The notes beneath the pieces were generated by a model, which worked only from the letters and a program-made list of their open reading frames with translations, made no database searches and was not told where the DNA came from. From contig NZ_FTPD01000034.1 of assembly GCF_900156895.1 (NCBI RefSeq), positions 1 to 64,000 of the forward strand: DNA of 64,000 bases, read 5' to 3'. Numbering within the stretch: the stretch's first letter is position 1; each line of letters opens with the position of its first letter. Both the position numbers and the translations under genes were made by a program. This document shows positions 1 to 64,000 of this stretch, in pieces. The DNA comes from Mesorhizobium prunaredense. Its GTDB lineage: Bacteria > Pseudomonadota > Alphaproteobacteria > Rhizobiales > Rhizobiaceae.

Positions 1-20
1 CCTAAATTCATCCCGCTCTA

Positions 21-524
21 GTGTACCTAATGACGCGCAACTACGGTGAGGCGCGCGTCCATATCGAAAAGGCAGTGGAACTCAACCCAAACGACACCGA
101 GGCAAGGGGCATCTATGGCGATTTTCTGACGTACGTCGGAGAGCCCGAAAAGGGGCTGGAGCAATTCGAGATTGCCAAGCGCCATAATCCCTTCGACATG
201 TCCTGGCTACCTTGGGTGAAAGGCACGGCGTATTTCACAGCCCGCCGATATGTCGAAGCCATTAATACGCTCAACCAGATCCATGAGCCGAACCACGAGA
301 TCAATTATTGGCTGGCGGCGAGTTACGCCCACGCGGGCCGCTTCGACGAGGCAAGTGCTAAACTGCGAGAGTTCCTGCGCATCGCGAAGCGCGATATGGC
401 GCAATTTCCTGACCGAGACTCACAAGCATGGATGAATTTCTTCGATCGCTCGGTTCCGTATAAGGACCGGCGGTACCTGGATCATCTCTGTGAGGGTCTT
501 CGAAAGGCTGGCCTCCCCATATAA
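21..524 (+). pseudogene. C-terminal TPR-repeat fragment, adenylate-cyclase-associated type
   Basis: The reading frame encodes 167 residues of tandem tetratricopeptide repeats: helical pairs with the usual small/aromatic spacing, such as AVELNPND and GEPEKGLEQF. This pattern is familiar from the C-terminal half of rhizobial class III adenylate/guanylate cyclases that end in TPRs. No cyclase domain is present. A TAA stop lies in frame at bases 3-5, yet the residues between it and the GTG at 21 still read like a TPR helix. The gene is therefore probably a fragment or carries an upstream frameshift, rather than starting at 21. The window edge prevents a check. It could also be a short stand-alone TPR protein. 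Confidence 0.5.
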
Positions 525-857
525 CCGCGCAGGGTATGCGTGTCTGCTGAAGCCCGCTATCGATAGTGGCAGCCGGCACACGCCTGACTTTGCCAGAGAG
601 TGCTTGTCGCCTCCGATTTGGTGCAGCTGCATAAGCGCGACCCATCAGATTGTCCCATTGGACCTGGACCCGCGGCACATTTTCGAAAGCGACGGCCGGC
701 ACAAGTCCCGTTTATCGACCAAAAGATCGCGCTTTCTGCACCCGGGTTCAAAGTCGTTGTTTCACAACGACCGGGCGTGGCGCTCTTTGCTCGTTCAGGT
801 GGGTAAAACAAACAGCCGCTTTCCACCCTAAGCGGGCTTACGGCCCCCGGCGTCGGA
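525..857. other. 333-base stretch without a supportable gene
   Basis: Overlapping short frames exist on both strands, but none has a ribosome binding site, a recognisable motif or a coherent protein composition. I see no tRNA, no terminator hairpin with a T-tract and no repeat of the families found elsewhere in the window. With a fragmentary gene to the left and a frameshifted one to the right, this looks like decayed DNA. Confidence 0.4.
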
Positions 858-1209
858 TTACTGGCTCAAAGCGAGCGCGACCAGAGCAACTGCAGCGGGC
901 ACGGTCTGGATGTAGAGGATTTTCCTGCCGACCGTCGCCGCGCCGTAGAGGCCGGCGATGGCGACGCAGAGCAGGAAAAACACCTTGATCTGGAAACCGG
1001 CCTCGCCGAGGTAAAGCCCCCAGATCAGCCCGGCCGCGAGAAAGCCGTTGTAATGCCCCTGGTTGGCGGCAAGCACTTTCGATGCGCTGGCGAATTCCGG
1101 CGTCGCTTGACGCCTTGTGGCCGCGCAGCGTGTCCCACAGCACCATTTCCAGATAGACGATGTAGAGGTGGATCAGCGCCACCAACCCGACCAGCACATT
1201 GGCGATCAT
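858..1209 (-). pseudogene. DUF1304 small membrane protein, frameshifted
   Basis: The N-terminal part (ATG at 1209) reads MIANVLVGLVALIHLYIVYL and continues into the conserved EMVLWDT segment. The C-terminal part lies in another frame: ATPEFASASKVLAANQGHYN, then three hydrophobic helices ending at 858. Together they form a normal DUF1304 protein of about 115 residues with four membrane helices. The frame changes around 1110-1120, just after the RGHKA residues. A single one-base insertion or deletion would restore the full protein, so this is either a recent pseudogene or a sequencing error. Its ATG overlaps the stop of a tiny upstream frame. DUF1304 proteins have no established biochemical role. 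Confidence 0.7.
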
Positions 1210-1295
1210 GCTTCGTCTCCCGTTGCGACACGGCGCCGCCTCGCGATATTGATCACGCACGCCAGCGTTCCCGCAAGAGCCATTGCGGCGTGCAT
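1206..1295 (-). CDS. Possible 29-residue small protein upstream of DUF1304
   Basis: A short frame starting at ATG 1295 has one hydrophobic stretch (AMALAGTLACVINIA) followed by an Arg-rich segment. It ends in a TGA that overlaps the DUF1304 ATG in an ATGA arrangement, which often marks translational coupling. No family is recognisable and no clear Shine-Dalgarno sequence precedes it. It could be the tail of a longer decayed frame or chance. Confidence 0.2.
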   Translation of the reverse strand: MHAAMALAGTLACVINIARRRRVATGDEA

Positions 1296-1398
1296 CCTGG
1301 CCAGCAACCAATGTGCCCTATCGCCGACGGCCCTTCAGGGTTGCCAATATCAGCGCATTGGTATCTTTTCCCGCCGTTCAAATTCAGCGGAAGCCACA

Positions 1399-2898
1399 AT
1401 GTCCTTTCAAAAACTCGACGACCTCGGCCACAAGCTCGAAGCACTGGAGCATGCGCTCGCCATTCTCGGCGCCGACGAGGCGACCCACATGGCCGTCGGC
1501 GGCGGCGAAAAGCGCGCTGAGGCGATGTCGGCGCTGGCCGGCATGCATCACGCCAGAGCGACCGCGCCGGAGATCGCCGACTGGATCGCAGCGGCCGAAC
1601 AGGAAACGCTGAACGAAGAACAGCAGGCAGCGGTCAAGGAGTTCCGGCGGCAATACACCAACCTGACCTGCCTGCCGGTCGAATTCGTCGAACGCCAAAC
1701 CACCGCCCGGATGCGCTCCGAGCAGTTGTGGCGCGACCTGCGCGCGAAAAACGACTGGGCCGGGTTCTTGCCGGCGCTCGAAGGCGTCGTCGCGCTGGTG
1801 CGCGAGGAAGCAGCCCTTCGCGCCGACGTGCTCGGCCTTGATCCGTACGACGCGCTGATGGAGCAATATGATCCCGGCAACCGCGCTGCCGACATCACGC
1901 CGGTCTTCGCCGAGTTGAAGACCTTTCTCAGGGATTTCGTGCCGGAGGCACTGGCGGTGCAGGAAAGGCGGCTGGCGAAACATCCGCTGAAGCCGCTTTC
2001 GGGCAGCTATGCGATCGAAAAGCAGCGCGAGCTTGGCCTCGCCATGATGGCGGCGGTCGGCTTCGATCTCACCCACGGCTCGCTGTCGGTATCGCATCAT
2101 CCGTTCTGCGGCGGCGTGCCGAGCGACGTGCGCATCACCACCCGCTACAAGACCTCCGACTTCCTGTCGGCGCTAATGGGCGTGCTGCACGAGACCGGGC
2201 ACGCGCTTTACGAACAGAACCTGCCGCAGGCGTGGGCGCACTGGCCGCTCGGCAAGGCGCGCGGCATGGCTGTGCATGAAAGCCAGAGCCTGTTCGTCGA
2301 GAAGCAGATCGGCCGCAACCCCGAATTCTGGCGCTGGGCGCTGCCGGTGGTCGAAAAGCACCTCGGCGAGGCCTGGTCGATCGAAGACATCCTGCCGCAT
2401 GTACACCGGGTCGAGCGCGGCCTGATCCGCGTCGACGCCGACGAGGTCACCTATCCGCTGCACGTCATCCTGCGCTACGAACTGGAGCAGGAGCTTGTCT
2501 CGGGGCGGCTGGAGGCCGCCGACCTGCCGGAGGCCTGGGACGCCAAGATGCGCGACTATCTCGGCCTGTCGACCATCGACAACCCGGCCGACGGGCCGAT
2601 GCAGGACGTGCACTGGCCGGGCGCCGCCTTCGGCTATTTCCCGTCTTACACACTGGGCGCGATGATGGCGGCGCAGCAATGGGCGGCGCTGACCAGAGAC
2701 CATCCTTCGGCCGACGACGACCTCGCCAAGGGAAATTTCGCGGCGATCAACGACTGGCGCCGTGAAAGGATCTGGTCGCAAGGCTCGCGCTGGTCGACGC
2801 CCGAACTGCTCGAACGCGCCACCGGCGAGAAGCTCAACGCCACGCATTTCACCGAGCATTTGAGGAGGAGGTATGGGGAGGTGCTGAAGGGCGCCTGA
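1399..2898 (+). CDS. Carboxypeptidase M32 (thermostable carboxypeptidase 1 family)
   Basis: This is a 499-residue zinc carboxypeptidase of family M32, a cytoplasmic enzyme that removes C-terminal residues from peptides. The zinc site HETGH lies at residues 264-268, with the third ligand glutamate at about 294 in the HESQS motif. The family HPF motif is at about 234-236. Length matches the usual 490-510. The frame stays open upstream, but ATG 1399 (MSFQKLDD) is where the family N-terminus begins, so the longer reading is rejected. It stands alone and converges with the ABC transporter gene on its right. Function in peptide turnover is inferred from the family. Confidence 0.93.
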   Translation: MSFQKLDDLGHKLEALEHALAILGADEATHMAVGGGEKRAEAMSALAGMHHARATAPEIADWIAAAEQETLNEEQQAAVKEFRRQYTNLTCLPVEFVERQTTARMRSEQLWRDLRAKNDWAGFLPALEGVVALVREEAALRADVLGLDPYDALMEQYDPGNRAADITPVFAELKTFLRDFVPEALAVQERRLAKHPLKPLSGSYAIEKQRELGLAMMAAVGFDLTHGSLSVSHHPFCGGVPSDVRITTRYKTSDFLSALMGVLHETGHALYEQNLPQAWAHWPLGKARGMAVHESQSLFVEKQIGRNPEFWRWALPVVEKHLGEAWSIEDILPHVHRVERGLIRVDADEVTYPLHVILRYELEQELVSGRLEAADLPEAWDAKMRDYLGLSTIDNPADGPMQDVHWPGAAFGYFPSYTLGAMMAAQQWAALTRDHPSADDDLAKGNFAAINDWRRERIWSQGSRWSTPELLERATGEKLNATHFTEHLRRRYGEVLKGA

Positions 2899-2991
2899 CA
2901 TATCCTCAAGCGCATCGAACGCGGCGGCACTTTCGTCACTGCCGACCAGCGCCATTTGCAAAAGACGAAGCCGTTTGGCAGCGTCGTGCTA

Positions 2992-4794
2992 CTACTCCGC
3001 GGCGCCCCTGAAAGCGTTCGCCCCGGTTTCGAACTGCAGCTTGGCCAGCCGCGCATAGATGCCGCCCTTGGCGACGAGGCTCTGGTGGGTCCCTTCCTCG
3101 ACGATGCAGCCGCCATCCATGACCAGGATCCGGTCCGCCTTCAGCACCGTCGCCAGCCGGTGGGCGATGACGATCGTGGTGCGGTCCTGCATCAGCCGTT
3201 CCAGCGCCGTCTGCACCAGCGTCTCGCTTTCGGCGTCGAGGGCCGAGGTCGCCTCGTCAAGCAAAAGGATCGGCGCATCGCGCAGGATCGCGCGGGCAAT
3301 CGCCACGCGCTGGCGCTGGCCGCCGGACAAGGTCACGCCGCGCTCGCCGACCTGGCTGTCATAGCCTTTCTCGAGTCTTAGGATGAACTCGTCGGCAAGC
3401 GCATCCCTGGCCGCCGCCTCGATCTCGGCCTGGCTGGCGTCTGGACGGCCGAAGCCGATATTGTCGCGCGCGCTGGCCGCGAAGATGGTGACGTCCTGCG
3501 GCACGATGGCGATGCGTTCTCGGATGGCGACGGGGTCGGCCTCGCGCACATTGACGCCGTCGATCATGATCTTGCCGGTCTCGGGGTCGTAGAAGCGCAG
3601 AAGCAGCGAAAAGACGGTGCTCTTGCCGGCGCCCGACGGGCCGACGATCGCTACCGTCTCACCGGGCTTGACCTCGAAGCTCAGACAATGGACCGCAGCA
3701 CGGTCGGGTCCGGCCGGATAGGAGAAGGACACGCCGTCGAAACTGATTGCGCCTCTGGCCGTCGCCGGCAGCGGTTTCGGATGCGCCGGGGCCTGGATCG
3801 CGGGCTTCTCGGCCAGGATCTCGGTCAGCCGTTCGGCAGCGCCCGCCGCCTGGGAAAGCTCGCCCCACACTTCCGACAGCGCGCCGAGCGCGCCGGCGGC
3901 GAACACCGAATAGAGCAGGAACTGGCCGAGCGTGCCAGGCGAGAGCGTGCCGTCGAGCACGTCGCGCGAGCCGAACCACAGCACCGCCACCACCGAGGAG
4001 AAGATCATGAAGATGGCGAAGAAGGTGAGGAAGGAGCGGGCAAAGATCGAGGACCGCGCCGCCGCGAAAGCGGCTTCCACGGCCGATGAAAAATGCCCGG
4101 TGACCAGCTTCTCGTTGGTGAAGGCCTGCAGCGTGCGCACCGCGCCGATCTGCTCGCTGGCATAGGCCGTGGCGTCGGCCAGCGTGTCCTGTGCCAGCCG
4201 TGATTTGCGCCGCACCGAGCGGCCGAAGGCGACCAGCGGCAGCACGATCACAGGTATGGCGGCGATGACGAGGCCCGACAGTTTCGGGCTGGTGAAGACC
4301 ATCATCGCCACGGCGCCGAGGCCAAGAATGGCGTTGCGCAGCGCTACCGACGCGGTGGCACCGACCGCTGACTTGACCTGCGTCGTGTCGGCGGCGAGCC
4401 GCGAGACGATCTCGCCCGACTGTGCAGTGTCGAAGAATGATGGCGACAGCGTCGTGACATGGCGGAACACGTCGCTGCGGATGTCGGCGACGACGCGCTC
4501 GCCGAGCGTGATGACGAAATAATAGCGGCAGGCCGACGCCGCAGCGAGCAAGGCAGCCATCACCACCAGCATGGCGAAATACTCGGCGATGAAACTGGAA
4601 TCGGAGGCGGAAAAGCCGTGGTCGATCATGCGCCGCACGGCCAGCGGCAGCGCCAGCGTCGTCGCCGCAGCAATTGTCAGCGAGACAACCGCGCCAACGA
4701 CCATTTTCCGGTAGCGGGTGATGTACGGAAACAGGCGCCGCAGCGGCTTGAGCGAGCGCCTGCGCTCGTCTGCATCGCCGCTGGTGTGCGCCAT
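2992..4794 (-). CDS. ABC half-transporter, fused permease/ATPase (MsbA/ABCB type)
   Basis: The 600-residue protein has an exporter-type membrane domain of six helices (about residues 25-320) followed by a nucleotide-binding domain. That domain carries Walker A GPSGAGKS near residue 382, signature LSGGQ near 487, and Walker B ILLLDEATSALD. Such half-transporters dimerise in the inner membrane and export lipids, peptides or drugs; the substrate cannot be told from sequence. ATG 4794 (MAHTSGDADE) is preferred because the 13 residues upstream are Arg/Pro-rich and unlike the family. It is monocistronic and divergent from rpmE. Confidence 0.9.
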   Translation of the reverse strand: MAHTSGDADERRRSLKPLRRLFPYITRYRKMVVGAVVSLTIAAATTLALPLAVRRMIDHGFSASDSSFIAEYFAMLVVMAALLAAASACRYYFVITLGERVVADIRSDVFRHVTTLSPSFFDTAQSGEIVSRLAADTTQVKSAVGATASVALRNAILGLGAVAMMVFTSPKLSGLVIAAIPVIVLPLVAFGRSVRRKSRLAQDTLADATAYASEQIGAVRTLQAFTNEKLVTGHFSSAVEAAFAAARSSIFARSFLTFFAIFMIFSSVVAVLWFGSRDVLDGTLSPGTLGQFLLYSVFAAGALGALSEVWGELSQAAGAAERLTEILAEKPAIQAPAHPKPLPATARGAISFDGVSFSYPAGPDRAAVHCLSFEVKPGETVAIVGPSGAGKSTVFSLLLRFYDPETGKIMIDGVNVREADPVAIRERIAIVPQDVTIFAASARDNIGFGRPDASQAEIEAAARDALADEFILRLEKGYDSQVGERGVTLSGGQRQRVAIARAILRDAPILLLDEATSALDAESETLVQTALERLMQDRTTIVIAHRLATVLKADRILVMDGGCIVEEGTHQSLVAKGGIYARLAKLQFETGANAFRGAAE

Positions 4795-4852
4795 GACCGT
4801 TTCCTCTGGCCGCCTTCTGGGCATGCGCCTCAATATGCGCTTACCGCGGCCT

Positions 4853-4881
4853 TGTGATTCAATTCCGGCTGATGTATAGGC
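4853..4881 (+). promoter_or_regulatory. Candidate sigma-70-type promoter of rpmE
   Basis: TTGTGA (4853-4858) and TATAGG (4876-4881) are separated by 17 bases in the ABC transporter/rpmE divergent spacer. They would give an rpmE leader of about 110 bases. This is a match by eye only. Confidence 0.35.
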
Positions 4882-5000
4882 TCGCCGACCGTTTTCAAAA
4901 GCCGTGGCTCCTCAATAGCTGCGGCTTCGAGTTTTAAAAAGGGGCGCATCGACGCAGGCTTTATGCCCGTCAGTGGCGCCAGCGAACCAGGAATAGCACA

Positions 5001-5222
5001 ATGAAGACCGATATCCATCCCGACTACCACGCCATCAAGGTCGTCATGACCGACGGCACCGAATACATGACCCGTTCGACCTGGGGCAAGGAAGGCGATA
5101 CGATGAACCTCGACATCGACCCGACCACCCATCCGGCCTGGACCGGCGGCCAGCAGACCCTGCTCGACCGCGGCGGCCGTCTTTCGAAGTTCAAGAAGCG
5201 TTTCGAAGGCTTTGGCCTCTAA
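5001..5222 (+). CDS. rpmE: 50S ribosomal protein L31
   Basis: The 73-residue protein starts [10 protein letters not shown] and has the L31 core [10 protein letters not shown] and the basic end [11 protein letters not shown]31 binds at the subunit interface on the central protuberance. It has no cysteine at all, so it is the zinc-independent (C-minus) type that is common in alphaproteobacteria. It is followed 20 bases later by a strong intrinsic terminator and is probably transcribed alone. The position divergent from an ABC half-transporter is typical of rhizobial chromosomes. Confidence 0.96.
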
Positions 5223-5242
5223 ACTGCAGGCCTTCGCATCAG

Positions 5243-5271
5243 AAAAAACCCGCCCTCGAGGCGGGTTTTTT
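5243..5271 (+). terminator. Intrinsic terminator after rpmE
   Basis: A stem CCCGCC/GGCGGG with the loop CTCGA is flanked by an A-run on the left and six T residues on the right, so it may act in both directions. It lies 20 bases after the rpmE stop. Confidence 0.9.
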
Positions 5272-5303
5272 GTTCATGGAGCCTCTCGTTCCAGGTCTGC
5301 GCT

Positions 5304-5357
5304 GCCCCTCTCCCCATATAGATACGGGGAGAAGGTGCCGGCAGGCGGATGAGGGGC
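5304..5357. repeat. Palindromic repeat, family C (single copy)
   Basis: Outer arms GCCCCTC/GAGGGGC enclose an inner hairpin CTCCCC/GGGGAG and the segment GGTGCCGGCAGGCGGATGAGG. The same layout recurs at 32145-32290, where the inner hairpin and the segment ending GGCGGATGAGGGGC are nearly identical. The element lies just downstream of the tetR gene end. It is a short non-coding palindromic element of the type spread through rhizobial genomes. Confidence 0.7.
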
Positions 5358-5374
5358 GGCGCTCGCTTCGGCGA

Positions 5375-6043
5375 TTAGCCAACGTTACATGGGCCGGCCT
5401 GCTGGTCGAGCAACTCGCGCAGCGCTATCCGCTTATAGGCGGCGACCAGGTCGTCGCCTTCCTTTCGACCGACCGAGATCGCCAGCCGCATGGTGGCTTC
5501 GCCCATCTGCCAGATGAGAAGCGCCGTCGTTTCGAGCGTCGCCGGATCGGCGGCGGGCCGCAGCCGCTTCAGCACCGCGGTGAGGAATTCGGCGTTGGCC
5601 CGGCTGTCGGCGAGCTCGAGTTCCCGTAGCGCCTTGTCGGCCTGTGTGCCCGACCAGATGTCGCGCATCACCGGCTCGGCCAGGAACAGCCCGTAATAGA
5701 TATCCACCAGCTCGGAAAATGCCCGCCGCAGCCCTTCGGCGTCGCTAACCTGTGCAAGCGCTGCCGCGATGCAGGCCTGGCTTTCAGCGGTGTAGCGCTC
5801 GGCCAGCGCCCAGATGATCGCCCGCTTGTCCGCGAAGAACTGGTAGAGCGAACCGATCGACACGCCGGCCCGTTCCGCAACCTCGCCCATGCGCATGGCG
5901 TCGCTGCCTTGCTCGGCGATCAGCGCAGAGGCGGCGGCCAGCATCCGCTCGACCCGCTCACGGCTGCGTTGCTGGCTTGGCGCCCGGCGCGGCGATGCGA
6001 TCTGGCCATCCTGTGAACCCGCTACGCTCGAGCCTTCCATCAT
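5375..6043 (-). CDS. TetR/AcrR family transcriptional regulator
   Basis: The 222-residue protein has an N-terminal TetR DNA-binding domain (about residues 25-75, with GEVAERAGVSIGSLYQFFAD as recognition helix-turn-helix) and a helical ligand-binding C-terminus. The tandem ATG at 6043/6040 follows the ribosome site GGGAGACA and is preferred over the start 13 codons upstream. It is divergent from the NmrA-like gene, and the spacer holds a repeated, palindromic candidate operator. It is thus probably a local repressor of the NmrA-like/DUF1772 pair. The ligand is unknown. Confidence 0.88.
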   Translation of the reverse strand: MMEGSSVAGSQDGQIASPRRAPSQQRSRERVERMLAAASALIAEQGSDAMRMGEVAERAGVSIGSLYQFFADKRAIIWALAERYTAESQACIAAALAQVSDAEGLRRAFSELVDIYYGLFLAEPVMRDIWSGTQADKALRELELADSRANAEFLTAVLKRLRPAADPATLETTALLIWQMGEATMRLAISVGRKEGDDLVAAYKRIALRELLDQQAGPCNVG

Positions 6044-6077
6044 TGTCTCCCGGCGAATGATCAACAAATTGGCTTGA

Positions 6078-6137
6078 CTCACAAAATACGAGGGTTTATC
6101 ACGTTTTGCAAATGCGAGGATTACTCATGTTTGTGAG
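6078..6137. promoter_or_regulatory. Candidate TetR operator, two-part
   Basis: The divergent spacer has inverted arms CTCACAAA (6078-6085) and TTTGTGAG (6130-6137). Inside lie two imperfect direct copies of a roughly 20-base unit: ACGAGGGTTTATCACGTTTT, and GCGAGGATTACTCATGTTT. Doubled sites of this size fit the binding of two TetR dimers. Inferred by eye. Confidence 0.45.
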
Positions 6138-6152
6138 CAAAGGAAAATCACC

Positions 6153-6986
6153 ATGATCGACACAGCAACAAAACCGACTTTGATCCTCGGCGGCACCGGC
6201 AAGACCGGCCGTCGTCTCGCAGACAGGCTGATGGCGCAGGGCTTGCCGGTACGGATCGGCTCGCGCTCGGGCACGCCACCGTTCGACTGGGAAAACAAAG
6301 CCACCTGGGCCTCCGCGCTTGATGGTGTCGGTGCCGTCTACATCAGCTACTATCCCGATCTTGCGGTTCCCGGTGCGGCCGAAGCGGTCGGCAGCTTCGC
6401 CAACCTTGCCGTGGCAAGCGGTGTGCACCGGCTGGTGCTGCTGTCGGGACGTGGCGAAATCGAAGCGCAACGTGCCGAAGAGATGCTCAAAGCCTCAGGC
6501 GCCGACTGGACGATCCTGCGCTGCGCCTGGTTTTCCCAGAACTTCAGCGAGAGTTTTTTGCTCGAACCGCTGCTCGCCGGTGAGGTGGCTTTGCCGGTCG
6601 GCACTGTCGGAGAACCGTTCGTCGATGCCGACGACATTGCCGACGCCGCCGTTACGGTGCTTACTCAGCAAGGTCATATCGGCCAGCTTTACGAGCTGAC
6701 CGGGCCGCGGCTGCTGAGCTTCGCCGACGCGGTCGCCGAGATCGGCAAGGCTGCCGGCCGCGACATCCGCTTTATCAGGATTTCGCATGCCGAGTTCACC
6801 GCAGCTGTAGCCGGGTACGAGTTGCCGGCCGAGTTCGCCTGGCTGCTCAACGAGCTGTTCACCGAGGTGCTCGACGGCCGCAACGAGGCGCTGACCGACG
6901 GCGTCGAGCGCGTGCTCGGCCGCGCGCCAAAGGACTTTTCCGCCTATGCAAACGAAACCGCTGGTACGGGCATCTGGAGTGACTGA
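6153..6986 (+). CDS. NmrA-like NAD(P)-binding protein
   Basis: The 277-residue Rossmann protein carries the dinucleotide motif GGTGKTGR at residues 13-20 and the NmrA/atypical-SDR features LVLLSGRG and WTILRCAWFSQNF. There is no classical YxxxK catalytic pair. Family members are either NAD(P)H-dependent reductases of quinones or redox sensors. The gene is preceded by AAGGAAA and its stop lies one base before the next ATG, so it is co-transcribed with the DUF1772 gene under the divergent TetR protein. The substrate cannot be named. Confidence 0.85.
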   Translation: MIDTATKPTLILGGTGKTGRRLADRLMAQGLPVRIGSRSGTPPFDWENKATWASALDGVGAVYISYYPDLAVPGAAEAVGSFANLAVASGVHRLVLLSGRGEIEAQRAEEMLKASGADWTILRCAWFSQNFSESFLLEPLLAGEVALPVGTVGEPFVDADDIADAAVTVLTQQGHIGQLYELTGPRLLSFADAVAEIGKAAGRDIRFIRISHAEFTAAVAGYELPAEFAWLLNELFTEVLDGRNEALTDGVERVLGRAPKDFSAYANETAGTGIWSD

Positions 6987-6987
6987 C

Positions 6988-7467
6988 ATGATCATGAAAC
7001 TGCTTCCCAGCCTCATCTTCATCGCCGCGCTCGGCTCGGGCGTCGTCGCTGGTGTCTTCTTCGCCTTCTCCAGCTTCGTCATGCCGGGCCTCGCCCGCAT
7101 GCCGGCTGCGGGCGGCATCGCCGCCATGAATTCGATCAACGTCACTGCGGTGACGCCGATGTTCATGACTGCGCTTTTCGGCACCGGGCTGATCTGCCTT
7201 GTCCTCGCCGCCGGCGCTGTCATCGGATGGGGCCAACCGGGCTCGTTGTGGCTTCTCGCCGGCGCCCTGATCTATGTCGTCGGCAACCTGTTCGTGACGA
7301 TGATCTTCAATGTGCCGCTCAACAACACGCTGGCCGCCGTCGATCCGGCAAGCGCCAATGGCGCCGCTGTGTGGACCACCTATCTCAGGGACTGGGTGAT
7401 GTGGAACCACGTCCGCACCATTACCGCCATCGTCGCGCTGGCCTGCTTCATCAGGGCGTGGCGGTGA
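6988..7467 (+). CDS. DUF1772 (anthrone oxygenase-like) membrane protein
   Basis: This 159-residue protein has four hydrophobic helices and the DUF1772 pattern: FFAFSSFVMPGLAR near the N-terminus, NVPLNNTLA in the middle and WNHVRT near the end. DUF1772 includes fungal anthrone oxygenases; bacterial members are uncharacterised. ATG 6988 comes one base after the NmrA-like stop, showing tight coupling and a shared operon. The pair is a common arrangement: a soluble redox protein with a membrane partner under a TetR regulator. Confidence 0.85.
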   Translation: MIMKLLPSLIFIAALGSGVVAGVFFAFSSFVMPGLARMPAAGGIAAMNSINVTAVTPMFMTALFGTGLICLVLAAGAVIGWGQPGSLWLLAGALIYVVGNLFVTMIFNVPLNNTLAAVDPASANGAAVWTTYLRDWVMWNHVRTITAIVALACFIRAWR

Positions 7468-7483
7468 ATGCAGGGACCCTGCG

Positions 7484-7831
7484 TCAGGCAGGGTCTTTTG
7501 ACGTGGTATCTTTTGACTTGTCGCTCTTGCGATCGGCATGACCGAGATCGCGATCCGGATCGATCACGTCGCGAACCAGCTGCTTGAGCCTTGCGGCATC
7601 GGGAAAGCCGCCGTCGCGCTTGCGGTCCCAGACCAGCGTCTCGTTGCAGGAAATGGTGAAGATGCCGCCGGTGCCGGGCACCAGCGTGACCTCGCCCAGA
7701 TCCGCTGCGAAGGTCGACAGCAGCTCCTGCGCCATCCAGCCGGCACGCAGCAGCCAGTGACACTGTGTGCAATAGGTGATGCGGACCTGGGGCAACGGCT
7801 TTTCGGTCATGTCAGATTGAGCTCCGCTCAT
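7484..7831 (-). CDS. SelT/SelW/SelH-family (Rdx) thioredoxin-like protein
   Basis: The 115-residue protein has the family signature RITYCTQCHWLLRAGWMAQE: a CxxC motif near the N-terminus in the position of the selenocysteine redox centre of SelW. It continues with VPGTGGIFTI and FPDAARLKQLVRD, and ends in a charged Lys/Asp tail. Such proteins are presumed thiol-redox factors. A second ATG at 7810 is possible. It lies 18 bases behind yebC on the same strand and may be co-transcribed with it. Confidence 0.85.
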   Translation of the reverse strand: MSGAQSDMTEKPLPQVRITYCTQCHWLLRAGWMAQELLSTFAADLGEVTLVPGTGGIFTISCNETLVWDRKRDGGFPDAARLKQLVRDVIDPDRDLGHADRKSDKSKDTTSKDPA

Positions 7832-7849
7832 ATCTCGGGCTGAGTGTGC

Positions 7850-8599
7850 TCATGCAGCGCTGAGTTTCGCCATGGTCTCGTCGTCGACCTCGAAATTGGC
7901 GTAGACGCTCTGCACGTCGTCATCGTCCTCAAGCGTCGCGACCAGCTTCATCAGCGACTGTGCCCGCTCCTCGTCGACCGCAATGTTGGTCTGCGGCTTC
8001 CAGATCGGCTTCACTGACTCTGCCTCGCCGAGCGCGCCTTCCAGCGCCTTCGACACCTCGCCGAGATTCTCGAAGGCGCAATAGATCGTGTGACCTTCCT
8101 CGTCCGACTGGACGTCGTCGGCTCCGGCCTCGATCGCCGCATCCATGACCTTTTCGGCGCTGCCGACCGATGCCGGATAGAAGATCTCGCCGACACGGTC
8201 CCACATGAACGACACCGAGCCGGTTTCGCCCATTGCGCCGCCGGCCTTGGTGAAGGCGGCGCGCACATTCGACGCCGAGCGGTTGCGGTTGTCGGTCAGC
8301 GCCTCGACGATCAGCGCAACGCCGCCTGGCCCGTAGCCTTCGTAGCGCACGGCTTCGTAAGTCTCGGCGTCACCCATCGACGCCTTGTTGATGGCGCGCT
8401 GGATGTTGTCTTTCGGCATCGACACCGCCTTGGCGTTCTGCACGGCAAGACGCAGGCGCGGGTTCATCGACGGATCCGGCGTGCCGCTCTTGGCGGCGAC
8501 GGTTATTTCGCGCGCCAGCTTGGAAAACATTTTCGACCGCACCGCGTCCTGGCGGCCCTTGCGGTGCATGATATTCTTGAACTGTGAATGGCCAGCCAT
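7850..8599 (-). CDS. yebC: YebC/PmpR-family regulator / ribosome-stalling factor
   Basis: The 249-residue protein begins [19 protein letters not shown], the invariant N-terminus of the TACO1/YebC family. It has the further signatures [20 protein letters not shown] and [20 protein letters not shown]. YebC proteins act on translation of difficult proline stretches and were first described as DNA-binding regulators. The start at 8599 matches the family N-terminus; the frame open to 8629 is rejected. In many alphaproteobacteria yebC stands near ruvCAB, which is not the case here. Confidence 0.96.
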
Positions 8600-8824
8600 G
8601 GCACCCCTGTCGTCTTCTTGGCAGAGCATCCTGCAGCGAGGTAGTCACCTCGCCTTTGCCAAAATGCTCGAATTCAAAATTTCAGAACGTCCCTGCTGCG
8701 TCCGGATGGACGTACGGCGCTCTATCTCGGAATGGCCGGCTTATAGATAAATCGGCTCAATTCGTCCAGCCGCGCCGTAAGGGCGGTGCGGCAACGCAAC
8801 CGCCAGCTGCTTTCCTGCGAACGC

Positions 8825-9148
8825 TCACCCCTCCAGATCGGATTTCAGCCGGTCGAGAATGTTGATCGCATGCGTGGCGTACTGGCTGATCCAGCGGTCG
8901 TGGATCTGCTTGATCGGCAGCGCATTGAGATGGTTCCAGCGTTCGCGCCCCTCGCGCCGCGCCACCACCAGGTCGGCTTCCTCCAGCACTTTCAGATGCA
9001 GCATGACGGTGCAGCGGTCCATGTCGGGAAAGGCGTCGCACAGCATGCCGGTGGTCCGCGGCGCGTCCTTCAGCTCGTCGAGCAGTGCACGTCGGCGCGG
9101 ATGCGCCAGCGCCTTGAAAACATTGTCATCCTGCGCTTTGCTTGACAT
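8825..9148 (-). CDS. ArsR-family transcriptional regulator
   Basis: The 107-residue winged-helix protein has NVFKALAHPRRRALLDELKD at the N-terminus and a recognition region MDRCTVMLHLKVLEEADLV. No metal-binding CxC motif is seen, so it belongs to the non-metal ArsR group that is usually paired with AHSA1/SRPBCC genes. It is divergent from just such a gene, and a perfect palindrome overlaps its start codon, indicating autoregulation and control of the SRPBCC/VOC operon. Confidence 0.9.
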   Translation of the reverse strand: MSSKAQDDNVFKALAHPRRRALLDELKDAPRTTGMLCDAFPDMDRCTVMLHLKVLEEADLVVARREGRERWNHLNALPIKQIHDRWISQYATHAINILDRLKSDLEG

Positions 9149-9166
9149 GTTATATTTTTATAACAT
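9147..9166. promoter_or_regulatory. Candidate ArsR operator
   Basis: A perfect inverted repeat ATGTTATA-TTTT-TATAACAT lies in the divergent spacer and overlaps the arsR start codon. It is AT-rich in a GC-rich background, as is usual for ArsR/SmtB sites. Confidence 0.65.
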
Positions 9167-9199
9167 AATATCGATCCGATCAAGGAAGGAGCTGTGGAT

Positions 9200-9682
9200 A
9201 TGTCTCTTGGATTCAGAGTCTCGGGCCGCATCGGCAAACCGGTTGCCGAAGTTTTCGATGCGGTCGTCAATCCGAACAAGCTCAGTGGCTATTTCACCAC
9301 CATCGGCGGCGCCAGTGCCCCGCTGGTGGCCGGCGCCAAGGTCGTCTGGTGGGGCAAGGTCCCGGTCGAGGTTGACGAGGTGGAGAAAGACAACCGCATC
9401 GTGCTGCGCTGGGACGCCACCGACGCCGACGGCAAGCCGGCTTACAAGACGCGCATCGAGATGAATTTCGAGCCGCTGGACGACGGCGGCACCTTCGTCA
9501 CCATCGCCGAGGCCGGCTGGCACGAGGACGCGCTCGGCCTGAAGAAGTCCTACCTCAATTGCGAGGGCTGGTCGCAGATGCTGGCCTGCATGAAGGCCTA
9601 TGTCGAATACGGCATTAATTTGCGCGACGGCTACTATCGCAGCGAGATGAAGGGCGAGCCCGCGAGCGAAGACAATATCTGA
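9200..9682 (+). CDS. SRPBCC / AHSA1-domain protein
   Basis: The 160-residue protein has the AHSA1 fold: RVSGRIGKPVAEVFDAVVNP at the N-terminus, a central beta-sheet, and a C-terminal helix with GWSQMLACMKAYVEYG. Such proteins bind hydrophobic ligands in a helix-grip cavity; no ligand can be assigned. GGAG eight bases before ATG 9200 favours that start over the GTG at 9194. It is first in a run of three genes (with a VOC protein and another AHSA1 protein) controlled by the divergent ArsR regulator. Confidence 0.87.
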   Translation: MSLGFRVSGRIGKPVAEVFDAVVNPNKLSGYFTTIGGASAPLVAGAKVVWWGKVPVEVDEVEKDNRIVLRWDATDADGKPAYKTRIEMNFEPLDDGGTFVTIAEAGWHEDALGLKKSYLNCEGWSQMLACMKAYVEYGINLRDGYYRSEMKGEPASEDNI

Positions 9683-9698
9683 GAAGACGGAGGAAAGA

Positions 9699-10061
9699 AT
9701 GGCTGCGAAAATCACCGGCGGCATCAACATCGCCATGAAAGTGCCGTCCCACCAACACCAGGAGACGATCGCCTTCTACCGCGATGTGGTCGGCCTAAAA
9801 CCGTTCACGGCCAAGGCGCCGGCCATCGGTTTCGAACTCGGCCCCAATCGCCTATGGATCGACGAGGCGCCGATGCTGAGCCAGGCCGAGATCTGGCTGG
9901 AGCTGTTCACCGATGATTTTCCGGCCGCCGCCGATCATCTCGCCAAGGCCGGCGTTGTGCGCTGTGACGCCATCGAGGCGCTCGGCGAAGGTTTTCGTGG
10001 CGGCTGGATCACCAATCCGGCCAACATCATTCACCTGGTGCGCGAACCCGACGCCTGGTGA
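9699..10061 (+). CDS. VOC-family (glyoxalase/bleomycin-resistance) protein
   Basis: The 120-residue protein has two beta-alpha-beta-beta-beta modules. HQETIAFYRDVVGL is the usual first helix, and EIWLELFTDDF and NIIHLVREPD form later strands. Typical members are small metalloenzymes or binding proteins, but the metal ligands are not obvious here. AGGAAAG precedes the ATG, which comes 16 bases after the SRPBCC stop, so it belongs to the same operon. Confidence 0.82.
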   Translation: MAAKITGGINIAMKVPSHQHQETIAFYRDVVGLKPFTAKAPAIGFELGPNRLWIDEAPMLSQAEIWLELFTDDFPAAADHLAKAGVVRCDAIEALGEGFRGGWITNPANIIHLVREPDAW

Positions 10062-10088
10062 CGGAGACCTGTTCGGAAGGAGGACGAA

Positions 10089-10556
10089 ATGGACATCCGT
10101 GAGACACCGGCCGCCGAAGCTGGCATGCTGATCCGGCGGCCGGTCGCAGAAGTGTTCGAAGCCATCGTCGATCCGGCGATCACGACGAAATTCTGGTTCA
10201 CCCACGGCAGCGGCAGGTTGGACAGCGGCAAGGAAGTTCGCTGGGAGTGGCGCATGTATGGCGTTTCGACGCCGGTTACGGTCAGCGAGTTCGTCAGCAA
10301 CGAAAAGATCGTCATGCAATGGAGCGATCCGCCGACCACCGTGGTCTGGACTTTTACCGAGATGCCCTGCGGCACGACCTTTGTCGAGGTTCGCAATTTC
10401 GGCTTTGCCGGCAGCCCCGATGAACAGGTCAAGCAGGCGATCGGCTCGACCGATGGCTTCGCGCTGGTGCTCGCCGGCGCCAAGGCCTGGTTGGAGCAAG
10501 GCTTGACGCTTGGCCTGATCGGCGACCGTCATCCGAAGGGCGTGCCGACCGCTTAA
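10089..10556 (+). CDS. SRPBCC / AHSA1-domain protein (second in operon)
   Basis: The 155-residue protein has the AHSA1 pattern LIRRPVAEVFEAIVDPAITT, then FWFTHGSGRL, the strand VWTFTEMPCGTTFVEV, and a C-terminal helix with GFALVLAGAKAWLEQG. It is a distant paralogue of the protein at 9200-9682. GGAAGGAGG lies just before the ATG, a strong ribosome site. It closes the ArsR-controlled group, and a REPIN-like repeat follows the stop after about 40 bases. Confidence 0.87.
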   Translation: MDIRETPAAEAGMLIRRPVAEVFEAIVDPAITTKFWFTHGSGRLDSGKEVRWEWRMYGVSTPVTVSEFVSNEKIVMQWSDPPTTVVWTFTEMPCGTTFVEVRNFGFAGSPDEQVKQAIGSTDGFALVLAGAKAWLEQGLTLGLIGDRHPKGVPTA

Positions 10557-10597
10557 GTCGCCGGGTGCCAAAAGCCATTCTGCAGCGATCCTTCCCA

Positions 10598-10768
10598 CCC
10601 CCCTCTGTCCTGCCGGACATCTCCCCCGCAAGGGGGGAGATCGGATGTCGCTGAGGCTTTCGCCAATCTCCAACGCTGCAGGACGAGCGGAGCGCTAAAG
10701 ACGAGCGGAGCGCTAAAGCTGCCAATCTCCCTCCTTGCGGGGGAGATGTCCGGCAGGACAGAGGGGGG
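10598..10768. repeat. REPIN-like composite palindromic repeat, family B copy 1
   Basis: Two inverted copies of a roughly 45-base REP (outer end CCCCCCTCTGTCCTGCCGGA, then CATCTCCCCC and an inner GGGGGAGAT arm) face each other across an interior containing CTTTCGCCAATCTCCAACG. A GACGAGCGGAGCGCTAAA unit is repeated in tandem inside. Copies 2 (36912-37066) and 3 (49576-49744) share ends and part of the interior. The element fills the gap between the AHSA1 gene and terC; I see no gene in 10557-10859. Confidence 0.85.
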
Positions 10769-10859
10769 TCCTGTCCCTCCGACGTCTCAAAGGTTCTGCA
10801 TGGCCGCGACAATTGAGGCAGAGCTCAGGCCTTCGCGCCGTCGCTTCGCTCCGCCAACC

Positions 10860-11627
10860 TCAGTGCCCCGCGCCGGCCTTTGCCTTCCTCCGACGTCGCG
10901 CCAGCATGTTGAGGCCCTCGACAAGGGCGGAAAAACCCATGGCGGCGTAGATGTAGCCCTTCGGCACATGGAAGCCCATGCCGTCGGCGATCAGCGTCAT
11001 GCCGATCATCAGCAGGAAGCTCAGCGCCAGCATGACGATGCTGGGGTTCTTGGCGATGAAATTGGCGAGCGGCCCGGCCGCCAGCATCATCACGCTGACC
11101 GCGACGATCACGGCGATGTACATGATGGCGATCTCGTCAGTCATGCCGACCGCGGTGATGATCGAATCGATCGAAAAGACGAGGTCGAGCAGCAGGATCT
11201 GGAAGACGGCGCCGGCCATCGAAAGCTGCAGCGTCTCACCGATCATCGTGTCCTGATGGTCTTCGAGATCGACCGTGTGGTGGATCTCCTTGGTCGCTTT
11301 CCAGACGAGGAACAGGCCGCCGGCGATCAGGATCAGATCGCGCCAGGAAAAGCCATGGCCGAAAGCGGTGAACACCGGCGCCGTCAACTGGACGATGATC
11401 GAGATGGTGGCAAGCAGCACCAGCCGCATGATCAGCGCCGCAGAAATGCCGATTCGCCGGGCGCGGGCCCTTTGTGCCTCCGGCAATTTGTTGGTCAGGA
11501 TCGAGATGAAGATCAGATTGTCGATGCCGAGCACGACCTCCAGCACGATCAGCGTCAGCAGCGCTACCCATGCCGTTGGATCGGAGACAAACGCGAAATG
11601 CGGCGCCAGGAATTCGATGAGCTGCAT
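10860..11627 (-). CDS. TerC-family integral membrane protein
   Basis: The 255-residue protein has seven or so hydrophobic helices and the TerC hallmarks: [20 protein letters not shown] in the first helices, and [20 protein letters not shown] later. These acidic residues inside membrane segments are proposed to bind metal ions. TerC relatives are implicated in manganese or tellurite handling and in metal loading of exported proteins. It ends in a basic tail, RRRRKAKAG. It is monocistronic. Confidence 0.92.
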
Positions 11628-11698
11628 GGAGGTCGTCCCCTCTTACGATCTAGAGCAGTGTCGCCGGCAGTTAGGTATCGCAGGCGCTCATATCAATG

Positions 11699-12523
11699 TC
11701 ACGACCAGAAAGACGGCGCCGTTTCCTCGAGCCGCGGGCCGCGGCGAAACGGCGCAATCCGCTCGGTCAGGCCGCTGCGATCCGAAATGTCGACGCCGAC
11801 GCCGCACAATGTCGCCGGGCCGGTCGCCGCCTCGAAGCGTCCTTTCGGCACCTTCGACAGAAACCGGTTGAGCGGCTCCTCCTTGTCCATGCCGAGCGAG
11901 GAATCATAGTCGCCGCACATGCCGGCGTCTGAGATATAGCCGGTGCCGCCATTGAGGATATGGTGGTCGCCGGTCGGCTGGTGCGTGTGGGTGCCGACGA
12001 CCAGGCTGGCGCGGCCGTCGACGAAATGCGCAAAGCACATTTTTTCAGAGGTCGCCTCGGCATGGAAATCGATGACCACCGCATCGGCCTGCTCGCCGAG
12101 CGGGCAGGCGGCAAGCTCGCGCTCGCCGGCTTGAAATGGATCGTCGAGTTCGGGATGCATGAACACCCGGCCCATGATGTTGGCGACCAGAACGCGCGCG
12201 CCATTCCTGGCGATGTAGACGCCCGAGCCCCGCCCCGGCGTGCCCTTGGGGAAATTGGACGGACGCAGGAAGCGTTCCTCACGCGGCGCGAAAGCCAGCG
12301 CATCGCGCTGGTCCCAGACATGGTTGCCGGTGGTGACGACATCGGCGCCCACCGCGATCGTCTCGCGAAAGATCTCTTCGGTGATGCCGAAGCCGCCGGC
12401 GGCGTTCTCGCCATTGACGATGACGAAGTCGAGTTTGAAATCCGAGATCAGGCCGGGCAGTTGTTCCCACACCGCCGTGCGTCCCGTCTTGCCGACCATA
12501 TCGCCGAGGAAGAGAAGTCTCAT
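11699..12523 (-). CDS. YmdB-type metallophosphoesterase (TIGR00282 family)
   Basis: The 274-residue protein begins [15 protein letters not shown] and has the family metal-site motifs [30 protein letters not shown] and [10 protein letters not shown]. In Bacillus, YmdB is a cyclic-nucleotide phosphodiesterase needed for multicellular behaviour; the alphaproteobacterial role is not established. It lies 81 bases downstream of the 5-FCL gene on the same strand, an order seen widely in rhizobia, and is probably co-transcribed. Confidence 0.92.
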
Positions 12524-12604
12524 CTAAAAATGATCCCGAACCGAAGGTCAGCGAAGCAAAAAGCTGCATGACTTCCGGAAAAGACCATGCGTCCAGGAAC
12601 TTAT

Positions 12605-13192
12605 CTACAATTTCGGCGCGAACCGGCGCAACCCGCTCTCAGTGAGTATTTCCGGAATGGTCACGTCATGCGGCTCGTCCGGCACCAGCGCCACCTCCTG
12701 GCAGTCGAAAGCAATGCCGATCAGCCGCGGCGGCTGCCCCTTGTCGACCAGCCGCGCGATGGCACGGTCGTAATAGCCGGCGCCATAGCCGATGCGGTGG
12801 CCGCGCGCGTCGAAAGCCGCGAGCGGCACCAGCATCACCTGGGGATCGAGCACCTCGGCCTCCTCATGCGGCCCGACGGTGCCGAACCCCATGTCGACCA
12901 TCGGTGCGCCGCGCACCAGTTCGCGAAAGACGATGGTGGTCTTGTCGAGGATGGCAGGCAGGCAAAGCCTTGCTCCCTTTTCGCGCAAGGCGAACATCAG
13001 CGGCCGGACGTCGACTTCCGAGCGCATCGGCCAGAAGCCGGAGACGATCTGGCCCGGCTCTATCGCAAAGCTGTCCCGCGCCGTCTCGGCCATTTCGAGT
13101 GCTGCTTCCACCCGCCAGAACGGATCGAGCGCGTCGCGGCGCCCGAGCGCGTCGCGTCGCAAATGTTTTTTCAGGTCTTTCGAGGATGTCAT
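12605..13192 (-). CDS. 5-formyltetrahydrofolate cyclo-ligase
   Basis: The 195-residue protein matches the 5-FCL/YgfA family. It converts 5-formyl-THF to 5,10-methenyl-THF with ATP, in the cytosol. Signatures are FWPMRSEVDVRPLM near residue 70 and the C-terminal GYGAGYYDRAIARL loop. ATG 13192 (MTSSKDLKKHLRRDA) gives the family N-terminus; the longer frame to 13297 runs into the 6S RNA and is rejected. The gene follows 6S RNA directly, as ygfA does in E. coli, so the two are likely expressed from the same transcript. Confidence 0.94.
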   Translation of the reverse strand: MTSSKDLKKHLRRDALGRRDALDPFWRVEAALEMAETARDSFAIEPGQIVSGFWPMRSEVDVRPLMFALREKGARLCLPAILDKTTIVFRELVRGAPMVDMGFGTVGPHEEAEVLDPQVMLVPLAAFDARGHRIGYGAGYYDRAIARLVDKGQPPRLIGIAFDCQEVALVPDEPHDVTIPEILTESGLRRFAPKL

Positions 13193-13289
13193 GCGCCGAC
13201 GATAGAAAAGGTCAGATTTGGATGGAGTTTTAGGAGCGACGTTTTCCACCGCATGATCCACCGAGGCGTGGACCCTTTGCGTCGAGTGA

Positions 13290-13440
13290 CGATCCACACA
13301 ACCGGTGGAGAGAGCGATCCCGGGAACCTACAAAGTAGGTGGGCGCCGTATGAGAAAACCCACGGGTCTTCCCAGGGACAGCTCCCTAGGGATCATTAAG
13401 GCCCCGGGGAAAATGTTCTCCTGCCGGGAAGCGCAGACCG
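13290..13440 (-). ncRNA. ssrS: 6S RNA, alphaproteobacterial type
   Basis: Read on the minus strand, the segment starts near GGTCTGCGCTTCCCGGCAGG. It contains long imperfect stems separated by a central bubble, and later has CCCACCTACTTTGTAGGT and TTCCCGGGATCGC, sequences typical of rhizobial 6S RNA. The terminal strands CCGGCAGGAGA and TCTCTCCACCGG pair. A TATATT -10-like box lies just upstream (about 13451-13456). It stands immediately before the 5-FCL gene, the classic ssrS position. The RNA binds sigma-70 RNA polymerase and lowers transcription in stationary phase. Ends are approximate. Confidence 0.85.
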
Positions 13441-13623
13441 TCACGCCCAATATAGGCCGATGGCCGGCCAAGCGCCAGAGAGACGGCCATGTTCGGCGGC
13501 TTTATTCGTCGTAAGGTCCTGCCCGGGAGCTGCGCGGCACATGGCTTCACCGCGCACTCGCCGCTGCGCCTTGCATGGGCTGGGCTGTCTCCTTACGGTT
13601 GCCATGAAAACCCAGGAGCAAAA

Positions 13624-14463
13624 ATGCGTTTCGAAGGCACGGCGGCCTATGTCGCCGACAAGGATCTGATGGTGGCGGTCAATGCGGCGATCGCGCTGGA
13701 GCGGCCATTGCTGGTCAAGGGCGAGCCCGGCACCGGCAAGACCGAACTGGCCAGGCAAGTGGCGGCCGCGCTCGGCCTCGAGCTGATCGAATGGCATGTC
13801 AAGTCGACGACAAGGGCGCAGCAGGGCCTCTACGAGTATGACGCCGTCTCGCGGCTGCGCGACAGCCAGCTCGGCGACGAGCGCTTCAACGACATCAGGA
13901 ACTATGTCAAGCGCGGCAAGCTGTGGGACGCCTTTGCGACGACCAAGAAAGTCGTGCTGCTGATCGACGAGATCGATAAGGCCGATATCGAATTCCCAAA
14001 CGATCTGTTGCAGGAACTCGATCGAATGGAGTTCTTCGTCTACGAGACCGGCGAAACGATCCGCGCCGCCGTGCGCCCGATCGTCATCATCACCTCCAAC
14101 AACGAGAAGGAACTGCCGGACGCCTTCCTGCGCCGCTGCTTCTTCCACTATATCCGTTTTCCCGACGTCGAGACGCTGCACCGGATCGTCGACGTGCACT
14201 ATCCCGGCATCAAGCAAAACCTGGTGCGCGCCGCACTGACCCAGTTTTACGAGATCCGCGACGTGCCGGGCCTGAAGAAGAAGCCGTCGACCTCCGAGGC
14301 ACTGGACTGGATCAGACTCTTGGTCGCCGATGACATCGCGCCCGAGGACCTGCGCGCAGACCCGAAAAACGCACTGCCCAAGCTGCACGGGGCGCTGTTG
14401 AAGAACGAACAGGACGTGCATCTGTTCGAGCGGCTGGCTTTCATGGCGAGAAGGCAGGGGTGA
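13624..14463 (+). CDS. MoxR-type AAA+ ATPase
   Basis: The 279-residue ATPase has Walker A GEPGTGKTEL near residue 35, Walker B VVLLIDEIDKAD near 115, sensor 1 IITSNNEKELPDAFLRRCFF and the conserved RFPD segment. MoxR ATPases are chaperone-like and usually act with a VWA-domain protein to mature or insert metal into enzymes. That partner is encoded at 15103-16293. ATG 13624 (MRFEGTAAY) follows AGGAGCAAAA and matches the family N-terminus; the longer frame to 13489 is rejected. Confidence 0.93.
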   Translation: MRFEGTAAYVADKDLMVAVNAAIALERPLLVKGEPGTGKTELARQVAAALGLELIEWHVKSTTRAQQGLYEYDAVSRLRDSQLGDERFNDIRNYVKRGKLWDAFATTKKVVLLIDEIDKADIEFPNDLLQELDRMEFFVYETGETIRAAVRPIVIITSNNEKELPDAFLRRCFFHYIRFPDVETLHRIVDVHYPGIKQNLVRAALTQFYEIRDVPGLKKKPSTSEALDWIRLLVADDIAPEDLRADPKNALPKLHGALLKNEQDVHLFERLAFMARRQG

Positions 14464-14638
14464 GGAGCGGTCGGCCAAAGGCCGACGAAAAGCCAACGAT
14501 TTGGCTTTTCGAGCGACGAACGCCCGAAGGCATAGCGGAGGGCCGCGCATGCGGCGGACAGCGCTTTCCCGTTGCTGGACCGTTGCCGCCGGCCGGGCGC
14601 CGGGGCAGCCTGGGCCCGAAGCTTCGGAAGGAAATGAA

Positions 14639-15094
14639 ATGACCGAGATCACCGTCCGCCCACTGGCACAATCCGACCACGCCGACTGGCAGCGTCTGTG
14701 GACCGCTTACCTCACCTTCTACGAAACCAAGCTGCCGGAAGAGGTCTACGCCGTCACCTGGAAGCGGCTGTTCACGGCGGGTGAGTTCGGTGAGTTCGAA
14801 CCAAAAGGGTTCATCGCCACGCTCGACGGCAAGGCGGTCGGCCTGACGCACTATCTCTACCATCGCTCCTGCTGGTCCGAAAAAAACAACTGCTATCTGC
14901 AGGACCTGTTCGCCGACCCGGATGTGCGCGGCAAAGGCGTCGGCGCCGCCCTGATCGAGGCGGTCAAGCAGGAAGCCGGCAAGATCGGCGTCAAGAACGT
15001 CTACTGGATGACACACGAGACCAACACCACCGCGCGCAAGCTCTACGACCATGTGGCGCGCAGGACCGGCTTCATCGAATATGATCTGCTATAG
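14639..15094 (+). CDS. GNAT-family N-acetyltransferase
   Basis: The 151-residue protein is a single GNAT domain: ITVRPLAQSDHADWQRLW at the N-terminus, the acetyl-CoA loop DPDVRGKGVGAALIEAVKQE near residue 98, and a C-terminal NTTARKLYDHVARRTGFIEY strand. ATG 14639 follows GGAAGGAA. It sits between moxR and its VWA partner with only 8 bases to the latter, so it is probably in the same transcript. The acceptor substrate is not predictable. Confidence 0.9.
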   Translation: MTEITVRPLAQSDHADWQRLWTAYLTFYETKLPEEVYAVTWKRLFTAGEFGEFEPKGFIATLDGKAVGLTHYLYHRSCWSEKNNCYLQDLFADPDVRGKGVGAALIEAVKQEAGKIGVKNVYWMTHETNTTARKLYDHVARRTGFIEYDLL

Positions 15095-15102
15095 ATGGTG
15101 CC

Positions 15103-16293
15103 ATGTTCATCCCCTTCTTCCTCGAACTGAAGGCTGCGCGGGTCCCCGTGTCGCTCCGGGAGTATCTGTCGCTGCTGGAAGGGCTGGAGGCGGGGCTGGT
15201 CGACTATGACGTCGAGGGTTTTTACTACCTCGCCCGCTCGGCACTGATGAAGGACGAGCGCCACATCGACCGTTTCGACCAGGTCTTTTCGCACATCTTC
15301 AAGGGCGTTGAAACGCTGGCTGGCGAAAACCCGATCGACGTCGAAAACATTCCGGAGGAATGGCTGCGGCGGCTTGCCGAAAAGCACCTGACCGACGAAG
15401 AGAAAAAGCTGATCGAGGCCTTGGGCGGTTTCGAAAAGCTGATGGAGACGCTGAAAGAGCGACTGGAGGAGCAGAAGGGCCGCCACCAGGGCGGGTCGAA
15501 ATGGATCGGTACCGGCGGCACCTCACCCTTCGGCGCCTATGGCTACAATCCCGAAGGCGTTCGCATCGGCCAGCACGAAAGCCGCAACCGCCGTGCGGTG
15601 AAAGTCTGGGACAAGCGCGAATTCAGGAATTTCGACGATGCCGTCGAGCTCGGCACCCGCAACATCAAGATCGCGCTGAAGCGCTTGCGCCGCTGGGTGC
15701 GCGAAGGCGCCGAGGAGGAGTTCGACCTGCCCGGCACAATCCACGCCACGGCCGAACATGGCTATCTCGACGTGCAGACACGGCCCGAGCGGCGCAACGC
15801 CGTGAAACTGCTGATGTTCTTCGATGTCGGCGGCTCGATGGACGACCACATCAGAAGCGTCGAGGAGCTGTTTTCGGCAGCCCGCGCCGAATTCCGCCAG
15901 CTCGAATATTTTTACTTCCACAACTGCCTCTATGAGGGTGTGTGGAAGGACAATCGCCGTCGCCATGCGGAGGTGATTCCGACCTTCGATCTCCTCCACA
16001 AATACGGTCCGGACTACAAGGTTATCGTCGTCGGCGATGCCTCGATGAGCCCCTATGAAATCGCGCATCCCGGCGGCTCGGTCGAGCACTGGAATCCGGA
16101 GGCCGGCGTCGTCTGGCTCGGCCGTCTGCTGCAGCAATGGCCGAACGCGGTATGGCTCAACCCCGAAAGCGAAAAGCACTGGGGCTTTACCCATTCGATC
16201 GCCATGATCCGCGACATCTTTGGCGGCCGCATGTTTCCGCTGACGCTCGCCGGGCTCGAGGCCGCGACGAAGCAGCTTTCAAGGAAGCACTGA
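15103..16293 (+). CDS. CoxE-like VWA-domain protein
   Basis: The 396-residue protein has the CoxE/DUF58-like layout: an N-terminal helical region (FIPFFLELKAARVPVSLREY), a charged linker with GTGGTSPFGAYGYNPEGVRI near residue 140, and a C-terminal von Willebrand A domain from about 230. Its MIDAS-like motif is FDVGGSMDDH, with glycine in place of the first serine of DxSxS. It pairs with the MoxR ATPase upstream, a known chaperone partnership. Its stop directly precedes the next ATG, with no spacer. Confidence 0.9.
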   Translation: MFIPFFLELKAARVPVSLREYLSLLEGLEAGLVDYDVEGFYYLARSALMKDERHIDRFDQVFSHIFKGVETLAGENPIDVENIPEEWLRRLAEKHLTDEEKKLIEALGGFEKLMETLKERLEEQKGRHQGGSKWIGTGGTSPFGAYGYNPEGVRIGQHESRNRRAVKVWDKREFRNFDDAVELGTRNIKIALKRLRRWVREGAEEEFDLPGTIHATAEHGYLDVQTRPERRNAVKLLMFFDVGGSMDDHIRSVEELFSAARAEFRQLEYFYFHNCLYEGVWKDNRRRHAEVIPTFDLLHKYGPDYKVIVVGDASMSPYEIAHPGGSVEHWNPEAGVVWLGRLLQQWPNAVWLNPESEKHWGFTHSIAMIRDIFGGRMFPLTLAGLEAATKQLSRKH

Positions 16294-17115
16294 ATGGATT
16301 CACGCAAAACAGGACGGCCGACCTGTTTCCTCTGCCTGCAATGTGGCGTCCAGTTCGCGGCGGCAGCGACGCCGCCGCAACATTGCCCGATCTGCGAGGA
16401 CGAGCGGCAATATGTGCGCTGGGAGGGCCAGGCCTGGATCACGCCGGAACAGCTCGCCGCCAGGCATCGGGTCGTGATGAAGGACGACGCCGGCGTGCTC
16501 GCCTTCGGCATCGAGCCGCGCTTCGCCATCGGTCACCGGGCGCTGCTGGCACAGACGCCGCATGGCAATGTGCTGTGGGACTGCATCTCGATGGTCAGCG
16601 ACGAGGCGGTGGCCGAAATCAACCGGCGAGGCGGCCTCACCGCGATCGCCATTTCGCACTGCCATTATTATTCGGCGATGATCGAGTGGAGCGAAGCGTT
16701 TGGCGGCGTGCCGATCTATCTGCATGCCGATGACCGCAAGTGGATCATGCGGCCGCATCCGGCTGTTGTCAGTTGGCAGGGTGAGACGCGCACCCTGAAC
16801 CCCTCGCTGACACTTATCCGTTGCGGCGGTCACTTTGCCGGTGGCCAGGTGCTGCACTGGAAGCGCGACGGCGGCGACGCCATCCTGGCCGGCGACATCC
16901 TGCAGGTGACGCCAACCCGCCGCCATGTCAGCTTCATGTACAGCTACCCGAACTACATCCCGCTCAATGCGCCGAAGGTACTCCGCATCGCGTCGGCACT
17001 GGAGCCTTTCGCGTTCGACCATATCTATGGCGCATGGTGGAACCAGAACGTCATCGGCGATGCAAAGACGGCATTTGCAAGGTCTGTTGCGCGCTATCTC
17101 GCAGCGATCGCCTGA
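16294..17115 (+). CDS. Zinc-ribbon + metallo-beta-lactamase-fold protein
   Basis: The 273-residue protein starts with cysteine pairs typical of a rubredoxin-like zinc ribbon (CFLCLQCG at residues 11-18, CPIC near 34). An MBL-like domain follows, with AISHCHYYSAM where active enzymes have HxHxDH, and ILAGDILQV for the later metal-bridging aspartate. The DH pair of the metal motif is missing, so metal binding or catalysis is doubtful. The ATG abuts the VWA stop, showing a shared operon. Related proteins are generally annotated only as MBL-fold hydrolases. Confidence 0.82.
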   Translation: MDSRKTGRPTCFLCLQCGVQFAAAATPPQHCPICEDERQYVRWEGQAWITPEQLAARHRVVMKDDAGVLAFGIEPRFAIGHRALLAQTPHGNVLWDCISMVSDEAVAEINRRGGLTAIAISHCHYYSAMIEWSEAFGGVPIYLHADDRKWIMRPHPAVVSWQGETRTLNPSLTLIRCGGHFAGGQVLHWKRDGGDAILAGDILQVTPTRRHVSFMYSYPNYIPLNAPKVLRIASALEPFAFDHIYGAWWNQNVIGDAKTAFARSVARYLAAIA

Positions 17116-17224
17116 GGAATTCTTCGCGGCAACATCGGAAATACGGGCAAACGCCGTAACAAAAGCCTATTTTAGGCGAACTTGGGAAAGCAGCCCAATA
17201 GCGGCGTGAACTAAGAGGCAAAAA

Positions 17225-17629
17225 ATGGATAGTCACACCTACCCAGTCACCCGCACCGATGCCGAATGGCGCGCCCGGCTGACGCCGGAGCAATATGCGG
17301 TGATGCGCAATCACGGCACCGAGCGGCCGGGCAGCTGCGCGCTGCTCCACGAGAAGCGCGCCGGCACTTTTTCCTGCGTCGGCTGCGACCAGCCTTTGTT
17401 CGAATCCAAGCTGAAGTTCGAGAGCGGCACCGGCTGGCCAAGCTTCAACGATCCGGTGCCCGGTTCGGTCGAGACGACCGTCGACCGCAGCTACGGCATG
17501 GTCCGCACCGAATGCCACTGCGCCCGCTGCGGCAGCCATCTCGGCCACGTCTTCGAGGACGGCCCGCCGCCGACCGGCCTGCGCTATTGCATCAACGGGG
17601 TCGCGCTGAAATTCGAGCCGGCTGCCTGA
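17225..17629 (+). CDS. msrB: Peptide-methionine (R)-S-oxide reductase MsrB
   Basis: The 134-residue protein reduces methionine-R-sulfoxide in proteins using thioredoxin. The catalytic cysteine is C122 in [11 protein letters not shown]. The structural zinc ligands are C51/C54 (CVGC) and C99/C102 (CARC). [10 protein letters not shown] and HLGHVFEDG are family signatures. It starts at ATG 17225 after AAGAGGCAAAAA. It is about 110 bases downstream of the MBL-fold gene and may have its own promoter. Confidence 0.96.
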
Positions 17630-17689
17630 CTGGAATTCAATATTGTCAAAGGACGGCTTCCGCCGGCCTTTGCCGGCACCACTGTCCCG

Positions 17690-18034
17690 TCAGATCACCA
17701 CCACCAGTATCAGCCACAGCACAGCCCCCAGCGTCATCAGCGAAGCCTTGATGCCGCCGGATTTCTCTGCGGTCCGCCACACCGCAAAAGTCAGAAAGAA
17801 ATTGTACGGCACCGGCGCGAAATGCACCGCCAGAACGAGAGCGAGCGGCAGCTTCAGCCCGAGCAGGATCAGCGCCAGCACCGACACTGCGATGTTGATC
17901 GCCGTGCCGACAAGGACAAGATCGCGCCAGAACAGCCGGTCTAGCGGCGCCGTGCCTTGCCAGCGCGAGCGGAAGAAACCCGCCGCACGGCCTGCCTTGC
18001 CGTCTTCGCCTTCGAAAGTCTCCGGCGCACTCAT
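17690..18034 (-). CDS. Small membrane protein, unknown function
   Basis: The 114-residue protein has a charged N-terminus of about 35 residues, then three hydrophobic segments: LVLVGTAINIAVSVLALILLG, LALVLAVHFAPVPYNFFLTF and LMTLGAVLWLILVVVI. I recognise no family with confidence. It converges with msrB and is divergent from the arsC-like gene. The N-terminal FFRSRWQGTAPLDRLFWRDLVLVG resembles proteins annotated only as hypothetical in rhizobia. Confidence 0.65.
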   Translation of the reverse strand: MSAPETFEGEDGKAGRAAGFFRSRWQGTAPLDRLFWRDLVLVGTAINIAVSVLALILLGLKLPLALVLAVHFAPVPYNFFLTFAVWRTAEKSGGIKASLMTLGAVLWLILVVVI

Positions 18035-18251
18035 CGATGCGACTTTCTCTCATTCGACAGCCGCAGAGATTTCCAAAGCAGCAAGCCTGTCAACGCAAAT
18101 CGATCATCGGCACGCAAGCGTATGATTTGACAAATTGTCATCAAACGGTCGTGAAACCTTTCTACGTCGCCCTTGTCGGCGTCTCGGCAAAGACACCTTG
18201 CCGGAATCTGCCGCTCCCATCATCCAGTCGCCTGCCAAGGGAGGTCTTGAG

Positions 18252-18761
18252 ATGAGCGATAATGTCTACAACGTGCTGTTTCTTTGCAACGCCAATTCGG
18301 CGCGATCGATCATGGCGGAAGCCCTCCTCAACCGGATCGGTGGCGGCAGGTTCAAGGCCTTTTCCGCCGGTTCGCAGCCGAAGGGCGAGGTCAATCCCTA
18401 CGCACTGCAGCTGCTCGAAAGCCTCAGCTACGATACGAGCTTCGCCCGTTCGAAAGGCTGGGACGAGTTTGCCGAGCCCGCAGCCCCGGAAATGAATTTC
18501 ATCTTCACGCTTTGCGACAGCACCGCGAATGAATCCTGTCCGATCTGGCCGGGTCATCCGATGACCGCGCTCTGGTCGATACCGGACCCAGCCAAGGCAG
18601 ACGGCACTGAAGCCGAACTGCATCTTGCCTTTGCCGATGCCTATCGCATGCTCAACAACCGCATCTCGCTGTTCACCAATCTGCGGGTGGATGCGCTCGA
18701 CCATCTGGCGCTGCAACAGCATCTCGATCAGATTGGCCGTGACACGGCGAAGCCGAACTAA
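18252..18761 (+). CDS. ArsC-type low-molecular-weight phosphatase-fold protein
   Basis: The 169-residue protein has the LMW-PTP loop CNANSARS (CX5RS) at residues 12-19 and later a WSIPDPA segment that could supply the general-acid aspartate. It belongs to the thioredoxin- or glutaredoxin-linked arsenate reductase/LMW phosphatase group. No arsR, acr3 or arsB gene lies nearby, so arsenate detoxification is not supported by context. ATG 18252 follows GGGAGGTCTTGAG and gives the family N-terminus; the longer frame to 18135 is rejected. Confidence 0.85.
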   Translation: MSDNVYNVLFLCNANSARSIMAEALLNRIGGGRFKAFSAGSQPKGEVNPYALQLLESLSYDTSFARSKGWDEFAEPAAPEMNFIFTLCDSTANESCPIWPGHPMTALWSIPDPAKADGTEAELHLAFADAYRMLNNRISLFTNLRVDALDHLALQQHLDQIGRDTAKPN

Positions 18762-18762
18762 C

Positions 18763-19239
18763 TCAAGCCACTGCGACGCGAATTGTCGAACCGGCTTCGC
18801 CACCCTCGCCCAACACCTCGGCAACGGCGCGCTCGAAACGCGATGCTTCCGTCACCAGCCAGTCGGCCATGGCCGGCCAATTGTCCTCGGCAAAACAGTT
18901 CACGCGCCACAGCGAATTGATGCCGAGGCCCTCGCAGCTCTGTTCCGGCCTGAGCTTCAACTTGTCTTCAATCGCCGGCTGGAACGGCTTCAACCGCGAC
19001 CAGGCTTCCGTGGCACCGAACTTCTCGTTGCGGCCGAAGAAGACGCCGACATGGTTCTGCGCCGGCGCGACATACATGGAAAGGACCAATGCGAAGTCGG
19101 GCAGCCCGCGCTGCCAGAACCAGGGTCCGCGCCGCGCCATCAGAGGCCTTTCTTCCGGATGCCGTTCTGCGAACAGCGTCCAGAAGCCGCGTTGGCGGAA
19201 CTCAGAGGCGCGGCGGCCGCCAAAGTCGAATTCGCTCAT
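18763..19239 (-). CDS. DUF4268-like protein of unknown function
   Basis: The 158-residue soluble protein has FFGRNEKFGATEAWSRLKPF in the middle and a C-terminal FAEDNWPAMADWLVTEASRF segment. The core resembles DUF4268, a domain often attached to nuclease-like proteins, but here it stands alone and I see no catalytic motif. It converges with the arsC-like gene, with stop codons only a base apart, and lies about 50 bases downstream of gapR, so it may be read through from there. Confidence 0.6.
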   Translation of the reverse strand: MSEFDFGGRRASEFRQRGFWTLFAERHPEERPLMARRGPWFWQRGLPDFALVLSMYVAPAQNHVGVFFGRNEKFGATEAWSRLKPFQPAIEDKLKLRPEQSCEGLGINSLWRVNCFAEDNWPAMADWLVTEASRFERAVAEVLGEGGEAGSTIRVAVA

Positions 19240-19287
19240 GGTTCGACCCGTTGCGGGCGCAACCGGCGCCCAGGGCTGTTACCAGCC

Positions 19288-19548
19288 TTACACCATGCCG
19301 AGTGCGGCTTTGTAGAGGTCGAGGATGGTTTCCTCCTCTTGCCGCTCAGCCTGGTCCTTCTTGCGCAGCCGGATGATCGACCGCATCGCCTTGGTGTCGA
19401 AGCCGGTGCCCTTGGCCTCGGCGAACACTTCCTTGATGTCGTCGGCGATCGTCTTCTTCTCTTCCTCGAGCCGCTCGATGCGCTCGATGAAGGCTCGCAG
19501 CTGGCCGGCGGCAACAGTCTGGCTGGTCTCGGTGATGTCGTCGGCCAT
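19288..19548 (-). CDS. gapR: GapR, nucleoid-associated protein (DUF2312)
   Basis: The 86-residue protein has the GapR/DUF2312 pattern: [20 protein letters not shown], then [20 protein letters not shown] and [16 protein letters not shown]. GapR forms a tetramer around overtwisted, AT-rich DNA ahead of forks and polymerases and helps topoisomerases; it is essential in Caulobacter. It is nearly all helix and confined to alphaproteobacteria, giving a strong taxonomic hint. It appears to be monocistronic or to lead the 18763-19239 gene. Confidence 0.95.
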
Positions 19549-19677
19549 TTTTTCTCCGCGTCGTTTTCCATGCCGCGACTCACGAACCGTCGCGGCGAAT
19601 TTGCAGCGGTTCGATGCCCGACCGGAGCCGACCGGTCAAGCTGTTATCGATGCGGCATGAAGGGTTAGGCACGCCCC

Positions 19678-19820
19678 AAGGTGTGTTGAGATTCAGGTCA
19701 GGCCGAGCCGAAAACGGCGGCTGCCGAGAACCGGAGCGGAGCGTACTTAAGTACGTGAGCACCGGAAGCGCAGGCAGCCGGCGTTTGCAGGCCGGCATCA
19801 CCTGAATATCAACACACCTT
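19678..19820. repeat. Long palindromic element, family D copy 1
   Basis: The ends AAGGTGTGTTGAGATTCAGGT (19678-19698) and its near-perfect inverse (19800-19820) match at 20 of 21 positions. The interior contains CGGAGCGTACTTAAGTACGTGAG with a palindromic centre. The right end overlaps the pyc stop codon. A second, longer copy lies at 54384-54620. It is a MITE-like or hairpin repeat and may act as a terminator-like structure for pyc. Confidence 0.8.
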
Positions 19821-22800
19821 ATCCGAAGGCGATCAGCAAATCCTTCGCGTCGATCTGGTCGCCGGTCTTGACCAGCACTTCGGCGACAACCCCATCACGC
19901 TCGGCATGCAATGCCGTCTCCATCTTCATCGCCTCGATCGACAAAAGCACGTCGCCGGCCTTGACCGACTGGCCGGCGGCAACGGCGAGCGCCGAGACGA
20001 CGCCCGGCATCGGTGCGCCGACATGCGCCTCATTGCCCGGCTCGGCTTTGCGCCGCGCCTTGGCGGCGGAAGCGCCGTGCGCCCGATCCGGCACTTTGAC
20101 CCGGCGCGGCTGGCCGTTGAGCTCGAAGAACACGGTGACCATACCCTTCTCGTCGACATCGCCGATGGCCAGGCAGCGCACCACCAGCGTCTTGCCCTTC
20201 TCGATGTCGACAAAGATCTCGTCCTCCGGCTTCATGCCGTAGAAATAGGTCGGAGTCGGCAGCACGCTGACCGGCCCATAGGTTTCCTGCGCTGCGGTAA
20301 AGTCGGAGAAGACCTTCGGGTACATCAGCCACGAGGCGAATTCGAATTCGCTGAGCTTGCGCTCGAGCTTGTCCTCGATCTCCTTGCGGCTGGCCTTGAG
20401 ATTGGCTGCTTTCAGCAGCGAACCGGGCCGCACGGTGATCGGTTTGTCGCCTTTCAGCACCTTCTTCTGCAGTGCCTCCGGCCAACCGCCGGGCGACTGG
20501 CCGAGATCGCCGCGCAGCATCGACACGACCGAGTCCGGGAAGGCGATATCCCTGGCCGGATTTTCGACATCGGCAACCGTCAGGTCCTGGCTCACCATCA
20601 TCAGCGCCATGTCGCCGACGACCTTGGACGACGGCGTCACCTTGACGATGTCACCGAACATCAGATTGACGTCGTGATAGGTCTGCGCCACTTCGTGCCA
20701 GCGCGTCTCCAGCCCGAGTGAGCGCGCCTGCTCCTTGAGGTTGGTGAACTGACCACCCGGCATTTCGTGCAGGTAGACTTCCGAGGCCGGCCCCTTCAGG
20801 TCGCTTTCGAAGGCAGCATACTGGTTGCGCACCGCCTCCCAGTAGAACGAGATGTTCCTGATCCATTGCGGGTCGATGCCCGGATCCCGCTCGGTGCCCT
20901 TCAGCGCCTCGACGATCGAGCCCAGGCAAGGCTGCGAGGTGTTGCCGGACAGGGCATCCATCGCCGCGTCGATGGCGTCGACACCGCTGTCCACTGCCGC
21001 CAGCACCGTCGCCGCCGACAGGCCTGACGTGTCGTGCGTGTGAAAGTGGATCGGCAGGTCGGTCGCCTCGCGCAGCGCCTTGAACAGTGCGCGGGCGGCA
21101 TTCGGCTTCAAGAGCCCGGCCATGTCCTTGACCGCGATGATATGGGCGCCGGCCGCCTGCAACTCCCTGGCCAGCGCGACGTAGTATTTGAGGTCGTACT
21201 TGGCTCGGGCCGGGTCGAGTATGTCGCCGGTGTAGCAGATCGCTGCTTCGATCAGCTTGCCTTCGGCGCCGACCGCGTCCATGGCGACGCGCATGTTGTC
21301 GACCCAGTTCAAACAGTCAAAGACGCGGAACAGGTCGATGCCGCCGCTTGCTGCCTGTTTGACGAAATGCTGGACGATATTGTCCGGATAGTTGGTGTAG
21401 CCAACGCCGTTGGCGCCGCGCAAAAGCATCTGCAGCAACAGATTGGGCGCTGCCTCGCGCACCAGCGCCAGCCGCTCCCACGGGTCTTCGGTGAGAAAGC
21501 GCATGGCGACGTCGAAGGTCGCCCCGCCCCAGCATTCGAGCGACAAAAGCTGCGGCAATGCGCGTGCATAGGTGCCGGCAATGCCGGCGATGTCATAGGT
21601 GCGCACGCGCGTCGCCAGCAGGGATTGGTGTCCGTCGCGCATCGTCGTGTCGGTGACCAGCACCTCTTTTTGTGCGCGCATCCAGGCCGCGAATTTCTCC
21701 GGCCCAAGCGCATCGAGCTTCTGCTTGCTGCCATCGGGCACATTGCCGTTGAGATAGGGCACCATGGGTGCCGCCGCATCGGCCTTCGGCTGCGGCCGGC
21801 CGCGGGTTTCGGGATGGCCGTTGACGCTGACATCGGCCAGGTAGTTGAGCAGCTTGGTCGCGCGATCCTGCCGCTTCACACTCGCGAACAGTTCCGGTGT
21901 CGTATCGATAAACTTGGTCGTATAGGAATTTTCGGCGAAACTTGGGTGATTGATGATCGCCTCGAGGAAGGTGAGGTTGGTCGCCACCCCACGAATACGG
22001 AACTCGCGCAGCGCCCGGTTCATGCGGGCGATGGTTTCGGCCGGCGTCGGCGCCCAGGCCGTCACCTTCTCCAGCAGCGGATCGTAAAAGCGGGTGATGA
22101 CCGCGCCGGAATAGGCGGTGCCGCCATCGAGGCGGATGCCGAAACCGGTGGCGCCGCGATAGGCGGTGATGCGGCCATAGTCGGGAATGAAATTATGTTC
22201 GGGATCTTCCGTGGTGATGCGGCACTGCAGCGCGTGGCCGTTGAGCCTGATATCCTCCTGCGCCGGCACGCCCGATTCCGGCGTGCCGATGGCAAAGCCA
22301 TCGAGGATATGAATCTGCGCCTTGACGATGTCGATGCCGGTCACCTGCTCGGTGACGGTGTGCTCGACCTGGATGCGCGGATTGACTTCGATGAAGTAGA
22401 ATTTTCCGGTGTCGGCATCCTGCAGGAACTCGACCGTGCCGGCGCCGATATAGCTCGTCTCGCGCGCGATCTTGAGCGCGTAGCCGCAAAGCTCTTCGCG
22501 CTGCGACATTTCGAGATACGGCGCCGGCGCGCGCTCGACCACCTTCTGGTTGCGGCGCTGGATCGAGCAATCGCGCTCGAACAGGTGCACGGCGTTGCCG
22601 TGTGTGTCGCCCAGCACCTGCACCTCGACATGGCGGGCGCGCTCGATCAGCTTTTCGAGATAGACCTCGTCCTTGCCGAAGGCGGCTTTCGCTTCGCGCT
22701 TGCCCTCCGTCACCTCGCGGGCGAGATCGGCCTCCGAGCGGATGGCGCGCATGCCGCGGCCACCGCCGCCCCACGACGCCTTCAGCATCACCGGATAGCC

Positions 22801-23277
22801 GATCGTCCTGGCGAGGGCCTTCACCTTCTCGATGTCGTCCGGCAGGGGATCGGTGGCGGGGATTACCGGCACGCCGACCTCGATCGCCAGGTTGCGTGCG
22901 GCGACCTTGTTGCCGAGCCTGCGCATCGTATCCGGCTTCGGTCCAATGAAAATAATGCGGGCCTTGGCGCAGGCTTCGGCGAATTCAGGGCTTTCCGACA
23001 ACAGCCCATAGCCCGGATGGATGGCATCGGCGCCCGAAAGCCTGGCGACGCGGATCACTTCCTCGATCGACAGATAGCTTTCGATCGGCCCCATATCCCT
23101 GTTCAGATGCGGCCCGCGCCCGACCTGATAGCTTTCGTCGGCCTTGAAGCGGTGCAGCGAGTATTTGTCCTCCTCGGCCCAGATCGCAACGGTTTTGAGG
23201 CCGAGTTCGTTGGCCGCGCGGAAGACGCGGATGGCAATTTCGGAGCGGTTGGCGACAAGGATCTTCGTGATGGCCAA
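19819..23277 (-). CDS. pyc: Pyruvate carboxylase
   Basis: The 1152-residue biotin enzyme makes oxaloacetate from pyruvate, bicarbonate and ATP to refill the TCA cycle. Order of domains: biotin carboxylase (about 1-455; KVLVANRSEIAIR-like start, GGGGRGMR ATP loop), carboxyltransferase (about 530-830; DTTMRDGHQSLLATR), PYC-specific middle, and C-terminal biotinyl domain with EAMKMET (biotinyl-lysine about 1118). Length fits the single-chain type. The TTG at 23277, eight bases after GGAG, is preferred to the TTG at 23283. It is monocistronic, with a palindrome upstream. Confidence 0.97.
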   Translation of the reverse strand: MAITKILVANRSEIAIRVFRAANELGLKTVAIWAEEDKYSLHRFKADESYQVGRGPHLNRDMGPIESYLSIEEVIRVARLSGADAIHPGYGLLSESPEFAEACAKARIIFIGPKPDTMRRLGNKVAARNLAIEVGVPVIPATDPLPDDIEKVKALARTIGYPVMLKASWGGGGRGMRAIRSEADLAREVTEGKREAKAAFGKDEVYLEKLIERARHVEVQVLGDTHGNAVHLFERDCSIQRRNQKVVERAPAPYLEMSQREELCGYALKIARETSYIGAGTVEFLQDADTGKFYFIEVNPRIQVEHTVTEQVTGIDIVKAQIHILDGFAIGTPESGVPAQEDIRLNGHALQCRITTEDPEHNFIPDYGRITAYRGATGFGIRLDGGTAYSGAVITRFYDPLLEKVTAWAPTPAETIARMNRALREFRIRGVATNLTFLEAIINHPSFAENSYTTKFIDTTPELFASVKRQDRATKLLNYLADVSVNGHPETRGRPQPKADAAAPMVPYLNGNVPDGSKQKLDALGPEKFAAWMRAQKEVLVTDTTMRDGHQSLLATRVRTYDIAGIAGTYARALPQLLSLECWGGATFDVAMRFLTEDPWERLALVREAAPNLLLQMLLRGANGVGYTNYPDNIVQHFVKQAASGGIDLFRVFDCLNWVDNMRVAMDAVGAEGKLIEAAICYTGDILDPARAKYDLKYYVALARELQAAGAHIIAVKDMAGLLKPNAARALFKALREATDLPIHFHTHDTSGLSAATVLAAVDSGVDAIDAAMDALSGNTSQPCLGSIVEALKGTERDPGIDPQWIRNISFYWEAVRNQYAAFESDLKGPASEVYLHEMPGGQFTNLKEQARSLGLETRWHEVAQTYHDVNLMFGDIVKVTPSSKVVGDMALMMVSQDLTVADVENPARDIAFPDSVVSMLRGDLGQSPGGWPEALQKKVLKGDKPITVRPGSLLKAANLKASRKEIEDKLERKLSEFEFASWLMYPKVFSDFTAAQETYGPVSVLPTPTYFYGMKPEDEIFVDIEKGKTLVVRCLAIGDVDEKGMVTVFFELNGQPRRVKVPDRAHGASAAKARRKAEPGNEAHVGAPMPGVVSALAVAAGQSVKAGDVLLSIEAMKMETALHAERDGVVAEVLVKTGDQIDAKDLLIAFG

Positions 23278-23366
23278 GGACAAGGCTCCGGACGCTGGTG
23301 GGAAGGGAACTGGGAGCCATGATTAACGCGAAAATGCTGCAGCGCAAACGAAATCAGGTTGGGGCA

Positions 23367-23387
23367 ATTAAACCGATTTAGTTTAAT
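23367..23387. promoter_or_regulatory. Inverted repeat upstream of pyc
   Basis: A perfect ATTAAAC-7 bases-GTTTAAT palindrome lies about 90 bases before the pyc start, in the only AT-rich stretch of this spacer. It is a reasonable binding site for a dimeric regulator; which one is unknown. Confidence 0.4.
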
Positions 23388-23461
23388 CTATCGCTATCAC
23401 ATTGCGTGTCGGTCCGGACAGCGCATTGCAGTCCCGATCCAGGCTTTCGGAAACTCCCATG

Positions 23462-23494
23462 AAAAATGCCCGGCGCGAGGCGCCGGGCATTTTA
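23462..23494 (-). terminator. Intrinsic terminator after the liv-type binding-protein gene
   Basis: A stem ATGCCCGGCGC/GCGCCGGGCAT with a three-base loop is followed on the minus strand by ATTTTTC. It lies 16 bases beyond the stop of the binding-protein gene. Confidence 0.85.
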
Positions 23495-23510
23495 TGCAGC
23501 AACGGTCCGG

Positions 23511-24641
23511 TTATTTGCCGGGTGCGTTCTCGACATAGGTGTACTTGCCGTCGTCACCCTTCTTCCAGGTGTACATGACGTAGTCCGGGCGGGTGATGTC
23601 GCCTTTCGCATCATAGCCGATCTCGCCGATCGTGGTCTTCCAGGGGCCGGCCGACTTGATGGTCTCGGCAACCTTCTGAGCGTCATCAGCTGAACCGGCC
23701 TTGGCGATGGCGGCCGCGATGATTTCCATCGCCGCGTAGGAGTAGAGGGTATAGGCCTCAGGCTCGAAGCCGGCCGCGCGGAACTTCTCGACGAGTTCCT
23801 TGGCGTTCGGATTCTTGCGCGGATCCGGAGCGAACGTCATCAGTGTGCCGTCGACGGCGTCGCCGGCGATGGAGGCCAATTCGTTTGACACGATGCCGTC
23901 GCCGGACATGAAGGTTGCCTTGAGGCCCTGGTCGGCGAGTTGGCGTATGATCAGGCCGGCTTCGGTGTGCAGGCCGCCATAGTAGACGACGGAGACGCCC
24001 GCGTCCTTCATCTTGGCGATGAGGGCCGAGAAATCCTTGTCGCCGACATTGATGCCTTCATACATGGCCTCGGTCACGCTATTGGCTGCAAGCGCCTTCT
24101 TGGTTTCGTCGGCGAGGCCTTGGCCATAAGGCGTCTTGTCATGGATGACAGCGATCTTGGCATCCTTGAAGTTCGCGGCGAGATAGTCGCCAGCAACCTT
24201 GCCCTGCTGATCGTCGCGTCCGCAGGTGCGGAAGGTGTTCCACATGCCGCGTTCGGTGAACTTCGGATTGGTCGCAGCCGGCGTGATCTCGAGGATACCG
24301 TTCTCGGCATAGACTTCCGATGCCGGGATCGAAACGCCCGAGTTGAAGTGACCGACCACATACTTGACGCCGTCGGCGACGAACTTGTTGGCGACCGAGA
24401 TGCCCTGCTTCGGATCGGAGACGTCGTCGCCGACCGTGAGCTTGACCTGCTCGCCGTTGATGCCGCCGGCCGCATTGATGTCGGCGACAGCCTGTTCGGC
24501 GCCCTTTTGCAGCTGCGCGCCGAAGGCGGCGTTGGGACCGGTGATCGGACCGGCAACGCCGACCAGGATGTCAGCCCACGCGCTTCCGCTGAACGCGACA
24601 AGCGCGGTCAGGGCGACGGCGGACAAAAGTGATTTTCTCAT
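23511..24641 (-). CDS. Branched-chain amino-acid ABC transporter, periplasmic binding protein
   Basis: The 376-residue protein has a signal peptide ([20 protein letters not shown], cleavage after AWA) and a LivJ/LivK type I binding fold: [34 protein letters not shown] and [14 protein letters not shown]. It delivers a leucine/isoleucine/valine-like amino acid to the inner-membrane complex encoded upstream (24781-29563). GGGAG eight bases before ATG 24641 decides the start over ATG 24656. It is followed by its own terminator, and a 139-base gap from the DUF6867 gene suggests separate, stronger expression. Ligand identity is not certain. Confidence 0.93.
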
Positions 24642-24780
24642 GTAAAACGCTCCCATTTACAGAGTGGGCGTGGATGATGCTTTCATGCGATGCCCACCTT
24701 TACTCGCAGAAAACGTACTTTGCCGATTTTCAGGCACTTGTCACGCCGATTCATCCCCGGAACGGCGTTAATGGTGAACG

Positions 24781-25128
24781 TCAACCCTTTGGTTTCCAGC
24801 TCAAAAGCGATGCTCTTTCGTAGAGCCAGTTATACTGTGTCACCATCTGGTTGGTGCGCGTATATTGATAGCCGATGAACCCCAAAATCATCAGGACGAT
24901 GGTGTCGACGATGTAGTAGTGCAGCGAGAACATCGTGCCGCCGAACAGTGCGTGATGGATGAACCTTACGGCGATGCCGAGGCCGAGCAAATAGGCGAAC
25001 AATTGGACGACGCTGCGCCATGTCTGGGCGCAGGCCTTGCCCGTCATCCATGCCGCCCAGCCGCCAAGCAGGCAGGTGACGAAGAAGAACTGCCAGACCG
25101 AGGGTTCCTCGTAGAGAATGCCCTGCAT
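24781..25128 (-). CDS. DUF6867 small membrane protein of the liv operon
   Basis: The 115-residue protein has three hydrophobic segments and the pattern PSVWQFFFVTCLLGGWAAWM, then RFIHHALFGGTMFSLHYY and YQYTRTNQMVTQYNWLYER. It matches the DUF6867 family, seen almost only beside LIV-type transporters in Hyphomicrobiales. It is 17 bases downstream of livF. Its role is not known; it could be an accessory of the permease. It lies between livF and the binding-protein gene. Confidence 0.85.
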   Translation of the reverse strand: MQGILYEEPSVWQFFFVTCLLGGWAAWMTGKACAQTWRSVVQLFAYLLGLGIAVRFIHHALFGGTMFSLHYYIVDTIVLMILGFIGYQYTRTNQMVTQYNWLYERASLLSWKPKG

Positions 25129-25145
25129 GATGAAGACTCCTGAAC

Positions 25146-25877
25146 TCAGTGATGGCCGCCTTCGAGATAGGCGGCGCGCACGTCCGGATCGGCGAGGAGC
25201 TCCTTGCCGGTGCCGCTCATCGTCACATTGCCGTTGACCATGACATAGCCGCGCGTGGCGAGCTTCAGCGCGCCGAAGGCGTTCTGCTCGACCAGGAACA
25301 CGGTCAGCCCCTGCGTGCGGTTCAACTCGCGGATCGCGTCGAAGATCTGCTTGACGATCAGCGGCGCCAGGCCTAGCGACGGCTCGTCGAGCAAGAGCAG
25401 TTTCGGCCGCGCCATCAGCGCACGTCCGATCGAAAGCATCTGCTGCTCGCCGCCCGACAGCGTGCCACCGCGCTGGGCAATGCGTTCCTTCAGGCGTGGA
25501 AACAGCGTGAACACCTTCTCGACGTCCTCGTCGTAGTGCTTGAGGTTGTCGAGGCTGGCGCCCATCTGCAGGTTTTCCATCACTGTCATGCGCGGAAAGA
25601 TGCGACGGCCCTCCGGCGACTGGGCGATGCGCATGCGCGCGATCTCATGGGTCGGCAACTGGGTGATGTCGGTGCCGGCGAAGGTGATGGTGCCGGCCCG
25701 AGCCCGTGGTGCACCAAAAATGGTCATCATCAGCGTCGACTTGCCGGCGCCGTTGGCGCCGATCAGCGCCACGATCTCGCCCTGCTTGACGGTGACATCG
25801 ACGCCGTTCAGCGCCCTGATGTTGCCGTAGTAGGTCTGGACGCCCTTGATGTCGAGCAGCGTTGTGCCGGCCATCAT
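25146..25877 (-). CDS. livF: Branched-chain amino-acid ABC transporter ATPase LivF
   Basis: The 243-residue ATPase has VQTYYGNIRALNGVDVTVKQ at the start, Walker A GANGAGKST, signature LSGGEQQ, and Walker B LLLDEPSLGLAP. It drives import through LivH/LivM together with LivG. Length is normal. The start overlaps the livG stop by four bases, showing translational coupling. A second ATG one codon later is equally likely. Confidence 0.95.
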   Translation of the reverse strand: MMAGTTLLDIKGVQTYYGNIRALNGVDVTVKQGEIVALIGANGAGKSTLMMTIFGAPRARAGTITFAGTDITQLPTHEIARMRIAQSPEGRRIFPRMTVMENLQMGASLDNLKHYDEDVEKVFTLFPRLKERIAQRGGTLSGGEQQMLSIGRALMARPKLLLLDEPSLGLAPLIVKQIFDAIRELNRTQGLTVFLVEQNAFGALKLATRGYVMVNGNVTMSGTGKELLADPDVRAAYLEGGHH

Positions 25878-27061
25878 TCATTCCCTCCGCCCCGGTTGGA
25901 GTCGCCCGGTGTCTTGGGCTTTGCCGGAGCCTTGGCGGCCGGCTTTGCCGCGGAGGATTTCGCTGCGGAAGGTTTCGCCGCCGGTTCGGCTTCGGCCGGC
26001 GATGCGGGCCTTGCCGCCGCGCCCGACCTTGCATCGACCTGACCGGCTTTCGATGCGCCCTTCGACACCGTGACCCGTTCGCCCTCGCTGTGTCCGACCG
26101 TGTCGCTCACCGGTCCGGCGAAATACGAGGATGACGAATCCGGACCGTGCGTCGAATCCGGGCCGGTGTCGAGTTGCTCGATGACGTCTTCGTCGCCGAC
26201 CTCGATCAGCACCGTCTCGACGTCCTCGTCTTCGACCCCGAGATAGGCGGCGATGACACGCGGATCGGTGCGCACCGCATGCGGGCTGCCGTCCGAGATC
26301 TTGCGCCCGTATTCGAGCACCACGACATGGTCGGAAATCTGCATGACCACCGCCATGTCGTGCTCGATCAGCAGGATGGAGGTGCCGGTGTTGTCCTTGA
26401 TGTCCATCAGCAGCGCGTTGAGCGCCATTGATTCCTTCGGATTGAGCCCGGCCGCCGGCTCGTCGAGGCAGAGCAGCTCCGGACCCGTGCACATGGCCCG
26501 CGCGATCTCCAGGCGCCGCTGCGCGCCGTAGGGCAAGTCGCCGGCCGGATCGTCGGCTCGATTGACGAGGTCGGCCTTTTCCAGCCAGTGCCTGGCGAGG
26601 TCGATCGACTCGGCCGACGCGGTCCGGTAGCCGCTGAAGCCAAACAGGCCGAGGATAGTGTAGCCGGACGCCTTCATCAGCTTGTTGTGCTGCGCCACCA
26701 GCAGGTTCTCCAGCAGCGTCATGCCGGAGAACAGACGAATGTTCTGGAAGGTCCGCGCCACCTTGGCGCGCGCCGGAATCTCATGGTTCGGCAGCCGTTC
26801 GAGCAGATAGCTCGAGCCGTCGCGCCGGTTGAGCGTGATCATGCCTTCCGACGGTTTGTAGAAGCCGGTGATGCAGTTGAACACGGTGGTCTTGCCGGCG
26901 CCGTTCGGCCCGATCAGCGCGGTGATCTCACCGCGCCTGGCCTGGAAGGACAGGTCGCCGATGGCGACCAGACCGCCGAACTTCATCGACAGATGATCGA
27001 CCTGCAGGATGGCATCGTTCACGCCCGGGTTGGCTTTCTGAATCGAGCTCGCATCGCTCAT
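25874..27061 (-). CDS. livG: Branched-chain amino-acid ABC transporter ATPase LivG, with long C-terminal tail
   Basis: Residues 1-270 form a standard LivG ATPase: [20 protein letters not shown], Walker A GPNGAGKT, LivG-type [13 protein letters not shown] signature region and Walker [14 protein letters not shown]. Family members usually end near 255-270. Here about 125 extra residues follow: an acidic stretch ([18 protein letters not shown]), then a Pro/Ala/Lys/Ser-rich low-complexity tail ending [14 protein letters not shown]. The tail codes in frame with no frameshift signs. It overlaps livF and livM by four bases and one base. Confidence 0.93.
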
Positions 27062-28656
27062 CAGCCGTGACCCTCCTTGGTGAAGGAGCCGGACACCGCC
27101 CTGCTCTCCTTGAGGAAGGCGGTCGGTTCACGACTGCCGACGAAGCCGCGCGGCTTCCACAGCATGACGATGACCATGGCCATGCCGAACAGCAGCATGC
27201 GGTAGAGTTCCGGCGTGAAGTCGGGACCGAAGACCTGCTTCAGGAAATCGAGCTCGCGCAGCACCTCGGTGCCGCCGATCATCACCATGGCGGCGACGGC
27301 GATGCCGACCAGCGAACCCATGCCGCCGAGCACGACGATGGCGAGGATAATGGCCGATTCCAGGAAGATGAAGGATTCGGGGCTGACGAAACCTTGCCGA
27401 GCGGCGAAGAACGAGCCGGCGAAGCCGCCGAACATGGCGCCGGTGGCAAAGGCGGTGAGCTTGGTGGTGGTGGTGTTGATGCCGAGCGAGCGGCAGGCGA
27501 TCTCGTCCTCGCGCAACGCTTCCCAGGCGCGACCGACGGGCATGCGCCTAAGCCTTATGGTGACGAAGGCGGTGAGCAGGCAGAGCCCGAGGATCAGGTA
27601 GTAGAGGAATATCTTGTAGTAGGCGCTCGACGTGGCGATGTCGAAAACCTTGGCGATATAGTTGGGATCCGAGACGTTGAACGTCATCAGGCCGAAAAAC
27701 GTGACCTTGGGGATGCCGGAGATACCGGCCGAGCCGTTGGTAACCTCACGCCAATTGATCAGCACGAGACGGATGATCTCGCCGAAGGCCAGCGTCACGA
27801 TCGCCAGATAGTCGCCACGCAGGCGAAGCACCGGAAAACCGAGCAGCACGCCCCAGAAGGCAGCCATGGCGCCGGCGGCAGGCAGCAGGATCCAGAACGA
27901 CAGGCCATACTGCGTGCCGAGCAGCGCATAGGCATAGGCGCCGACGGCGTAAAAGGCGACATAACCAAGGTCGAGCAGGCCGGCGAGGCCAACGACGATG
28001 TTCAACCCCCAGGCCAGCATCACGTAGATCAGGATCTGGATGCCGAAATTGTCGACCCATTTCAGAGAACCCTGGAAGCCGGCGGCCATCGAGCCTCCGT
28101 ACACAGCAAGCACCAGCACGACAATGACCGGGTAGAGCGCCAGTGCGGTTATGCCCAGCGCCGAAAAATGGGCATGGATGAAGGTTCGGAAATAAAACAT
28201 CACCGAGGCCAGGGCGTAGATGATCGCCAGCGCCCTCAGGAACCGTGCATAACCGGCCAGGCCGGGTCCCAGCAATCCGTCAAGGGAGCCGGCAAGGAAA
28301 GCCAGCACGGCCACTATGACGATGGCAGCAATGAAATACGGCAAGCGGAAGAACCGCGTCGCCATGCTCTCCGGCAGCAGGCCGGTGGCGACATCGACGA
28401 TCTTCTGATTTGCCAGGAAGGGCTGTCCGTAAGCGACGTAGAGAAAACGGCCGGCCATGGTCAGCACGACCACGATGGCGAGCAGGCCCCAGCGCTGCAC
28501 CAGGATCAGTTCGTTCGAGATGTTCTGGTCGGTTCTCAGGCCGATGAACAGCACGAACAGGCCGAGCGCGATGGCGCCGGCATAGAGCGCTTCGCGGGTG
28601 GCGCGCTGCATGGGGGTGGCGACGATGTCGCGCTCCGGAGATGCGGTGACCGCCAT
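27061..28656 (-). CDS. livM: Branched-chain amino-acid ABC transporter permease LivM
   Basis: The 531-residue permease has the LivM core in its C-terminal 330 residues ([40 protein letters not shown] coupling region). The preceding 190 residues carry about five extra hydrophobic helices, an extended type common in rhizobia; classical LivM is 330-460 residues. It pairs with LivH to form the channel. It starts four bases after the livH stop, so the four genes livH-livM-livG-livF are one operon. Confidence 0.93.
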
Positions 28657-28660
28657 TGTC

Positions 28661-29563
28661 TCAGACCTTTTCGACTTCTGGCCGGCCGAGAATGCCGGAA
28701 GGCAGGAAGATCAGCACGATCGCCAGGATCGAGAAGGCGGCGACGTCCTTGTAGTCGATCGAGAAATAAGCCGACCACATGCTTTCGATGAAGCCGATCA
28801 TCAGCCCACCGAGCACGGCGCCGGGCAGCGAGCCGATGCCGCCGAGCACCGCGGCAGTAAATGCCTTCACACCGGGCGTAAAGCCATCGGAAAACACCAC
28901 GACACCGTAATACATCAGGAACAACGTGCCGGCGACGGCGGCAAGGGCGGCGCCCATGATGAAGGTGATCGAGATGGTGCGATCGACATCGATGCCGAGC
29001 AGTGCGGCCATCTTGCGGTCCTGCTCGCAGGCCCTTTGGGCTCGACCCAGCGAAGTCTTGTTGACTAGGTACCAGAACAGCGCCAGCAGGACTATGGTGA
29101 CCAGGACGATGATGATCTGCTTCAGCGACACGCTGATGCCTTCGATGTTGTAGACCTTGGACACCATCGGCGGGACCGGCTTGTTGCGCGGCCCTTGCGT
29201 CACCTGGACGAAGTTCGACAACGCGATCGACATGCCGATCGCGGTGATCAGCGGCGCCAGCCGGAACGAACCGCGCAAAGGCCGGTAGGCCACCTTCTCG
29301 ATCGTCCAATTGTACAGGCTGGTCAACAGCATCGCGACGATCATCATGACCAGCAGCGCGATCACCACCGGCACCGAATAGAACAACGCGCCGAGGATGA
29401 GGAAAACGATGAGGGCGGTGAAGGCGCCGATCATGAAGATGTCGCCATGGGCGAAATTGATCATGCCGATGATGCCGTAGACCATCGTGTAGCCGATCGC
29501 TATCAGCCCATAGATCGATCCCAGCGTCAGCCCGTTGATAAGCTGCTGGACAAAATACTGCAT
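28661..29563 (-). CDS. livH: Branched-chain amino-acid ABC transporter permease LivH
   Basis: The 300-residue permease has about eight helices and the LivH signatures [36 protein letters not shown] and [20 protein letters not shown] (cytoplasmic coupling loop). ATG 29563 ([11 protein letters not shown]) gives the family start; the longer frame to 29791 is polar and unlike the family. It is the first gene of the liv operon, whose promoter should lie within 29564-29898. Confidence 0.95.
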
Positions 29564-29898
29564 GCTGTCGTGGCTCCCCTGGAATGTCGCCCATGCAGAC
29601 GCATTCCTTTTCGTATTTCCCCTAGTCGTAAAGTTTCGAGCCCGGATTGCAACGTCATTCTTTAATCGGCATGCGTGATTTTGAAGCACGCAATCGGATT
29701 GCCCGTTCTTTCCCTTCCCGGCCTCTGGACTATCGCGGACCCTATCATTGGCATAACGCAATGTCTTTGGCGATTCGTCGTCAAAATGCACGCCGTTTCG
29801 AAGGAATCGCCGTCAAAACAAGTTGATGAGCGGGATCGTTGCGCCGTCGCAGCGTCAATCTTTTGCGTTCCGTTCGTTTCCCTGGGTCAGGATTCTTT
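29564..29898. other. Spacer upstream of livH, without a gene
   Basis: This 335-base stretch lies between the livH start and the epimerase stop; both genes are on the minus strand. It should hold the liv promoter. The one clear signal is a TGCGTG-9 bases-CACGCA inverted repeat at 29672-29692, a possible operator. No small gene or T-tailed hairpin is evident. Confidence 0.4.
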
Positions 29899-30900
29899 CT
29901 ACTTGACGACGAATCCATGCGCGAACGGATCGCGATCGTCGATGAAGATCGTGTTCAACCCGGTCATGCGCGACCAGCCGCCGATCGAGGGAACGATCGC
30001 CGGCTTGCCCGCCACCGTGACTTCCTTCTCGACCCTGCCCTTGAACAGCGAGCCGATGATCGATTCGTGGACGAATTCGTCGCCGGTCCCAAGCTTGCCC
30101 TTGGCGTGAAGCTGCGCCATCCGCGCCGAGGTGCCGGTGCCGCAAGGCGAGCGGTCGATCGCCTTGTCGCCGTAGAAGACAGCGTTGCGCGCATCCGCCT
30201 GGCTGTCGGTCGGCGCACCTGTCCACAGTATGTGGGACAGCCGGTCGATGCCGGGATTCTCGGGATGCACGAAGGAATACTTCTCGTTGAGCCGCTGCCG
30301 CACCACCGGGCTCCAGGCGATGAGGTCGCCGGCGGAATGGTTGGCCATGTCGCGATAGGTCTTCTGCGGCTCGACGATGGCGTAGAAATTGCCGCCATAG
30401 GCGACATCGACGCTGATCTCGCCGAGCTGCGGGCATTCGACCGTCAGTCCCTCGGCGTAGAGGAAGGACGGCACGTTGGTAATGCGCACTTCCTCGACAT
30501 ATTCGCCGACCTGCTTGTACTCGGCGGTGACCAGGCCGGCCGGCGTGTCCAGCCTGAGCGAGCCCGGCGTCCTCGGCTTGACCAGCCCGTGCTCGATGGC
30601 CATCGTCACCGTGCCAATGGTGCCGTGACCGCACATTGGCAGGCAGCCCGAGGTTTCGATGAACAGGATGGCGACGTCGCAATCGGGCCGCGTCGGCGGA
30701 TAGAGGATCGAGCCGGACATCAAATCATGGCCGCGCGGCTCGAACATCAGCCCGGTGCGGATCCAGTCGTATTCGGCCAGGAAATGCGCGCGCCGCTCCA
30801 TCATCGTCGCGCCGTTGAGCAGCGGTCCGCCGCCAGCGACCAGCCGCACCGGATTGCCGCAAGTGTGGCCGTCGATGCAAAAGAAGGAGTGGCGCGCCAT
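29899..30900 (-). CDS. 4-hydroxyproline 2-epimerase (proline racemase family)
   Basis: The 333-residue enzyme interconverts trans-4-hydroxy-L-proline and cis-4-hydroxy-D-proline, the first step of hydroxyproline catabolism. The two catalytic cysteines of the racemase family are both present: C90 in CLPMCGHGTIG and C253 in SPCGTGTSAR. A threonine at the second site would mean a 3-hydroxyproline dehydratase. It is the last of three operon genes, 12 bases behind the FAD enzyme. Proline racemase activity is the main alternative; the neighbouring genes favour hydroxyproline. Confidence 0.93.
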   Translation of the reverse strand: MARHSFFCIDGHTCGNPVRLVAGGGPLLNGATMMERRAHFLAEYDWIRTGLMFEPRGHDLMSGSILYPPTRPDCDVAILFIETSGCLPMCGHGTIGTVTMAIEHGLVKPRTPGSLRLDTPAGLVTAEYKQVGEYVEEVRITNVPSFLYAEGLTVECPQLGEISVDVAYGGNFYAIVEPQKTYRDMANHSAGDLIAWSPVVRQRLNEKYSFVHPENPGIDRLSHILWTGAPTDSQADARNAVFYGDKAIDRSPCGTGTSARMAQLHAKGKLGTGDEFVHESIIGSLFKGRVEKEVTVAGKPAIVPSIGGWSRMTGLNTIFIDDRDPFAHGFVVK

Positions 30901-30912
30901 TGCTAGATCCCG

Positions 30913-32250
30913 TCAGAAGCGGTTCGGAGAAAACGGAGACAGATCAAACACCGGATTTTGGCCAAGAATGAGATCGCGGACCAGGCGTCCGGTGGCAGCC
31001 GCCTGGGTCAGGCCGAGATGGCCGTGGCCGAAGGCATAGACTATCGTGTCGGCCTGCCTGGCGCCACCGATCACCGGCAGCGAATCCGGCAGCGACGGCC
31101 GCAATCCCATCCATTCGCGGCCGCCGGCCGGGTCAAGCCCCGGCAAGAATTTTTGTGCCTTGTCGAGCAGCGCTTTCGAGCGGGCGTAGTTGGGCGGCCG
31201 CTCGATGCCGCCGAGCTCGACCGCGCCGCCGACGCGAACGCCGGTTTCAAGCGGGGTGACGACGAAGCCGTGGCCGGAGAAGATCAGTTGCCGCTTCACG
31301 TCGAAGGCTGTCTTCGGCAGCGTCGTGTTGTAGCCGCGCTCGGTCTCGAGCGGGATGCGGTCGCCAAAATGTTTTGCCAGGAGATGCGACCAAGCGCCGG
31401 CGGCGATGACGAGGCATTTTGCCTGCCGCACCGTGCCGTCGGCCAGCGTCAATGTCGCGCCGACCTGTCCCGCCCCGACGTGGTCGATCCGAGCCTTTTC
31501 GAAACGCGCGCCGTTCCTCTCGGCATAGGCCCAGATCGCCTTGCCCATTAATTTCGGATCCGTAACGGTCTTCCATCCCGGCACGAAAGTGCCCTTGACG
31601 AAACGCGGCGACAGGCCCGGCTGCAGGGCGACGAGCGCATCGCCCTCGACATGGCTGAAGCCGATGCCGAACCGTTGCCTCGCCGCCCAGCCGGGCAGCG
31701 ACGCCTTGAACTCGGCCTCGCTCTCGTAAAGTTCGAGCGAGCCGTCCTCGCGCAGCATGTTTTCGGTGCCCGAGCGCGCCATCAGCCCGGCCCATTCGGC
31801 CTCGGCGAGCCGCATCATCCCGGCCTGCGCCGCGAGGCTGGCCTGGTAGCGGTCGCTTCGTCCGGCGCGCCAGAAGCGGATAAGCCAGGGCAGCAGCTTC
31901 GGCAGATAGGCGGGCGGGATGCTGAGCGGGCCGAGCGGATCGGCAAGCCATTTCGGCAGATGCCTGATCATGCCCTTGTGGGCCAGCGGCAGCACATCGG
32001 AAAAGGCCAGGGCGGCGGCATTGCCGGAACTCGTTTCCTCACAGATCCCCGTCCGATCGAAGATCGTGACGTTTCGCCCCGCCTCGGCCAGATAGGCGGC
32101 GACACAGATGCCGATGATGCCGCCGCCGATAATGGCGATGTCCTCACCTTCTCCCCGTTCACGGGGAGAAGGTGCCCGAAGGGCGGATGAGGGGCGGCGC
32201 CCCGCTTTTGCCGACGTGGAAATTCCTTGCACGTGGGTGCTGCCCCTCAT
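30913..32250 (-). CDS. FAD-dependent D-hydroxyproline dehydrogenase (D-amino-acid dehydrogenase family)
   Basis: The protein has a DadA-like fold: FAD motif IAIIGGGIIGICVAAYLAEA, then ETSSGNAAALAFSDVLPLAH, a C-terminal GFVVTPLETGVRVGG and PDSLPVIGG. It would oxidise cis-4-hydroxy-D-proline to pyrroline-4-hydroxy-2-carboxylate. The start is uncertain. The ATG at 32250 lies inside a family C palindrome, and the first 36 codons come entirely from that repeat; a GTG at 32232 is the only other standard in-frame start. The normal N-terminus should begin about four residues before the FAD motif. Confidence 0.88.
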   Translation of the reverse strand: MRGSTHVQGISTSAKAGRRPSSALRAPSPRERGEGEDIAIIGGGIIGICVAAYLAEAGRNVTIFDRTGICEETSSGNAAALAFSDVLPLAHKGMIRHLPKWLADPLGPLSIPPAYLPKLLPWLIRFWRAGRSDRYQASLAAQAGMMRLAEAEWAGLMARSGTENMLREDGSLELYESEAEFKASLPGWAARQRFGIGFSHVEGDALVALQPGLSPRFVKGTFVPGWKTVTDPKLMGKAIWAYAERNGARFEKARIDHVGAGQVGATLTLADGTVRQAKCLVIAAGAWSHLLAKHFGDRIPLETERGYNTTLPKTAFDVKRQLIFSGHGFVVTPLETGVRVGGAVELGGIERPPNYARSKALLDKAQKFLPGLDPAGGREWMGLRPSLPDSLPVIGGARQADTIVYAFGHGHLGLTQAAATGRLVRDLILGQNPVFDLSPFSPNRF

Positions 32251-32290
32251 CTGGCTGCCGCCATCTTCTCCCCGTAAAACGGGGAGAAGA
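32145..32290. repeat. Composite palindromic repeat, family C copy 2
   Basis: Two hairpins (CACCTTCTCCCC/GGGGAGAAGGTG at 32145-32174 and CTTCTCCCC/GGGGAGAAG at about 32264-32289) flank inverted GGGGCGG/CCCCTCA-type arms. The element spans the deaminase/dehydrogenase junction and extends into the dehydrogenase reading frame, where it supplies the start codon. It is related to 5304-5357. Confidence 0.8.
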
Positions 32291-32298
32291 GAGCTGCC

Positions 32299-33192
32299 TC
32301 AAAACCTCGGCAGCTCCGGCCGCGCCGCCAGCGCATCCCGGACGATCTTTTCGACCGTCTTGCGGCGCTCGCCCGACAGCGGCTGACGCGGCATGCGCAC
32401 GCGGTCGTTGGTGTTGATCGCCAGGACTTCGGCGAGCTTGATGTTCTGCACCAGATAGGTCGACACGTCGAGGTCGAGCAGTGGCCGGAACCAGCGGTAG
32501 ATTGTCAGCGCCTCCTCGCGGCGGCCCTGCTTCATCAATTGGTAGATCGCGACCGTCTCGCGCGGGAACGCGGTGACCAGCCCCGCCACCCAGCCGATGG
32601 CGCCGACCGACAGCGCCTCGAACGCCAGATTGTCGACGCCGGTGAACAAATCGTAGCGGTCACCGAAGCGGTTGATGATTTCGGTCGAGCGGCGGATGTC
32701 GTCGGAGGATTCCTTGATGGCGACGAAGCGCTTGTCCTTCGCCAGTTCCTCCATCTGATCGACGGTGACGTCGACGCGGTAGGCAAGCCGGTTGGAATAG
32801 ATCATCACCGGCAGGTCGCCGGCCTCGGCGACGGCGCGCAGCGCGGCGACCGTCTCCGCCGCATTGGTGTGGTAGATCGGGCTCGGCACCACCATCAGCC
32901 CGTTGGCGCCCTCTCTGGCGGCGCGGCGCGCGATCGCCGCCGCCTCCCGGGTGCCAGGTTCGTTGACCGTCAGCAGAACCGGCTTGCCGCCGGCGATCTT
33001 CTGCGCGGTATTCAGCACGTCGATCTTCTCGTCATGCGAGAGCATCGGCCCCTCGCCGAGCGAGCCGCAGACGATGATGCCGTCGCAGCCAGCCTGCATC
33101 TGCAGCGCAAAGCAGCGCTCCATCTCGGCATGGTCGAGGCGGTCGTCCTCGGTGAATTTGGTCGTGACGGCGGGGAAAACTCCGGTCCACAT
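32299..33192 (-). CDS. Pyrroline-4-hydroxy-2-carboxylate deaminase (DapA/DHDPS family)
   Basis: The 297-residue class I aldolase-fold protein has the Schiff-base lysine K160 (FVAIKESSDD) and the conserved tyrosine Y132 (MIYSN). In hydroxyproline pathways this branch of the DHDPS superfamily deaminates and dehydrates the pyrroline product to alpha-ketoglutarate semialdehyde. ATG 33192 (MWTGVFPAVTTKF) gives the family start; the frame open to 33363 would cross the operators. It is the first gene of the operon, divergent from the GntR regulator. Other keto-acid aldolase activities cannot be excluded. Confidence 0.88.
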   Translation of the reverse strand: MWTGVFPAVTTKFTEDDRLDHAEMERCFALQMQAGCDGIIVCGSLGEGPMLSHDEKIDVLNTAQKIAGGKPVLLTVNEPGTREAAAIARRAAREGANGLMVVPSPIYHTNAAETVAALRAVAEAGDLPVMIYSNRLAYRVDVTVDQMEELAKDKRFVAIKESSDDIRRSTEIINRFGDRYDLFTGVDNLAFEALSVGAIGWVAGLVTAFPRETVAIYQLMKQGRREEALTIYRWFRPLLDLDVSTYLVQNIKLAEVLAINTNDRVRMPRQPLSGERRKTVEKIVRDALAARPELPRF

Positions 33193-33206
33193 AGCGGTCG
33201 CTCCAT

Positions 33207-33283
33207 CTGATATATCAGTCGTATATTTATTAAGAAACGGACTGTCAACACGGATTTTGCTATGATATATCAAAAATATATCA
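33207..33283. promoter_or_regulatory. Candidate GntR operators of the hydroxyproline operon
   Basis: Two perfect copies of TGATATATCA occur at 33208-33217 (extended to CTGATATATCAG) and 33263-33272. A half-site TATATCA follows at 33277-33283. They are the only such sequences seen in the region and lie in the divergent spacer, one beside each gene start. FCD-type GntR proteins bind palindromes of this size. Confidence 0.65.
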
Positions 33284-33294
33284 GGAGATCGCCT

Positions 33295-33954
33295 TTGATA
33301 TTCAATGAAACAAGCCCGGCATTCGAGCCGGTGGCGGCGAAAGCCTACCGCGTGCTCGAGCACATGATCGTGACGCTCGAACTGGCGCCGTCAAGCTTCA
33401 TCACCGAAGGCGCGCTGATCGACAGGCTGGGGCTCGGCCGCACACCGGTGCGCGAGGCGATCCAGCGGCTGGCGTGGGAGGGACTGCTGGATGTCCGGCC
33501 GCGTGCCGGCATCGCCATTGCCCCGCTGCATCCCGGCGACTGGTTGCGCGTTCTCGATGCACGGCGTGGCGTCGAGGTGGTTCTTGCCCGCTCGGCCGCC
33601 CGCTTCGTCACCCGCGAGGCGGCCGACCTGTTTCACGACTCGGCGCTGGCCATGCAGAAGGCGGTGATATCGGGCAATGTGCTGGCCTTCATCCAGGCCG
33701 ACAAGGCGCTCGACGAGGCGCTGGCGCTGGCGGCCGACAATCCCTTCGCCGCGCGGCTGGCGGCCCCGTTGCAGACCCACAGCCGCCGCTTCTGGTTCCG
33801 CTACAAGGCCGATACCGGGCTTGCCGAATCGGCCGAGCACCATGTCGCGCTGATCCGCTCGATCCTCGGCGGCGACGAGGACGCCGCCGCCAAGGATGCC
33901 AAGCGCCTGATGGCGCTGCTGCGCGGCCATGCCGAGGCGGCTGCGACGCGCTAG
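33295..33954 (+). CDS. GntR-family regulator (FCD type), probable hydroxyproline-operon repressor
   Basis: The 219-residue protein has an N-terminal winged helix (ALIDRLGLGRTPVREAIQRL) and a helical FCD ligand domain. The open frame reaches back to an ATG at 33262, but that ATG lies inside the operator palindrome. A TTG at 33295 is seven bases after AGGAG, which makes it the better start. The divergent arrangement with the deaminase gene suggests it controls that operon, perhaps in response to hydroxyproline or a pathway intermediate. Confidence 0.88.
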   Translation: MIFNETSPAFEPVAAKAYRVLEHMIVTLELAPSSFITEGALIDRLGLGRTPVREAIQRLAWEGLLDVRPRAGIAIAPLHPGDWLRVLDARRGVEVVLARSAARFVTREAADLFHDSALAMQKAVISGNVLAFIQADKALDEALALAADNPFAARLAAPLQTHSRRFWFRYKADTGLAESAEHHVALIRSILGGDEDAAAKDAKRLMALLRGHAEAAATR

Positions 33955-34023
33955 GAGATCGGCAGCAACCTTCGGCCGGCTCTTTAAGTTCCGCCCACAG
34001 GCCGCTGAGCATCGCTCAATTCG

Positions 34024-34338
34024 TCATGCGTCCTGGTCGGTCGGAATCACCACGTTTTCCCAATGTTCGCCGGCCGCGACGATGCAGCTTCTGCCGGCGA
34101 CGTCGGTGACGATGATCGTCCAGCTTCCGCTGTCGGCGACATAGACTTCCATAATCGCCATCTGACCGATCAGCCCGAAAGCAAACTGTCTTTCCTGGAA
34201 CTGCTCGCTCAGGTGGGCGACGAGATCGCGATGTTCAACGCAGTATTGATATTGGGCGCTTGCGGCGTTCGTCCCCACCGCCAATGCACCAGCAAGAATC
34301 AGGTTTTTCAACCCAACCAACAGCGATTTGCGCGTCAT
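34024..34338 (-). CDS. Small secreted protein, paralogue of 34617-34913
   Basis: The 104-residue protein has a signal peptide (NLILAGALAVGTNAASA, cleavage before QYQYC). A mature part of about 75 residues follows, with EVYVADSGSWTIIVTDVAGR and SCIVAAGEHWENVV. Two cysteines remain after cleavage, one near each end, so a disulphide is likely. AAGGAGATGCCCT precedes the ATG. I recognise no named family. It resembles the next protein along its whole length; both probably act in the periplasm. Confidence 0.7.
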   Translation of the reverse strand: MTRKSLLVGLKNLILAGALAVGTNAASAQYQYCVEHRDLVAHLSEQFQERQFAFGLIGQMAIMEVYVADSGSWTIIVTDVAGRSCIVAAGEHWENVVIPTDQDA

Positions 34339-34512
34339 AGGGCATCTCCTTTGCCATCACGTCCGGCAAAGGCAGAGCCCTCATTTTGCCGGAACGATCC
34401 AGGCCGGTTCCGACGTCATCACCATCGCGTCGTTCCTTTCCGTGTTCCGGTCTGTCATCAGCGGGGACGATTCCAGATGTTCCCACTATGTTCCATATAT
34501 GGTGGAGGCGAC

Positions 34513-34547
34513 AAAAAAGCGCAAGCAGGCGCCCGCTGGGGCGCCTG
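34513..34547 (-). terminator. Intrinsic terminator after 34617-34913
   Basis: A stem AGGCGCCC/GGGCGCCT with a four-base loop is followed on the minus strand by GCTTGCGC and then six T residues. It separates the two paralogous secreted-protein genes, so each is probably its own transcription unit. Confidence 0.75.
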
Positions 34548-34616
34548 TGGATCCGTTTCATGATCATCGCCGAGAACCGCGGCCTGCGCGCGGCTAGCTG
34601 CCACCCGCTAGGCGGC

Positions 34617-34913
34617 TCAGGTACCTGGCAGCGCTGCTGTCGTCACCGCGCTCTCCCAGCCTTCACCCACCGAAACCACGCAGCTTTGACCGCGTGTGTC
34701 GCTGGCGAGGATGGCCCAGGTGCCTTGATCGGAAACGAAGACTTCAACAATCACATTCGGATTGACGACGCCGAGCGCGGTTGGATTTTCCCGGAACTTC
34801 TCGCCGAGCGCCTTGATCATGTCGGCTCGTGGCGCGCATTGTTCGGCCGCTGTTGCCGGGGCGGCGGAAAGCGCCGCAACTGCCAGGAATATCGTCGCTA
34901 TTAGACGTGTCAT
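34617..34913 (-). CDS. Small secreted protein, paralogue of 34024-34338
   Basis: The 98-residue protein has a signal peptide (IATIFLAVAALSAAPATA, cleavage before AEQC) and a mature part with IVEVFVSDQGTWAILASDTR and SCVVSVGEGWESAV. Both cysteines and the sequence pattern match the protein at 34024-34338, so the two genes arose by duplication. AAGGAGGTGTCGG before the ATG is a very strong ribosome site, suggesting high expression. Function unknown. Confidence 0.7.
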   Translation of the reverse strand: MTRLIATIFLAVAALSAAPATAAEQCAPRADMIKALGEKFRENPTALGVVNPNVIVEVFVSDQGTWAILASDTRGQSCVVSVGEGWESAVTTAALPGT

Positions 34914-35071
34914 CCGACACCTCCTTGCGCCGGCCGCCCCCGAAGCTGTTGCCAGCGCCGTTGGTTGGTCTGCCGCGCCTGCTTCGCTGCAGGATTGCAG
35001 ATTAAGGTTTCTGCTGCCCGCCTGGTTCCATCACATCAGCGTTCACGCACATACGGGCCGCCACGGTCAAC

Positions 35072-35103
35072 AAAAAGGCCCGGTTTCTGGCCAGGCCTTT
35101 GTT
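35072..35103 (-). terminator. Terminator-like hairpin downstream of mmsA
   Basis: A stem AAAGGCC(T)GGCC/GG(G)CCTTT is followed on the minus strand by TTTTTG. It lies about 130 bases past the mmsA stop, beyond the duplicated 3' segment, which suggests that the duplication arose between the original stop and the terminator. Confidence 0.65.
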
Positions 35104-35129
35104 GTTCAATCTTAGAGCTGGACCCCGGA

Positions 35130-35279
35130 TCCGGCCGGCTAGTTCATCGTCGGGATGACGAATTCGGCGCCGTCCTTCACGCCTGCCCGCGCGCCCGCAG
35201 CAAAGGCGAGGACGCGCAGACAAAAACCGGCCGGCTAGTTCATCGTCGGGATGACGAATTCGGCGCCGTCCTTGACGCC
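35130..35279. repeat. Direct duplication of the mmsA 3' end
   Basis: A 53-base sequence at 35227-35279, including the mmsA stop and the last codons (DGAEFVIPTMN), recurs at 35130-35182 with one mismatch, offset by 97 bases. The second copy is downstream of the intact stop and untranslated. Confidence 0.9.
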
Positions 35280-36731
35280 GGACGGCCAGCGCGAGGTCAC
35301 CGTCTTGGTCTTGGTATAGAAACGGAATGCGTCCGGTCCGTGTTGGTTGAGGTCGCCGAAGGAAGACGCTTTCCAGCCGCCGAACGTGTAGTAGGCGATC
35401 GGCACCGGGATTGGCACGTTGATACCGACCATGCCGACCTGGACCCTCGAGGCGAAGTCGCGGGCGGCATCGCCGTCGCGGGTGAAGATGGCGACGCCGT
35501 TGCCCATTTCGTGATCGTTGGCGAGCTTGATCGCGTTCTCGTAAGTCGGCGCGCGCACCACCGAGAGCACCGGCCCAAAAATCTCTTCCTTGTAGATGCG
35601 CATATCGGCGGTCACGCTGTCGAACAGGCAGCCGCCCATATAGTAGCCGTTCTCATAGCCCTGCATGGAAAAGCCGCGGCCGTCGACGACCAGTTTGGCG
35701 CCTTCGCTGACGCCGATGTCGACATAGCCCTTGACCCGCTCCAGCGCCTGCGCCGTCACCAGCGGGCCGAAATCGGCGGACGAATCCGTCGACGGGCCGA
35801 CCTTCAGACTTTCGACGCGCGGCACCAGCTTTTCCATCAACCGGTTGGCGGTGTCGTTGCCGACCGGGACAGCCACCGAGATCGCCATGCAGCGCTCGCC
35901 GGCCGAGCCATAGCCGGCGCCGATCAGCGCGTCGACGGTCTGGTCCATGTCGGCGTCGGGCATGATGATCATGTGGTTCTTGGCGCCGCCGAAGCACTGC
36001 ACGCGCTTGCCGGCCGCGCAGCCGCGCGAATAGATGTACTGGGCAATCGGTGTCGAGCCGACGAAGCCGATGGCCTTGATGTCGGGATCGTCGAGGATGG
36101 CGTCGACCGCCTCCTTGTCGCCGTTGACGACGTTGAGAATGCCCGCTGGCAGGCCGGCCTCGATGAACAGCTCGGCGATGCGCATCGGCACGCCCGGGTC
36201 GCGCTCAGAAGGCTTCAGGATGAAGGCGTTGCCGCAAGCGATAGCCGGCGCGATCTTCCACAATGGGATCATCGCCGGAAAATTGAACGGCGTAATGCCG
36301 GCAACGACGCCGAGCGGTTGGCGCATCGAATAGACGTCGATGCCGGGGCCGGCGCCGTCGGTGAACTCGCCCTTCATCATGTGCGGCGCGCCGATGCAAA
36401 CCTCGACCACTTCCAGGCCGCGCTGGATGTCGCCCTTGGCGTCAGCGATGGTCTTGCCGTGTTCGCGCGCCAGAATGTCGGCCAGGGCATCATACTCCCG
36501 GGCGACCAGTTCGAGGAACTTCATCAGGACGCGCACGCGCCGCTGCGGATTGGTCGCCGCCCAACCGGGCTGCGCCGCCTTGGCGTTTTCCACCGCCGCG
36601 CGCAGTTCCGCCTGCGAAGCCAGCGCCACGGTGCCGCGCACCGTGCCGTCCATCGGCTGCATGACGTCCTGCTTGCGGCCGCTGGTCCCAGCGACACGCT
36701 TGCCGCCGATGAAATGACCGTTGTCGATCAT
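35235..36731 (-). CDS. mmsA: Methylmalonate-semialdehyde dehydrogenase (CoA-acylating)
   Basis: The 498-residue aldehyde dehydrogenase converts (methyl)malonate semialdehyde with CoA and NAD+ to propionyl- or acetyl-CoA, in valine and myo-inositol catabolism. The catalytic cysteine is C281 (GSAGERCMAIS). ITPFNFPAMIPLW and FGGAKNHMIIMPDAD are MMSDH-specific. It is divergent from a LysR regulator and appears to be alone on its transcript. A liv transporter lies nearby, but no inositol genes. Length is normal. Confidence 0.95.
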   Translation of the reverse strand: MIDNGHFIGGKRVAGTSGRKQDVMQPMDGTVRGTVALASQAELRAAVENAKAAQPGWAATNPQRRVRVLMKFLELVAREYDALADILAREHGKTIADAKGDIQRGLEVVEVCIGAPHMMKGEFTDGAGPGIDVYSMRQPLGVVAGITPFNFPAMIPLWKIAPAIACGNAFILKPSERDPGVPMRIAELFIEAGLPAGILNVVNGDKEAVDAILDDPDIKAIGFVGSTPIAQYIYSRGCAAGKRVQCFGGAKNHMIIMPDADMDQTVDALIGAGYGSAGERCMAISVAVPVGNDTANRLMEKLVPRVESLKVGPSTDSSADFGPLVTAQALERVKGYVDIGVSEGAKLVVDGRGFSMQGYENGYYMGGCLFDSVTADMRIYKEEIFGPVLSVVRAPTYENAIKLANDHEMGNGVAIFTRDGDAARDFASRVQVGMVGINVPIPVPIAYYTFGGWKASSFGDLNQHGPDAFRFYTKTKTVTSRWPSGVKDGAEFVIPTMN

Positions 36732-36911
36732 GGTCTCTCTCCCTGTATTTGTGATGCGTCATTGTCCGCCTTTGCGCGGCCGATGGCAACGCGAGCGAAA
36801 ACGCAACCGTTGTGCGGGAAATAGAGTGCAGTGCGCGACTGTGCATCAATTGCCGCAAATGATAAGTTGCAGGTCCCAGCAGCAAGGATTGAGAAGTTGA
36901 GTTCCTTCGCG

Positions 36912-37066
36912 CCCCCCTCTGTCCTGCCGGACATCTCCCCCACGAGGGGGGAGATTGGCTGTCATCCCCGCTTTCGCCAACCCGCAACGTTGCAAGAAAG
37001 TCGCCGCCGGAGCGGCCGGCCGGCCTCCCCCCTCGTGGGGGAGATGTCCGGCAGGACAGAGGGGGG
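36912..37066. repeat. REPIN-like composite palindromic repeat, family B copy 2
   Basis: The ends CCCCCCTCTGTCCTGCCGGA and its inverse enclose CATCTCCCCC arms and the interior CTTTCGCCAACCCGCAACG. It fills most of the mmsA/lysR spacer (36732-37107), in which I see no gene. Its presence between two divergent promoters means it could affect both. Confidence 0.85.
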
Positions 37067-37107
37067 CGCCCTAGAGCACTCCCGTAATCATCATCCGGAC
37101 CCTCCTC

Positions 37108-37989
37108 ATGAACTGGGATGACGTCCGCATCTTTCTGGCGGTGGCGCGTGCCGGCCAGATCCTCGGCGCGGCCAAGCGGCTGGAGCTCAACCACGCCACC
37201 GTCTCGCGTCGCGTCGCCGCGCTCGAGGATGCGCTGCGCACAAAACTCTTTCGCCGGCTGACCACCGGCAGCGAGCTGACGCCGGCGGGCGAGCGCTTCC
37301 TCGACATCGCCGAGCGCATGGAAGGCGACATGATCGCCGCGCGCGCGACCGTGGCGGGCGAAGGCGACGACGTCTCCGGCACCGTGCGCGTCGGCGCGCC
37401 TGATGGTTTCGGCGTCGCCTTCCTGGCCAAACGCCTCGGCGCGCTGACGGCGCTTCACCGCGAACTCACCATCCAGCTGGTGCCGGTGCCGCGTTCCTTC
37501 TCGTTGTCCAGGCGCGAGGCCGACATCGCCATCACCGTGGAGCGACCGACCGAAGGCAGGCTGGTGGCGGGAAAGCTGGTCGACTACACGCTCGGCCTGT
37601 TCGCGTCCCGCGCCTATGCCGACGCGCATGGCCTGCCCCAGACGCCGGCCGAGCTTGGCCGGCACACGCTGATCGGTTATGTCCCGGACCTCATCGTCAG
37701 CCCCTCGCTCGACTATGCGGCCGAGTTCAGCGCCGACTGGCGCACGAGCTTCGCCATCTCCTCGGCGCTCGGCCAGGCCGAAGCGGTGCGCTCCGGCGCC
37801 GGCATCGGCATCCTGCACACCTTTGTCGCCCGTTCGATGCCGGAACTGGTGGCCGTCGACATCGTCGCGCCCATCCGCCGCGCCTACTGGCTGGTTTATC
37901 ACGAATCGGTCAGGCCGCTGCGCCGCGTCCAGATCGTCGCGAGCTTCATCACCAGGGCGGTGGAACGGGAGCGAAGCCTGTTCGCCTGA
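37108..37989 (+). CDS. LysR-family transcriptional regulator
   Basis: The 293-residue protein has an N-terminal winged helix-turn-helix (MNWDDVRIFLAVARAGQILG, then LELNHATVSRRVAALEDAL) and a C-terminal effector-binding domain. It is divergent from mmsA and is therefore a candidate activator of that gene. The residue pattern resembles the subgroup around MexT/AaeR-like regulators with RRVAALE. The effector is unknown. A family B repeat lies just upstream. Confidence 0.9.
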   Translation: MNWDDVRIFLAVARAGQILGAAKRLELNHATVSRRVAALEDALRTKLFRRLTTGSELTPAGERFLDIAERMEGDMIAARATVAGEGDDVSGTVRVGAPDGFGVAFLAKRLGALTALHRELTIQLVPVPRSFSLSRREADIAITVERPTEGRLVAGKLVDYTLGLFASRAYADAHGLPQTPAELGRHTLIGYVPDLIVSPSLDYAAEFSADWRTSFAISSALGQAEAVRSGAGIGILHTFVARSMPELVAVDIVAPIRRAYWLVYHESVRPLRRVQIVASFITRAVERERSLFA

Positions 37990-38088
37990 CGATATTCATC
38001 TGACGCGACGAAGTGTGCTGCAGCTTGATCCCAAATTGCGCGGCAAGTTTCTCACCCCGCTCAAATGGCGTGAAGGATCCTTCCGATC

Positions 38089-39345
38089 CTACCGCTGATA
38101 TCGCTCCGGTCCGAGGTCGCGGACATCGATGTCCGGCACCCGGCTGGAAATGATGTCGGCGAGGACCTTGGCCGAGCCGCAGGCCATGGTCCAGCCGAGC
38201 GTACCGTGGCCGGTGTTGAGATAGAGGTTGGAAAACTCGGTGCGGCCGATCAGCGGCGGCCCGTCCGGCGTCATCGGCCGCAACCCGCACCAGAAGGTCG
38301 CCGACCGCATGTCGCCGCTGCCTGGAAAAAGGTCGCCGAGTGAATGTTCTAGCGTGCGCCGCCGCGTTTCATGCAGCGTCAGGTCAAAGCCGGAAATCTC
38401 CGCGGTGCCACCGACTCGGATGCGATCGCCGAGCCTGGTGATCGCCACCTTGTAAGTCTCGTCCATCACCGTCGAGACCGGTGCTGCGGCAGCATCCTTG
38501 ACCGGCACGGTGATCGAATAACCCTTGACCGGATAGACCGGGATGGGTCGTTTCAGGTAGCGCATGAACTTTGCCGAATAGCTGCCCATCGCCATCACAT
38601 AGGCGTCGGCGGCCTTCCATCCCTTGCTCGTATTGATGTTGGCGATCTGATTGCGCTTGCGCACGATGCGCCTGATCGACGTGTCGTATTCGAAGGTGAC
38701 GCCGCGCGCCACGCAGAACTCGGCCAGACGGTCAGTGAACATCTTGCAGTCACCGGTCTCGTCGCCCGGCAGCCGCAGGCCGCCGACGAACTTTTCACGG
38801 ATCCCTGCCAAGCCCGGCTCGGCCGCGATGCAGCCGTCGGGATCGAGGATCTCGTAGGGAACGCCATATGTCTTCAGCACCTCGACATCGCCTGACGTGC
38901 CGTCGAGCTGCTGCTGCGTGCGAAAAAGCTGCAGCGTACCCTTGGTGCGCTCGTCATAGGCGATGCCGGTCGCCTGGCGCAGCGCTTTCAGCGTGTCGCG
39001 GCTGTATTCGGCCAAAGGCACCATGCGCGCCTTGTTGACTGCATAGCGCTCAGCCGTGCAGTTGCGCAGCATCCTGACCAGCCATACCCACATATGCGGA
39101 TCGAGAGTCGGCCGCACCACCAGCGGACCATGCTTCATCAGCAGCCATTTGATCGCCTTCAGCGGGACGCCGGGACCGGCCCAGGGCGAGGCGTAGCCTG
39201 GCGAGATCTCGCCGGCATTGGCAAAGCTGGTTTCCAGCGCCGGGCCCTTCTGCCGGTCGATCACCGTCACTTCATGACCGGCCTCGGCCAGGTAATAAGC
39301 AGTGGTGACCCCGACGACGCCGCCGCCCAGCACGAAGATCTTCAT
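38089..39345 (-). CDS. dadA: D-amino-acid dehydrogenase DadA
   Basis: The 418-residue flavoprotein oxidises D-alanine and other D-amino acids to keto acids at the membrane quinone pool. FAD motif: [20 protein letters not shown]; DadA-specific [20 protein letters not shown] follows at about residue 40. The C-terminal [14 protein letters not shown] and [15 protein letters not shown] are typical. Its position directly downstream of the catabolic alanine racemase gene forms a dadA-dadX-type pair for alanine use. Start at ATG 39345 fits. Confidence 0.95.
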
Positions 39346-39498
39346 CGCATAGCTCTCCAGAACGATGTCTTGTCAGCGGGCGGCATCGTGGCTTTCTGTC
39401 TGCCGGATTTTACGGCGTCCGCCAAGTGCCCAAGCATGTCGCCCAAAAGTACGCAGGAGGCTTTGGGACGACGACACATGCCTAAAAAAGCCCGCGCG

Positions 39499-40650
39499 CT
39501 ATCCATTCACATAGCGCCAGTGAAAGCGGTGTCCGAGGCTGGTCAGGATTTCATAGCCGATGGTGCCGGCATGGCCGGCCGCCTGGTCCACCGTCTGCGA
39601 CGGGCCGATCAGTTCGACGAGGTCGCCCGCCTTCAGCCTGCCGGGCGGCAGGGCCGAAATGTCGAGGACGATCGAATCCATCGACACACGGCCCAGGAAC
39701 GGCAAGCGCACATTTTCGAACCAGGCCGCCGAGGCCGCGCGTCGATGCCAGCCATCGGCATAGCCAAGCGAGATCGTTGCGGCGATCAGCGAATCGGTGA
39801 CGTGATAAATATGACCATAGCCGACGCCGGCTCCCCTATCGAGGCTGCGCGTCTGGATGATTTTTGCTTGAAGCCGCACCACCGGCAGCATCGGATTTTC
39901 CTGCGCTGGCGTCGGATTGATGCCGTAGAGCGCCGCACCGGGCCGGGCGAGGTCGTAGTGAAAGGGCTGCCCAAGAAAGATGCCGGAGGAATTGGCTAAC
40001 GAGGCCAGCGCCTTTGGCAGCATCCTGCGCAGCCGCTCGAATTCCAGCCGCTGCTGCTCGTTGGCCTGATGCTCGGGCTCGTCGGCGCGAGCGAGATGGC
40101 TCATCACGAAGGTGACGTCGATACCGTCGAAAGCCTGCGGGTCGGCAGCGACGGCCTCCACCTCGGCTGCCGCCATGCCGAGCCGCGACATGCCGCTGTC
40201 GACCTGGATTGCAGCCTCGAGCTTGCGGCCGGCGCGCTGCGCCGCCGCGCGCCAGGCGGCGAGCTGGCCGGCGCTGTTGATGACCACGCCCAGCTCTGCT
40301 TCGACGGCTTCGCTTTCGGCGCCCGGCTGAATGCCGTTCAGCACATAGATCGCCGCCCGTGCGCCGAGCGCCTGGCGCAGCAAGGCGCCCTCGGCCAGAT
40401 GCGCGACGAAAAAAATAGCACAGCCTTCGGCCGCCAGCGCCGCGGCCACTTGCGGCCCGCCGAGCCCGTAGCCGTCGGCCTTGACGACACCGGCGCAGCC
40501 GACACCGCCCAACCGCGCCTTGAGCCGCCGGTAATTTTCGCGGATGGCGCTGAGATCGACGGTCAATATGGCGCCGGCCGCCGCTTCGCTGATCGGCACG
40601 GCTTTGACGGCGACCGTTTCAGAAAGAGATTTTTTGGAAGTGCCGTTCAT
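39499..40650 (-). CDS. alr: Alanine racemase
   Basis: The 383-residue PLP enzyme converts L- to D-alanine. The PLP lysine is K57 in VVKADGYGLG and the second-base tyrosine is in GVGYGHIYHV. GYADGWHRRA is also family-typical. ATG 40650 (MNGTSKKSLSE) is favoured over the ATG at 40707. Because it lies next to dadA, it may be the catabolic enzyme (DadX type). If it is the only copy in the genome, it must also supply cell-wall D-alanine. Distance to dadA is about 150 bases. Confidence 0.93.
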   Translation of the reverse strand: MNGTSKKSLSETVAVKAVPISEAAAGAILTVDLSAIRENYRRLKARLGGVGCAGVVKADGYGLGGPQVAAALAAEGCAIFFVAHLAEGALLRQALGARAAIYVLNGIQPGAESEAVEAELGVVINSAGQLAAWRAAAQRAGRKLEAAIQVDSGMSRLGMAAAEVEAVAADPQAFDGIDVTFVMSHLARADEPEHQANEQQRLEFERLRRMLPKALASLANSSGIFLGQPFHYDLARPGAALYGINPTPAQENPMLPVVRLQAKIIQTRSLDRGAGVGYGHIYHVTDSLIAATISLGYADGWHRRAASAAWFENVRLPFLGRVSMDSIVLDISALPPGRLKAGDLVELIGPSQTVDQAAGHAGTIGYEILTSLGHRFHWRYVNG

Positions 40651-40739
40651 GCCAATCCCGTCTGCAGCGGATTGGCCATCAATAAGGCCACCGCGCCGAT
40701 GCGGCAACCGTGGTCGGCGCGAGCGCGGCTTGCGCCAAG

Positions 40740-41261
40740 CTACGCAACCAGATGCCGGAATGCCGCAACTACATCCTCATAGACCTGACGCTTGAACGGA
40801 ACGATCAGGTCGGGCAATTCCTCCATTGGCCGCCAAGCCCATCTGTCGAACTCGGCGGTGTGGCCGCCCGGCGGCGGATTGATCTCAATCTCGCTCACGT
40901 CGCCGTGAAAGCGGAAGGCGAACCATTTTTGCGTCTGGCCGCGATACTTTCCCTTGAAGGCGACGCCGACCAGATGGGCCGGCAGGTCGTAAAATATCCA
41001 GTTCGGCGCCTCATCCAGCAACGAGACGCTGCGCATCCCGGTTTCTTCGTAGAGTTCCCGCTGTGCCGCCTGCAGCGGCTCTTCGCCCTTGTCGATGCCG
41101 CCCTGCGGCATCTGCCAGAGCTGCGTCGTGCCGTCGAATTCGCTGTCCGGCTCGGCAATGCGATGCCCGATCCAGACCAACCCCTCTTCGTTGAGGACCA
41201 TCGCTCCGACGCAGCGACGATACGGCAGCGTCTCGGGGTCGACCGGATTTTTCTTCGCCAT
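40740..41261 (-). CDS. rppH: RNA pyrophosphohydrolase
   Basis: The 173-residue Nudix protein starts RNA decay by removing pyrophosphate from 5'-triphosphorylated RNA. The Nudix box is [22 protein letters not shown] near residue 52, and [13 protein letters not shown] is RppH-specific. ATG 41261 is preferred; a TTG two codons upstream is the only alternative. It follows the polysaccharide-deacetylase gene with two bases between, in a conserved alphaproteobacterial operon. Confidence 0.95.
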
Positions 41262-41263
41262 GC

Positions 41264-42445
41264 TCAACCTTTTTCCGGATCCACCGCCACTGCCGAAATC
41301 GGCACGATCTCGATGCCGCGCTTCTTGGCCTCGATCACCCAGGACGACACGGTATCGACCGTCAGGTCGAAGGCCGAGCCGATGCCGACGGCAAAGCCTT
41401 TCGCCCGCGCGGTGGCTTCCAGTTCGTCCAGCTTCTTCAGTATGGCACCGCGGTCCCGCACGGCGTCGATCGACGTGTCGCCCGCGGCGAACGGCACGCC
41501 GTTCTTCAACGCCAGTTCGGGCGCCAGGCTGCGTGCCGACGAACCGTCGTCGACATAGGCCAGGCCGCGCCGGCCAAGCTCGGCCATCAGCGGCCCCATC
41601 GCCGCAGCATCGGCCGAGAAACGCGCGCCCATATAGTTCATGACGCCGGTGTAATTGGTCGTCCGCGACAGCGCCCAGCGCAAATTCTCCAAATTCTCGT
41701 CCGGTGTCGCCACGACCGTCAGCGTGTTGCGGCCGGGATTGACATTCGGATAATCGAACGGTTCGAGCGGCACCTGCATGACGATCTCATGGCCGCTCTG
41801 CCGCGCCGCCTGCATCCAGCGGCCGATGCTGTTGCCCTGCGGCGCGAAGCCCAGCGTCACTTCGGCCGGCAGCTTGGCGATGGCCGCCTGCGTGCCGGTC
41901 TGAGACACGGCAAGCCCGCCGATGATGATCGCCACGCGCGCACCGCGCGCACCGGACCACGGTCGCGCATAGACATCGAACGGCCGCCTGCCGTCGGCAG
42001 CACGAACCGGCAATGGACCGGTTTCGCCGGACTCGACCAGCGCCCTGTCGGCAACATGCGCGATCCTCAGGTTCTGGCCGGTCGTCGAAGGGTCGTGGAT
42101 GACGATGGCCCCGGGTGGACCGTCGCCCGCTTCGGTCTGCATGTGGATGATCTGCGGCCCGCCCGTCTTGGGTATGCTCGCCTTGGAGGATGCTTCGGCC
42201 TTCGGCGCCGGCTCAGTGACCGGCGCTGCGGGTTCGACCACGGCCGTCGCCTTCGGCGTCGAAACGGCGACTTCTTCCGGCTTTCGAAACGGCCTTTCAC
42301 GCAGCGCAATCGCCCCGGAGACGCCGATCACGGCCAGCACCACCAGAGTGGCCGCGACCACGCCAGCGCTGATCCTGCGGGCGGCGCGCGGCGGCCGGAC
42401 GGCCTGCCCGAGTGGGCGTTCGATGTCACTACCGATGTCAGCCAA
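41264..42445 (-). CDS. Divergent polysaccharide deacetylase family protein (YibQ-like)
   Basis: The 393-residue protein has one N-terminal membrane helix ([20 protein letters not shown]), a Pro/Ala-rich linker and a C-terminal NodB-like fold of the divergent type: [40 protein letters not shown] and [16 protein letters not shown]. The classical zinc triad is not apparent. It probably acts on cell-envelope glycans in the periplasm. The TTG at 42445, after GGGGGATGCGGC, gives the [13 protein letters not shown] start; ATG 42508 is possible. It lies between ctpA and rppH in the conserved cluster. Confidence 0.85.
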
Positions 42446-42557
42446 GCCGCATCCCCCAGCCGCGGTCCCCCGAATCAAACTGCCGAGGCCTTGCGGCCCC
42501 GGCAGCATTACATCGCTTCGATCAGGCAGCCAGACCTGTTGTCCGGCTGATCGACGT

Positions 42558-42614
42558 TTACTGGCTCAACACAGTCCTACTGGTTCAGCACGGCCCTACT
42601 GGTTGAGCACAGCC
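42558..42614. repeat. Three tandem 19-base copies of the ctpA 3' end
   Basis: Units 42596-42614, 42577-42595 and 42558-42576 are contiguous and differ at a few positions (minus-strand consensus GGCTGTGCTCAACCAGTAG). The first contains the last ctpA codons and its TAG; the others carry TAG and TAA at the same place. Nineteen bases is not a multiple of three. Confidence 0.9.
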
Positions 42615-43921
42615 TTGTCCGGATTCGGCGGGAACGCCGGATCGGTCTTCTCGCCGCGCAGCAACTGCTGGGCAAAGATGAGTTGCAGATCGTCCTTCGG
42701 CTCCGGCGGCACATAGGCTGCCGAGCCCGAACCGGTATCGCCCTCCTCGCTGCCCTTGATGTGGCCCTTGAGGTCCGACTCACCGCGCGTCAGATCCCTG
42801 CCCTGCAGATCCGGCGGCAACGGCTGGTCGACCTTGATGTCGGGCGTGATGCCCTTGCCCTGGATCGACTTGCCGGACGGCGTGTAATAGAGCGCCGTCG
42901 TCAGGCGCAGCGCGCCATTCTCGCCGAGAGGGACGATGGTCTGCACCGAACCCTTGCCGAACGACTGCGTGCCGACCACCGTGGCGCGGCGCAGGTCCTG
43001 CAGCGCGCCGGCGACGATTTCGGACGCACTGGCCGAGCCGCCATTGACGAGCACGACCAGCGGCTTGCCGTCGATATCGTCGCCCGGCCGCGCGTCGAAG
43101 CGCGTGACGTCCTTCGGATCGCGGCCACGCGTCGAGACGATCTCGCCACGGTTGAGGAAGGCGTCGGACACGCTCACCGCCTGATCGAGCAACCCGCCCG
43201 GATTGAGGCGCAGATCGAGCACGTAGCCCTTGAGCTTTTCGTTCGGCACTTGCTTCTCGATGGTTTCGATGGCGTTCTCGAGATCATCATGGGTCTTTTC
43301 GGTGAAGGAGGTGATCTTGATGTAGCCGATGTCGTTCTCGACCCGGAACTTGACCGCCTTGACCTTGATGATGTCGCGCACCACCGTCAGCTCGATTGGC
43401 TTATCGGCGCCCTGACGCAGGATGGTGAGCTTGATCGGCGTGTTGACCAGCCCGCGCATCTTCTCGACCGCATCGTTGAGGCTCAGGCCGCGAACCTCCT
43501 CGCCGTCGATCTTGGCAATATAGTCGCCGGCAAGCACGCCCGCTTTGGCAGCCGGCGTATCGTCGATCGGCGTGATCACCTTGACCAGGTCGTTCTCCAT
43601 GGTGACCTCGATGCCGAGGCCGCCGAACTCGCCCTTGGTCTGCACGCGCATGTCCTGCGCCTCTTCGGCGTTCATATAGGAAGAGTGCGGGTCGAGCGAG
43701 GTAAGCATGCCGTTGATGGCGTTTTCGACCAGCGACTTGTCGTCGGGCGGCGTCACATATTGCGCCCGCACCCGCTCGAAAATATCACCGAAGATCGCCA
43801 GTTGCTTATAGGTCTCGGAGCCCGCAGCGTTCGCCGTCGAGCCGGGGGCGCCATAGACCAGGCTCATCGCGGATGCGCCCATCAGCGCACCGGCAAACAG
43901 AAGCGACAGTTTCCGCATCAT
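42596..43921 (-). CDS. ctpA: Carboxy-terminal processing protease CtpA (S41A)
   Basis: The 441-residue periplasmic serine protease trims C-termini and cell-wall hydrolases. It has an N-terminal signal (KLSLLFAGALMGASAMSLVYG), a PDZ domain (about 90-170, GGLGIEVTMENDLVKVITP) and the S41 catalytic domain. The serine lies in NGGSASASEIV near 295 and the lysine in TQSFGKGSVQT near 322. ATG 43921 lies one base after the envC stop, so the two are coupled. The 3' end is tandemly repeated (42558-42614). Confidence 0.95.
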   Translation of the reverse strand: MMRKLSLLFAGALMGASAMSLVYGAPGSTANAAGSETYKQLAIFGDIFERVRAQYVTPPDDKSLVENAINGMLTSLDPHSSYMNAEEAQDMRVQTKGEFGGLGIEVTMENDLVKVITPIDDTPAAKAGVLAGDYIAKIDGEEVRGLSLNDAVEKMRGLVNTPIKLTILRQGADKPIELTVVRDIIKVKAVKFRVENDIGYIKITSFTEKTHDDLENAIETIEKQVPNEKLKGYVLDLRLNPGGLLDQAVSVSDAFLNRGEIVSTRGRDPKDVTRFDARPGDDIDGKPLVVLVNGGSASASEIVAGALQDLRRATVVGTQSFGKGSVQTIVPLGENGALRLTTALYYTPSGKSIQGKGITPDIKVDQPLPPDLQGRDLTRGESDLKGHIKGSEEGDTGSGSAAYVPPEPKDDLQLIFAQQLLRGEKTDPAFPPNPDKAVLNQ

Positions 43922-43922
43922 C

Positions 43923-45314
43923 TCACGTCCTTCCAGACAAACGGTCCGCCCACCATGGGGTCGGATCGACGGGTTTTCCATCCTTGCGGAACTCAACATA
44001 GAGTTCCGGCGTGGCATTTCCATTCTTCGATGCCGAGGTGCTCGCCACCCGGGCCTCTCCCATCGCGCCGACCGGCTCTCCTGCGAGCACCGACTGGCCA
44101 GACGCGACGCTGATTCTGCTCATCCCCGCGAGAACGACATGATAGCCGTCACCTGCGTTCAGGATCAAGAGTTGACCATAAGAGCGAAAAGGTCCCGCAT
44201 AAAGTACATTTCCGTCCGCCGGCGCGGTGACGATGGCTCCCGATTGTGTCGCAACCATGTCACCGAGCATCACTGCGCCGTTACCGTCGCTGGCCCCGAA
44301 CCGCCGCTTGATCTTGCCGGTGACGGGCAACGCGATCTGCCCCCGAAGCGCCGAAAACGGCGCCGCGGCGGTGAGCCGGTTGGCTTCCGGCACCGGCAGG
44401 GCCGCCAGTTCCGTCTGTTCCAGGGCCTTCTGTGCCGGAGCCGTCTGCGCCGGGGCCTTGTCGGCGCCCGCTGCCTTCTGCTTCGCGGCTTTCTGCTCGG
44501 CGGCCTTCTGCTCGGCTGCCTTCGCCGCGTCCGCGGCCTTGCGGGCCTTGTCGGCCTCGAGCGAGGCGATCAGTTCCTTCAGGCTGCCGGCCTTGGCCGC
44601 CAGTGCTGCGGATCGCTGCTTTTCCGCCGCCAGTGCCGTTTGCGTCTCGGCCTCGAGCTTCTGCTTGGCTTCGAGCAGCATGCCGAGCCGCTTCTTTTCC
44701 GCCGTCTGCTCGGCGACTGCCGCCGTCAGCCGCGCCCGCTCCGCCTCGATCGAGGCCGTCACGCGTGACTGCTCCTTGAGCTCCGCCAGCAATATCTCGG
44801 TCTGCTGGCGCAGCTCCGGCACCACGGCGCCGAGCAGGATGGCGCTGCGCACCGACGACAGCGCGTCCTCCGGCTTGACCAGGATGGCCGGCGGCGGATT
44901 GAGCCCCATGCGCTGCAGCGCGGCCAGCACCTCGGCCAGAACGTCGCGTCTGGCAGCCAGCGAGGCGCGGATTTTCTGCTCGTCGCCCTTAAGCCCTTCC
45001 AGCTTGGCACCGATGTCCTCGATGTCCTGGCCGAGCTTCTGCTCGGTCATCGCCGACTGGATCAGCGCCGCGGTGATCGAGGCATGGTCCTTCTTGACCG
45101 TCGCCATGTCGGCGGCGAGCTTGGCCAGCCGCTCCGACGACAGTGTGATCTCCTGCGATATCCGTTCGTATTCGACGCGGCTCTGGTCCGGGTCAGGCGC
45201 CATGTCGAGCCTGCTCTGCGCCCGCGCGGCACCGAGCGACAGCATAAGCACCGCCGCTGCCAAGCCGCAGCCTGCGCGCCAAACGCCCGTTCGCGATTTC
45301 CAACCTTCAGCCAT
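43923..45314 (-). CDS. EnvC-like murein hydrolase activator
   Basis: The 463-residue protein has a signal peptide, a long coiled coil (about residues 40-290, Ala/Glu/Lys-rich, including the repeated EQKAAEQKAAKQKAA) and a C-terminal LytM/M23 domain from about 330. In that domain the usual metal histidines are not conserved (GYHVVLAGMSRI rather than HxH). It is therefore a non-catalytic activator of amidases at septation, as in EnvC. It is coupled to ctpA by one base. Confidence 0.92.
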   Translation of the reverse strand: MAEGWKSRTGVWRAGCGLAAAVLMLSLGAARAQSRLDMAPDPDQSRVEYERISQEITLSSERLAKLAADMATVKKDHASITAALIQSAMTEQKLGQDIEDIGAKLEGLKGDEQKIRASLAARRDVLAEVLAALQRMGLNPPPAILVKPEDALSSVRSAILLGAVVPELRQQTEILLAELKEQSRVTASIEAERARLTAAVAEQTAEKKRLGMLLEAKQKLEAETQTALAAEKQRSAALAAKAGSLKELIASLEADKARKAADAAKAAEQKAAEQKAAKQKAAGADKAPAQTAPAQKALEQTELAALPVPEANRLTAAAPFSALRGQIALPVTGKIKRRFGASDGNGAVMLGDMVATQSGAIVTAPADGNVLYAGPFRSYGQLLILNAGDGYHVVLAGMSRISVASGQSVLAGEPVGAMGEARVASTSASKNGNATPELYVEFRKDGKPVDPTPWWADRLSGRT

Positions 45315-45461
45315 TGAAGCCCGACTCTATGCGTGGCTTCGTTAACGAACCATCAACCATGTTCGAGAGCCCGCCGACCGCAAAACAGCCTCGTGACGCA
45401 TTGAGGCGAAAATCCGGGCGGCTCACGCCAATCCACCGGTTTCGGTTGAACCTGCAACGGC

Positions 45462-45944
45462 TCACGAGCGATGATAGGGATGGCCGGACAGGATTGTGGC
45501 CGCCCGGTAAAGCTGCTCGCCCAACATGACACGGACCAGTTGGTGCGGCCATGTCGGCGCGCCGAACGACACCATCAGATCGGCCTGATCGCGCAGCGAC
45601 TGGTCATGACCGTCGGCGCCGCCGATGGCGATGACCAGCGCCTTGCGGCCGCTATCACGCAACAGGCCGATGCGCCCGGCGAAATCCTCGGACGAAAAAC
45701 TCTTGCCGCGTTCGTCGAGCAGCATCAGCGCAGCACCAGGTTGCAACTGCGCCTGCAGTTTCTGGCCCTCTTCGCGGCGACGCTCGTTGGCGGTCTGGGC
45801 GCGACCCTCCGGGATCTCGACGACCCCTGAGAATTCGAGCCCCACGGCCTGCCCGCTCCTGGCGAAGCGCTCGAAATATCGGTCGGCGAGCAGCTTCTCG
45901 GGGCCGGCTTTCATCCGGCCCACGGCATGAACTGTGATTTTCAT
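45462..45944 (-). CDS. rlmH: 23S rRNA (pseudouridine-1915-N3)-methyltransferase RlmH
   Basis: The 160-residue SPOUT-fold enzyme methylates pseudouridine 1915 in helix 69 of 23S rRNA on the 70S ribosome. Signatures: MKITVHAVGRMKAGPE, LLDERGKSFSSEDFA, VIAIGGADGHD (SAM site) and HQLVRVMLGEQLYRA with the SGHPYH end. It is in the conserved order rsfS-rlmH-envC-ctpA, all on the minus strand. It is typical in every respect. Confidence 0.97.
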   Translation of the reverse strand: MKITVHAVGRMKAGPEKLLADRYFERFARSGQAVGLEFSGVVEIPEGRAQTANERRREEGQKLQAQLQPGAALMLLDERGKSFSSEDFAGRIGLLRDSGRKALVIAIGGADGHDQSLRDQADLMVSFGAPTWPHQLVRVMLGEQLYRAATILSGHPYHRS

Positions 45945-46045
45945 CCCTGCCTCGAAGAGCCGCTAATGCATGTCACCAAAGCATGCCCTCGGCCTGACCC
46001 GAGGGTGGTCACCGGTTTTGGTAAACATGCATCAACCAATACCGC

Positions 46046-46510
46046 TCAGTGGAGGGTCTCTTCCTCGAGATCCGGCGCCTGCCACATCTTTTCGAGATTG
46101 TAGAAGTCGCGGACTTCGGGACGGAAGACATGGACGATGATGTCGCCCGAATCGATCAGGACCCAGTCGGCGCCGGCCAGTCCCTCGACGCGCGCCGTGC
46201 CGAGCCCGGCATCCTTGAGCGCCTTGAGGAGATGATCGGCGACAGCCGAGACATGACGGTGCGATCGGCCGGACGCGATGACCATATAGTCACCGAGGCT
46301 CGATTTTCCCTGAATGTCGATTGAGACGATGTTTTCGGCCTTGGAGTCTTCCAGACTGGCAAGGACTGTCTTGATGGCGCGGGACACGGCGTCGTTTACG
46401 CTGATCCCGGCCGGCGAAGGCACGATGTCGGCCTTCTTCCAAAGTGCTGTTCTCAGTGTATTTCCTTTCGCAGCAAGAACAACCAAATCACCCTTCAAAG
46501 CAGGTGACAC
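46046..46510 (-). CDS. rsfS: Ribosomal silencing factor RsfS
   Basis: RsfS binds L14 and blocks subunit joining in starvation. The core is clear: TVLASLEDSKAENIVSIDIQ, MVIASGRSHRHVSAVADHLL, and DWVLIDSGDIIVHVFRPEVR. The C-terminus is FYNLEKMWQAPDLEEETLH. The start is ambiguous. GTG 46510 gives 154 residues and an unusual N-terminus. Homologues begin near LRTALWKKADIVPS, where a CTG at 46456 follows AAAGGAAA. It is the first gene of the conserved cluster leading to rlmH, about 100 bases away. Confidence 0.93.
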   Translation of the reverse strand: MSPALKGDLVVLAAKGNTLRTALWKKADIVPSPAGISVNDAVSRAIKTVLASLEDSKAENIVSIDIQGKSSLGDYMVIASGRSHRHVSAVADHLLKALKDAGLGTARVEGLAGADWVLIDSGDIIVHVFRPEVRDFYNLEKMWQAPDLEEETLH

Positions 46511-46664
46511 CCCTTAGATAGGCAGAGTTGCGTTGCAGTTTCAAGACGGCAGCCCTGCCGTAGCCAACGAAGAACCGTTCTTCCGCTTCCGCAGTTGAAG
46601 AAAAAACGGAACTCTTGCCGCCCGGCGAGGGTTATCGGCGCATTGACCAACCGGATCCCCCCTC

Positions 46665-47519
46665 ATGCCTATCGACCCTCAGAACGCTCTCCTCACCGTG
46701 CAGTCCGGCCTTGCGCAGCTCAGCGCGCTGATCGTCTCGTACTCCTTCTCGGCCATCGGCGCCGTCATCCTGCTGGTCCTCGGCTATATCGTCGCCGGCC
46801 TTGCCCAGCGCTCGATCTACGCCGGCCTCGGCCATATCCATGGCTTCGACACGACGCTGCGCCACTTCTTCTCGAGGATCGTCCGCTACGCCATACTGAT
46901 CCTCGTCGTCGTCATGGTGCTCGGCCAGTTCGGTGTGCAGACGACCTCGATCATTGCCGCCATTGGCGCCGTCGGACTGGCCATCGGCCTGGCGCTGCAG
47001 GGCACGCTGCAGAACATTGCCGCCGGCATCATGCTGCTGGCGCTGCGACCATTCCGCATCGGCGAATATGTCGAGGTCGGGGTCATTTCCGGGACTGTTG
47101 AGGAAATCGGGCTGTTCGCCACCACGCTGAGAACGGTCGAAGGCGTTTACGTGCTCGCCCCCAATTCGACGCTGTGGAACCAGCCCGTCCGCAACTTTAC
47201 ACGCAATGGTGCCCGCCGCGCCGATATCACCCTGACCATCGGTTCGTGGAACGACATCGATCTCGCTCAAAAGACCATGCTGGGCGTCGCCGCCGCCGAG
47301 CGACGCGTCAGGCGGGAGCCGGCGCCGATTGCCTTTGTGGCGACCGTCGGCGACAGCAACGTCGCCATCACCTTGCGCTACTGGACCTCGGCTGCGGATT
47401 TCTTCCCCACCCAGATCGATCTCACCAAACGCGCCAAGCAGGCCTTCGACAGCGAAGGCATTTCTATACCCGCGCCACCGCCGGAAGCACCGCGGCAGGA
47501 AACCGTCACCAGACAGTGA
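46665..47519 (+). CDS. MscS-family mechanosensitive channel
   Basis: The 284-residue protein has three N-terminal membrane helices and the MscS core: QTTSIIAAIGAVGLAIGLAL (pore helix TM3), then GTLQNIAAGIMLLALRPFRI and the beta domain with EIGLFATTLRTVEGVYVLAP and NSTLWNQPVRNF. It opens under membrane tension and releases osmolytes. Length matches small MscS. It is on the opposite strand to its neighbours and converges with the MFS gene. Confidence 0.94.
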   Translation: MPIDPQNALLTVQSGLAQLSALIVSYSFSAIGAVILLVLGYIVAGLAQRSIYAGLGHIHGFDTTLRHFFSRIVRYAILILVVVMVLGQFGVQTTSIIAAIGAVGLAIGLALQGTLQNIAAGIMLLALRPFRIGEYVEVGVISGTVEEIGLFATTLRTVEGVYVLAPNSTLWNQPVRNFTRNGARRADITLTIGSWNDIDLAQKTMLGVAAAERRVRREPAPIAFVATVGDSNVAITLRYWTSAADFFPTQIDLTKRAKQAFDSEGISIPAPPPEAPRQETVTRQ

Positions 47520-47543
47520 GATGATCAATTCCCGGTGCAGGGT

Positions 47544-48839
47544 CTAGCTGTCCGCGCGGCGCTGCTCTTCGGATGGGAAAGCGAGGTCGACGGGCAGCGG
47601 TGCCTGCGCCGTCATCGGCGCGAAATTGCCGGTCTCGGCGGCGGGAACAGGCGACATCGCCACCACGCGCCACAGCACGAACAGGCAAAAAACGGTGGCA
47701 ATGACGATGGCCACATGGATGAAGGCCTGCGTTCCGTAGACGGCGGAAAGCCCGGTCACGATGCCGGGCACGATGAAGCCGGACAGCGACCACGCGAACA
47801 GCAGTGAACTGGACAGCGCCACCATGTCGTCCTTGCCGGCGCGGTCGGCGGCATGTGCGCTGGCCAGCGAATAGATCGATTCCGACGCGCCGGCCCAGAC
47901 CACATAGATGACGACCAGCGCCGCCAGCGCACCACCATCGAAGCCCAGCGCAAACAGGCCTGCCACCATGGCAAGCGCCGAAGCGGCGACCAGCACAAAG
48001 CGCCGGTCGGTGCGGTCGGAAATCCATCCGAGCGGGATCTGCAGGATCAATGTGCCGATCGGCATCGCCGACAGCAGCAGTGCCACATCGGCCTGGCTGT
48101 AGCCCTTGGCCGTGGCATGGATCGGCGCAAAGCCTGAAATCGTCATCGACAGGCCGCCGACGGCAAGCATGCCGGCGACGCCGACCGGCGAAATCCGCCA
48201 GGCGCGGGCAAGCGCCACCGCCGCCGCCTGCGGCGGCGGCGGCTGGGCGAGCCGCGTCAACCCGACGGGGAGGATCGACAGCGCGGTGAAGGCGATGCCG
48301 ACCAGCGGCGCATCCGCAGCCCTTATGTCGATCAGCGCCAGTGTGGAGTAGCCGACACCGAGCCCGGCGACATAGGCGACGTAGAAGAAGGCCATGACCC
48401 TGCCGCGTATGGTGTTGGCGATGACGTCGTTCAGCCAGCTTTGCGCAACGATGAACAGGCCGCATATGGCAAAGCCGTAGAGCGCCCGTGCCGCGATCCA
48501 CGACAGCGGGTGCGGTCCAGCCCCAACGGCGGCGTTCGACAGCACGATCAACGCCGACAGCACCATGAATGCGCGCGCATGGCCGACGCGCCGTACCAGC
48601 GGACCGGTCAGGATGCAGCCTGCCAGGCCGCCGGCCGAGAGGCCGGTGACGATCAGCCCGGCCCAGGTCGGATCGAAGCCCGCGGCGCCGAGTCGGACCG
48701 GGATATAGGCGAACATCAGTCCGTTGCCGACCGCTACCAGCGCCATCGACAGGACAACGCTGGCGATGGCGATCGCCGGGGCCGGCAGGCTGCCCTGCGC
48801 CGGGTCGCGTCTGGTCTGGTTTCGCTCGAGAATCGCCAT
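47544..48839 (-). CDS. MFS transporter (YcaD-like)
   Basis: The 431-residue protein has twelve hydrophobic helices and MFS signatures: FDPTWAGLIVTGLSAGGLAG, GPLVRRVGHARAFM (motif A-like) and PLGWISDRTDRRFV at the domain repeat. It belongs to the group resembling the E. coli YcaD transporter. The substrate is unknown. It is a single gene convergent with mscS. The window shows no regulator for it. Confidence 0.88.
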   Translation of the reverse strand: MAILERNQTRRDPAQGSLPAPAIAIASVVLSMALVAVGNGLMFAYIPVRLGAAGFDPTWAGLIVTGLSAGGLAGCILTGPLVRRVGHARAFMVLSALIVLSNAAVGAGPHPLSWIAARALYGFAICGLFIVAQSWLNDVIANTIRGRVMAFFYVAYVAGLGVGYSTLALIDIRAADAPLVGIAFTALSILPVGLTRLAQPPPPQAAAVALARAWRISPVGVAGMLAVGGLSMTISGFAPIHATAKGYSQADVALLLSAMPIGTLILQIPLGWISDRTDRRFVLVAASALAMVAGLFALGFDGGALAALVVIYVVWAGASESIYSLASAHAADRAGKDDMVALSSSLLFAWSLSGFIVPGIVTGLSAVYGTQAFIHVAIVIATVFCLFVLWRVVAMSPVPAAETGNFAPMTAQAPLPVDLAFPSEEQRRADS

Positions 48840-48931
48840 GCCTGCGCAGGATCGCTCACGGACCGGGGAAAGGCAGCCGCAAATGCGACATCAGCGATCT
48901 TCCCTTCTCCCACAAGGCGAGAAGGAAACTC

Positions 48932-49564
48932 CTATCCCTGCGCCATCTTGCGGATCGCGGTCGACGACAGCGACGAGCGCGGGCCGTGAATGAAGGTCCA
49001 GGCCGGCGCCTTCATGCGGGCGAGCCGCGGCGCGTCGCCCTCGTCGACACGCGCGTAGTCGAAGGTCTTGGCGACAACCGACGACAGGAACGACAGCGTC
49101 GCGCCAGGGCGATCGATCACCGCGATCGGAAACGTCATCACGATCTGGCGCCAGCGCTGCCAGCGGTGAAAATCGCGCAGCGAATCGGCGCCCATGATCC
49201 AGACGAAGTCGACGCCCGGGTTGCGCGCCTTGACCAGGGCCAGCGTGTCGGCGGTGAAGCGGACATAATGGCTCGCCTCGAAGGCGGTGACCTTGACCTT
49301 CGGGTTCCGGGCAATCTGCTCGGACAGGCGCAGCCGCTCGGCCAGCGGCGCCAGTTCGCGCGCGCTCTTGAGCGGATTGCCCGGTGTCACCATCCACCAC
49401 AGCTGATCGAGCGCCAGGCGCCTGAGCGCGATCTCGGCGACCAGCGCATGGCCGGCATGGGCAGGATTGAACGAGCCGCCGAACAACCCGACGGCCAGGC
49501 CCTTTTCGGCATGCGGCATATGAAGGTAGCGAGAGGGGACGGGTTGTTCGGACGGGGATAGCAT
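48932..49564 (-). CDS. nadD: Nicotinate-nucleotide adenylyltransferase
   Basis: The 210-residue enzyme adenylates nicotinate mononucleotide in NAD synthesis. Signatures: [20 protein letters not shown] (nucleotide-binding HxGH), [20 protein letters not shown] and [17 protein letters not shown] (SSTxIR). ATG 49564 ([10 protein letters not shown]) is preferred; further upstream the frame runs into a family B repeat. It lies between proA and the rsfS cluster, the usual rhizobial order; here the repeat separates it from proA. Confidence 0.94.
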
Positions 49565-49575
49565 CGTGCTAAGCA

Positions 49576-49744
49576 CCCCCCTCTGTCCTGCCCTCTTTGC
49601 CAAAACTTGGCATCTCCCCCTCAAGGGGGGAGATCGGCGGCTTCACCCCTGGCGCCCCTACTGCGACGCCGGAGGTTGGCGAAAGTCTATGCGACATCCA
49701 ATCTCCCCCCTTGAGGGGGAGATGTCCGGCAGGACAGAGGGGGG
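49576..49744. repeat. REPIN-like composite palindromic repeat, family B copy 3
   Basis: The same outer ends (CCCCCCTCTGTCCTGCC and its inverse) occur in the proA/nadD spacer. The left arm is altered: CTCTTTGCCAAAACTTGGC replaces GGAC, which adds a small TGCC/GGCA hairpin. The right arm is canonical. The interior has GGAGGTTGGCGAAAGTC, the inverse of the conserved core of copies 1 and 2. Confidence 0.85.
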
Positions 49745-49783
49745 TGGCTGGGCGCAAACTTCAAGCCCTGGCAGCGAAAAAGC

Positions 49784-51070
49784 TCAAGGCCTCACCTGTC
49801 CCGTCCCGCGCACGCGGTACTTGAACGAGGTCAGTTGCTCGACACCGACCGGGCCGCGCGCATGCATCTTGCCGGTGGCGATGCCGATCTCGGCGCCCAT
49901 GCCGAATTCGCCGCCATCGGCAAATTGCGTCGAGGCATTGTGCAGAAGGATCGCCGAATCGATCTCGTTGAAGAACCGTTCGACGGCGTCGGCATCCTCG
50001 GCGACGATCGCCTCGGTGTGGTGCGAGGAAAAAGTCTCGATGTGTTCGATCGCACCGGCAACGCCATCGACCAGTTTTACCGCGATGATGGCATCGAGAT
50101 ATTCGCTCACCCAGTCGGCGTCGGTCGCAGGCTGGGCGTCGGCAAAGACTTTCAGCACCTCGGCATCGGCGTGGATTTCGCACCCTGCCGCGCGCAACGC
50201 CCCGAGGATCGGCACCAGATGGGTGGCGGCAACAGCGCGGTCGACCAGCAGCGTCTCGGCCGCGCCGCAGACGCCGGTGCGCCGCATCTTGGCGTTGACG
50301 GCGATCCTGGCCGCCATGTCGAGATCAGCCGAGCGGTCGATGTAGAGATGACAGATGCCTTCGAGATGAGCAAACACCGGCACCCGCGCCTCGTTCTGGA
50401 CGCGTTCGACCAGGTTCTTGCCGCCGCGCGGAATGATGACGTCGATATTGCCGGAAAGTCCTTTCAGCATCTCGCCGACGGCGGCGCGGTCGGCGGTCAG
50501 CACCAGCTGAATGGCATCCTGCGGCAAATTGGCCGCTTTCAGCCCTTCGACCAGGCAAGCATGGATCGCCGCCGAGGAGTTGAGCGAATCCGAGCCGCCG
50601 CGCAGGATCACCGGATTGCCGGCTTTGAGGCACAGCGCACCGGCATCGGCCGTCACGTTCGGCCGGCTTTCGTAGATGACGCCGACAACGCCGAGCGGCG
50701 TGCGCACGCGCTCGATATGCAGGCCGTTCGGCCGGTCCCATGCGGCAATGACATCGCCGACCGGATCGCGCAGCCCGGCGATTTCACTGATGCCGTCGGC
50801 CATGGCACGGATGCGCGCCGTATCAAGCTTCAGCCGGTCCATGAAAGAAGCCGAAAGCCCCGACTGCTCGCCATTTTTGATGTCGATGGCGTTGGCGTCG
50901 AGAATATCCTGCTCGTGGTGAAGGATCGCCTGCGCCATACCGATCAACGCGGCGTGCTTGCGCTCGGCTGTGGCGACGGCCAGCGGTCGGGCGGCGGCCC
51001 TGGCGCGGCGGCCGATGTCGGCCATCGTTGCTGCGGTATCGTCCCGGGATTTTTCATGCAGCTTCAGCAT
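49784..51070 (-). CDS. proA: Gamma-glutamyl phosphate reductase
   Basis: The 428-residue enzyme makes glutamate semialdehyde in proline synthesis. Catalytic cysteine is in [36 protein letters not shown] and [16 protein letters not shown] are NADPH-domain signatures. Start codon is three bases after the proB stop, so both are translated from one message. Length is normal. The end is close to a family B repeat. Confidence 0.96.
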
Positions 51071-51073
51071 GGC

Positions 51074-52309
51074 TTACCCTTCGCTGGTTAGTTGGTCGCC
51101 GGCCTGTACTTGGTCGCCGGCCCCTACTTGGTCACTGGCCCGTACTTGGTCACTGGCCCGTACTTGGTCACTGGCCCGTACTTGGTCACTGGAATGGCTC
51201 ACCACAAGGTCGTCGCGGTGGATCATCGCCGATCGCGCTTCATAGCCGAGCACCGTCTCGATCTCGGCTGTTTTCAAGCCAGCGATCCTTACGGCATCGG
51301 CGGCATCATAGGCAACCAGTCCGCGCGCGATCTCGCGGCCTTCGGGCGACAGGATCGCCACCGTGTCGCCGCGCGAGAAATTGCCGCTGACCAGCTTGAC
51401 GCCGGCCGGCAGCAGCGATTTGCCCGACAGCAGCGCGCCGATGGCGCCGGCGTCGACTGTCAGCCGGCCTGCCGGTTCGAGCTGCCCGGCGATCCAGGTC
51501 TTGTAGCCCTTGACCGGATTGGCGCTCGGCCGGAAGAACGTCGCCCGCTCGCCACGCTCGATCGCCAGCAGCGGCGACAGCCGCGTGCCTGATGTGATGA
51601 TCATGGCAGTGCCGGCGGCGGTGGCGATCTTGCCGGCGTCGAGCTTGGTGCGCATGCCGCCGCGTGAAAACTCCGAAGCAGCCGCACCCGCCATCGCCTC
51701 GATGTCGGGAGTAATGCGGTCGACGACAGCAACGAACCTGGCATGCTGGTCGCGCGCCGGCGGCGCCGTGTAGAGCCCGTCAATGTCGGAGAGCAGCACC
51801 AAAAGGTCCGCGCCCATCATCGTCGCCACCCGCGCCGCCAGCCGGTCATTGTCGCCATAGCGGATTTCGGAAGTCGCCACCGTGTCGTTCTCGTTGATGA
51901 CCGGTACCGCCTTCATCTTGAGCAGCGTCGAGATCGTCGCGCGCGCATTGAGATAGCGGCGGCGCTCTTCGGTGTCGCCGAGCGTCAGCAGGATCTGGCC
52001 CGATTTCAGGCCGCCCTTGCCGAGCGCATCCGACCAGGCGCCGGCCAGCGCAATCTGCCCGACCGCGGCCGCCGCCTGGCTTTCCTCGAGCTTCAGCGCC
52101 CGCTTGCCGAGGCCCAAAATGGTGCGGCCAAGCGCGATGGCGCCGGACGACACGACGAGGATCTCGGCGCCATTCTCGGCCAGCACTGAAATGTCGTCGG
52201 CAAGCGAGGCCAGCCAGTCGCGCTTCAGGCCCGCGGTGCGGTCGACAAGCAGCGCCGAGCCGATCTTGACGGTGATGCGCCGGTATTTTTTCAGCGACTG
52301 CGCGGCCAT
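51074..52309 (-). CDS. proB: Glutamate 5-kinase, with repeat-encoded C-terminal tail
   Basis: The 411-residue enzyme phosphorylates glutamate as the first step to proline. The amino-acid kinase domain (about 1-260) has [21 protein letters not shown] and [13 protein letters not shown] domain follows (about 280-370, [20 protein letters not shown]). The protein should end near residue 372, after IHRDDLVV. Instead a further 38 residues consist of SDQVRA-type hexapeptides from six 18-base units. The catalytic part is intact. It precedes proA in an operon, two bases after obgE. Confidence 0.95.
51090..51197 (-). repeat. Six tandem 18-base repeats in the 3' end of proB
   Basis: Units of the form ACTTGGTCACTGGCCCGT (plus strand) repeat six times without gaps. 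Units 3-5 (51126-51179) are identical; the outer ones have diverged. They encode SDQVRA, GDQVQA and related hexapeptides in frame. The stop follows 5 codons after the last unit. Confidence 0.95.
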
Positions 52310-52311
52310 CG

Positions 52312-53358
<1,047 letters not shown>

Positions 53359-53470
53359 CTAGTGGCCCTGCGGCATTGCTCTAACGTTCGGCACTGCTCT
53401 AAACCAAGGCGGGGCGAAGGGCGAGGCTGTTTATCAACATGGCCCGAGTCTGAACATCGCCGGAGTCGCA

Positions 53471-54340
53471 ATGCAGCTTGTAACCTACAACATCCACTAC
53501 GGCGTCGGTCTCGACGGCCGCTACGATGTCGGCCCCATCGCCGATGCCGTGCGCGGCGCCGACGTGATCGCGCTGCAGGAGGTCTCGCGCAACAACCCCA
53601 ACAATGGCGGCCGCGACATGGTGGCCGAGCTTGGCGAGGCGCTGCCCGAATATTTCGCCGTCTACGGCAGCAATTTCGAGGCCAATGTCGGCTCGCGCCT
53701 GGAAAACGGCCGCGCCATCACCACCACCTTCCAACTCGGCAACATGGTGCTGTCGAAAACCCCCGTTCATCTGTCGCGCAATCTCCTTTTGCCGCGCAGC
53801 CGCAGTTTCGAAGTGATGAATTTCCAGCGCGGCGCGCTGGAGGCGCTGATCGAGACGCCGCTTGGCTTCGTCCGCTTCTATTCCACCCATCTCGACCATC
53901 GCAGCCCGGTCGAACGCGCCAGCCAGATCCGGTTTCTGCGCCGGCGCCTGTTGAACTATGCGATCGAGGGCGGCGCGCTGTCGGGCGTCGCCGAGGTCGG
54001 CCTGCCGGACCTGCCTTGTCCCGAAGGCTTCGTTGTCATGGGCGACTTCAACATGCTGGCCGGATCGCCGGAATATGTCGAATTCGCCGGCCGCCTGGAT
54101 CACGAATTCGGCATGCCGGTGACCGCGGATCTTGCCGTCGATGCCGCCCTGCGCCTTGCCGCCGCAGGCGCCGATCTCGTCACCTGGGTCGACCCCAAGC
54201 GGCCTGACGACGCCAGCCGCCACAAGCGCACCGACTATGTCTTCACCAGCGCCTCGCTGGCCAGATCGCTGAAGCGCCTGTGGGTCGACCGGCAAGCAAC
54301 CGGTTCGGATCACCTGCCGGTCTGGGTAGAGATGGTTTGA
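53471..54340 (+). CDS. Endonuclease/exonuclease/phosphatase-fold protein
   Basis: The 289-residue protein has the EEP fold: LVTYNIHYGVGLDGRYDVGP, ADVIALQEVSRNNPNNGG (metal glutamate), FYSTHLDHRS, VVMGDFNMLAGSPEY and a C-terminal GSDHLPVWVEM with the catalytic DH. The substrate may be DNA, a phospholipid or an inositol phosphate; nothing in the context decides. It has no obvious signal peptide. It stands alone, divergent from obgE and converging with the acetyltransferase, with a family D repeat behind it. Confidence 0.9.
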   Translation: MQLVTYNIHYGVGLDGRYDVGPIADAVRGADVIALQEVSRNNPNNGGRDMVAELGEALPEYFAVYGSNFEANVGSRLENGRAITTTFQLGNMVLSKTPVHLSRNLLLPRSRSFEVMNFQRGALEALIETPLGFVRFYSTHLDHRSPVERASQIRFLRRRLLNYAIEGGALSGVAEVGLPDLPCPEGFVVMGDFNMLAGSPEYVEFAGRLDHEFGMPVTADLAVDAALRLAAAGADLVTWVDPKRPDDASRHKRTDYVFTSASLARSLKRLWVDRQATGSDHLPVWVEMV

Positions 54341-54383
54341 CCTCATGTCCGGTCCGAATCTTTGGTTTCGGCGCAATGCGCTG

Positions 54384-54620
54384 AGGCGTGTTGAGATTCA
54401 GGTCAGGCCGTGCCGAGAGTGGTGGCTTCCGAGAACCGGAGCGGAGCGTACTTAAGTACGTGAACCCGCGCATGACCCCGAAATCGAGATCGATTTCGGA
54501 AAGGTCATGCGCAAATCAAAGTTCTACAGCGTCCTTTGCGCGCCCAACGGGCGCGGCGCTGTAGGTAAGCGCAGGAAGCCGCCATTCGCAGGCCGGCCTC
54601 ACCTGAACATCGACACGCCT
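54384..54620. repeat. Long palindromic element, family D copy 2, with inserted hairpins
   Basis: The ends AGGCGTGTTGAGATTCAGG (54384-) and its inverse (-54620) match copy 1 at 19678-19820, as does CGGAGCGTACTTAAGTACGTGA inside. This copy is 94 bases longer. The extra part contains a GCGCATGACC/GGTCATGCGC hairpin (54467-54512) and a CTACAGCG/CGCTGTAG hairpin (54524-54564). The right end overlaps the stop of the acetyltransferase gene. Confidence 0.85.
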
Positions 54621-55206
54621 AGAAATGGACCCAGTTCCGCAGGCTCGTCCAGGTCCTGCGGTCGAGGCGGTAGCGCTCGACCGGCACCTGGCCGGCAACG
54701 ATCGAGTTCAGCATGCCCTGGCCGGCATACTGGAAGCCGCATTTGTGGATGACCCGGCGCGAGGCCGGATTGATCACCCGCGTCGAGGCATGCAGCACCT
54801 GGATCGCCGTCTTCTGGAAGGCGAGGTCGACCAGCGCATGCGCGGCCTCCGTCGCATAGCCGCGCTTCCAGTAGGGCTCGCCGATCCAGTAGCCGAGCTC
54901 CAGCCCGCGATCGGTGGTGTTGAGGCCGGCGCATCCGACGAAGGTTTCGGTGCCGGCCAAGGTCAAGGCATAGGCAATGCCGGCCCGGCGCGATGCCGTC
55001 ATCGCAAGGAAGGCGCGTGCCTCGGCCTCGCCATAGGGGTGCGGCATGCGGGCCAGCATTTCGGCGACATGGCGATTTTCGGCGAGCACCACCAGTTGCT
55101 CGATATCGCTTTCGCGCGGCGCCCGCAGGACCAGCCGCTCGGTCACCAGGACCGGGCAATCTATCGCGTAACTTTCACCGTCTGTGTCATCCGCTTCGGC
55201 AACCAT
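54619..55206 (-). CDS. GNAT acetyltransferase, RimJ/RimL-like
   Basis: The 195-residue protein has the RimJ/L pattern: LVTERLVLRAPRESDIEQLV, ELGYWIGEPYWKRGYATEAA and STRVINPASRRVIHKCGFQY, which give the acetyl-CoA loop and the NxxS helix. Substrates are typically N-terminal amines of ribosomal proteins or small molecules. ATG 55206 (MVAEADDTDGE) is favoured over the frame to 55461, which crosses the rpmA terminator. It is the gene downstream of rplU-rpmA, as in many rhizobia. Confidence 0.9.
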   Translation of the reverse strand: MVAEADDTDGESYAIDCPVLVTERLVLRAPRESDIEQLVVLAENRHVAEMLARMPHPYGEAEARAFLAMTASRRAGIAYALTLAGTETFVGCAGLNTTDRGLELGYWIGEPYWKRGYATEAAHALVDLAFQKTAIQVLHASTRVINPASRRVIHKCGFQYAGQGMLNSIVAGQVPVERYRLDRRTWTSLRNWVHF

Positions 55207-55222
55207 GTCAGTCCTCCAGGCA

Positions 55223-55254
55223 AGAAAAAGGGGAGATGGAAACCCATCTCCCCT
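55223..55254 (-). terminator. Intrinsic terminator after rplU-rpmA
   Basis: A stem AGGGGAGATGG/CCATCTCCCCT with a short loop is followed on the minus strand by TTTTTC. It separates rpmA from the acetyltransferase gene. Confidence 0.88.
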
Positions 55255-55322
55255 GATCCATTTCCTGGCTTGGCCAGACACCGGTTCCCGAGATGGGTGC
55301 CGGTGTTCTCGTGCGGAACCGG

Positions 55323-55592
55323 CTACTCCGCGGCCTTGGTCATCGGGTTCACCGATACGTAGGTTCGGCCATTGGCTTTTTTGTTGAAGGTGACTGCGCC
55401 AGCTTCGAGCGCAAACAGCGTGTGATCCGTGCCAATGCCGACATTGGTGCCGGGATGCCACGTCGTGCCGCGCTGACGAATAATGATGTTGCCCGGAATC
55501 ACGGCTTCGCCGCCGAATTTTTTCACGCCGAGCCGCTTGGAATGGGAGTCGCGACCATTGCGCGACGAACCGCCAGCTTTCTTGTGTGCCAT
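55323..55592 (-). CDS. rpmA: 50S ribosomal protein L27
   Basis: The 89-residue protein begins [20 protein letters not shown] and has [20 protein letters not shown] and [14 protein letters not shown]-like segments (here [11 protein letters not shown]). Its N-terminal tail reaches the peptidyl-transferase centre. There is no N-terminal extension of the Firmicute type, so no cleavage is expected. It follows rplU by about 100 bases and is followed by a terminator. Confidence 0.97.
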
Positions 55593-55691
55593 CTAACTAA
55601 CTCCGATGCGCCGCTAGGCGCTTAAAGGGTCTTATGAACGCGTTCGCGTTCCGTTTCAAGTCCGAACCGGCGACGATCGCGCCGGCCCGCT

Positions 55692-56390
55692 TTACTTCTT
55701 CGCCAAATCTTTGGCCTGCTCGCGCCAGTCCATGATCTGGTCGGCGCTGAACGGCATATGCTCGTCGATCTTGGCGATATCCTTGTCCGACAGCTTGGCG
55801 ATCTGGGCGAAGGTCGTGATGCCCTGCTCGTTCAACTGGCCGGCCGCAACCGGGCCGATGCCCTTGATCACGGTCAGATCGTCCGGCTCGCCCTTCGGCG
55901 CCTTGAACAGCGGCGCGGCGGTTTCGGTTGCCTTGGCTTCCTTCTTCGGCGCAGCCTCTGGCTTGGCTTCGGGCTTCGGCGCGGCTTCAGCCTTCGCCTC
56001 GGCCTTTGCAGCAACTTCGGCCTTCGCCTCGCTCTTCGCTTCGGCCTTGGCCGCGGCCTTCTTCGCCGGCTTGGCACCACCCAGCAGGATCTCGGCGATC
56101 CGCACGGTGGTCAACAACTGGCGATGGCCGATCTTGCGGCGCGAATTCTGCCGGCGGCGCTTCTTGAAAGCGATGACGGTGCGGTTCTTGCCCTGTTCGA
56201 CGACTTCGGCGGTGACCAAAGCGCCGTCGACGAACGGCGCGCCGAACGTCACATTCTCGCCCTCGCCATGCGCGAGCACGTGGCCGATCTCGACGATATC
56301 GCCGACCTGGCCTTCGACTTTTTCGATCTTCAGGAGATCGTTGGCGGCGACGCGATACTGCTTGCCGCCCGTTTTGATGACTGCGAACAT
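55692..56390 (-). CDS. rplU: 50S ribosomal protein L21 with C-terminal helix-hairpin-helix extension
   Basis: Residues 1-104 are a normal L21 ([36 protein letters not shown]). Bacterial L21 normally ends there. Here a 60-residue Lys/Ala/Glu-rich linker (repeats such as [19 protein letters not shown]) and a domain of about 65 residues follow. That domain starts [20 protein letters not shown] and resembles helix-hairpin-helix/DUF4332-type nucleic-acid-binding folds. Such fusions are known as 'L21 / unknown domain fusion' proteins in rhizobia. ATG 56390 matches the L21 start; the frame to 56471 is rejected. Confidence 0.95.
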
Positions 56391-56716
56391 TTTTTGCCTT
56401 TCGCTGTTCGGTCGGCCTTGACGAACCGCTTCAGGCGGTTCGGCCGTCTTTTTGTCAGTCTGCGGGTTCAAAAGACAAGCGGCGCGGAAGAACCCTCCAC
56501 GCCGATTGCGCGCTGTCCCTAACCGAAGGTTCGGCGCGAGTCAAGGCAAACGGCCAGTAGCGAGCAGCCGAACGTTCAGGCCAAGCGCGAGGCAACACCG
56601 AGAGCCGGGGCGGCAAGCCTGACAAGAAGCCGGTTCGCCGGGCAGATTGGCCCTTGTAACCTGTCCGTCCAGCCGTTATCTAGTGCGCCGCGCCGGCAAC
56701 GGCGGACCATGATCGC

Positions 56717-56806
56717 GGAGAGGTGGCAGAGTGGTCGAATGCACCGCACTCGAAATGCGGCATGGGTGCAAGCCCATCGGGGGTTCGAATCCCTCCCTCT
56801 CCGCCA
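56717..56806 (+). tRNA. tRNA-Ser (anticodon CGA)
   Basis: The acceptor strands GGAGAGG (56717-56723) and CCTCTCC (56796-56802) pair, with G as discriminator and an encoded CCA (56804-56806). The anticodon loop CTCGAAA puts CGA at 56751-56753, reading UCG. The T-arm is GGGGGTTCGAATCCCTC. The long variable arm CATGGGTGCAAGCCCATC is diagnostic of a serine tRNA. It marks the border between the housekeeping cluster and a region of accessory genes. Confidence 0.97.
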
Positions 56807-57279
56807 TACGACATTGTTTACATTGATAAAAATCAAAGAATAGGTTGCGTGCCCGCCATAAAGCCCGCCTACCGAAAACGGCGTATTCGCGGCACGTCAG
56901 CTTACGACACAAATATGCGGGGGTTCATGCTTCGACCTGGTAGATGGCAGAGATCAACTTCGGCCTCGCTAAGCGAAGTCGTGGGGTAGCGACAGCGGAA
57001 TCAGGATACGCGACTAGCACCCCGTGCCGGGTCAACCTCGCCGTCGGGAAGTACCGATCGGTGCGGACCCAAGCGGATTCACGCTTGTCGGCGGCGGACG
57101 CCGGCGGTGGCGGTCAGCACCCGAGCAGGCTCCCCATTGTTGACGTCCGCTGCGCATCTGCGGCGACCGTCGCCATGTCCTCTGCTCCCGGGTTGACGGT
57201 GGTGTAGACGAGGAGCACTCTCGAGTGTCAGCAGATGTGGTCAGGTTGAGTGTCGGCGAGTAGCAGAGGTCCAGCAACA
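56807..57279. other. 473-base stretch after tRNA-Ser, no clear gene
   Basis: No integrase, terminator or repeat of the local families is seen. A minus-strand frame around 57120-57225 reads LVYTTVNPGAEDMATVAADA, which looks protein-like, but it is short and without a start signal; it could be a gene remnant. No second copy of the tRNA 3' end is present to mark an integrated element. Confidence 0.35.
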
Positions 57280-57996
57280 ATGACTTTGAGGCGAACCAGA
57301 GCTTACGCCGCATCCGGCTTGGTTCTAGCGGTTTGCACTGTGTTTGCTTGGCAGAACGCCATTGCTGCTCACAATTGCCACGCAGCCGCGACGCCTGGCG
57401 TCAATTGGCACGAGTGTGACAAGAAGCTTCTCATCCTAGAAGGACAGGACCTGAGCGGGGCGAACCTGTTCGGTGTTGATTTCACTTCGACCGACCTCAG
57501 GAACAGCAATCTCCTTGCGGCAAATCTTGAGAAGGCAACGCTTGTGCGTGCTTCCCTGGCCGACTCGACCGCCAAAGGCGCCCGGTTCGACAGAATCGAG
57601 GCCTACAGGACCGACTTCAGCCGTATGGACGCGCAGGGCGCTGTGTTTGCGAGCGCGGAAATGCAGCGCTCGAATTTCCAGGACGCCAATCTGACCAACG
57701 TTGATTTCACAAAGGCAGAATTGGGGCGTGCGCAGTTCCATGACGCCGATATCAGCGGCAGCCGCTTCTCGTTTGCCAATCTCGCACGGGCGGACTTCCG
57801 AGGAGCGACGTTCACCGCGCCGATAGACTTTGACCGCGCCTTTTTCTTTCTGACCCGTATCGAGGGCGTCGACCTTTCCAATTCGGCGGGTCTGTCCCAG
57901 TGGCAGCTCAACATGGCTTGCGGAGACGCCCGGACCGAGTTGCCTTCTGGCTTGACGAGGCCTGAAGATTGGCCCTGTCAATTCCAGCAGGAATAG
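57280..57996 (+). CDS. Secreted pentapeptide-repeat protein
   Basis: The 238-residue protein has a signal peptide (TRAYAASGLVLAVCTVFAWQ, cleavage near AIAA) and then a run of A(D/N)LxX pentapeptides from about residue 60 to 185: DLSGANLFGVDFTSTDLRNS, and SRFSFANLARADFRGATFTA. These fold into a right-handed beta-helix. A Cys pair (HNCHAA, HECDKK) precedes the repeats and another (NMACGD, WPCQF) follows, which suits a periplasmic protein with disulphides. ATG 57280 is chosen because it starts the signal peptide. No partner gene is visible. Confidence 0.85.
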   Translation: MTLRRTRAYAASGLVLAVCTVFAWQNAIAAHNCHAAATPGVNWHECDKKLLILEGQDLSGANLFGVDFTSTDLRNSNLLAANLEKATLVRASLADSTAKGARFDRIEAYRTDFSRMDAQGAVFASAEMQRSNFQDANLTNVDFTKAELGRAQFHDADISGSRFSFANLARADFRGATFTAPIDFDRAFFFLTRIEGVDLSNSAGLSQWQLNMACGDARTELPSGLTRPEDWPCQFQQE

Positions 57997-58020
57997 TTGT
58001 CGGCAAGCGAACTGCGGCAA

Positions 58021-58048
58021 TGCTGCACCCGACAGGATTCGAACCTTT
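58021..58048 (-). other. tRNA-3'-end-like sequence
   Basis: On the minus strand this reads AAAGG-TTCGAAT-CCTGT followed by CGGGTGC and AGCA, which resembles a T-arm, acceptor strand and (G)CA end. No matching 5' acceptor strand or anticodon arm lies at the right distance. It could be a tRNA remnant left by a past integration. Confidence 0.3.
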
Positions 58049-58185
58049 CGGCAAGCCGCCTAACCCGAATGCCCTGCCGTTGCCGAGCGGTTGGGTTTTG
58101 CGTCTCGACATGCATGAACTCGTGCTTTCCGCACCGTTCGCAGAGGTGGCTAGTCCACCTCCTGCTCAGAAGGAAGGATCATAGC

Positions 58186-58368
58186 ATGAGTGACGAACTG
58201 ATCCGCCTTCCGGATGCAATGGAGCCCGTCACGCGCCCCGGCATTATACACCATCGGTGCGAGCGTCCCGGCTGCGCCAAGAATGCGGGATGGGGCTTTG
58301 CCAAGCCGAGGCAGACGCCGCACTGGTTCTGTTTCGAGCACCGCGCCGGCGGCGAGCGATATCTGTGA
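58186..58368 (+). CDS. Small Cys/His-containing protein, unknown function
   Basis: The 60-residue protein has HHRCERPGCAKNAGWGFAKP followed by HWFCFEHRAGGE. The Cys/His spacing (H-x3-C-x4-C, then C-x2-H) could bind one zinc ion. ATG 58186 follows AGAAGGATCATAGC. I recognise no named family, though similar small orphan proteins are frequent in rhizobial genomes. It stands with other small or broken genes. Confidence 0.5.
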   Translation: MSDELIRLPDAMEPVTRPGIIHHRCERPGCAKNAGWGFAKPRQTPHWFCFEHRAGGERYL

Positions 58369-58378
58369 GGAAACCTTA

Positions 58379-58630
58379 ATGCCCAGACAGTTGGACCCCT
58401 CGCTGGAAGCGGATGTGCAGACTCAGCTTCGGCGCGAGATGGCACCGATCGATGAAGCCATAAACCGAATGAGAGGCTTCAGAAGATCATGCGCTCGCTC
58501 CGCCGCCTGGTCGCAGCGGACAACATGACGCAAAGGAAAATGCCAAGATCGAGGCACAGCTCGCGCTCGCACGCGCCATGATGCGCGCGGGAAAGGCGTT
58601 CTTTGTCCCTGCTGCAAGCGGCACAACAAA
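58379..58630 (+). pseudogene. Decayed small gene, probable frameshift
   Basis: An ATG at 58379 opens a frame (PRQLDPSLEADVQTQLRREM, then APIDEAINRM) that looks like real protein for about 35 codons, becomes Arg/Ser-rich and stops at 58528. In another frame further on, ENAKIEAQLALARAMMRAGK again looks like coding sequence. One frameshift near 58470-58490 would join the two. No family is recognised. Confidence 0.3.
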
Positions 58631-58722
58631 TGCTGGTAACCGGGAACAACCACTCAACGACTCGCGTTTCTTGCGAAGGCCCGCTTCTTTTGCACGGGCA
58701 GCGGGTCCTCGAAGGCTCGCAA

Positions 58723-58956
58723 ATGCCGCGCCGGCGTTTCAATCGTACCTACCTCAGCCCTCACGATTTGGCTATTTGTGAACGCGTGTTTGATCAGGTT
58801 TGCGCATATGAACACATCGACCCTTTTAGCCGGGATGCCGAAGTCTTAGCGGTCACGATTGTCGCAATCTTTCGAGCCGTTACTACCAATGAGCGCGAAC
58901 TGCTGGAGGAAGTCAGATCTCGTCGTCGCTCAAAGAGCACAGACACGGCGCACTAG
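58723..58956 (+). CDS. Small hypothetical protein typical of rhizobia
   Basis: The 77-residue protein from ATG 58723 reads PRRRFNRTYLSPHDLAICER, then VFDQVCAYEHIDPFSRDAEV and ends in a basic segment, RSRRRSKSTD. It is mostly helical with no catalytic motif. The SPHDL...IDP...RDAE pattern occurs in many small proteins of Mesorhizobium and Bradyrhizobium, to my knowledge without a function. The frame open upstream to 58603 has unrelated composition and is left out. Confidence 0.5.
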   Translation: MPRRRFNRTYLSPHDLAICERVFDQVCAYEHIDPFSRDAEVLAVTIVAIFRAVTTNERELLEEVRSRRRSKSTDTAH

Positions 58957-59247
58957 CTTTCGTCCCAGAAATCCTGCAGCGCTTGTCCGGGCGGAGGTTG
59001 GCATTGTTTAACGGTTGTCAGGTGCGCCAAGATGCAGGACGCGATGGCGGACGAGCAAAGGCGCGAGGCGCCGGTTATCCCTCCTGTATTTGTTGACTCT
59101 TAAAATTATGTAGAGCTAATATAGAAGGCGCTACTGTTTACCAGCAAGTCCCTCTAAGTTGATCTCTTCGACTTGTTCGTTTCAGATTTAATTGAACTCA
59201 GCGACCAGCAGAAACAAACGCCATAAGCTTATGAGGATATATGGGAG
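58957..59247. other. AT-richer spacer without a gene
   Basis: The section around 59090-59240 is clearly richer in A and T than the rest of the window (for example TTGACTCTTAAAATTATGTA). It should contain the promoter of the DUF1194 gene. No structured RNA or repeat is evident. Confidence 0.35.
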
Positions 59248-60039
59248 ATGCAAGTCCTCTCCTTTACCGTGCTGAGCGCAGGATTGTTAAGGATGCTTCT
59301 GGTCGCTGACCAGCCTGTTCATGGCAATTATTATACGAACGATCTTTGCCCTTGTGAGATTCGCGGGAAGCTTCTTCTCGATGACCGAGTCGACGTAGTC
59401 GATGTCGCAATCGTCCTTGCGGTCGATATGTCCGGCTCCATCAACCAGATAGAGGCCACGCTACAACGCGAGAGCTATGCGGCTGCTTTGGAATCATCGA
59501 CCGTGCTGAAGGTGATCAAAGAGGGTATGCACGGCAAGATCGCAGTCACTTTCGTCGAATGGTCGAGCCGCGGCTCCTTAAAAACGCGGCTGGATTGGAC
59601 CATTCTCTCTAACGCGAATGATGCGTCGGTTATAGCGGAAGCAATCCGGAAAAAGTCACAAGGCCAATACCGTGATCCGCACAGCGCGAAAACATCGATC
59701 TCTTACGCCATTGACGTATCTGTTGATGCGTTTGATAAACTTCCTGTCCCGACGTTGCGCAGGGTCATCGATATCTCAGGCGACGGAACAAACAATGACG
59801 GATCTTCACTTGAGGAAAGCCGCCAGAGAGCGCTTCAGAAAGCCATCGTAATCAACGGTCTCCCGATAGGCGCGGAAGTGGAAAATGGCGAGACGACTGC
59901 GGAATATTATGAGCGGCACGTTATCGGGGGGGCCGGCTCGTTTATCATTCCAGCCGACAGCTCGGCTGAATTCCAATGGGCCATAATAAACAAGCTAATT
60001 CGAGAAGTAAGTTCCACCTCCGGCGAGACACGCTCTTAG
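59248..60039 (+). CDS. DUF1194 / VWA-domain protein
   Basis: The 263-residue protein has a hydrophobic N-terminus and the DUF1194 pattern VDVAIVLAVDMSGSINQIEA, with the MIDAS residues D60-x-S62-x-S64. It continues with AVTFVEWSSRGSLKTRLDW and VIDISGDGTNNDGSSLEESR. Members are secreted or periplasmic VWA-like proteins of unknown role. Codon use is less GC-biased than in the housekeeping genes, as seen in the many A/T third positions, which suggests acquisition. No MoxR partner lies beside it. Confidence 0.85.
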   Translation: MQVLSFTVLSAGLLRMLLVADQPVHGNYYTNDLCPCEIRGKLLLDDRVDVVDVAIVLAVDMSGSINQIEATLQRESYAAALESSTVLKVIKEGMHGKIAVTFVEWSSRGSLKTRLDWTILSNANDASVIAEAIRKKSQGQYRDPHSAKTSISYAIDVSVDAFDKLPVPTLRRVIDISGDGTNNDGSSLEESRQRALQKAIVINGLPIGAEVENGETTAEYYERHVIGGAGSFIIPADSSAEFQWAIINKLIREVSSTSGETRS

Positions 60040-60108
60040 AACGATCGCACCGTTGTGGCCGTCAATCCGGTGCTCTCATCCGGCCGATTTTCTGGCGGCG
60101 GGCCGGTT

Positions 60109-60300
60109 CTAAGCGATGAGGCCATGGGTGAAGAAGCGGTAGCCCCGCTGCGCATGGTGCATGAAGCTCAAGAGCCAGATGCCGTCGTCGAACTCAGTGA
60201 TGCCGAGCCTTTGAAAGGCGAGCACGGTGGTGATCTTCTTCCCGTGCAGATGCGGCCGCAGGCAGTGATGAACCTGTTCACCTTCGGGACGAGCCTCCCG
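60109..60300 (-). pseudogene. Transposase C-terminal remnant (integrase-core type, IS481/IS3-like)
   Basis: The minus strand encodes HHCLRPHLHGKKITTVLAFQ, then RLGITEFDDGIWLLSFMHHA and a TAG at 60109. The pattern 'VGI.E.DDGIWL.SFM.YDLG' closes many transposases with an rve integrase core. A TAA at 60301-60303 ends the frame upstream, and nothing of the catalytic DDE domain remains. About 190 bases of an insertion sequence therefore survive. No terminal inverted repeat is seen. Confidence 0.6.
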
Positions 60301-60472
60301 TTATCTGCGATTGGTGAATCCTCCTCATGACGACATGCGGATTTTGCCGCCTAATCGATCGCCGGCGTCGTCGCTATTCTATTTGGACATTCGCAACACT
60401 GCCGCGCATGCCGAGGAAATGAGCATGGCCCGGCAGGCCTGCGACAGTTCAGGACGATCAAAGGAGACAGGC

Positions 60473-61591
60473 ATGAACAAGCCGATCGGAATCGACAATA
60501 CGGCGGAACCGCAGTCCAGTGTCGACTTTGGCCGGCGCGATCTCCTGAAGCTGACCGGCGCCGGCGTTGCCGCGCTCGGTGCGGCGTCGCTGTTCAGCAT
60601 CCCCTTCGCAAAGGCTCAAGACATGTCAAACGGTGCCAACAACTTCTACACCAGCGATCGGGTGACGCTGGAAAAGATTGCCTTCAAAAGCCAATACGAG
60701 ATGAACGTTGCGGGCAATCTGTTCATTCCCAACGACCTCGACCGCAATGCGCGCCATCCGGCGCTCGTCGTGGGGCATCCGATGGGTGCGGTGAAGGAGC
60801 AGAGCGCAAATCTTTATGCCACCAAGATGGCCGAACAGGGCTTCGTCGCCATGTCCATCGACCTGCCGTTCTGGGGCGAAAGCGAGGGCGAGGCCCGCCA
60901 GATCGTTTCGCCGGATGTCTACGCCGAAGCATTCAGCGCCGCGGTCGATTTCCTGGGCACGCGGCCATTCGTCGACAGAAACCGCATCGGCGCGATCGGC
61001 GTCTGCGGCAGCGGCAGCTTCGTCATCAGCGCGGCCAAGATCGACCCGCGCATGCGCGCGGTTGCGACTGTCAGCATGTACGATATGGGGGCCGCCAACC
61101 GCAACGCGCTTAACCATTCGCTGAGCGTCGAGCAGCGCAAGCGTACCATTGCTGCAGCTGCCGAGCGGCGCTGGTCCGAGTTTGAAGGCGGCGACGTCGA
61201 ATATACCAGCGGCACGGTGCATGAGCTGACCGCCGACACCCATCCGATCCAACGGGAATTCTATGACTTCTACCGCACGCCGCGGGGTGAATTCACGCCC
61301 GCAAGTGCAAACCCGCAGATCACCACGCATCCGACGCTGACCAGCAATGTCAAGTTCATGAATTTTTACCCGTTCAACGACATCGAGACGATCTCGCCGC
61401 GCCCGATGCTGTTCATCGCCGGCGATCAGGCTCACTCCCGCGAGTTCAGCGAGGATGCCTACAAGCGAGCGGCCGAGCCGAAGGAGCTTGTGTGGGTTTC
61501 CGGCGCCGGGCACGTCGACCTTTACGATCGCGTCGACCTGATCCCGTTCGACAAGCTGACCAGCTTCTTCAATCAGCACCTCTCCGCGTGA
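60473..61591 (+). CDS. Tat-exported alpha/beta hydrolase
   Basis: The 372-residue protein has a twin-arginine signal (GRRDLLKLTGAGVAALGAAS, cleavage after AKA). Its alpha/beta-hydrolase domain has HPALVVGHPMGAVKEQSANL, the nucleophile elbow GVCGSGSFVI (serine in GSGSF rather than the usual GxSxG), and a late GAGHVDLYDR with the catalytic histidine. It resembles YcjY-like and dienelactone-hydrolase-like enzymes. AAGGAGAC before ATG 60473 decides the start. It leads a probable operon with the cyclophilin-like gene. Confidence 0.88.
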   Translation: MNKPIGIDNTAEPQSSVDFGRRDLLKLTGAGVAALGAASLFSIPFAKAQDMSNGANNFYTSDRVTLEKIAFKSQYEMNVAGNLFIPNDLDRNARHPALVVGHPMGAVKEQSANLYATKMAEQGFVAMSIDLPFWGESEGEARQIVSPDVYAEAFSAAVDFLGTRPFVDRNRIGAIGVCGSGSFVISAAKIDPRMRAVATVSMYDMGAANRNALNHSLSVEQRKRTIAAAAERRWSEFEGGDVEYTSGTVHELTADTHPIQREFYDFYRTPRGEFTPASANPQITTHPTLTSNVKFMNFYPFNDIETISPRPMLFIAGDQAHSREFSEDAYKRAAEPKELVWVSGAGHVDLYDRVDLIPFDKLTSFFNQHLSA

Positions 61592-61656
61592 GCGGCGCGA
61601 TGGAGCCTGTAGCGGACGGAACAGGCTCCATCAGCATAGATCGGAGATACGACGGC

Positions 61657-62067
61657 ATGCTGAAACTATTGCTGAGCGCCGCTGTTATCGCACTCGGAAC
61701 GGTTGGATCTGCCATGGCTCAAGAACGAATTCGCATTTCTTCGGATTGGGGCGAGGTCACAGCCGATCTCGCCGATAACGAGGCCGCAAGATCTCTGGCG
61801 CAGATGCTGCCGCTCACGATCGAGATGTCCGATCATCTGCGCCAGGAAAAGACCGGCAATCTGCCTTCCGCCTTGCCCGAGTTGGCGCGGCAGCGCGACT
61901 TTTCTGTCGGCACGCTTGGGTTGTGGAGTTCAGATCATTTCGTGATCTACTATCGGAGCGGTCGCCTCCCGGCGCCTGGCATCATCAGGCTCGGGCAGTT
62001 CACTGGCGATGTCTCGATCTTCGATCGTCCCGGTCCCGTCACCATCCGCGTTGAAGGCGCCGACTGA
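61657..62067 (+). CDS. Secreted cyclophilin-like-fold protein
   Basis: The 136-residue protein has a signal peptide (LLLSAAVIALGTVGSAMA, cleavage before QERI) and a single beta-barrel domain of the cyclophilin-like type: TADLADNEAARSLAQMLPLT, then LGLWSSDHFVIYYRSGRLPA and IIRLGQFTGDVSIF. Such domains are not known to be proline isomerases; several sit beside hydrolases and oxidoreductases. It follows the Tat hydrolase gene by 65 bases, so they are probably co-expressed in the periplasm. Confidence 0.8.
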   Translation: MLKLLLSAAVIALGTVGSAMAQERIRISSDWGEVTADLADNEAARSLAQMLPLTIEMSDHLRQEKTGNLPSALPELARQRDFSVGTLGLWSSDHFVIYYRSGRLPAPGIIRLGQFTGDVSIFDRPGPVTIRVEGAD

Positions 62068-62201
62068 AACCTGTGCAATCCGCTCGTAGCTCGTCGCCGG
62101 GGGCGAGCAGCGGATTGAATAGCTGCCGCTCAATGAAGTCTCTGTGTTCGCCTTCGATTTATCCGGTATAATCGAACTCTGGCTATTACAAGGATTCATG
62201 A

Positions 62202-63095
62202 GTGGCGCGGCAGAATGTCAACGATCTGCTCGCGTTCCTGGCTGTTGCTCGGGAGCGTAGCTTTACGCGCGCCGCAGCCCGGTTCGGCATATCGCAATCG
62301 GCGCTAAGCCACACTATCCGTCAACTCGAAGCGCGGCTTGGCGTTCGCCTGCTCACACGCACGACGCGCGCGGTGGCTCCCACAGAGGCGGGAGAGAGGC
62401 TTTTGCAGCGGATTGGGCCGCACTTTGACCAGATCGAAATCGAGGTCGATGCCCTGAACGAACTGAGAGAAAAGCCCGCCGGAACCATCCGGCTGTCAGC
62501 GCCTGACTATGCAATCAGCAGCATCCTTTGGCCCAAGCTGAAACGCTTTCTCCCGAAATATCCCGACATCAAGGTCGAGCTCCTGCTCGACAACGGCCTC
62601 ACCGACATCGTGACGGAGCGCTTTGACGCCGGGATTCGCATGGGCGAGCAGCTTGCGAAAGACATGATCTCCGCTCGCATCGGACCGGATTTCCGCTTCG
62701 CGGTCGTCGGCGAAGAATCCTACTTTGCCGAGCATCCCGCGCCGGAGAAGCCGCAGGACCTCGTGCAGCACAATTGCATCAACTACCGTTTTCCAACGTC
62801 CGGGGCTCTTTATGTGTGGGAGTTCGAGGAGAACGGCTGCGAGATCAAAATTCGCGTCGATGGGCAGCTCGTCTTCAACAACATATTTCATGTCCTGGAC
62901 GCCGCGCTGGCCGGCCGCGGCCTCGGCTATGTTCCGGAAGAAATGGCCCTTCCTCACATCGCCAAAGGTCGGCTGGCGCGGGTCCTGGAAGGATGGTCGC
63001 CCTATTGGGATGGCTACCATCTCTATTATCCGAGCCGCCGGCAATCCTCGCCTGCTTTCGTTGCCCTGGTCGATGCGTTGCGCCATCGCGAGTAA
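62202..63095 (+). CDS. LysR-family transcriptional regulator
   Basis: The 297-residue protein has a LysR winged helix (VNDLLAFLAVARERSFTRAA, FGISQSALSHTIRQLEARLG) and an effector domain with IRLSAPDYAISSILWPKLKR. The subgroup resembles regulators such as AaeR/YafC that control nearby redox or hydrolase genes. The start is a GTG at 62202 after ACAAGG; no ATG is available in frame. It is on the same strand as, and about 130 bases after, the cyclophilin-like gene. It is a candidate regulator of the preceding pair. Confidence 0.9.
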   Translation: MARQNVNDLLAFLAVARERSFTRAAARFGISQSALSHTIRQLEARLGVRLLTRTTRAVAPTEAGERLLQRIGPHFDQIEIEVDALNELREKPAGTIRLSAPDYAISSILWPKLKRFLPKYPDIKVELLLDNGLTDIVTERFDAGIRMGEQLAKDMISARIGPDFRFAVVGEESYFAEHPAPEKPQDLVQHNCINYRFPTSGALYVWEFEENGCEIKIRVDGQLVFNNIFHVLDAALAGRGLGYVPEEMALPHIAKGRLARVLEGWSPYWDGYHLYYPSRRQSSPAFVALVDALRHRE

Positions 63096-63196
63096 CTTTC
63101 GATGCCACTGAAAGCCACGCAACGAAGGGCGACGACAACCGCCCATACATCATGGCTCGCACGAGGACGTGAACGGCCGGGGCTGCAGCGTATCGG

Positions 63197-64000
63197 TCAG
63201 GGCTGCTGTATTGCCGCCAGCTTCCAGTCGCCACCGTTCTGGCGCGTGAAGGTCCACAGTTCGGTTGTTTCCGTCGGCCGATCGGCTTCGCCGGCGACGA
63301 TCTTGCTGGTGGCGCGATCACGCATCACGTCGAAAGACTCGTAGCGCAAAGCAGCCGTCGCGTAGTCGCGATCGTCTTCCCGCCAGCTCTCCGCAATATC
63401 GGCCTCCAGCAGGCTGACGTTCGACACCTCGTTCCTGATGCCGTTTTTGGCATTGTCGGCAAGTTCTTCGGACAGGTACGACACCATCTCGGGGGTCGCC
63501 AGCCGGCGCAAGCCAGCATGGTCTTCACGCCCGAACGCTTCCTGAACTTCGGTCAACCGCTGCTGGAATGTATCGAGATCGGCCGGCGTCATCGTAATTT
63601 GATCGTTAGCTGGAGCCGTCCGGCCAAAGCCAGACCCGATGCCTGGAATGGGGAAAGATGTGACGTTGTCCGCCTCGCGCTGGGCTGCCGCGTTTCGCCC
63701 AAAATTGCCCATGCCCCGCGGAACACCGGCCATGGCAGGCGCTTGGTTGCGTGCCGATTGCGACCGGAAAAAGCGGATGATCAGCATGATCGCGCCGCCG
63801 ATCAGCAATCCTTGCAGCAGCAGGCCCAACATGCCAGCCAGGCCGCCGAACCCCTGGCCCAAAAGAAGTCCGATCAGACCGCCGAGCAGCAGGCCGCGCA
63901 TCATCGAACCGCCGAGGCCGCTGAAGATCCCTGGTCGTTGGGCTGCCGGTGTCTGGCGGGCCGCATTGTTCGTTGCGGTGTTGGGCGTCATCGAGCGCTC
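63197..64000 (-). CDS. Tim44-like domain protein (partial at window edge)
   Basis: At least 264 residues are visible: Gly/Leu-rich hydrophobic segments (GLLLGGLIGLLLGQGFGGLA, GLLLQGLLIGGAIMLIIRFF), a linker, and a C-terminal Tim44-like domain (about residues 130-264; FQQRLTEVQEAFGREDHAGL, ATPEMVSYLSEELADN, ELWTFTRQNGGDWKLAAIQ). The frame is open to the window end without a stop. Family members usually start with a signal peptide, so the gene probably extends further. Tim44-domain proteins associate with the inner membrane; the bacterial role is unclear. Confidence 0.88.
   Translation of the reverse strand, partial: ERSMTPNTATNNAARQTPAAQRPGIFSGLGGSMMRGLLLGGLIGLLLGQGFGGLAGMLGLLLQGLLIGGAIMLIIRFFRSQSARNQAPAMAGVPRGMGNFGRNAAAQREADNVTSFPIPGIGSGFGRTAPANDQITMTPADLDTFQQRLTEVQEAFGREDHAGLRRLATPEMVSYLSEELADNAKNGIRNEVSNVSLLEADIAESWREDDRDYATAALRYESFDVMRDRATSKIVAGEADRPTETTELWTFTRQNGGDWKLAAIQQP

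Follow-up and report, generated by a model that had tools for sequence, protein, structure and literature searches.

How does the gene of a biosynthetic enzyme come to end in a run of near-identical hexapeptide-coding units, and do these units serve the enzyme? The question is raised by proB of Mesorhizobium prunaredense, which was analysed within a window comprising positions 1 to 64,000 of contig NZ_FTPD01000034.1, part of a 7.0-Mb genome assembled in 82 contigs. Both domains expected of a glutamate 5-kinase (ProB), AA_kinase and PUA, are present in the product of the gene, and proB, proA and, by a reading of its open reading frame, obgE lie on the minus strand of the window. At the 3′ end of proB, positions 51083–51190 (minus strand) comprise five clear 18-bp units and a degenerate sixth, encoding repeats of the form [S/G]DQV[R/G/Q]A C-terminal of the PUA domain (Table 1). 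The original prediction, made from the DNA itself, had placed six units at 51090–51197 and had described three central ones as identical. The array lies slightly shifted from that interval, five of the six units are good, and three are indeed identical; these are units 1–3, nearest the PUA domain.

Table 1. Features of the proB–proA region in the window
Feature	Position	Strand	Evidence or remark
proA	49784..51070	-	ORF and position in relatives; start codon 3 nt past proB stop
proB end and proA start, GAA GGG TAA GCC ATG	51068..51082	-	
proB, glutamate 5-kinase, 411 aa	51074..52309	-	ORF, Pfam, PDB relatives 4q1t and 2j5t
Unit 6, degenerate, GDQLTS, GGCGACCAACTAACCAGC	51083..51100	-	followed by GAA GGG TAA
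Unit 5, GDQVQA, GGC...CAG variant	51101..51118	-	
Unit 4, SDQVGA, GGG variant of unit	51119..51136	-	
Units 1-3, SDQVRA, identical, AGTGACCAAGTACGGGCC	51173-51190, 51155-51172, 51137-51154	-	block not in near relative L012
ProB amino-acid kinase domain	residues 11-239		PF00696, 9.6e-37 (Pfam)
ProB PUA domain	residues 281-354		PF01472, 7.4e-22 (Pfam); repeat tail C-terminal of PUA

The 18-letter repeat is real by sequence inspection, TRF and shuffling. TRF reported a period of 18, 5.6 copies, 93% matches and a score of 160 at 51092–51192, the strongest array of the 64-kb window, in which the second-best tandem array scored 74. Identity at lag 18 was 0.94 over 83 nt, the window maximum for all lags from 5 to 50; dinucleotide shuffling of the array, repeated 2000 times, gave at most 0.557 (lags 5–40). 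As predicted, the frame is kept, being open through the array with no stop, and the repeats follow the PUA domain, PF01472 lying upstream of them. Minisatellite units are roughly 10–60 bp long, and the array fits this class by its period of 18, its preserved frame and a copy number that differs among related genomes. Weaker tandem arrays occur in the window at 44414–44523 (15-bp) and 55927–56061 (18/24/30-bp periods). The strand opposite the proB array is open as well, in a 166-codon ORF with TGPYLV repeats (51092–51592, plus strand) that is probably a mirror of the 18-nt period.

The repeats form the tail of the protein. Two PUA-bearing glutamate 5-kinases of known structure, PDB 4q1t and 2j5t (the latter presumably E. 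coli ProB), align with ProB of the window over residues 9–370 and 11–369, having the kinase and PUA domains in common with it; their chains end at the start of the tail and are without the repeat, whereas ProB of the window continues into it. The AlphaFold model of this ProB (70 rows) is middling, with a mean pLDDT of 73.7 and values down to 51–68 in places within the PUA part. Block means for tail residues 371–411 were 28–39, which would be in keeping with disorder, and the modelled tail has no strand and only low-confidence helix. A left-handed beta-helix built of hexapeptide repeats was rejected on the basis of this strandless model.

The number of units was compared across 146 Mesorhizobium genomes, one per species. 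ProB was found in all 146 and all proB regions were read, with in-frame units counted at no more than 4 of 13 mismatches. No unit was present in 46 genomes, one in 44, two in 27, three in 13, four in 3, five in 8, six in 4 and eight in 1, many of the genomes being drafts in which arrays may be miscounted. Of the 46 unit-less species, 22 are among the 77 core rows and 16 are outlying rows; the remaining 8 belong to the 9 rows in which proB is followed by an inserted gene, the ninth of which (L056) was counted as having one unit through a chance match. Measured from HRDDLVV, the distance to the first unit is identical in 97 of the 100 unit-bearing rows and one codon longer in the other 3. Rather than the same number and sequence being held over distant species, 0–8 units were found over the 146 genomes, and proB is thus, between species, the variable-number locus that had been proposed. 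An effect of the array on ProB assembly or on feedback by proline, also raised in the original prediction, is unsupported, because 46 of 146 species (22 of 77 core rows) do without a unit, the solved chains align only to the start of the tail, and the pLDDT of the tail is about 28–39.

The minisatellite was found only in Mesorhizobium by the searches made here. A two-unit DNA pattern (at most 2 mismatches) gave 54 matches in 28 of the 146 genomes, all at proB, and its reversed control gave 0; the repeat peptide matched only proB, in 25 of these genomes, and gave 2 matches in 394 genomes drawn from the family, both in Mesorhizobium. The unit was not seen in 33 loci read outside the 146 and taken from the best 80 named loci, 45 of which have exact DNA in common with a genome of the 146. 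A single-unit pattern with one mismatch was uninformative in the window's own genome, its 25 + 29 matches falling below the 50 + 47 of the reversed control. Dispersed mobile coding repeats, such as the Rickettsia palindromic elements, have copies in several unrelated genes, whereas the Mesorhizobium unit occurs in proB only; a dispersed mobile repeat family was rejected, since both the two-unit pattern and the repeat peptide were found only at proB. No report of a repeat at proB was found among the papers listed from the open-licence full text of PMC.

Turnover of the array has been rapid. On a proB tree built with the tail left out, at least 51 changes of unit number were counted, a figure that recombination could inflate and that depends on a rapidly built tree of proB alone, in which 50 of 143 inner branches are open. 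In 300 shuffles of the labels on this tree the mean was 81 changes and the minimum 74, and hence unit number appears to be inherited but fast-changing. Near relatives of the window differ accordingly: L012 (proB 98.0% identical) has 2 units versus 6, the three identical CGG units being absent; L010 (97.0%) has 6 units, including four CGG units that start with GGT and not AGT; L020 (97.8%) and L029 (96.2%) have 1 and 2 units. The 3′ ends of the arrays also differ among these five, which points to more than one event or to recombination. With at least 51 changes on the tree and a range of 0–8 units, the recent expansion that had been read from the identical units is upheld between species.

The arrays are also polar. 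In the 16 with four or more units, mean mismatches to the consensus (of 15) were 0.69, 0.62, 0.88, 2.56 and 3.54 counting from the PUA side, and the last unit averaged 4.44 of 15, the consensus having been picked after the arrays were seen, which favours the uniform side. Identical neighbouring units accounted for 15 of 92 pairs at pair positions 1–3 and 0 of 20 further along, in 50 arrays of two or more units from which 6 irregular ones had been dropped. Growth at the PUA side and decay beside proA may be inferred from these sequences.

On its other side the array abuts proA. Many relatives read AGC GGA GGA TGA GCC ATG at this junction, and the last proB codons, encoding the seemingly conserved ProB end SGG, look like the ribosome-binding site of proA. 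Of the 137 rows in which proA was located within 900 nt, 83 have a gap of 2–3 nt between proB stop and proA start. This spacing is seen in 69 of 77 core rows; in a separate clade of 48 rows, it is seen in 5 of the 44 that are without the inserted gene. Distances to proA modulo 3 were distributed 67/5/5 in the core versus 22/13/9 in the separate clade, and each of the 16 arrays with at least four units had a spacing of 3. One unit was found in 34 of the 44 separate-clade rows, two in 9 and three in 1; two or more occurred in 4 of the 5 tightly spaced rows of this clade versus 6 of the 39 loosely spaced ones, and these 6 indicate that small arrays do not require coupling. Outside the clade, L028 and L064 carry arrays of 2–3 units without tight spacing, and the 8 of 77 core rows that are loosely spaced comprise L028 (a MAG), which has a 1-nt shift in its array, and seven that end 13–18 nt before proA. 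Several separate-clade rows bear a decayed further copy behind the proB stop. The sequences fit a frame filter that would favour whole-codon changes where proB and proA are coupled, an argument that is partly circular and draws on few independent events.

Termination-reinitiation gene pairs, as described in PMC6728339 and PMC10666635, resemble proB–proA in having stop and start within a few nucleotides of one another (3 nt in the window). Extracts of the second source report that in E. coli and Haloferax reinitiation declines sharply as the distance grows, and that a gap of 2 nt already reduced it by 5, 20 and 70% in three gene pairs of E. coli (PMC10666635). In the commonest published stop–start arrangement, according to the same extracts, the two genes overlap by 4 or 1 nt (PMC10666635), in contrast to the 2–3 nt gap at proB–proA, where coupling is deduced from spacing only.

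The junction is occupied by other elements in some species. Eight species scattered on the proB tree (L255–L262) have a convergent gene of about 160 amino acids between proB and proA, with a signal-peptide-like start (AADYCDDK.EPGESPDGKAM) and a frame that looks broken in L258 and L259; the L255 protein had no Pfam match. ProB of these species mostly has a short tail, for example SGTAD or GGAAD, and repeated insertion or exchange of junction alleles is possible. A foreign proA in the gene-inserted species was rejected, the start of proA being 72–79% identical to that of the window in the eight versus 76–100 in 115 other rows. A different insert of about 0.45 kb occupies the same junction, after proB, in L263 (G140); it has an ORF that gave the impression of resembling alkyltransferase-like proteins, and the 71 aa of it that were searched matched no Pfam family. 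In nine rows (L109, L111, L112, L117, L118, L120, L124, L132 and L135) the proB stop is immediately followed by a palindrome-like element, AGCAATTCC[A/G]GGAAAAG..., which has the look of an intergenic repeat of the dispersed kind. The gap following proA in the window (49600–49740) contains two CTCCCCC...TTGAGGGGGAG-like palindromes, which resemble rhizobial intergenic mosaic repeats.

Selection on the unit was assessed in rows chosen by clade or tail length; an earlier test had picked rows by unit match, favouring conservation there, and significance was later left only for the aspartate. All 44 rows of the separate clade retain this residue (0 amino-acid versus 6 synonymous changes, P 2e-5); in the 56 other rows it underwent 5 amino-acid versus 5 silent changes (P 0.015), these being two of six uncorrected tests in which parsimony ties were broken toward silent, slightly favouring constraint. 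At the glutamine and valine, amino-acid changes were not significantly depleted (P 0.21–0.77), the fourth codon and the S/G codon changed at a neutral pace or above in the 56 rows, and third positions of the GAC and CAA codons differ between species. The dN/dS of the ProB core in the same rows was 0.06–0.07. Only the aspartate of the unit appears to be under convincing protein-level constraint, and this constraint would be weak.

The array is a genuine coding minisatellite (VNTR), which these searches place only at the proB 3′ end of some Mesorhizobium species, and it is probably a tolerated product of slippage or unequal exchange in a disordered tail, whole-codon changes in which keep the spacing to proA. 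An 18-nt piece coding for GDQVLA or similar, in an unstructured tail after the PUA domain, would have been duplicated, and replication slippage or unequal exchange would then have added and removed units, chiefly at the PUA side. Gains would be tolerated given a unit of six codons and a tail that is presumably disordered and, in some species, absent; an in-frame change would leave the proB stop 2–3 nt before the proA start, such that translation of proA could stay coupled. The units on the proA side would be older and decaying, and a weak constraint at the protein level would retain the aspartate. Two outlying species (L137 and L142) carry, at this same position, a duplication of an 18-nt piece of unrelated sequence (GVQGGA/GAQGGE type), which suggests that the proB tail tolerates duplication repeatedly.

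Of the alternatives, purely neutral slippage debris with the frame as its sole constraint is a somewhat doubtful one that still has to be taken seriously. The variable number, the many species without a unit and near-neutral rates at several positions agree with it, and to this extent the suggestion in the original prediction that the repeat may be neutral stands; however, in two sets of rows the aspartate has changed less often than expected under neutrality. The same aspartate deficit, again in both sets, could be read as the mark of a short binding motif, D-Q-V-x-A, in which case the array would be a tail for multivalent docking, for instance to ProA, with unit number tuning avidity; docking to ProA would assist in handing over the labile glutamyl phosphate. 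The gene proB lies next to proA, and subunits of a complex are more often encoded by genes that lie close together, as stated in extracts of PMC10666635. This reading is nonetheless improbable, given that glutamine and valine show no significant deficit, that the fourth codon is free to vary in the 56 rows and that the unit-less species number 46 of 146. An elaborated form, in which the tail is a tunable docking arm, each D-Q-V-x-A unit binding ProA or another partner, slippage setting the hold between kinase and reductase, and lineages adjusting proline flux by unit number, is rated as very improbable.

It is equally hard to credit that the array acts in the mRNA or through slow codons, a run of rare GTA and CAA codons before proA pausing ribosomes and setting the ProA:ProB ratio. 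The array does repeat both codons, which make up 8 of 201 Val and 9 of 61 Gln codons, respectively, in seven chosen genes of the window; however, the folding energy of the array RNA is ordinary (z −0.67, with 51 of 200 shuffles folding as well), no Rfam family was found at gathering score, the GAC and CAA codons differ between species at their third positions, and the array readily changes in copy number. An RNA element, promoter or terminator was rejected as being without support. Finally, although drafts can miscount arrays of about 100 bp, an assembly artefact is scarcely credible, since numbers vary also in assemblies of 1–5 contigs (5, 5, 5, 4, 3 and 2 units in G073, G103, G029, G037, G008 and G086, respectively) and there are point differences between units.

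Read as a tolerated coding minisatellite, the proB array belongs to a kind of object, the intragenic minisatellite, that is already well known. Intragenic tandem repeats and VNTRs in bacterial coding genes have been described, for example, in Legionella pneumophila (extracts of PMC2639597) and are treated in a review (PMC3899988); like those of L. pneumophila in the former extracts, the proB array consists of in-frame units in a coding gene, the number of which varies among related bacteria. It is unlike Legionella-type VNTRs in that the gene is that of a biosynthetic enzyme, its 3′ end abuts the next gene, and the variation seen is between species and not strains. If variation among strains were confirmed, the array could become a typing marker for Mesorhizobium. 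If the tail does dock ProA, it would bear on the transfer of the labile glutamyl phosphate in bacteria without a fused P5CS. With 0–8 units in one enzyme tail, Mesorhizobium offers a natural series of how coding minisatellites may arise, grow one-sidedly and be filtered by the translation start of a neighbouring gene.
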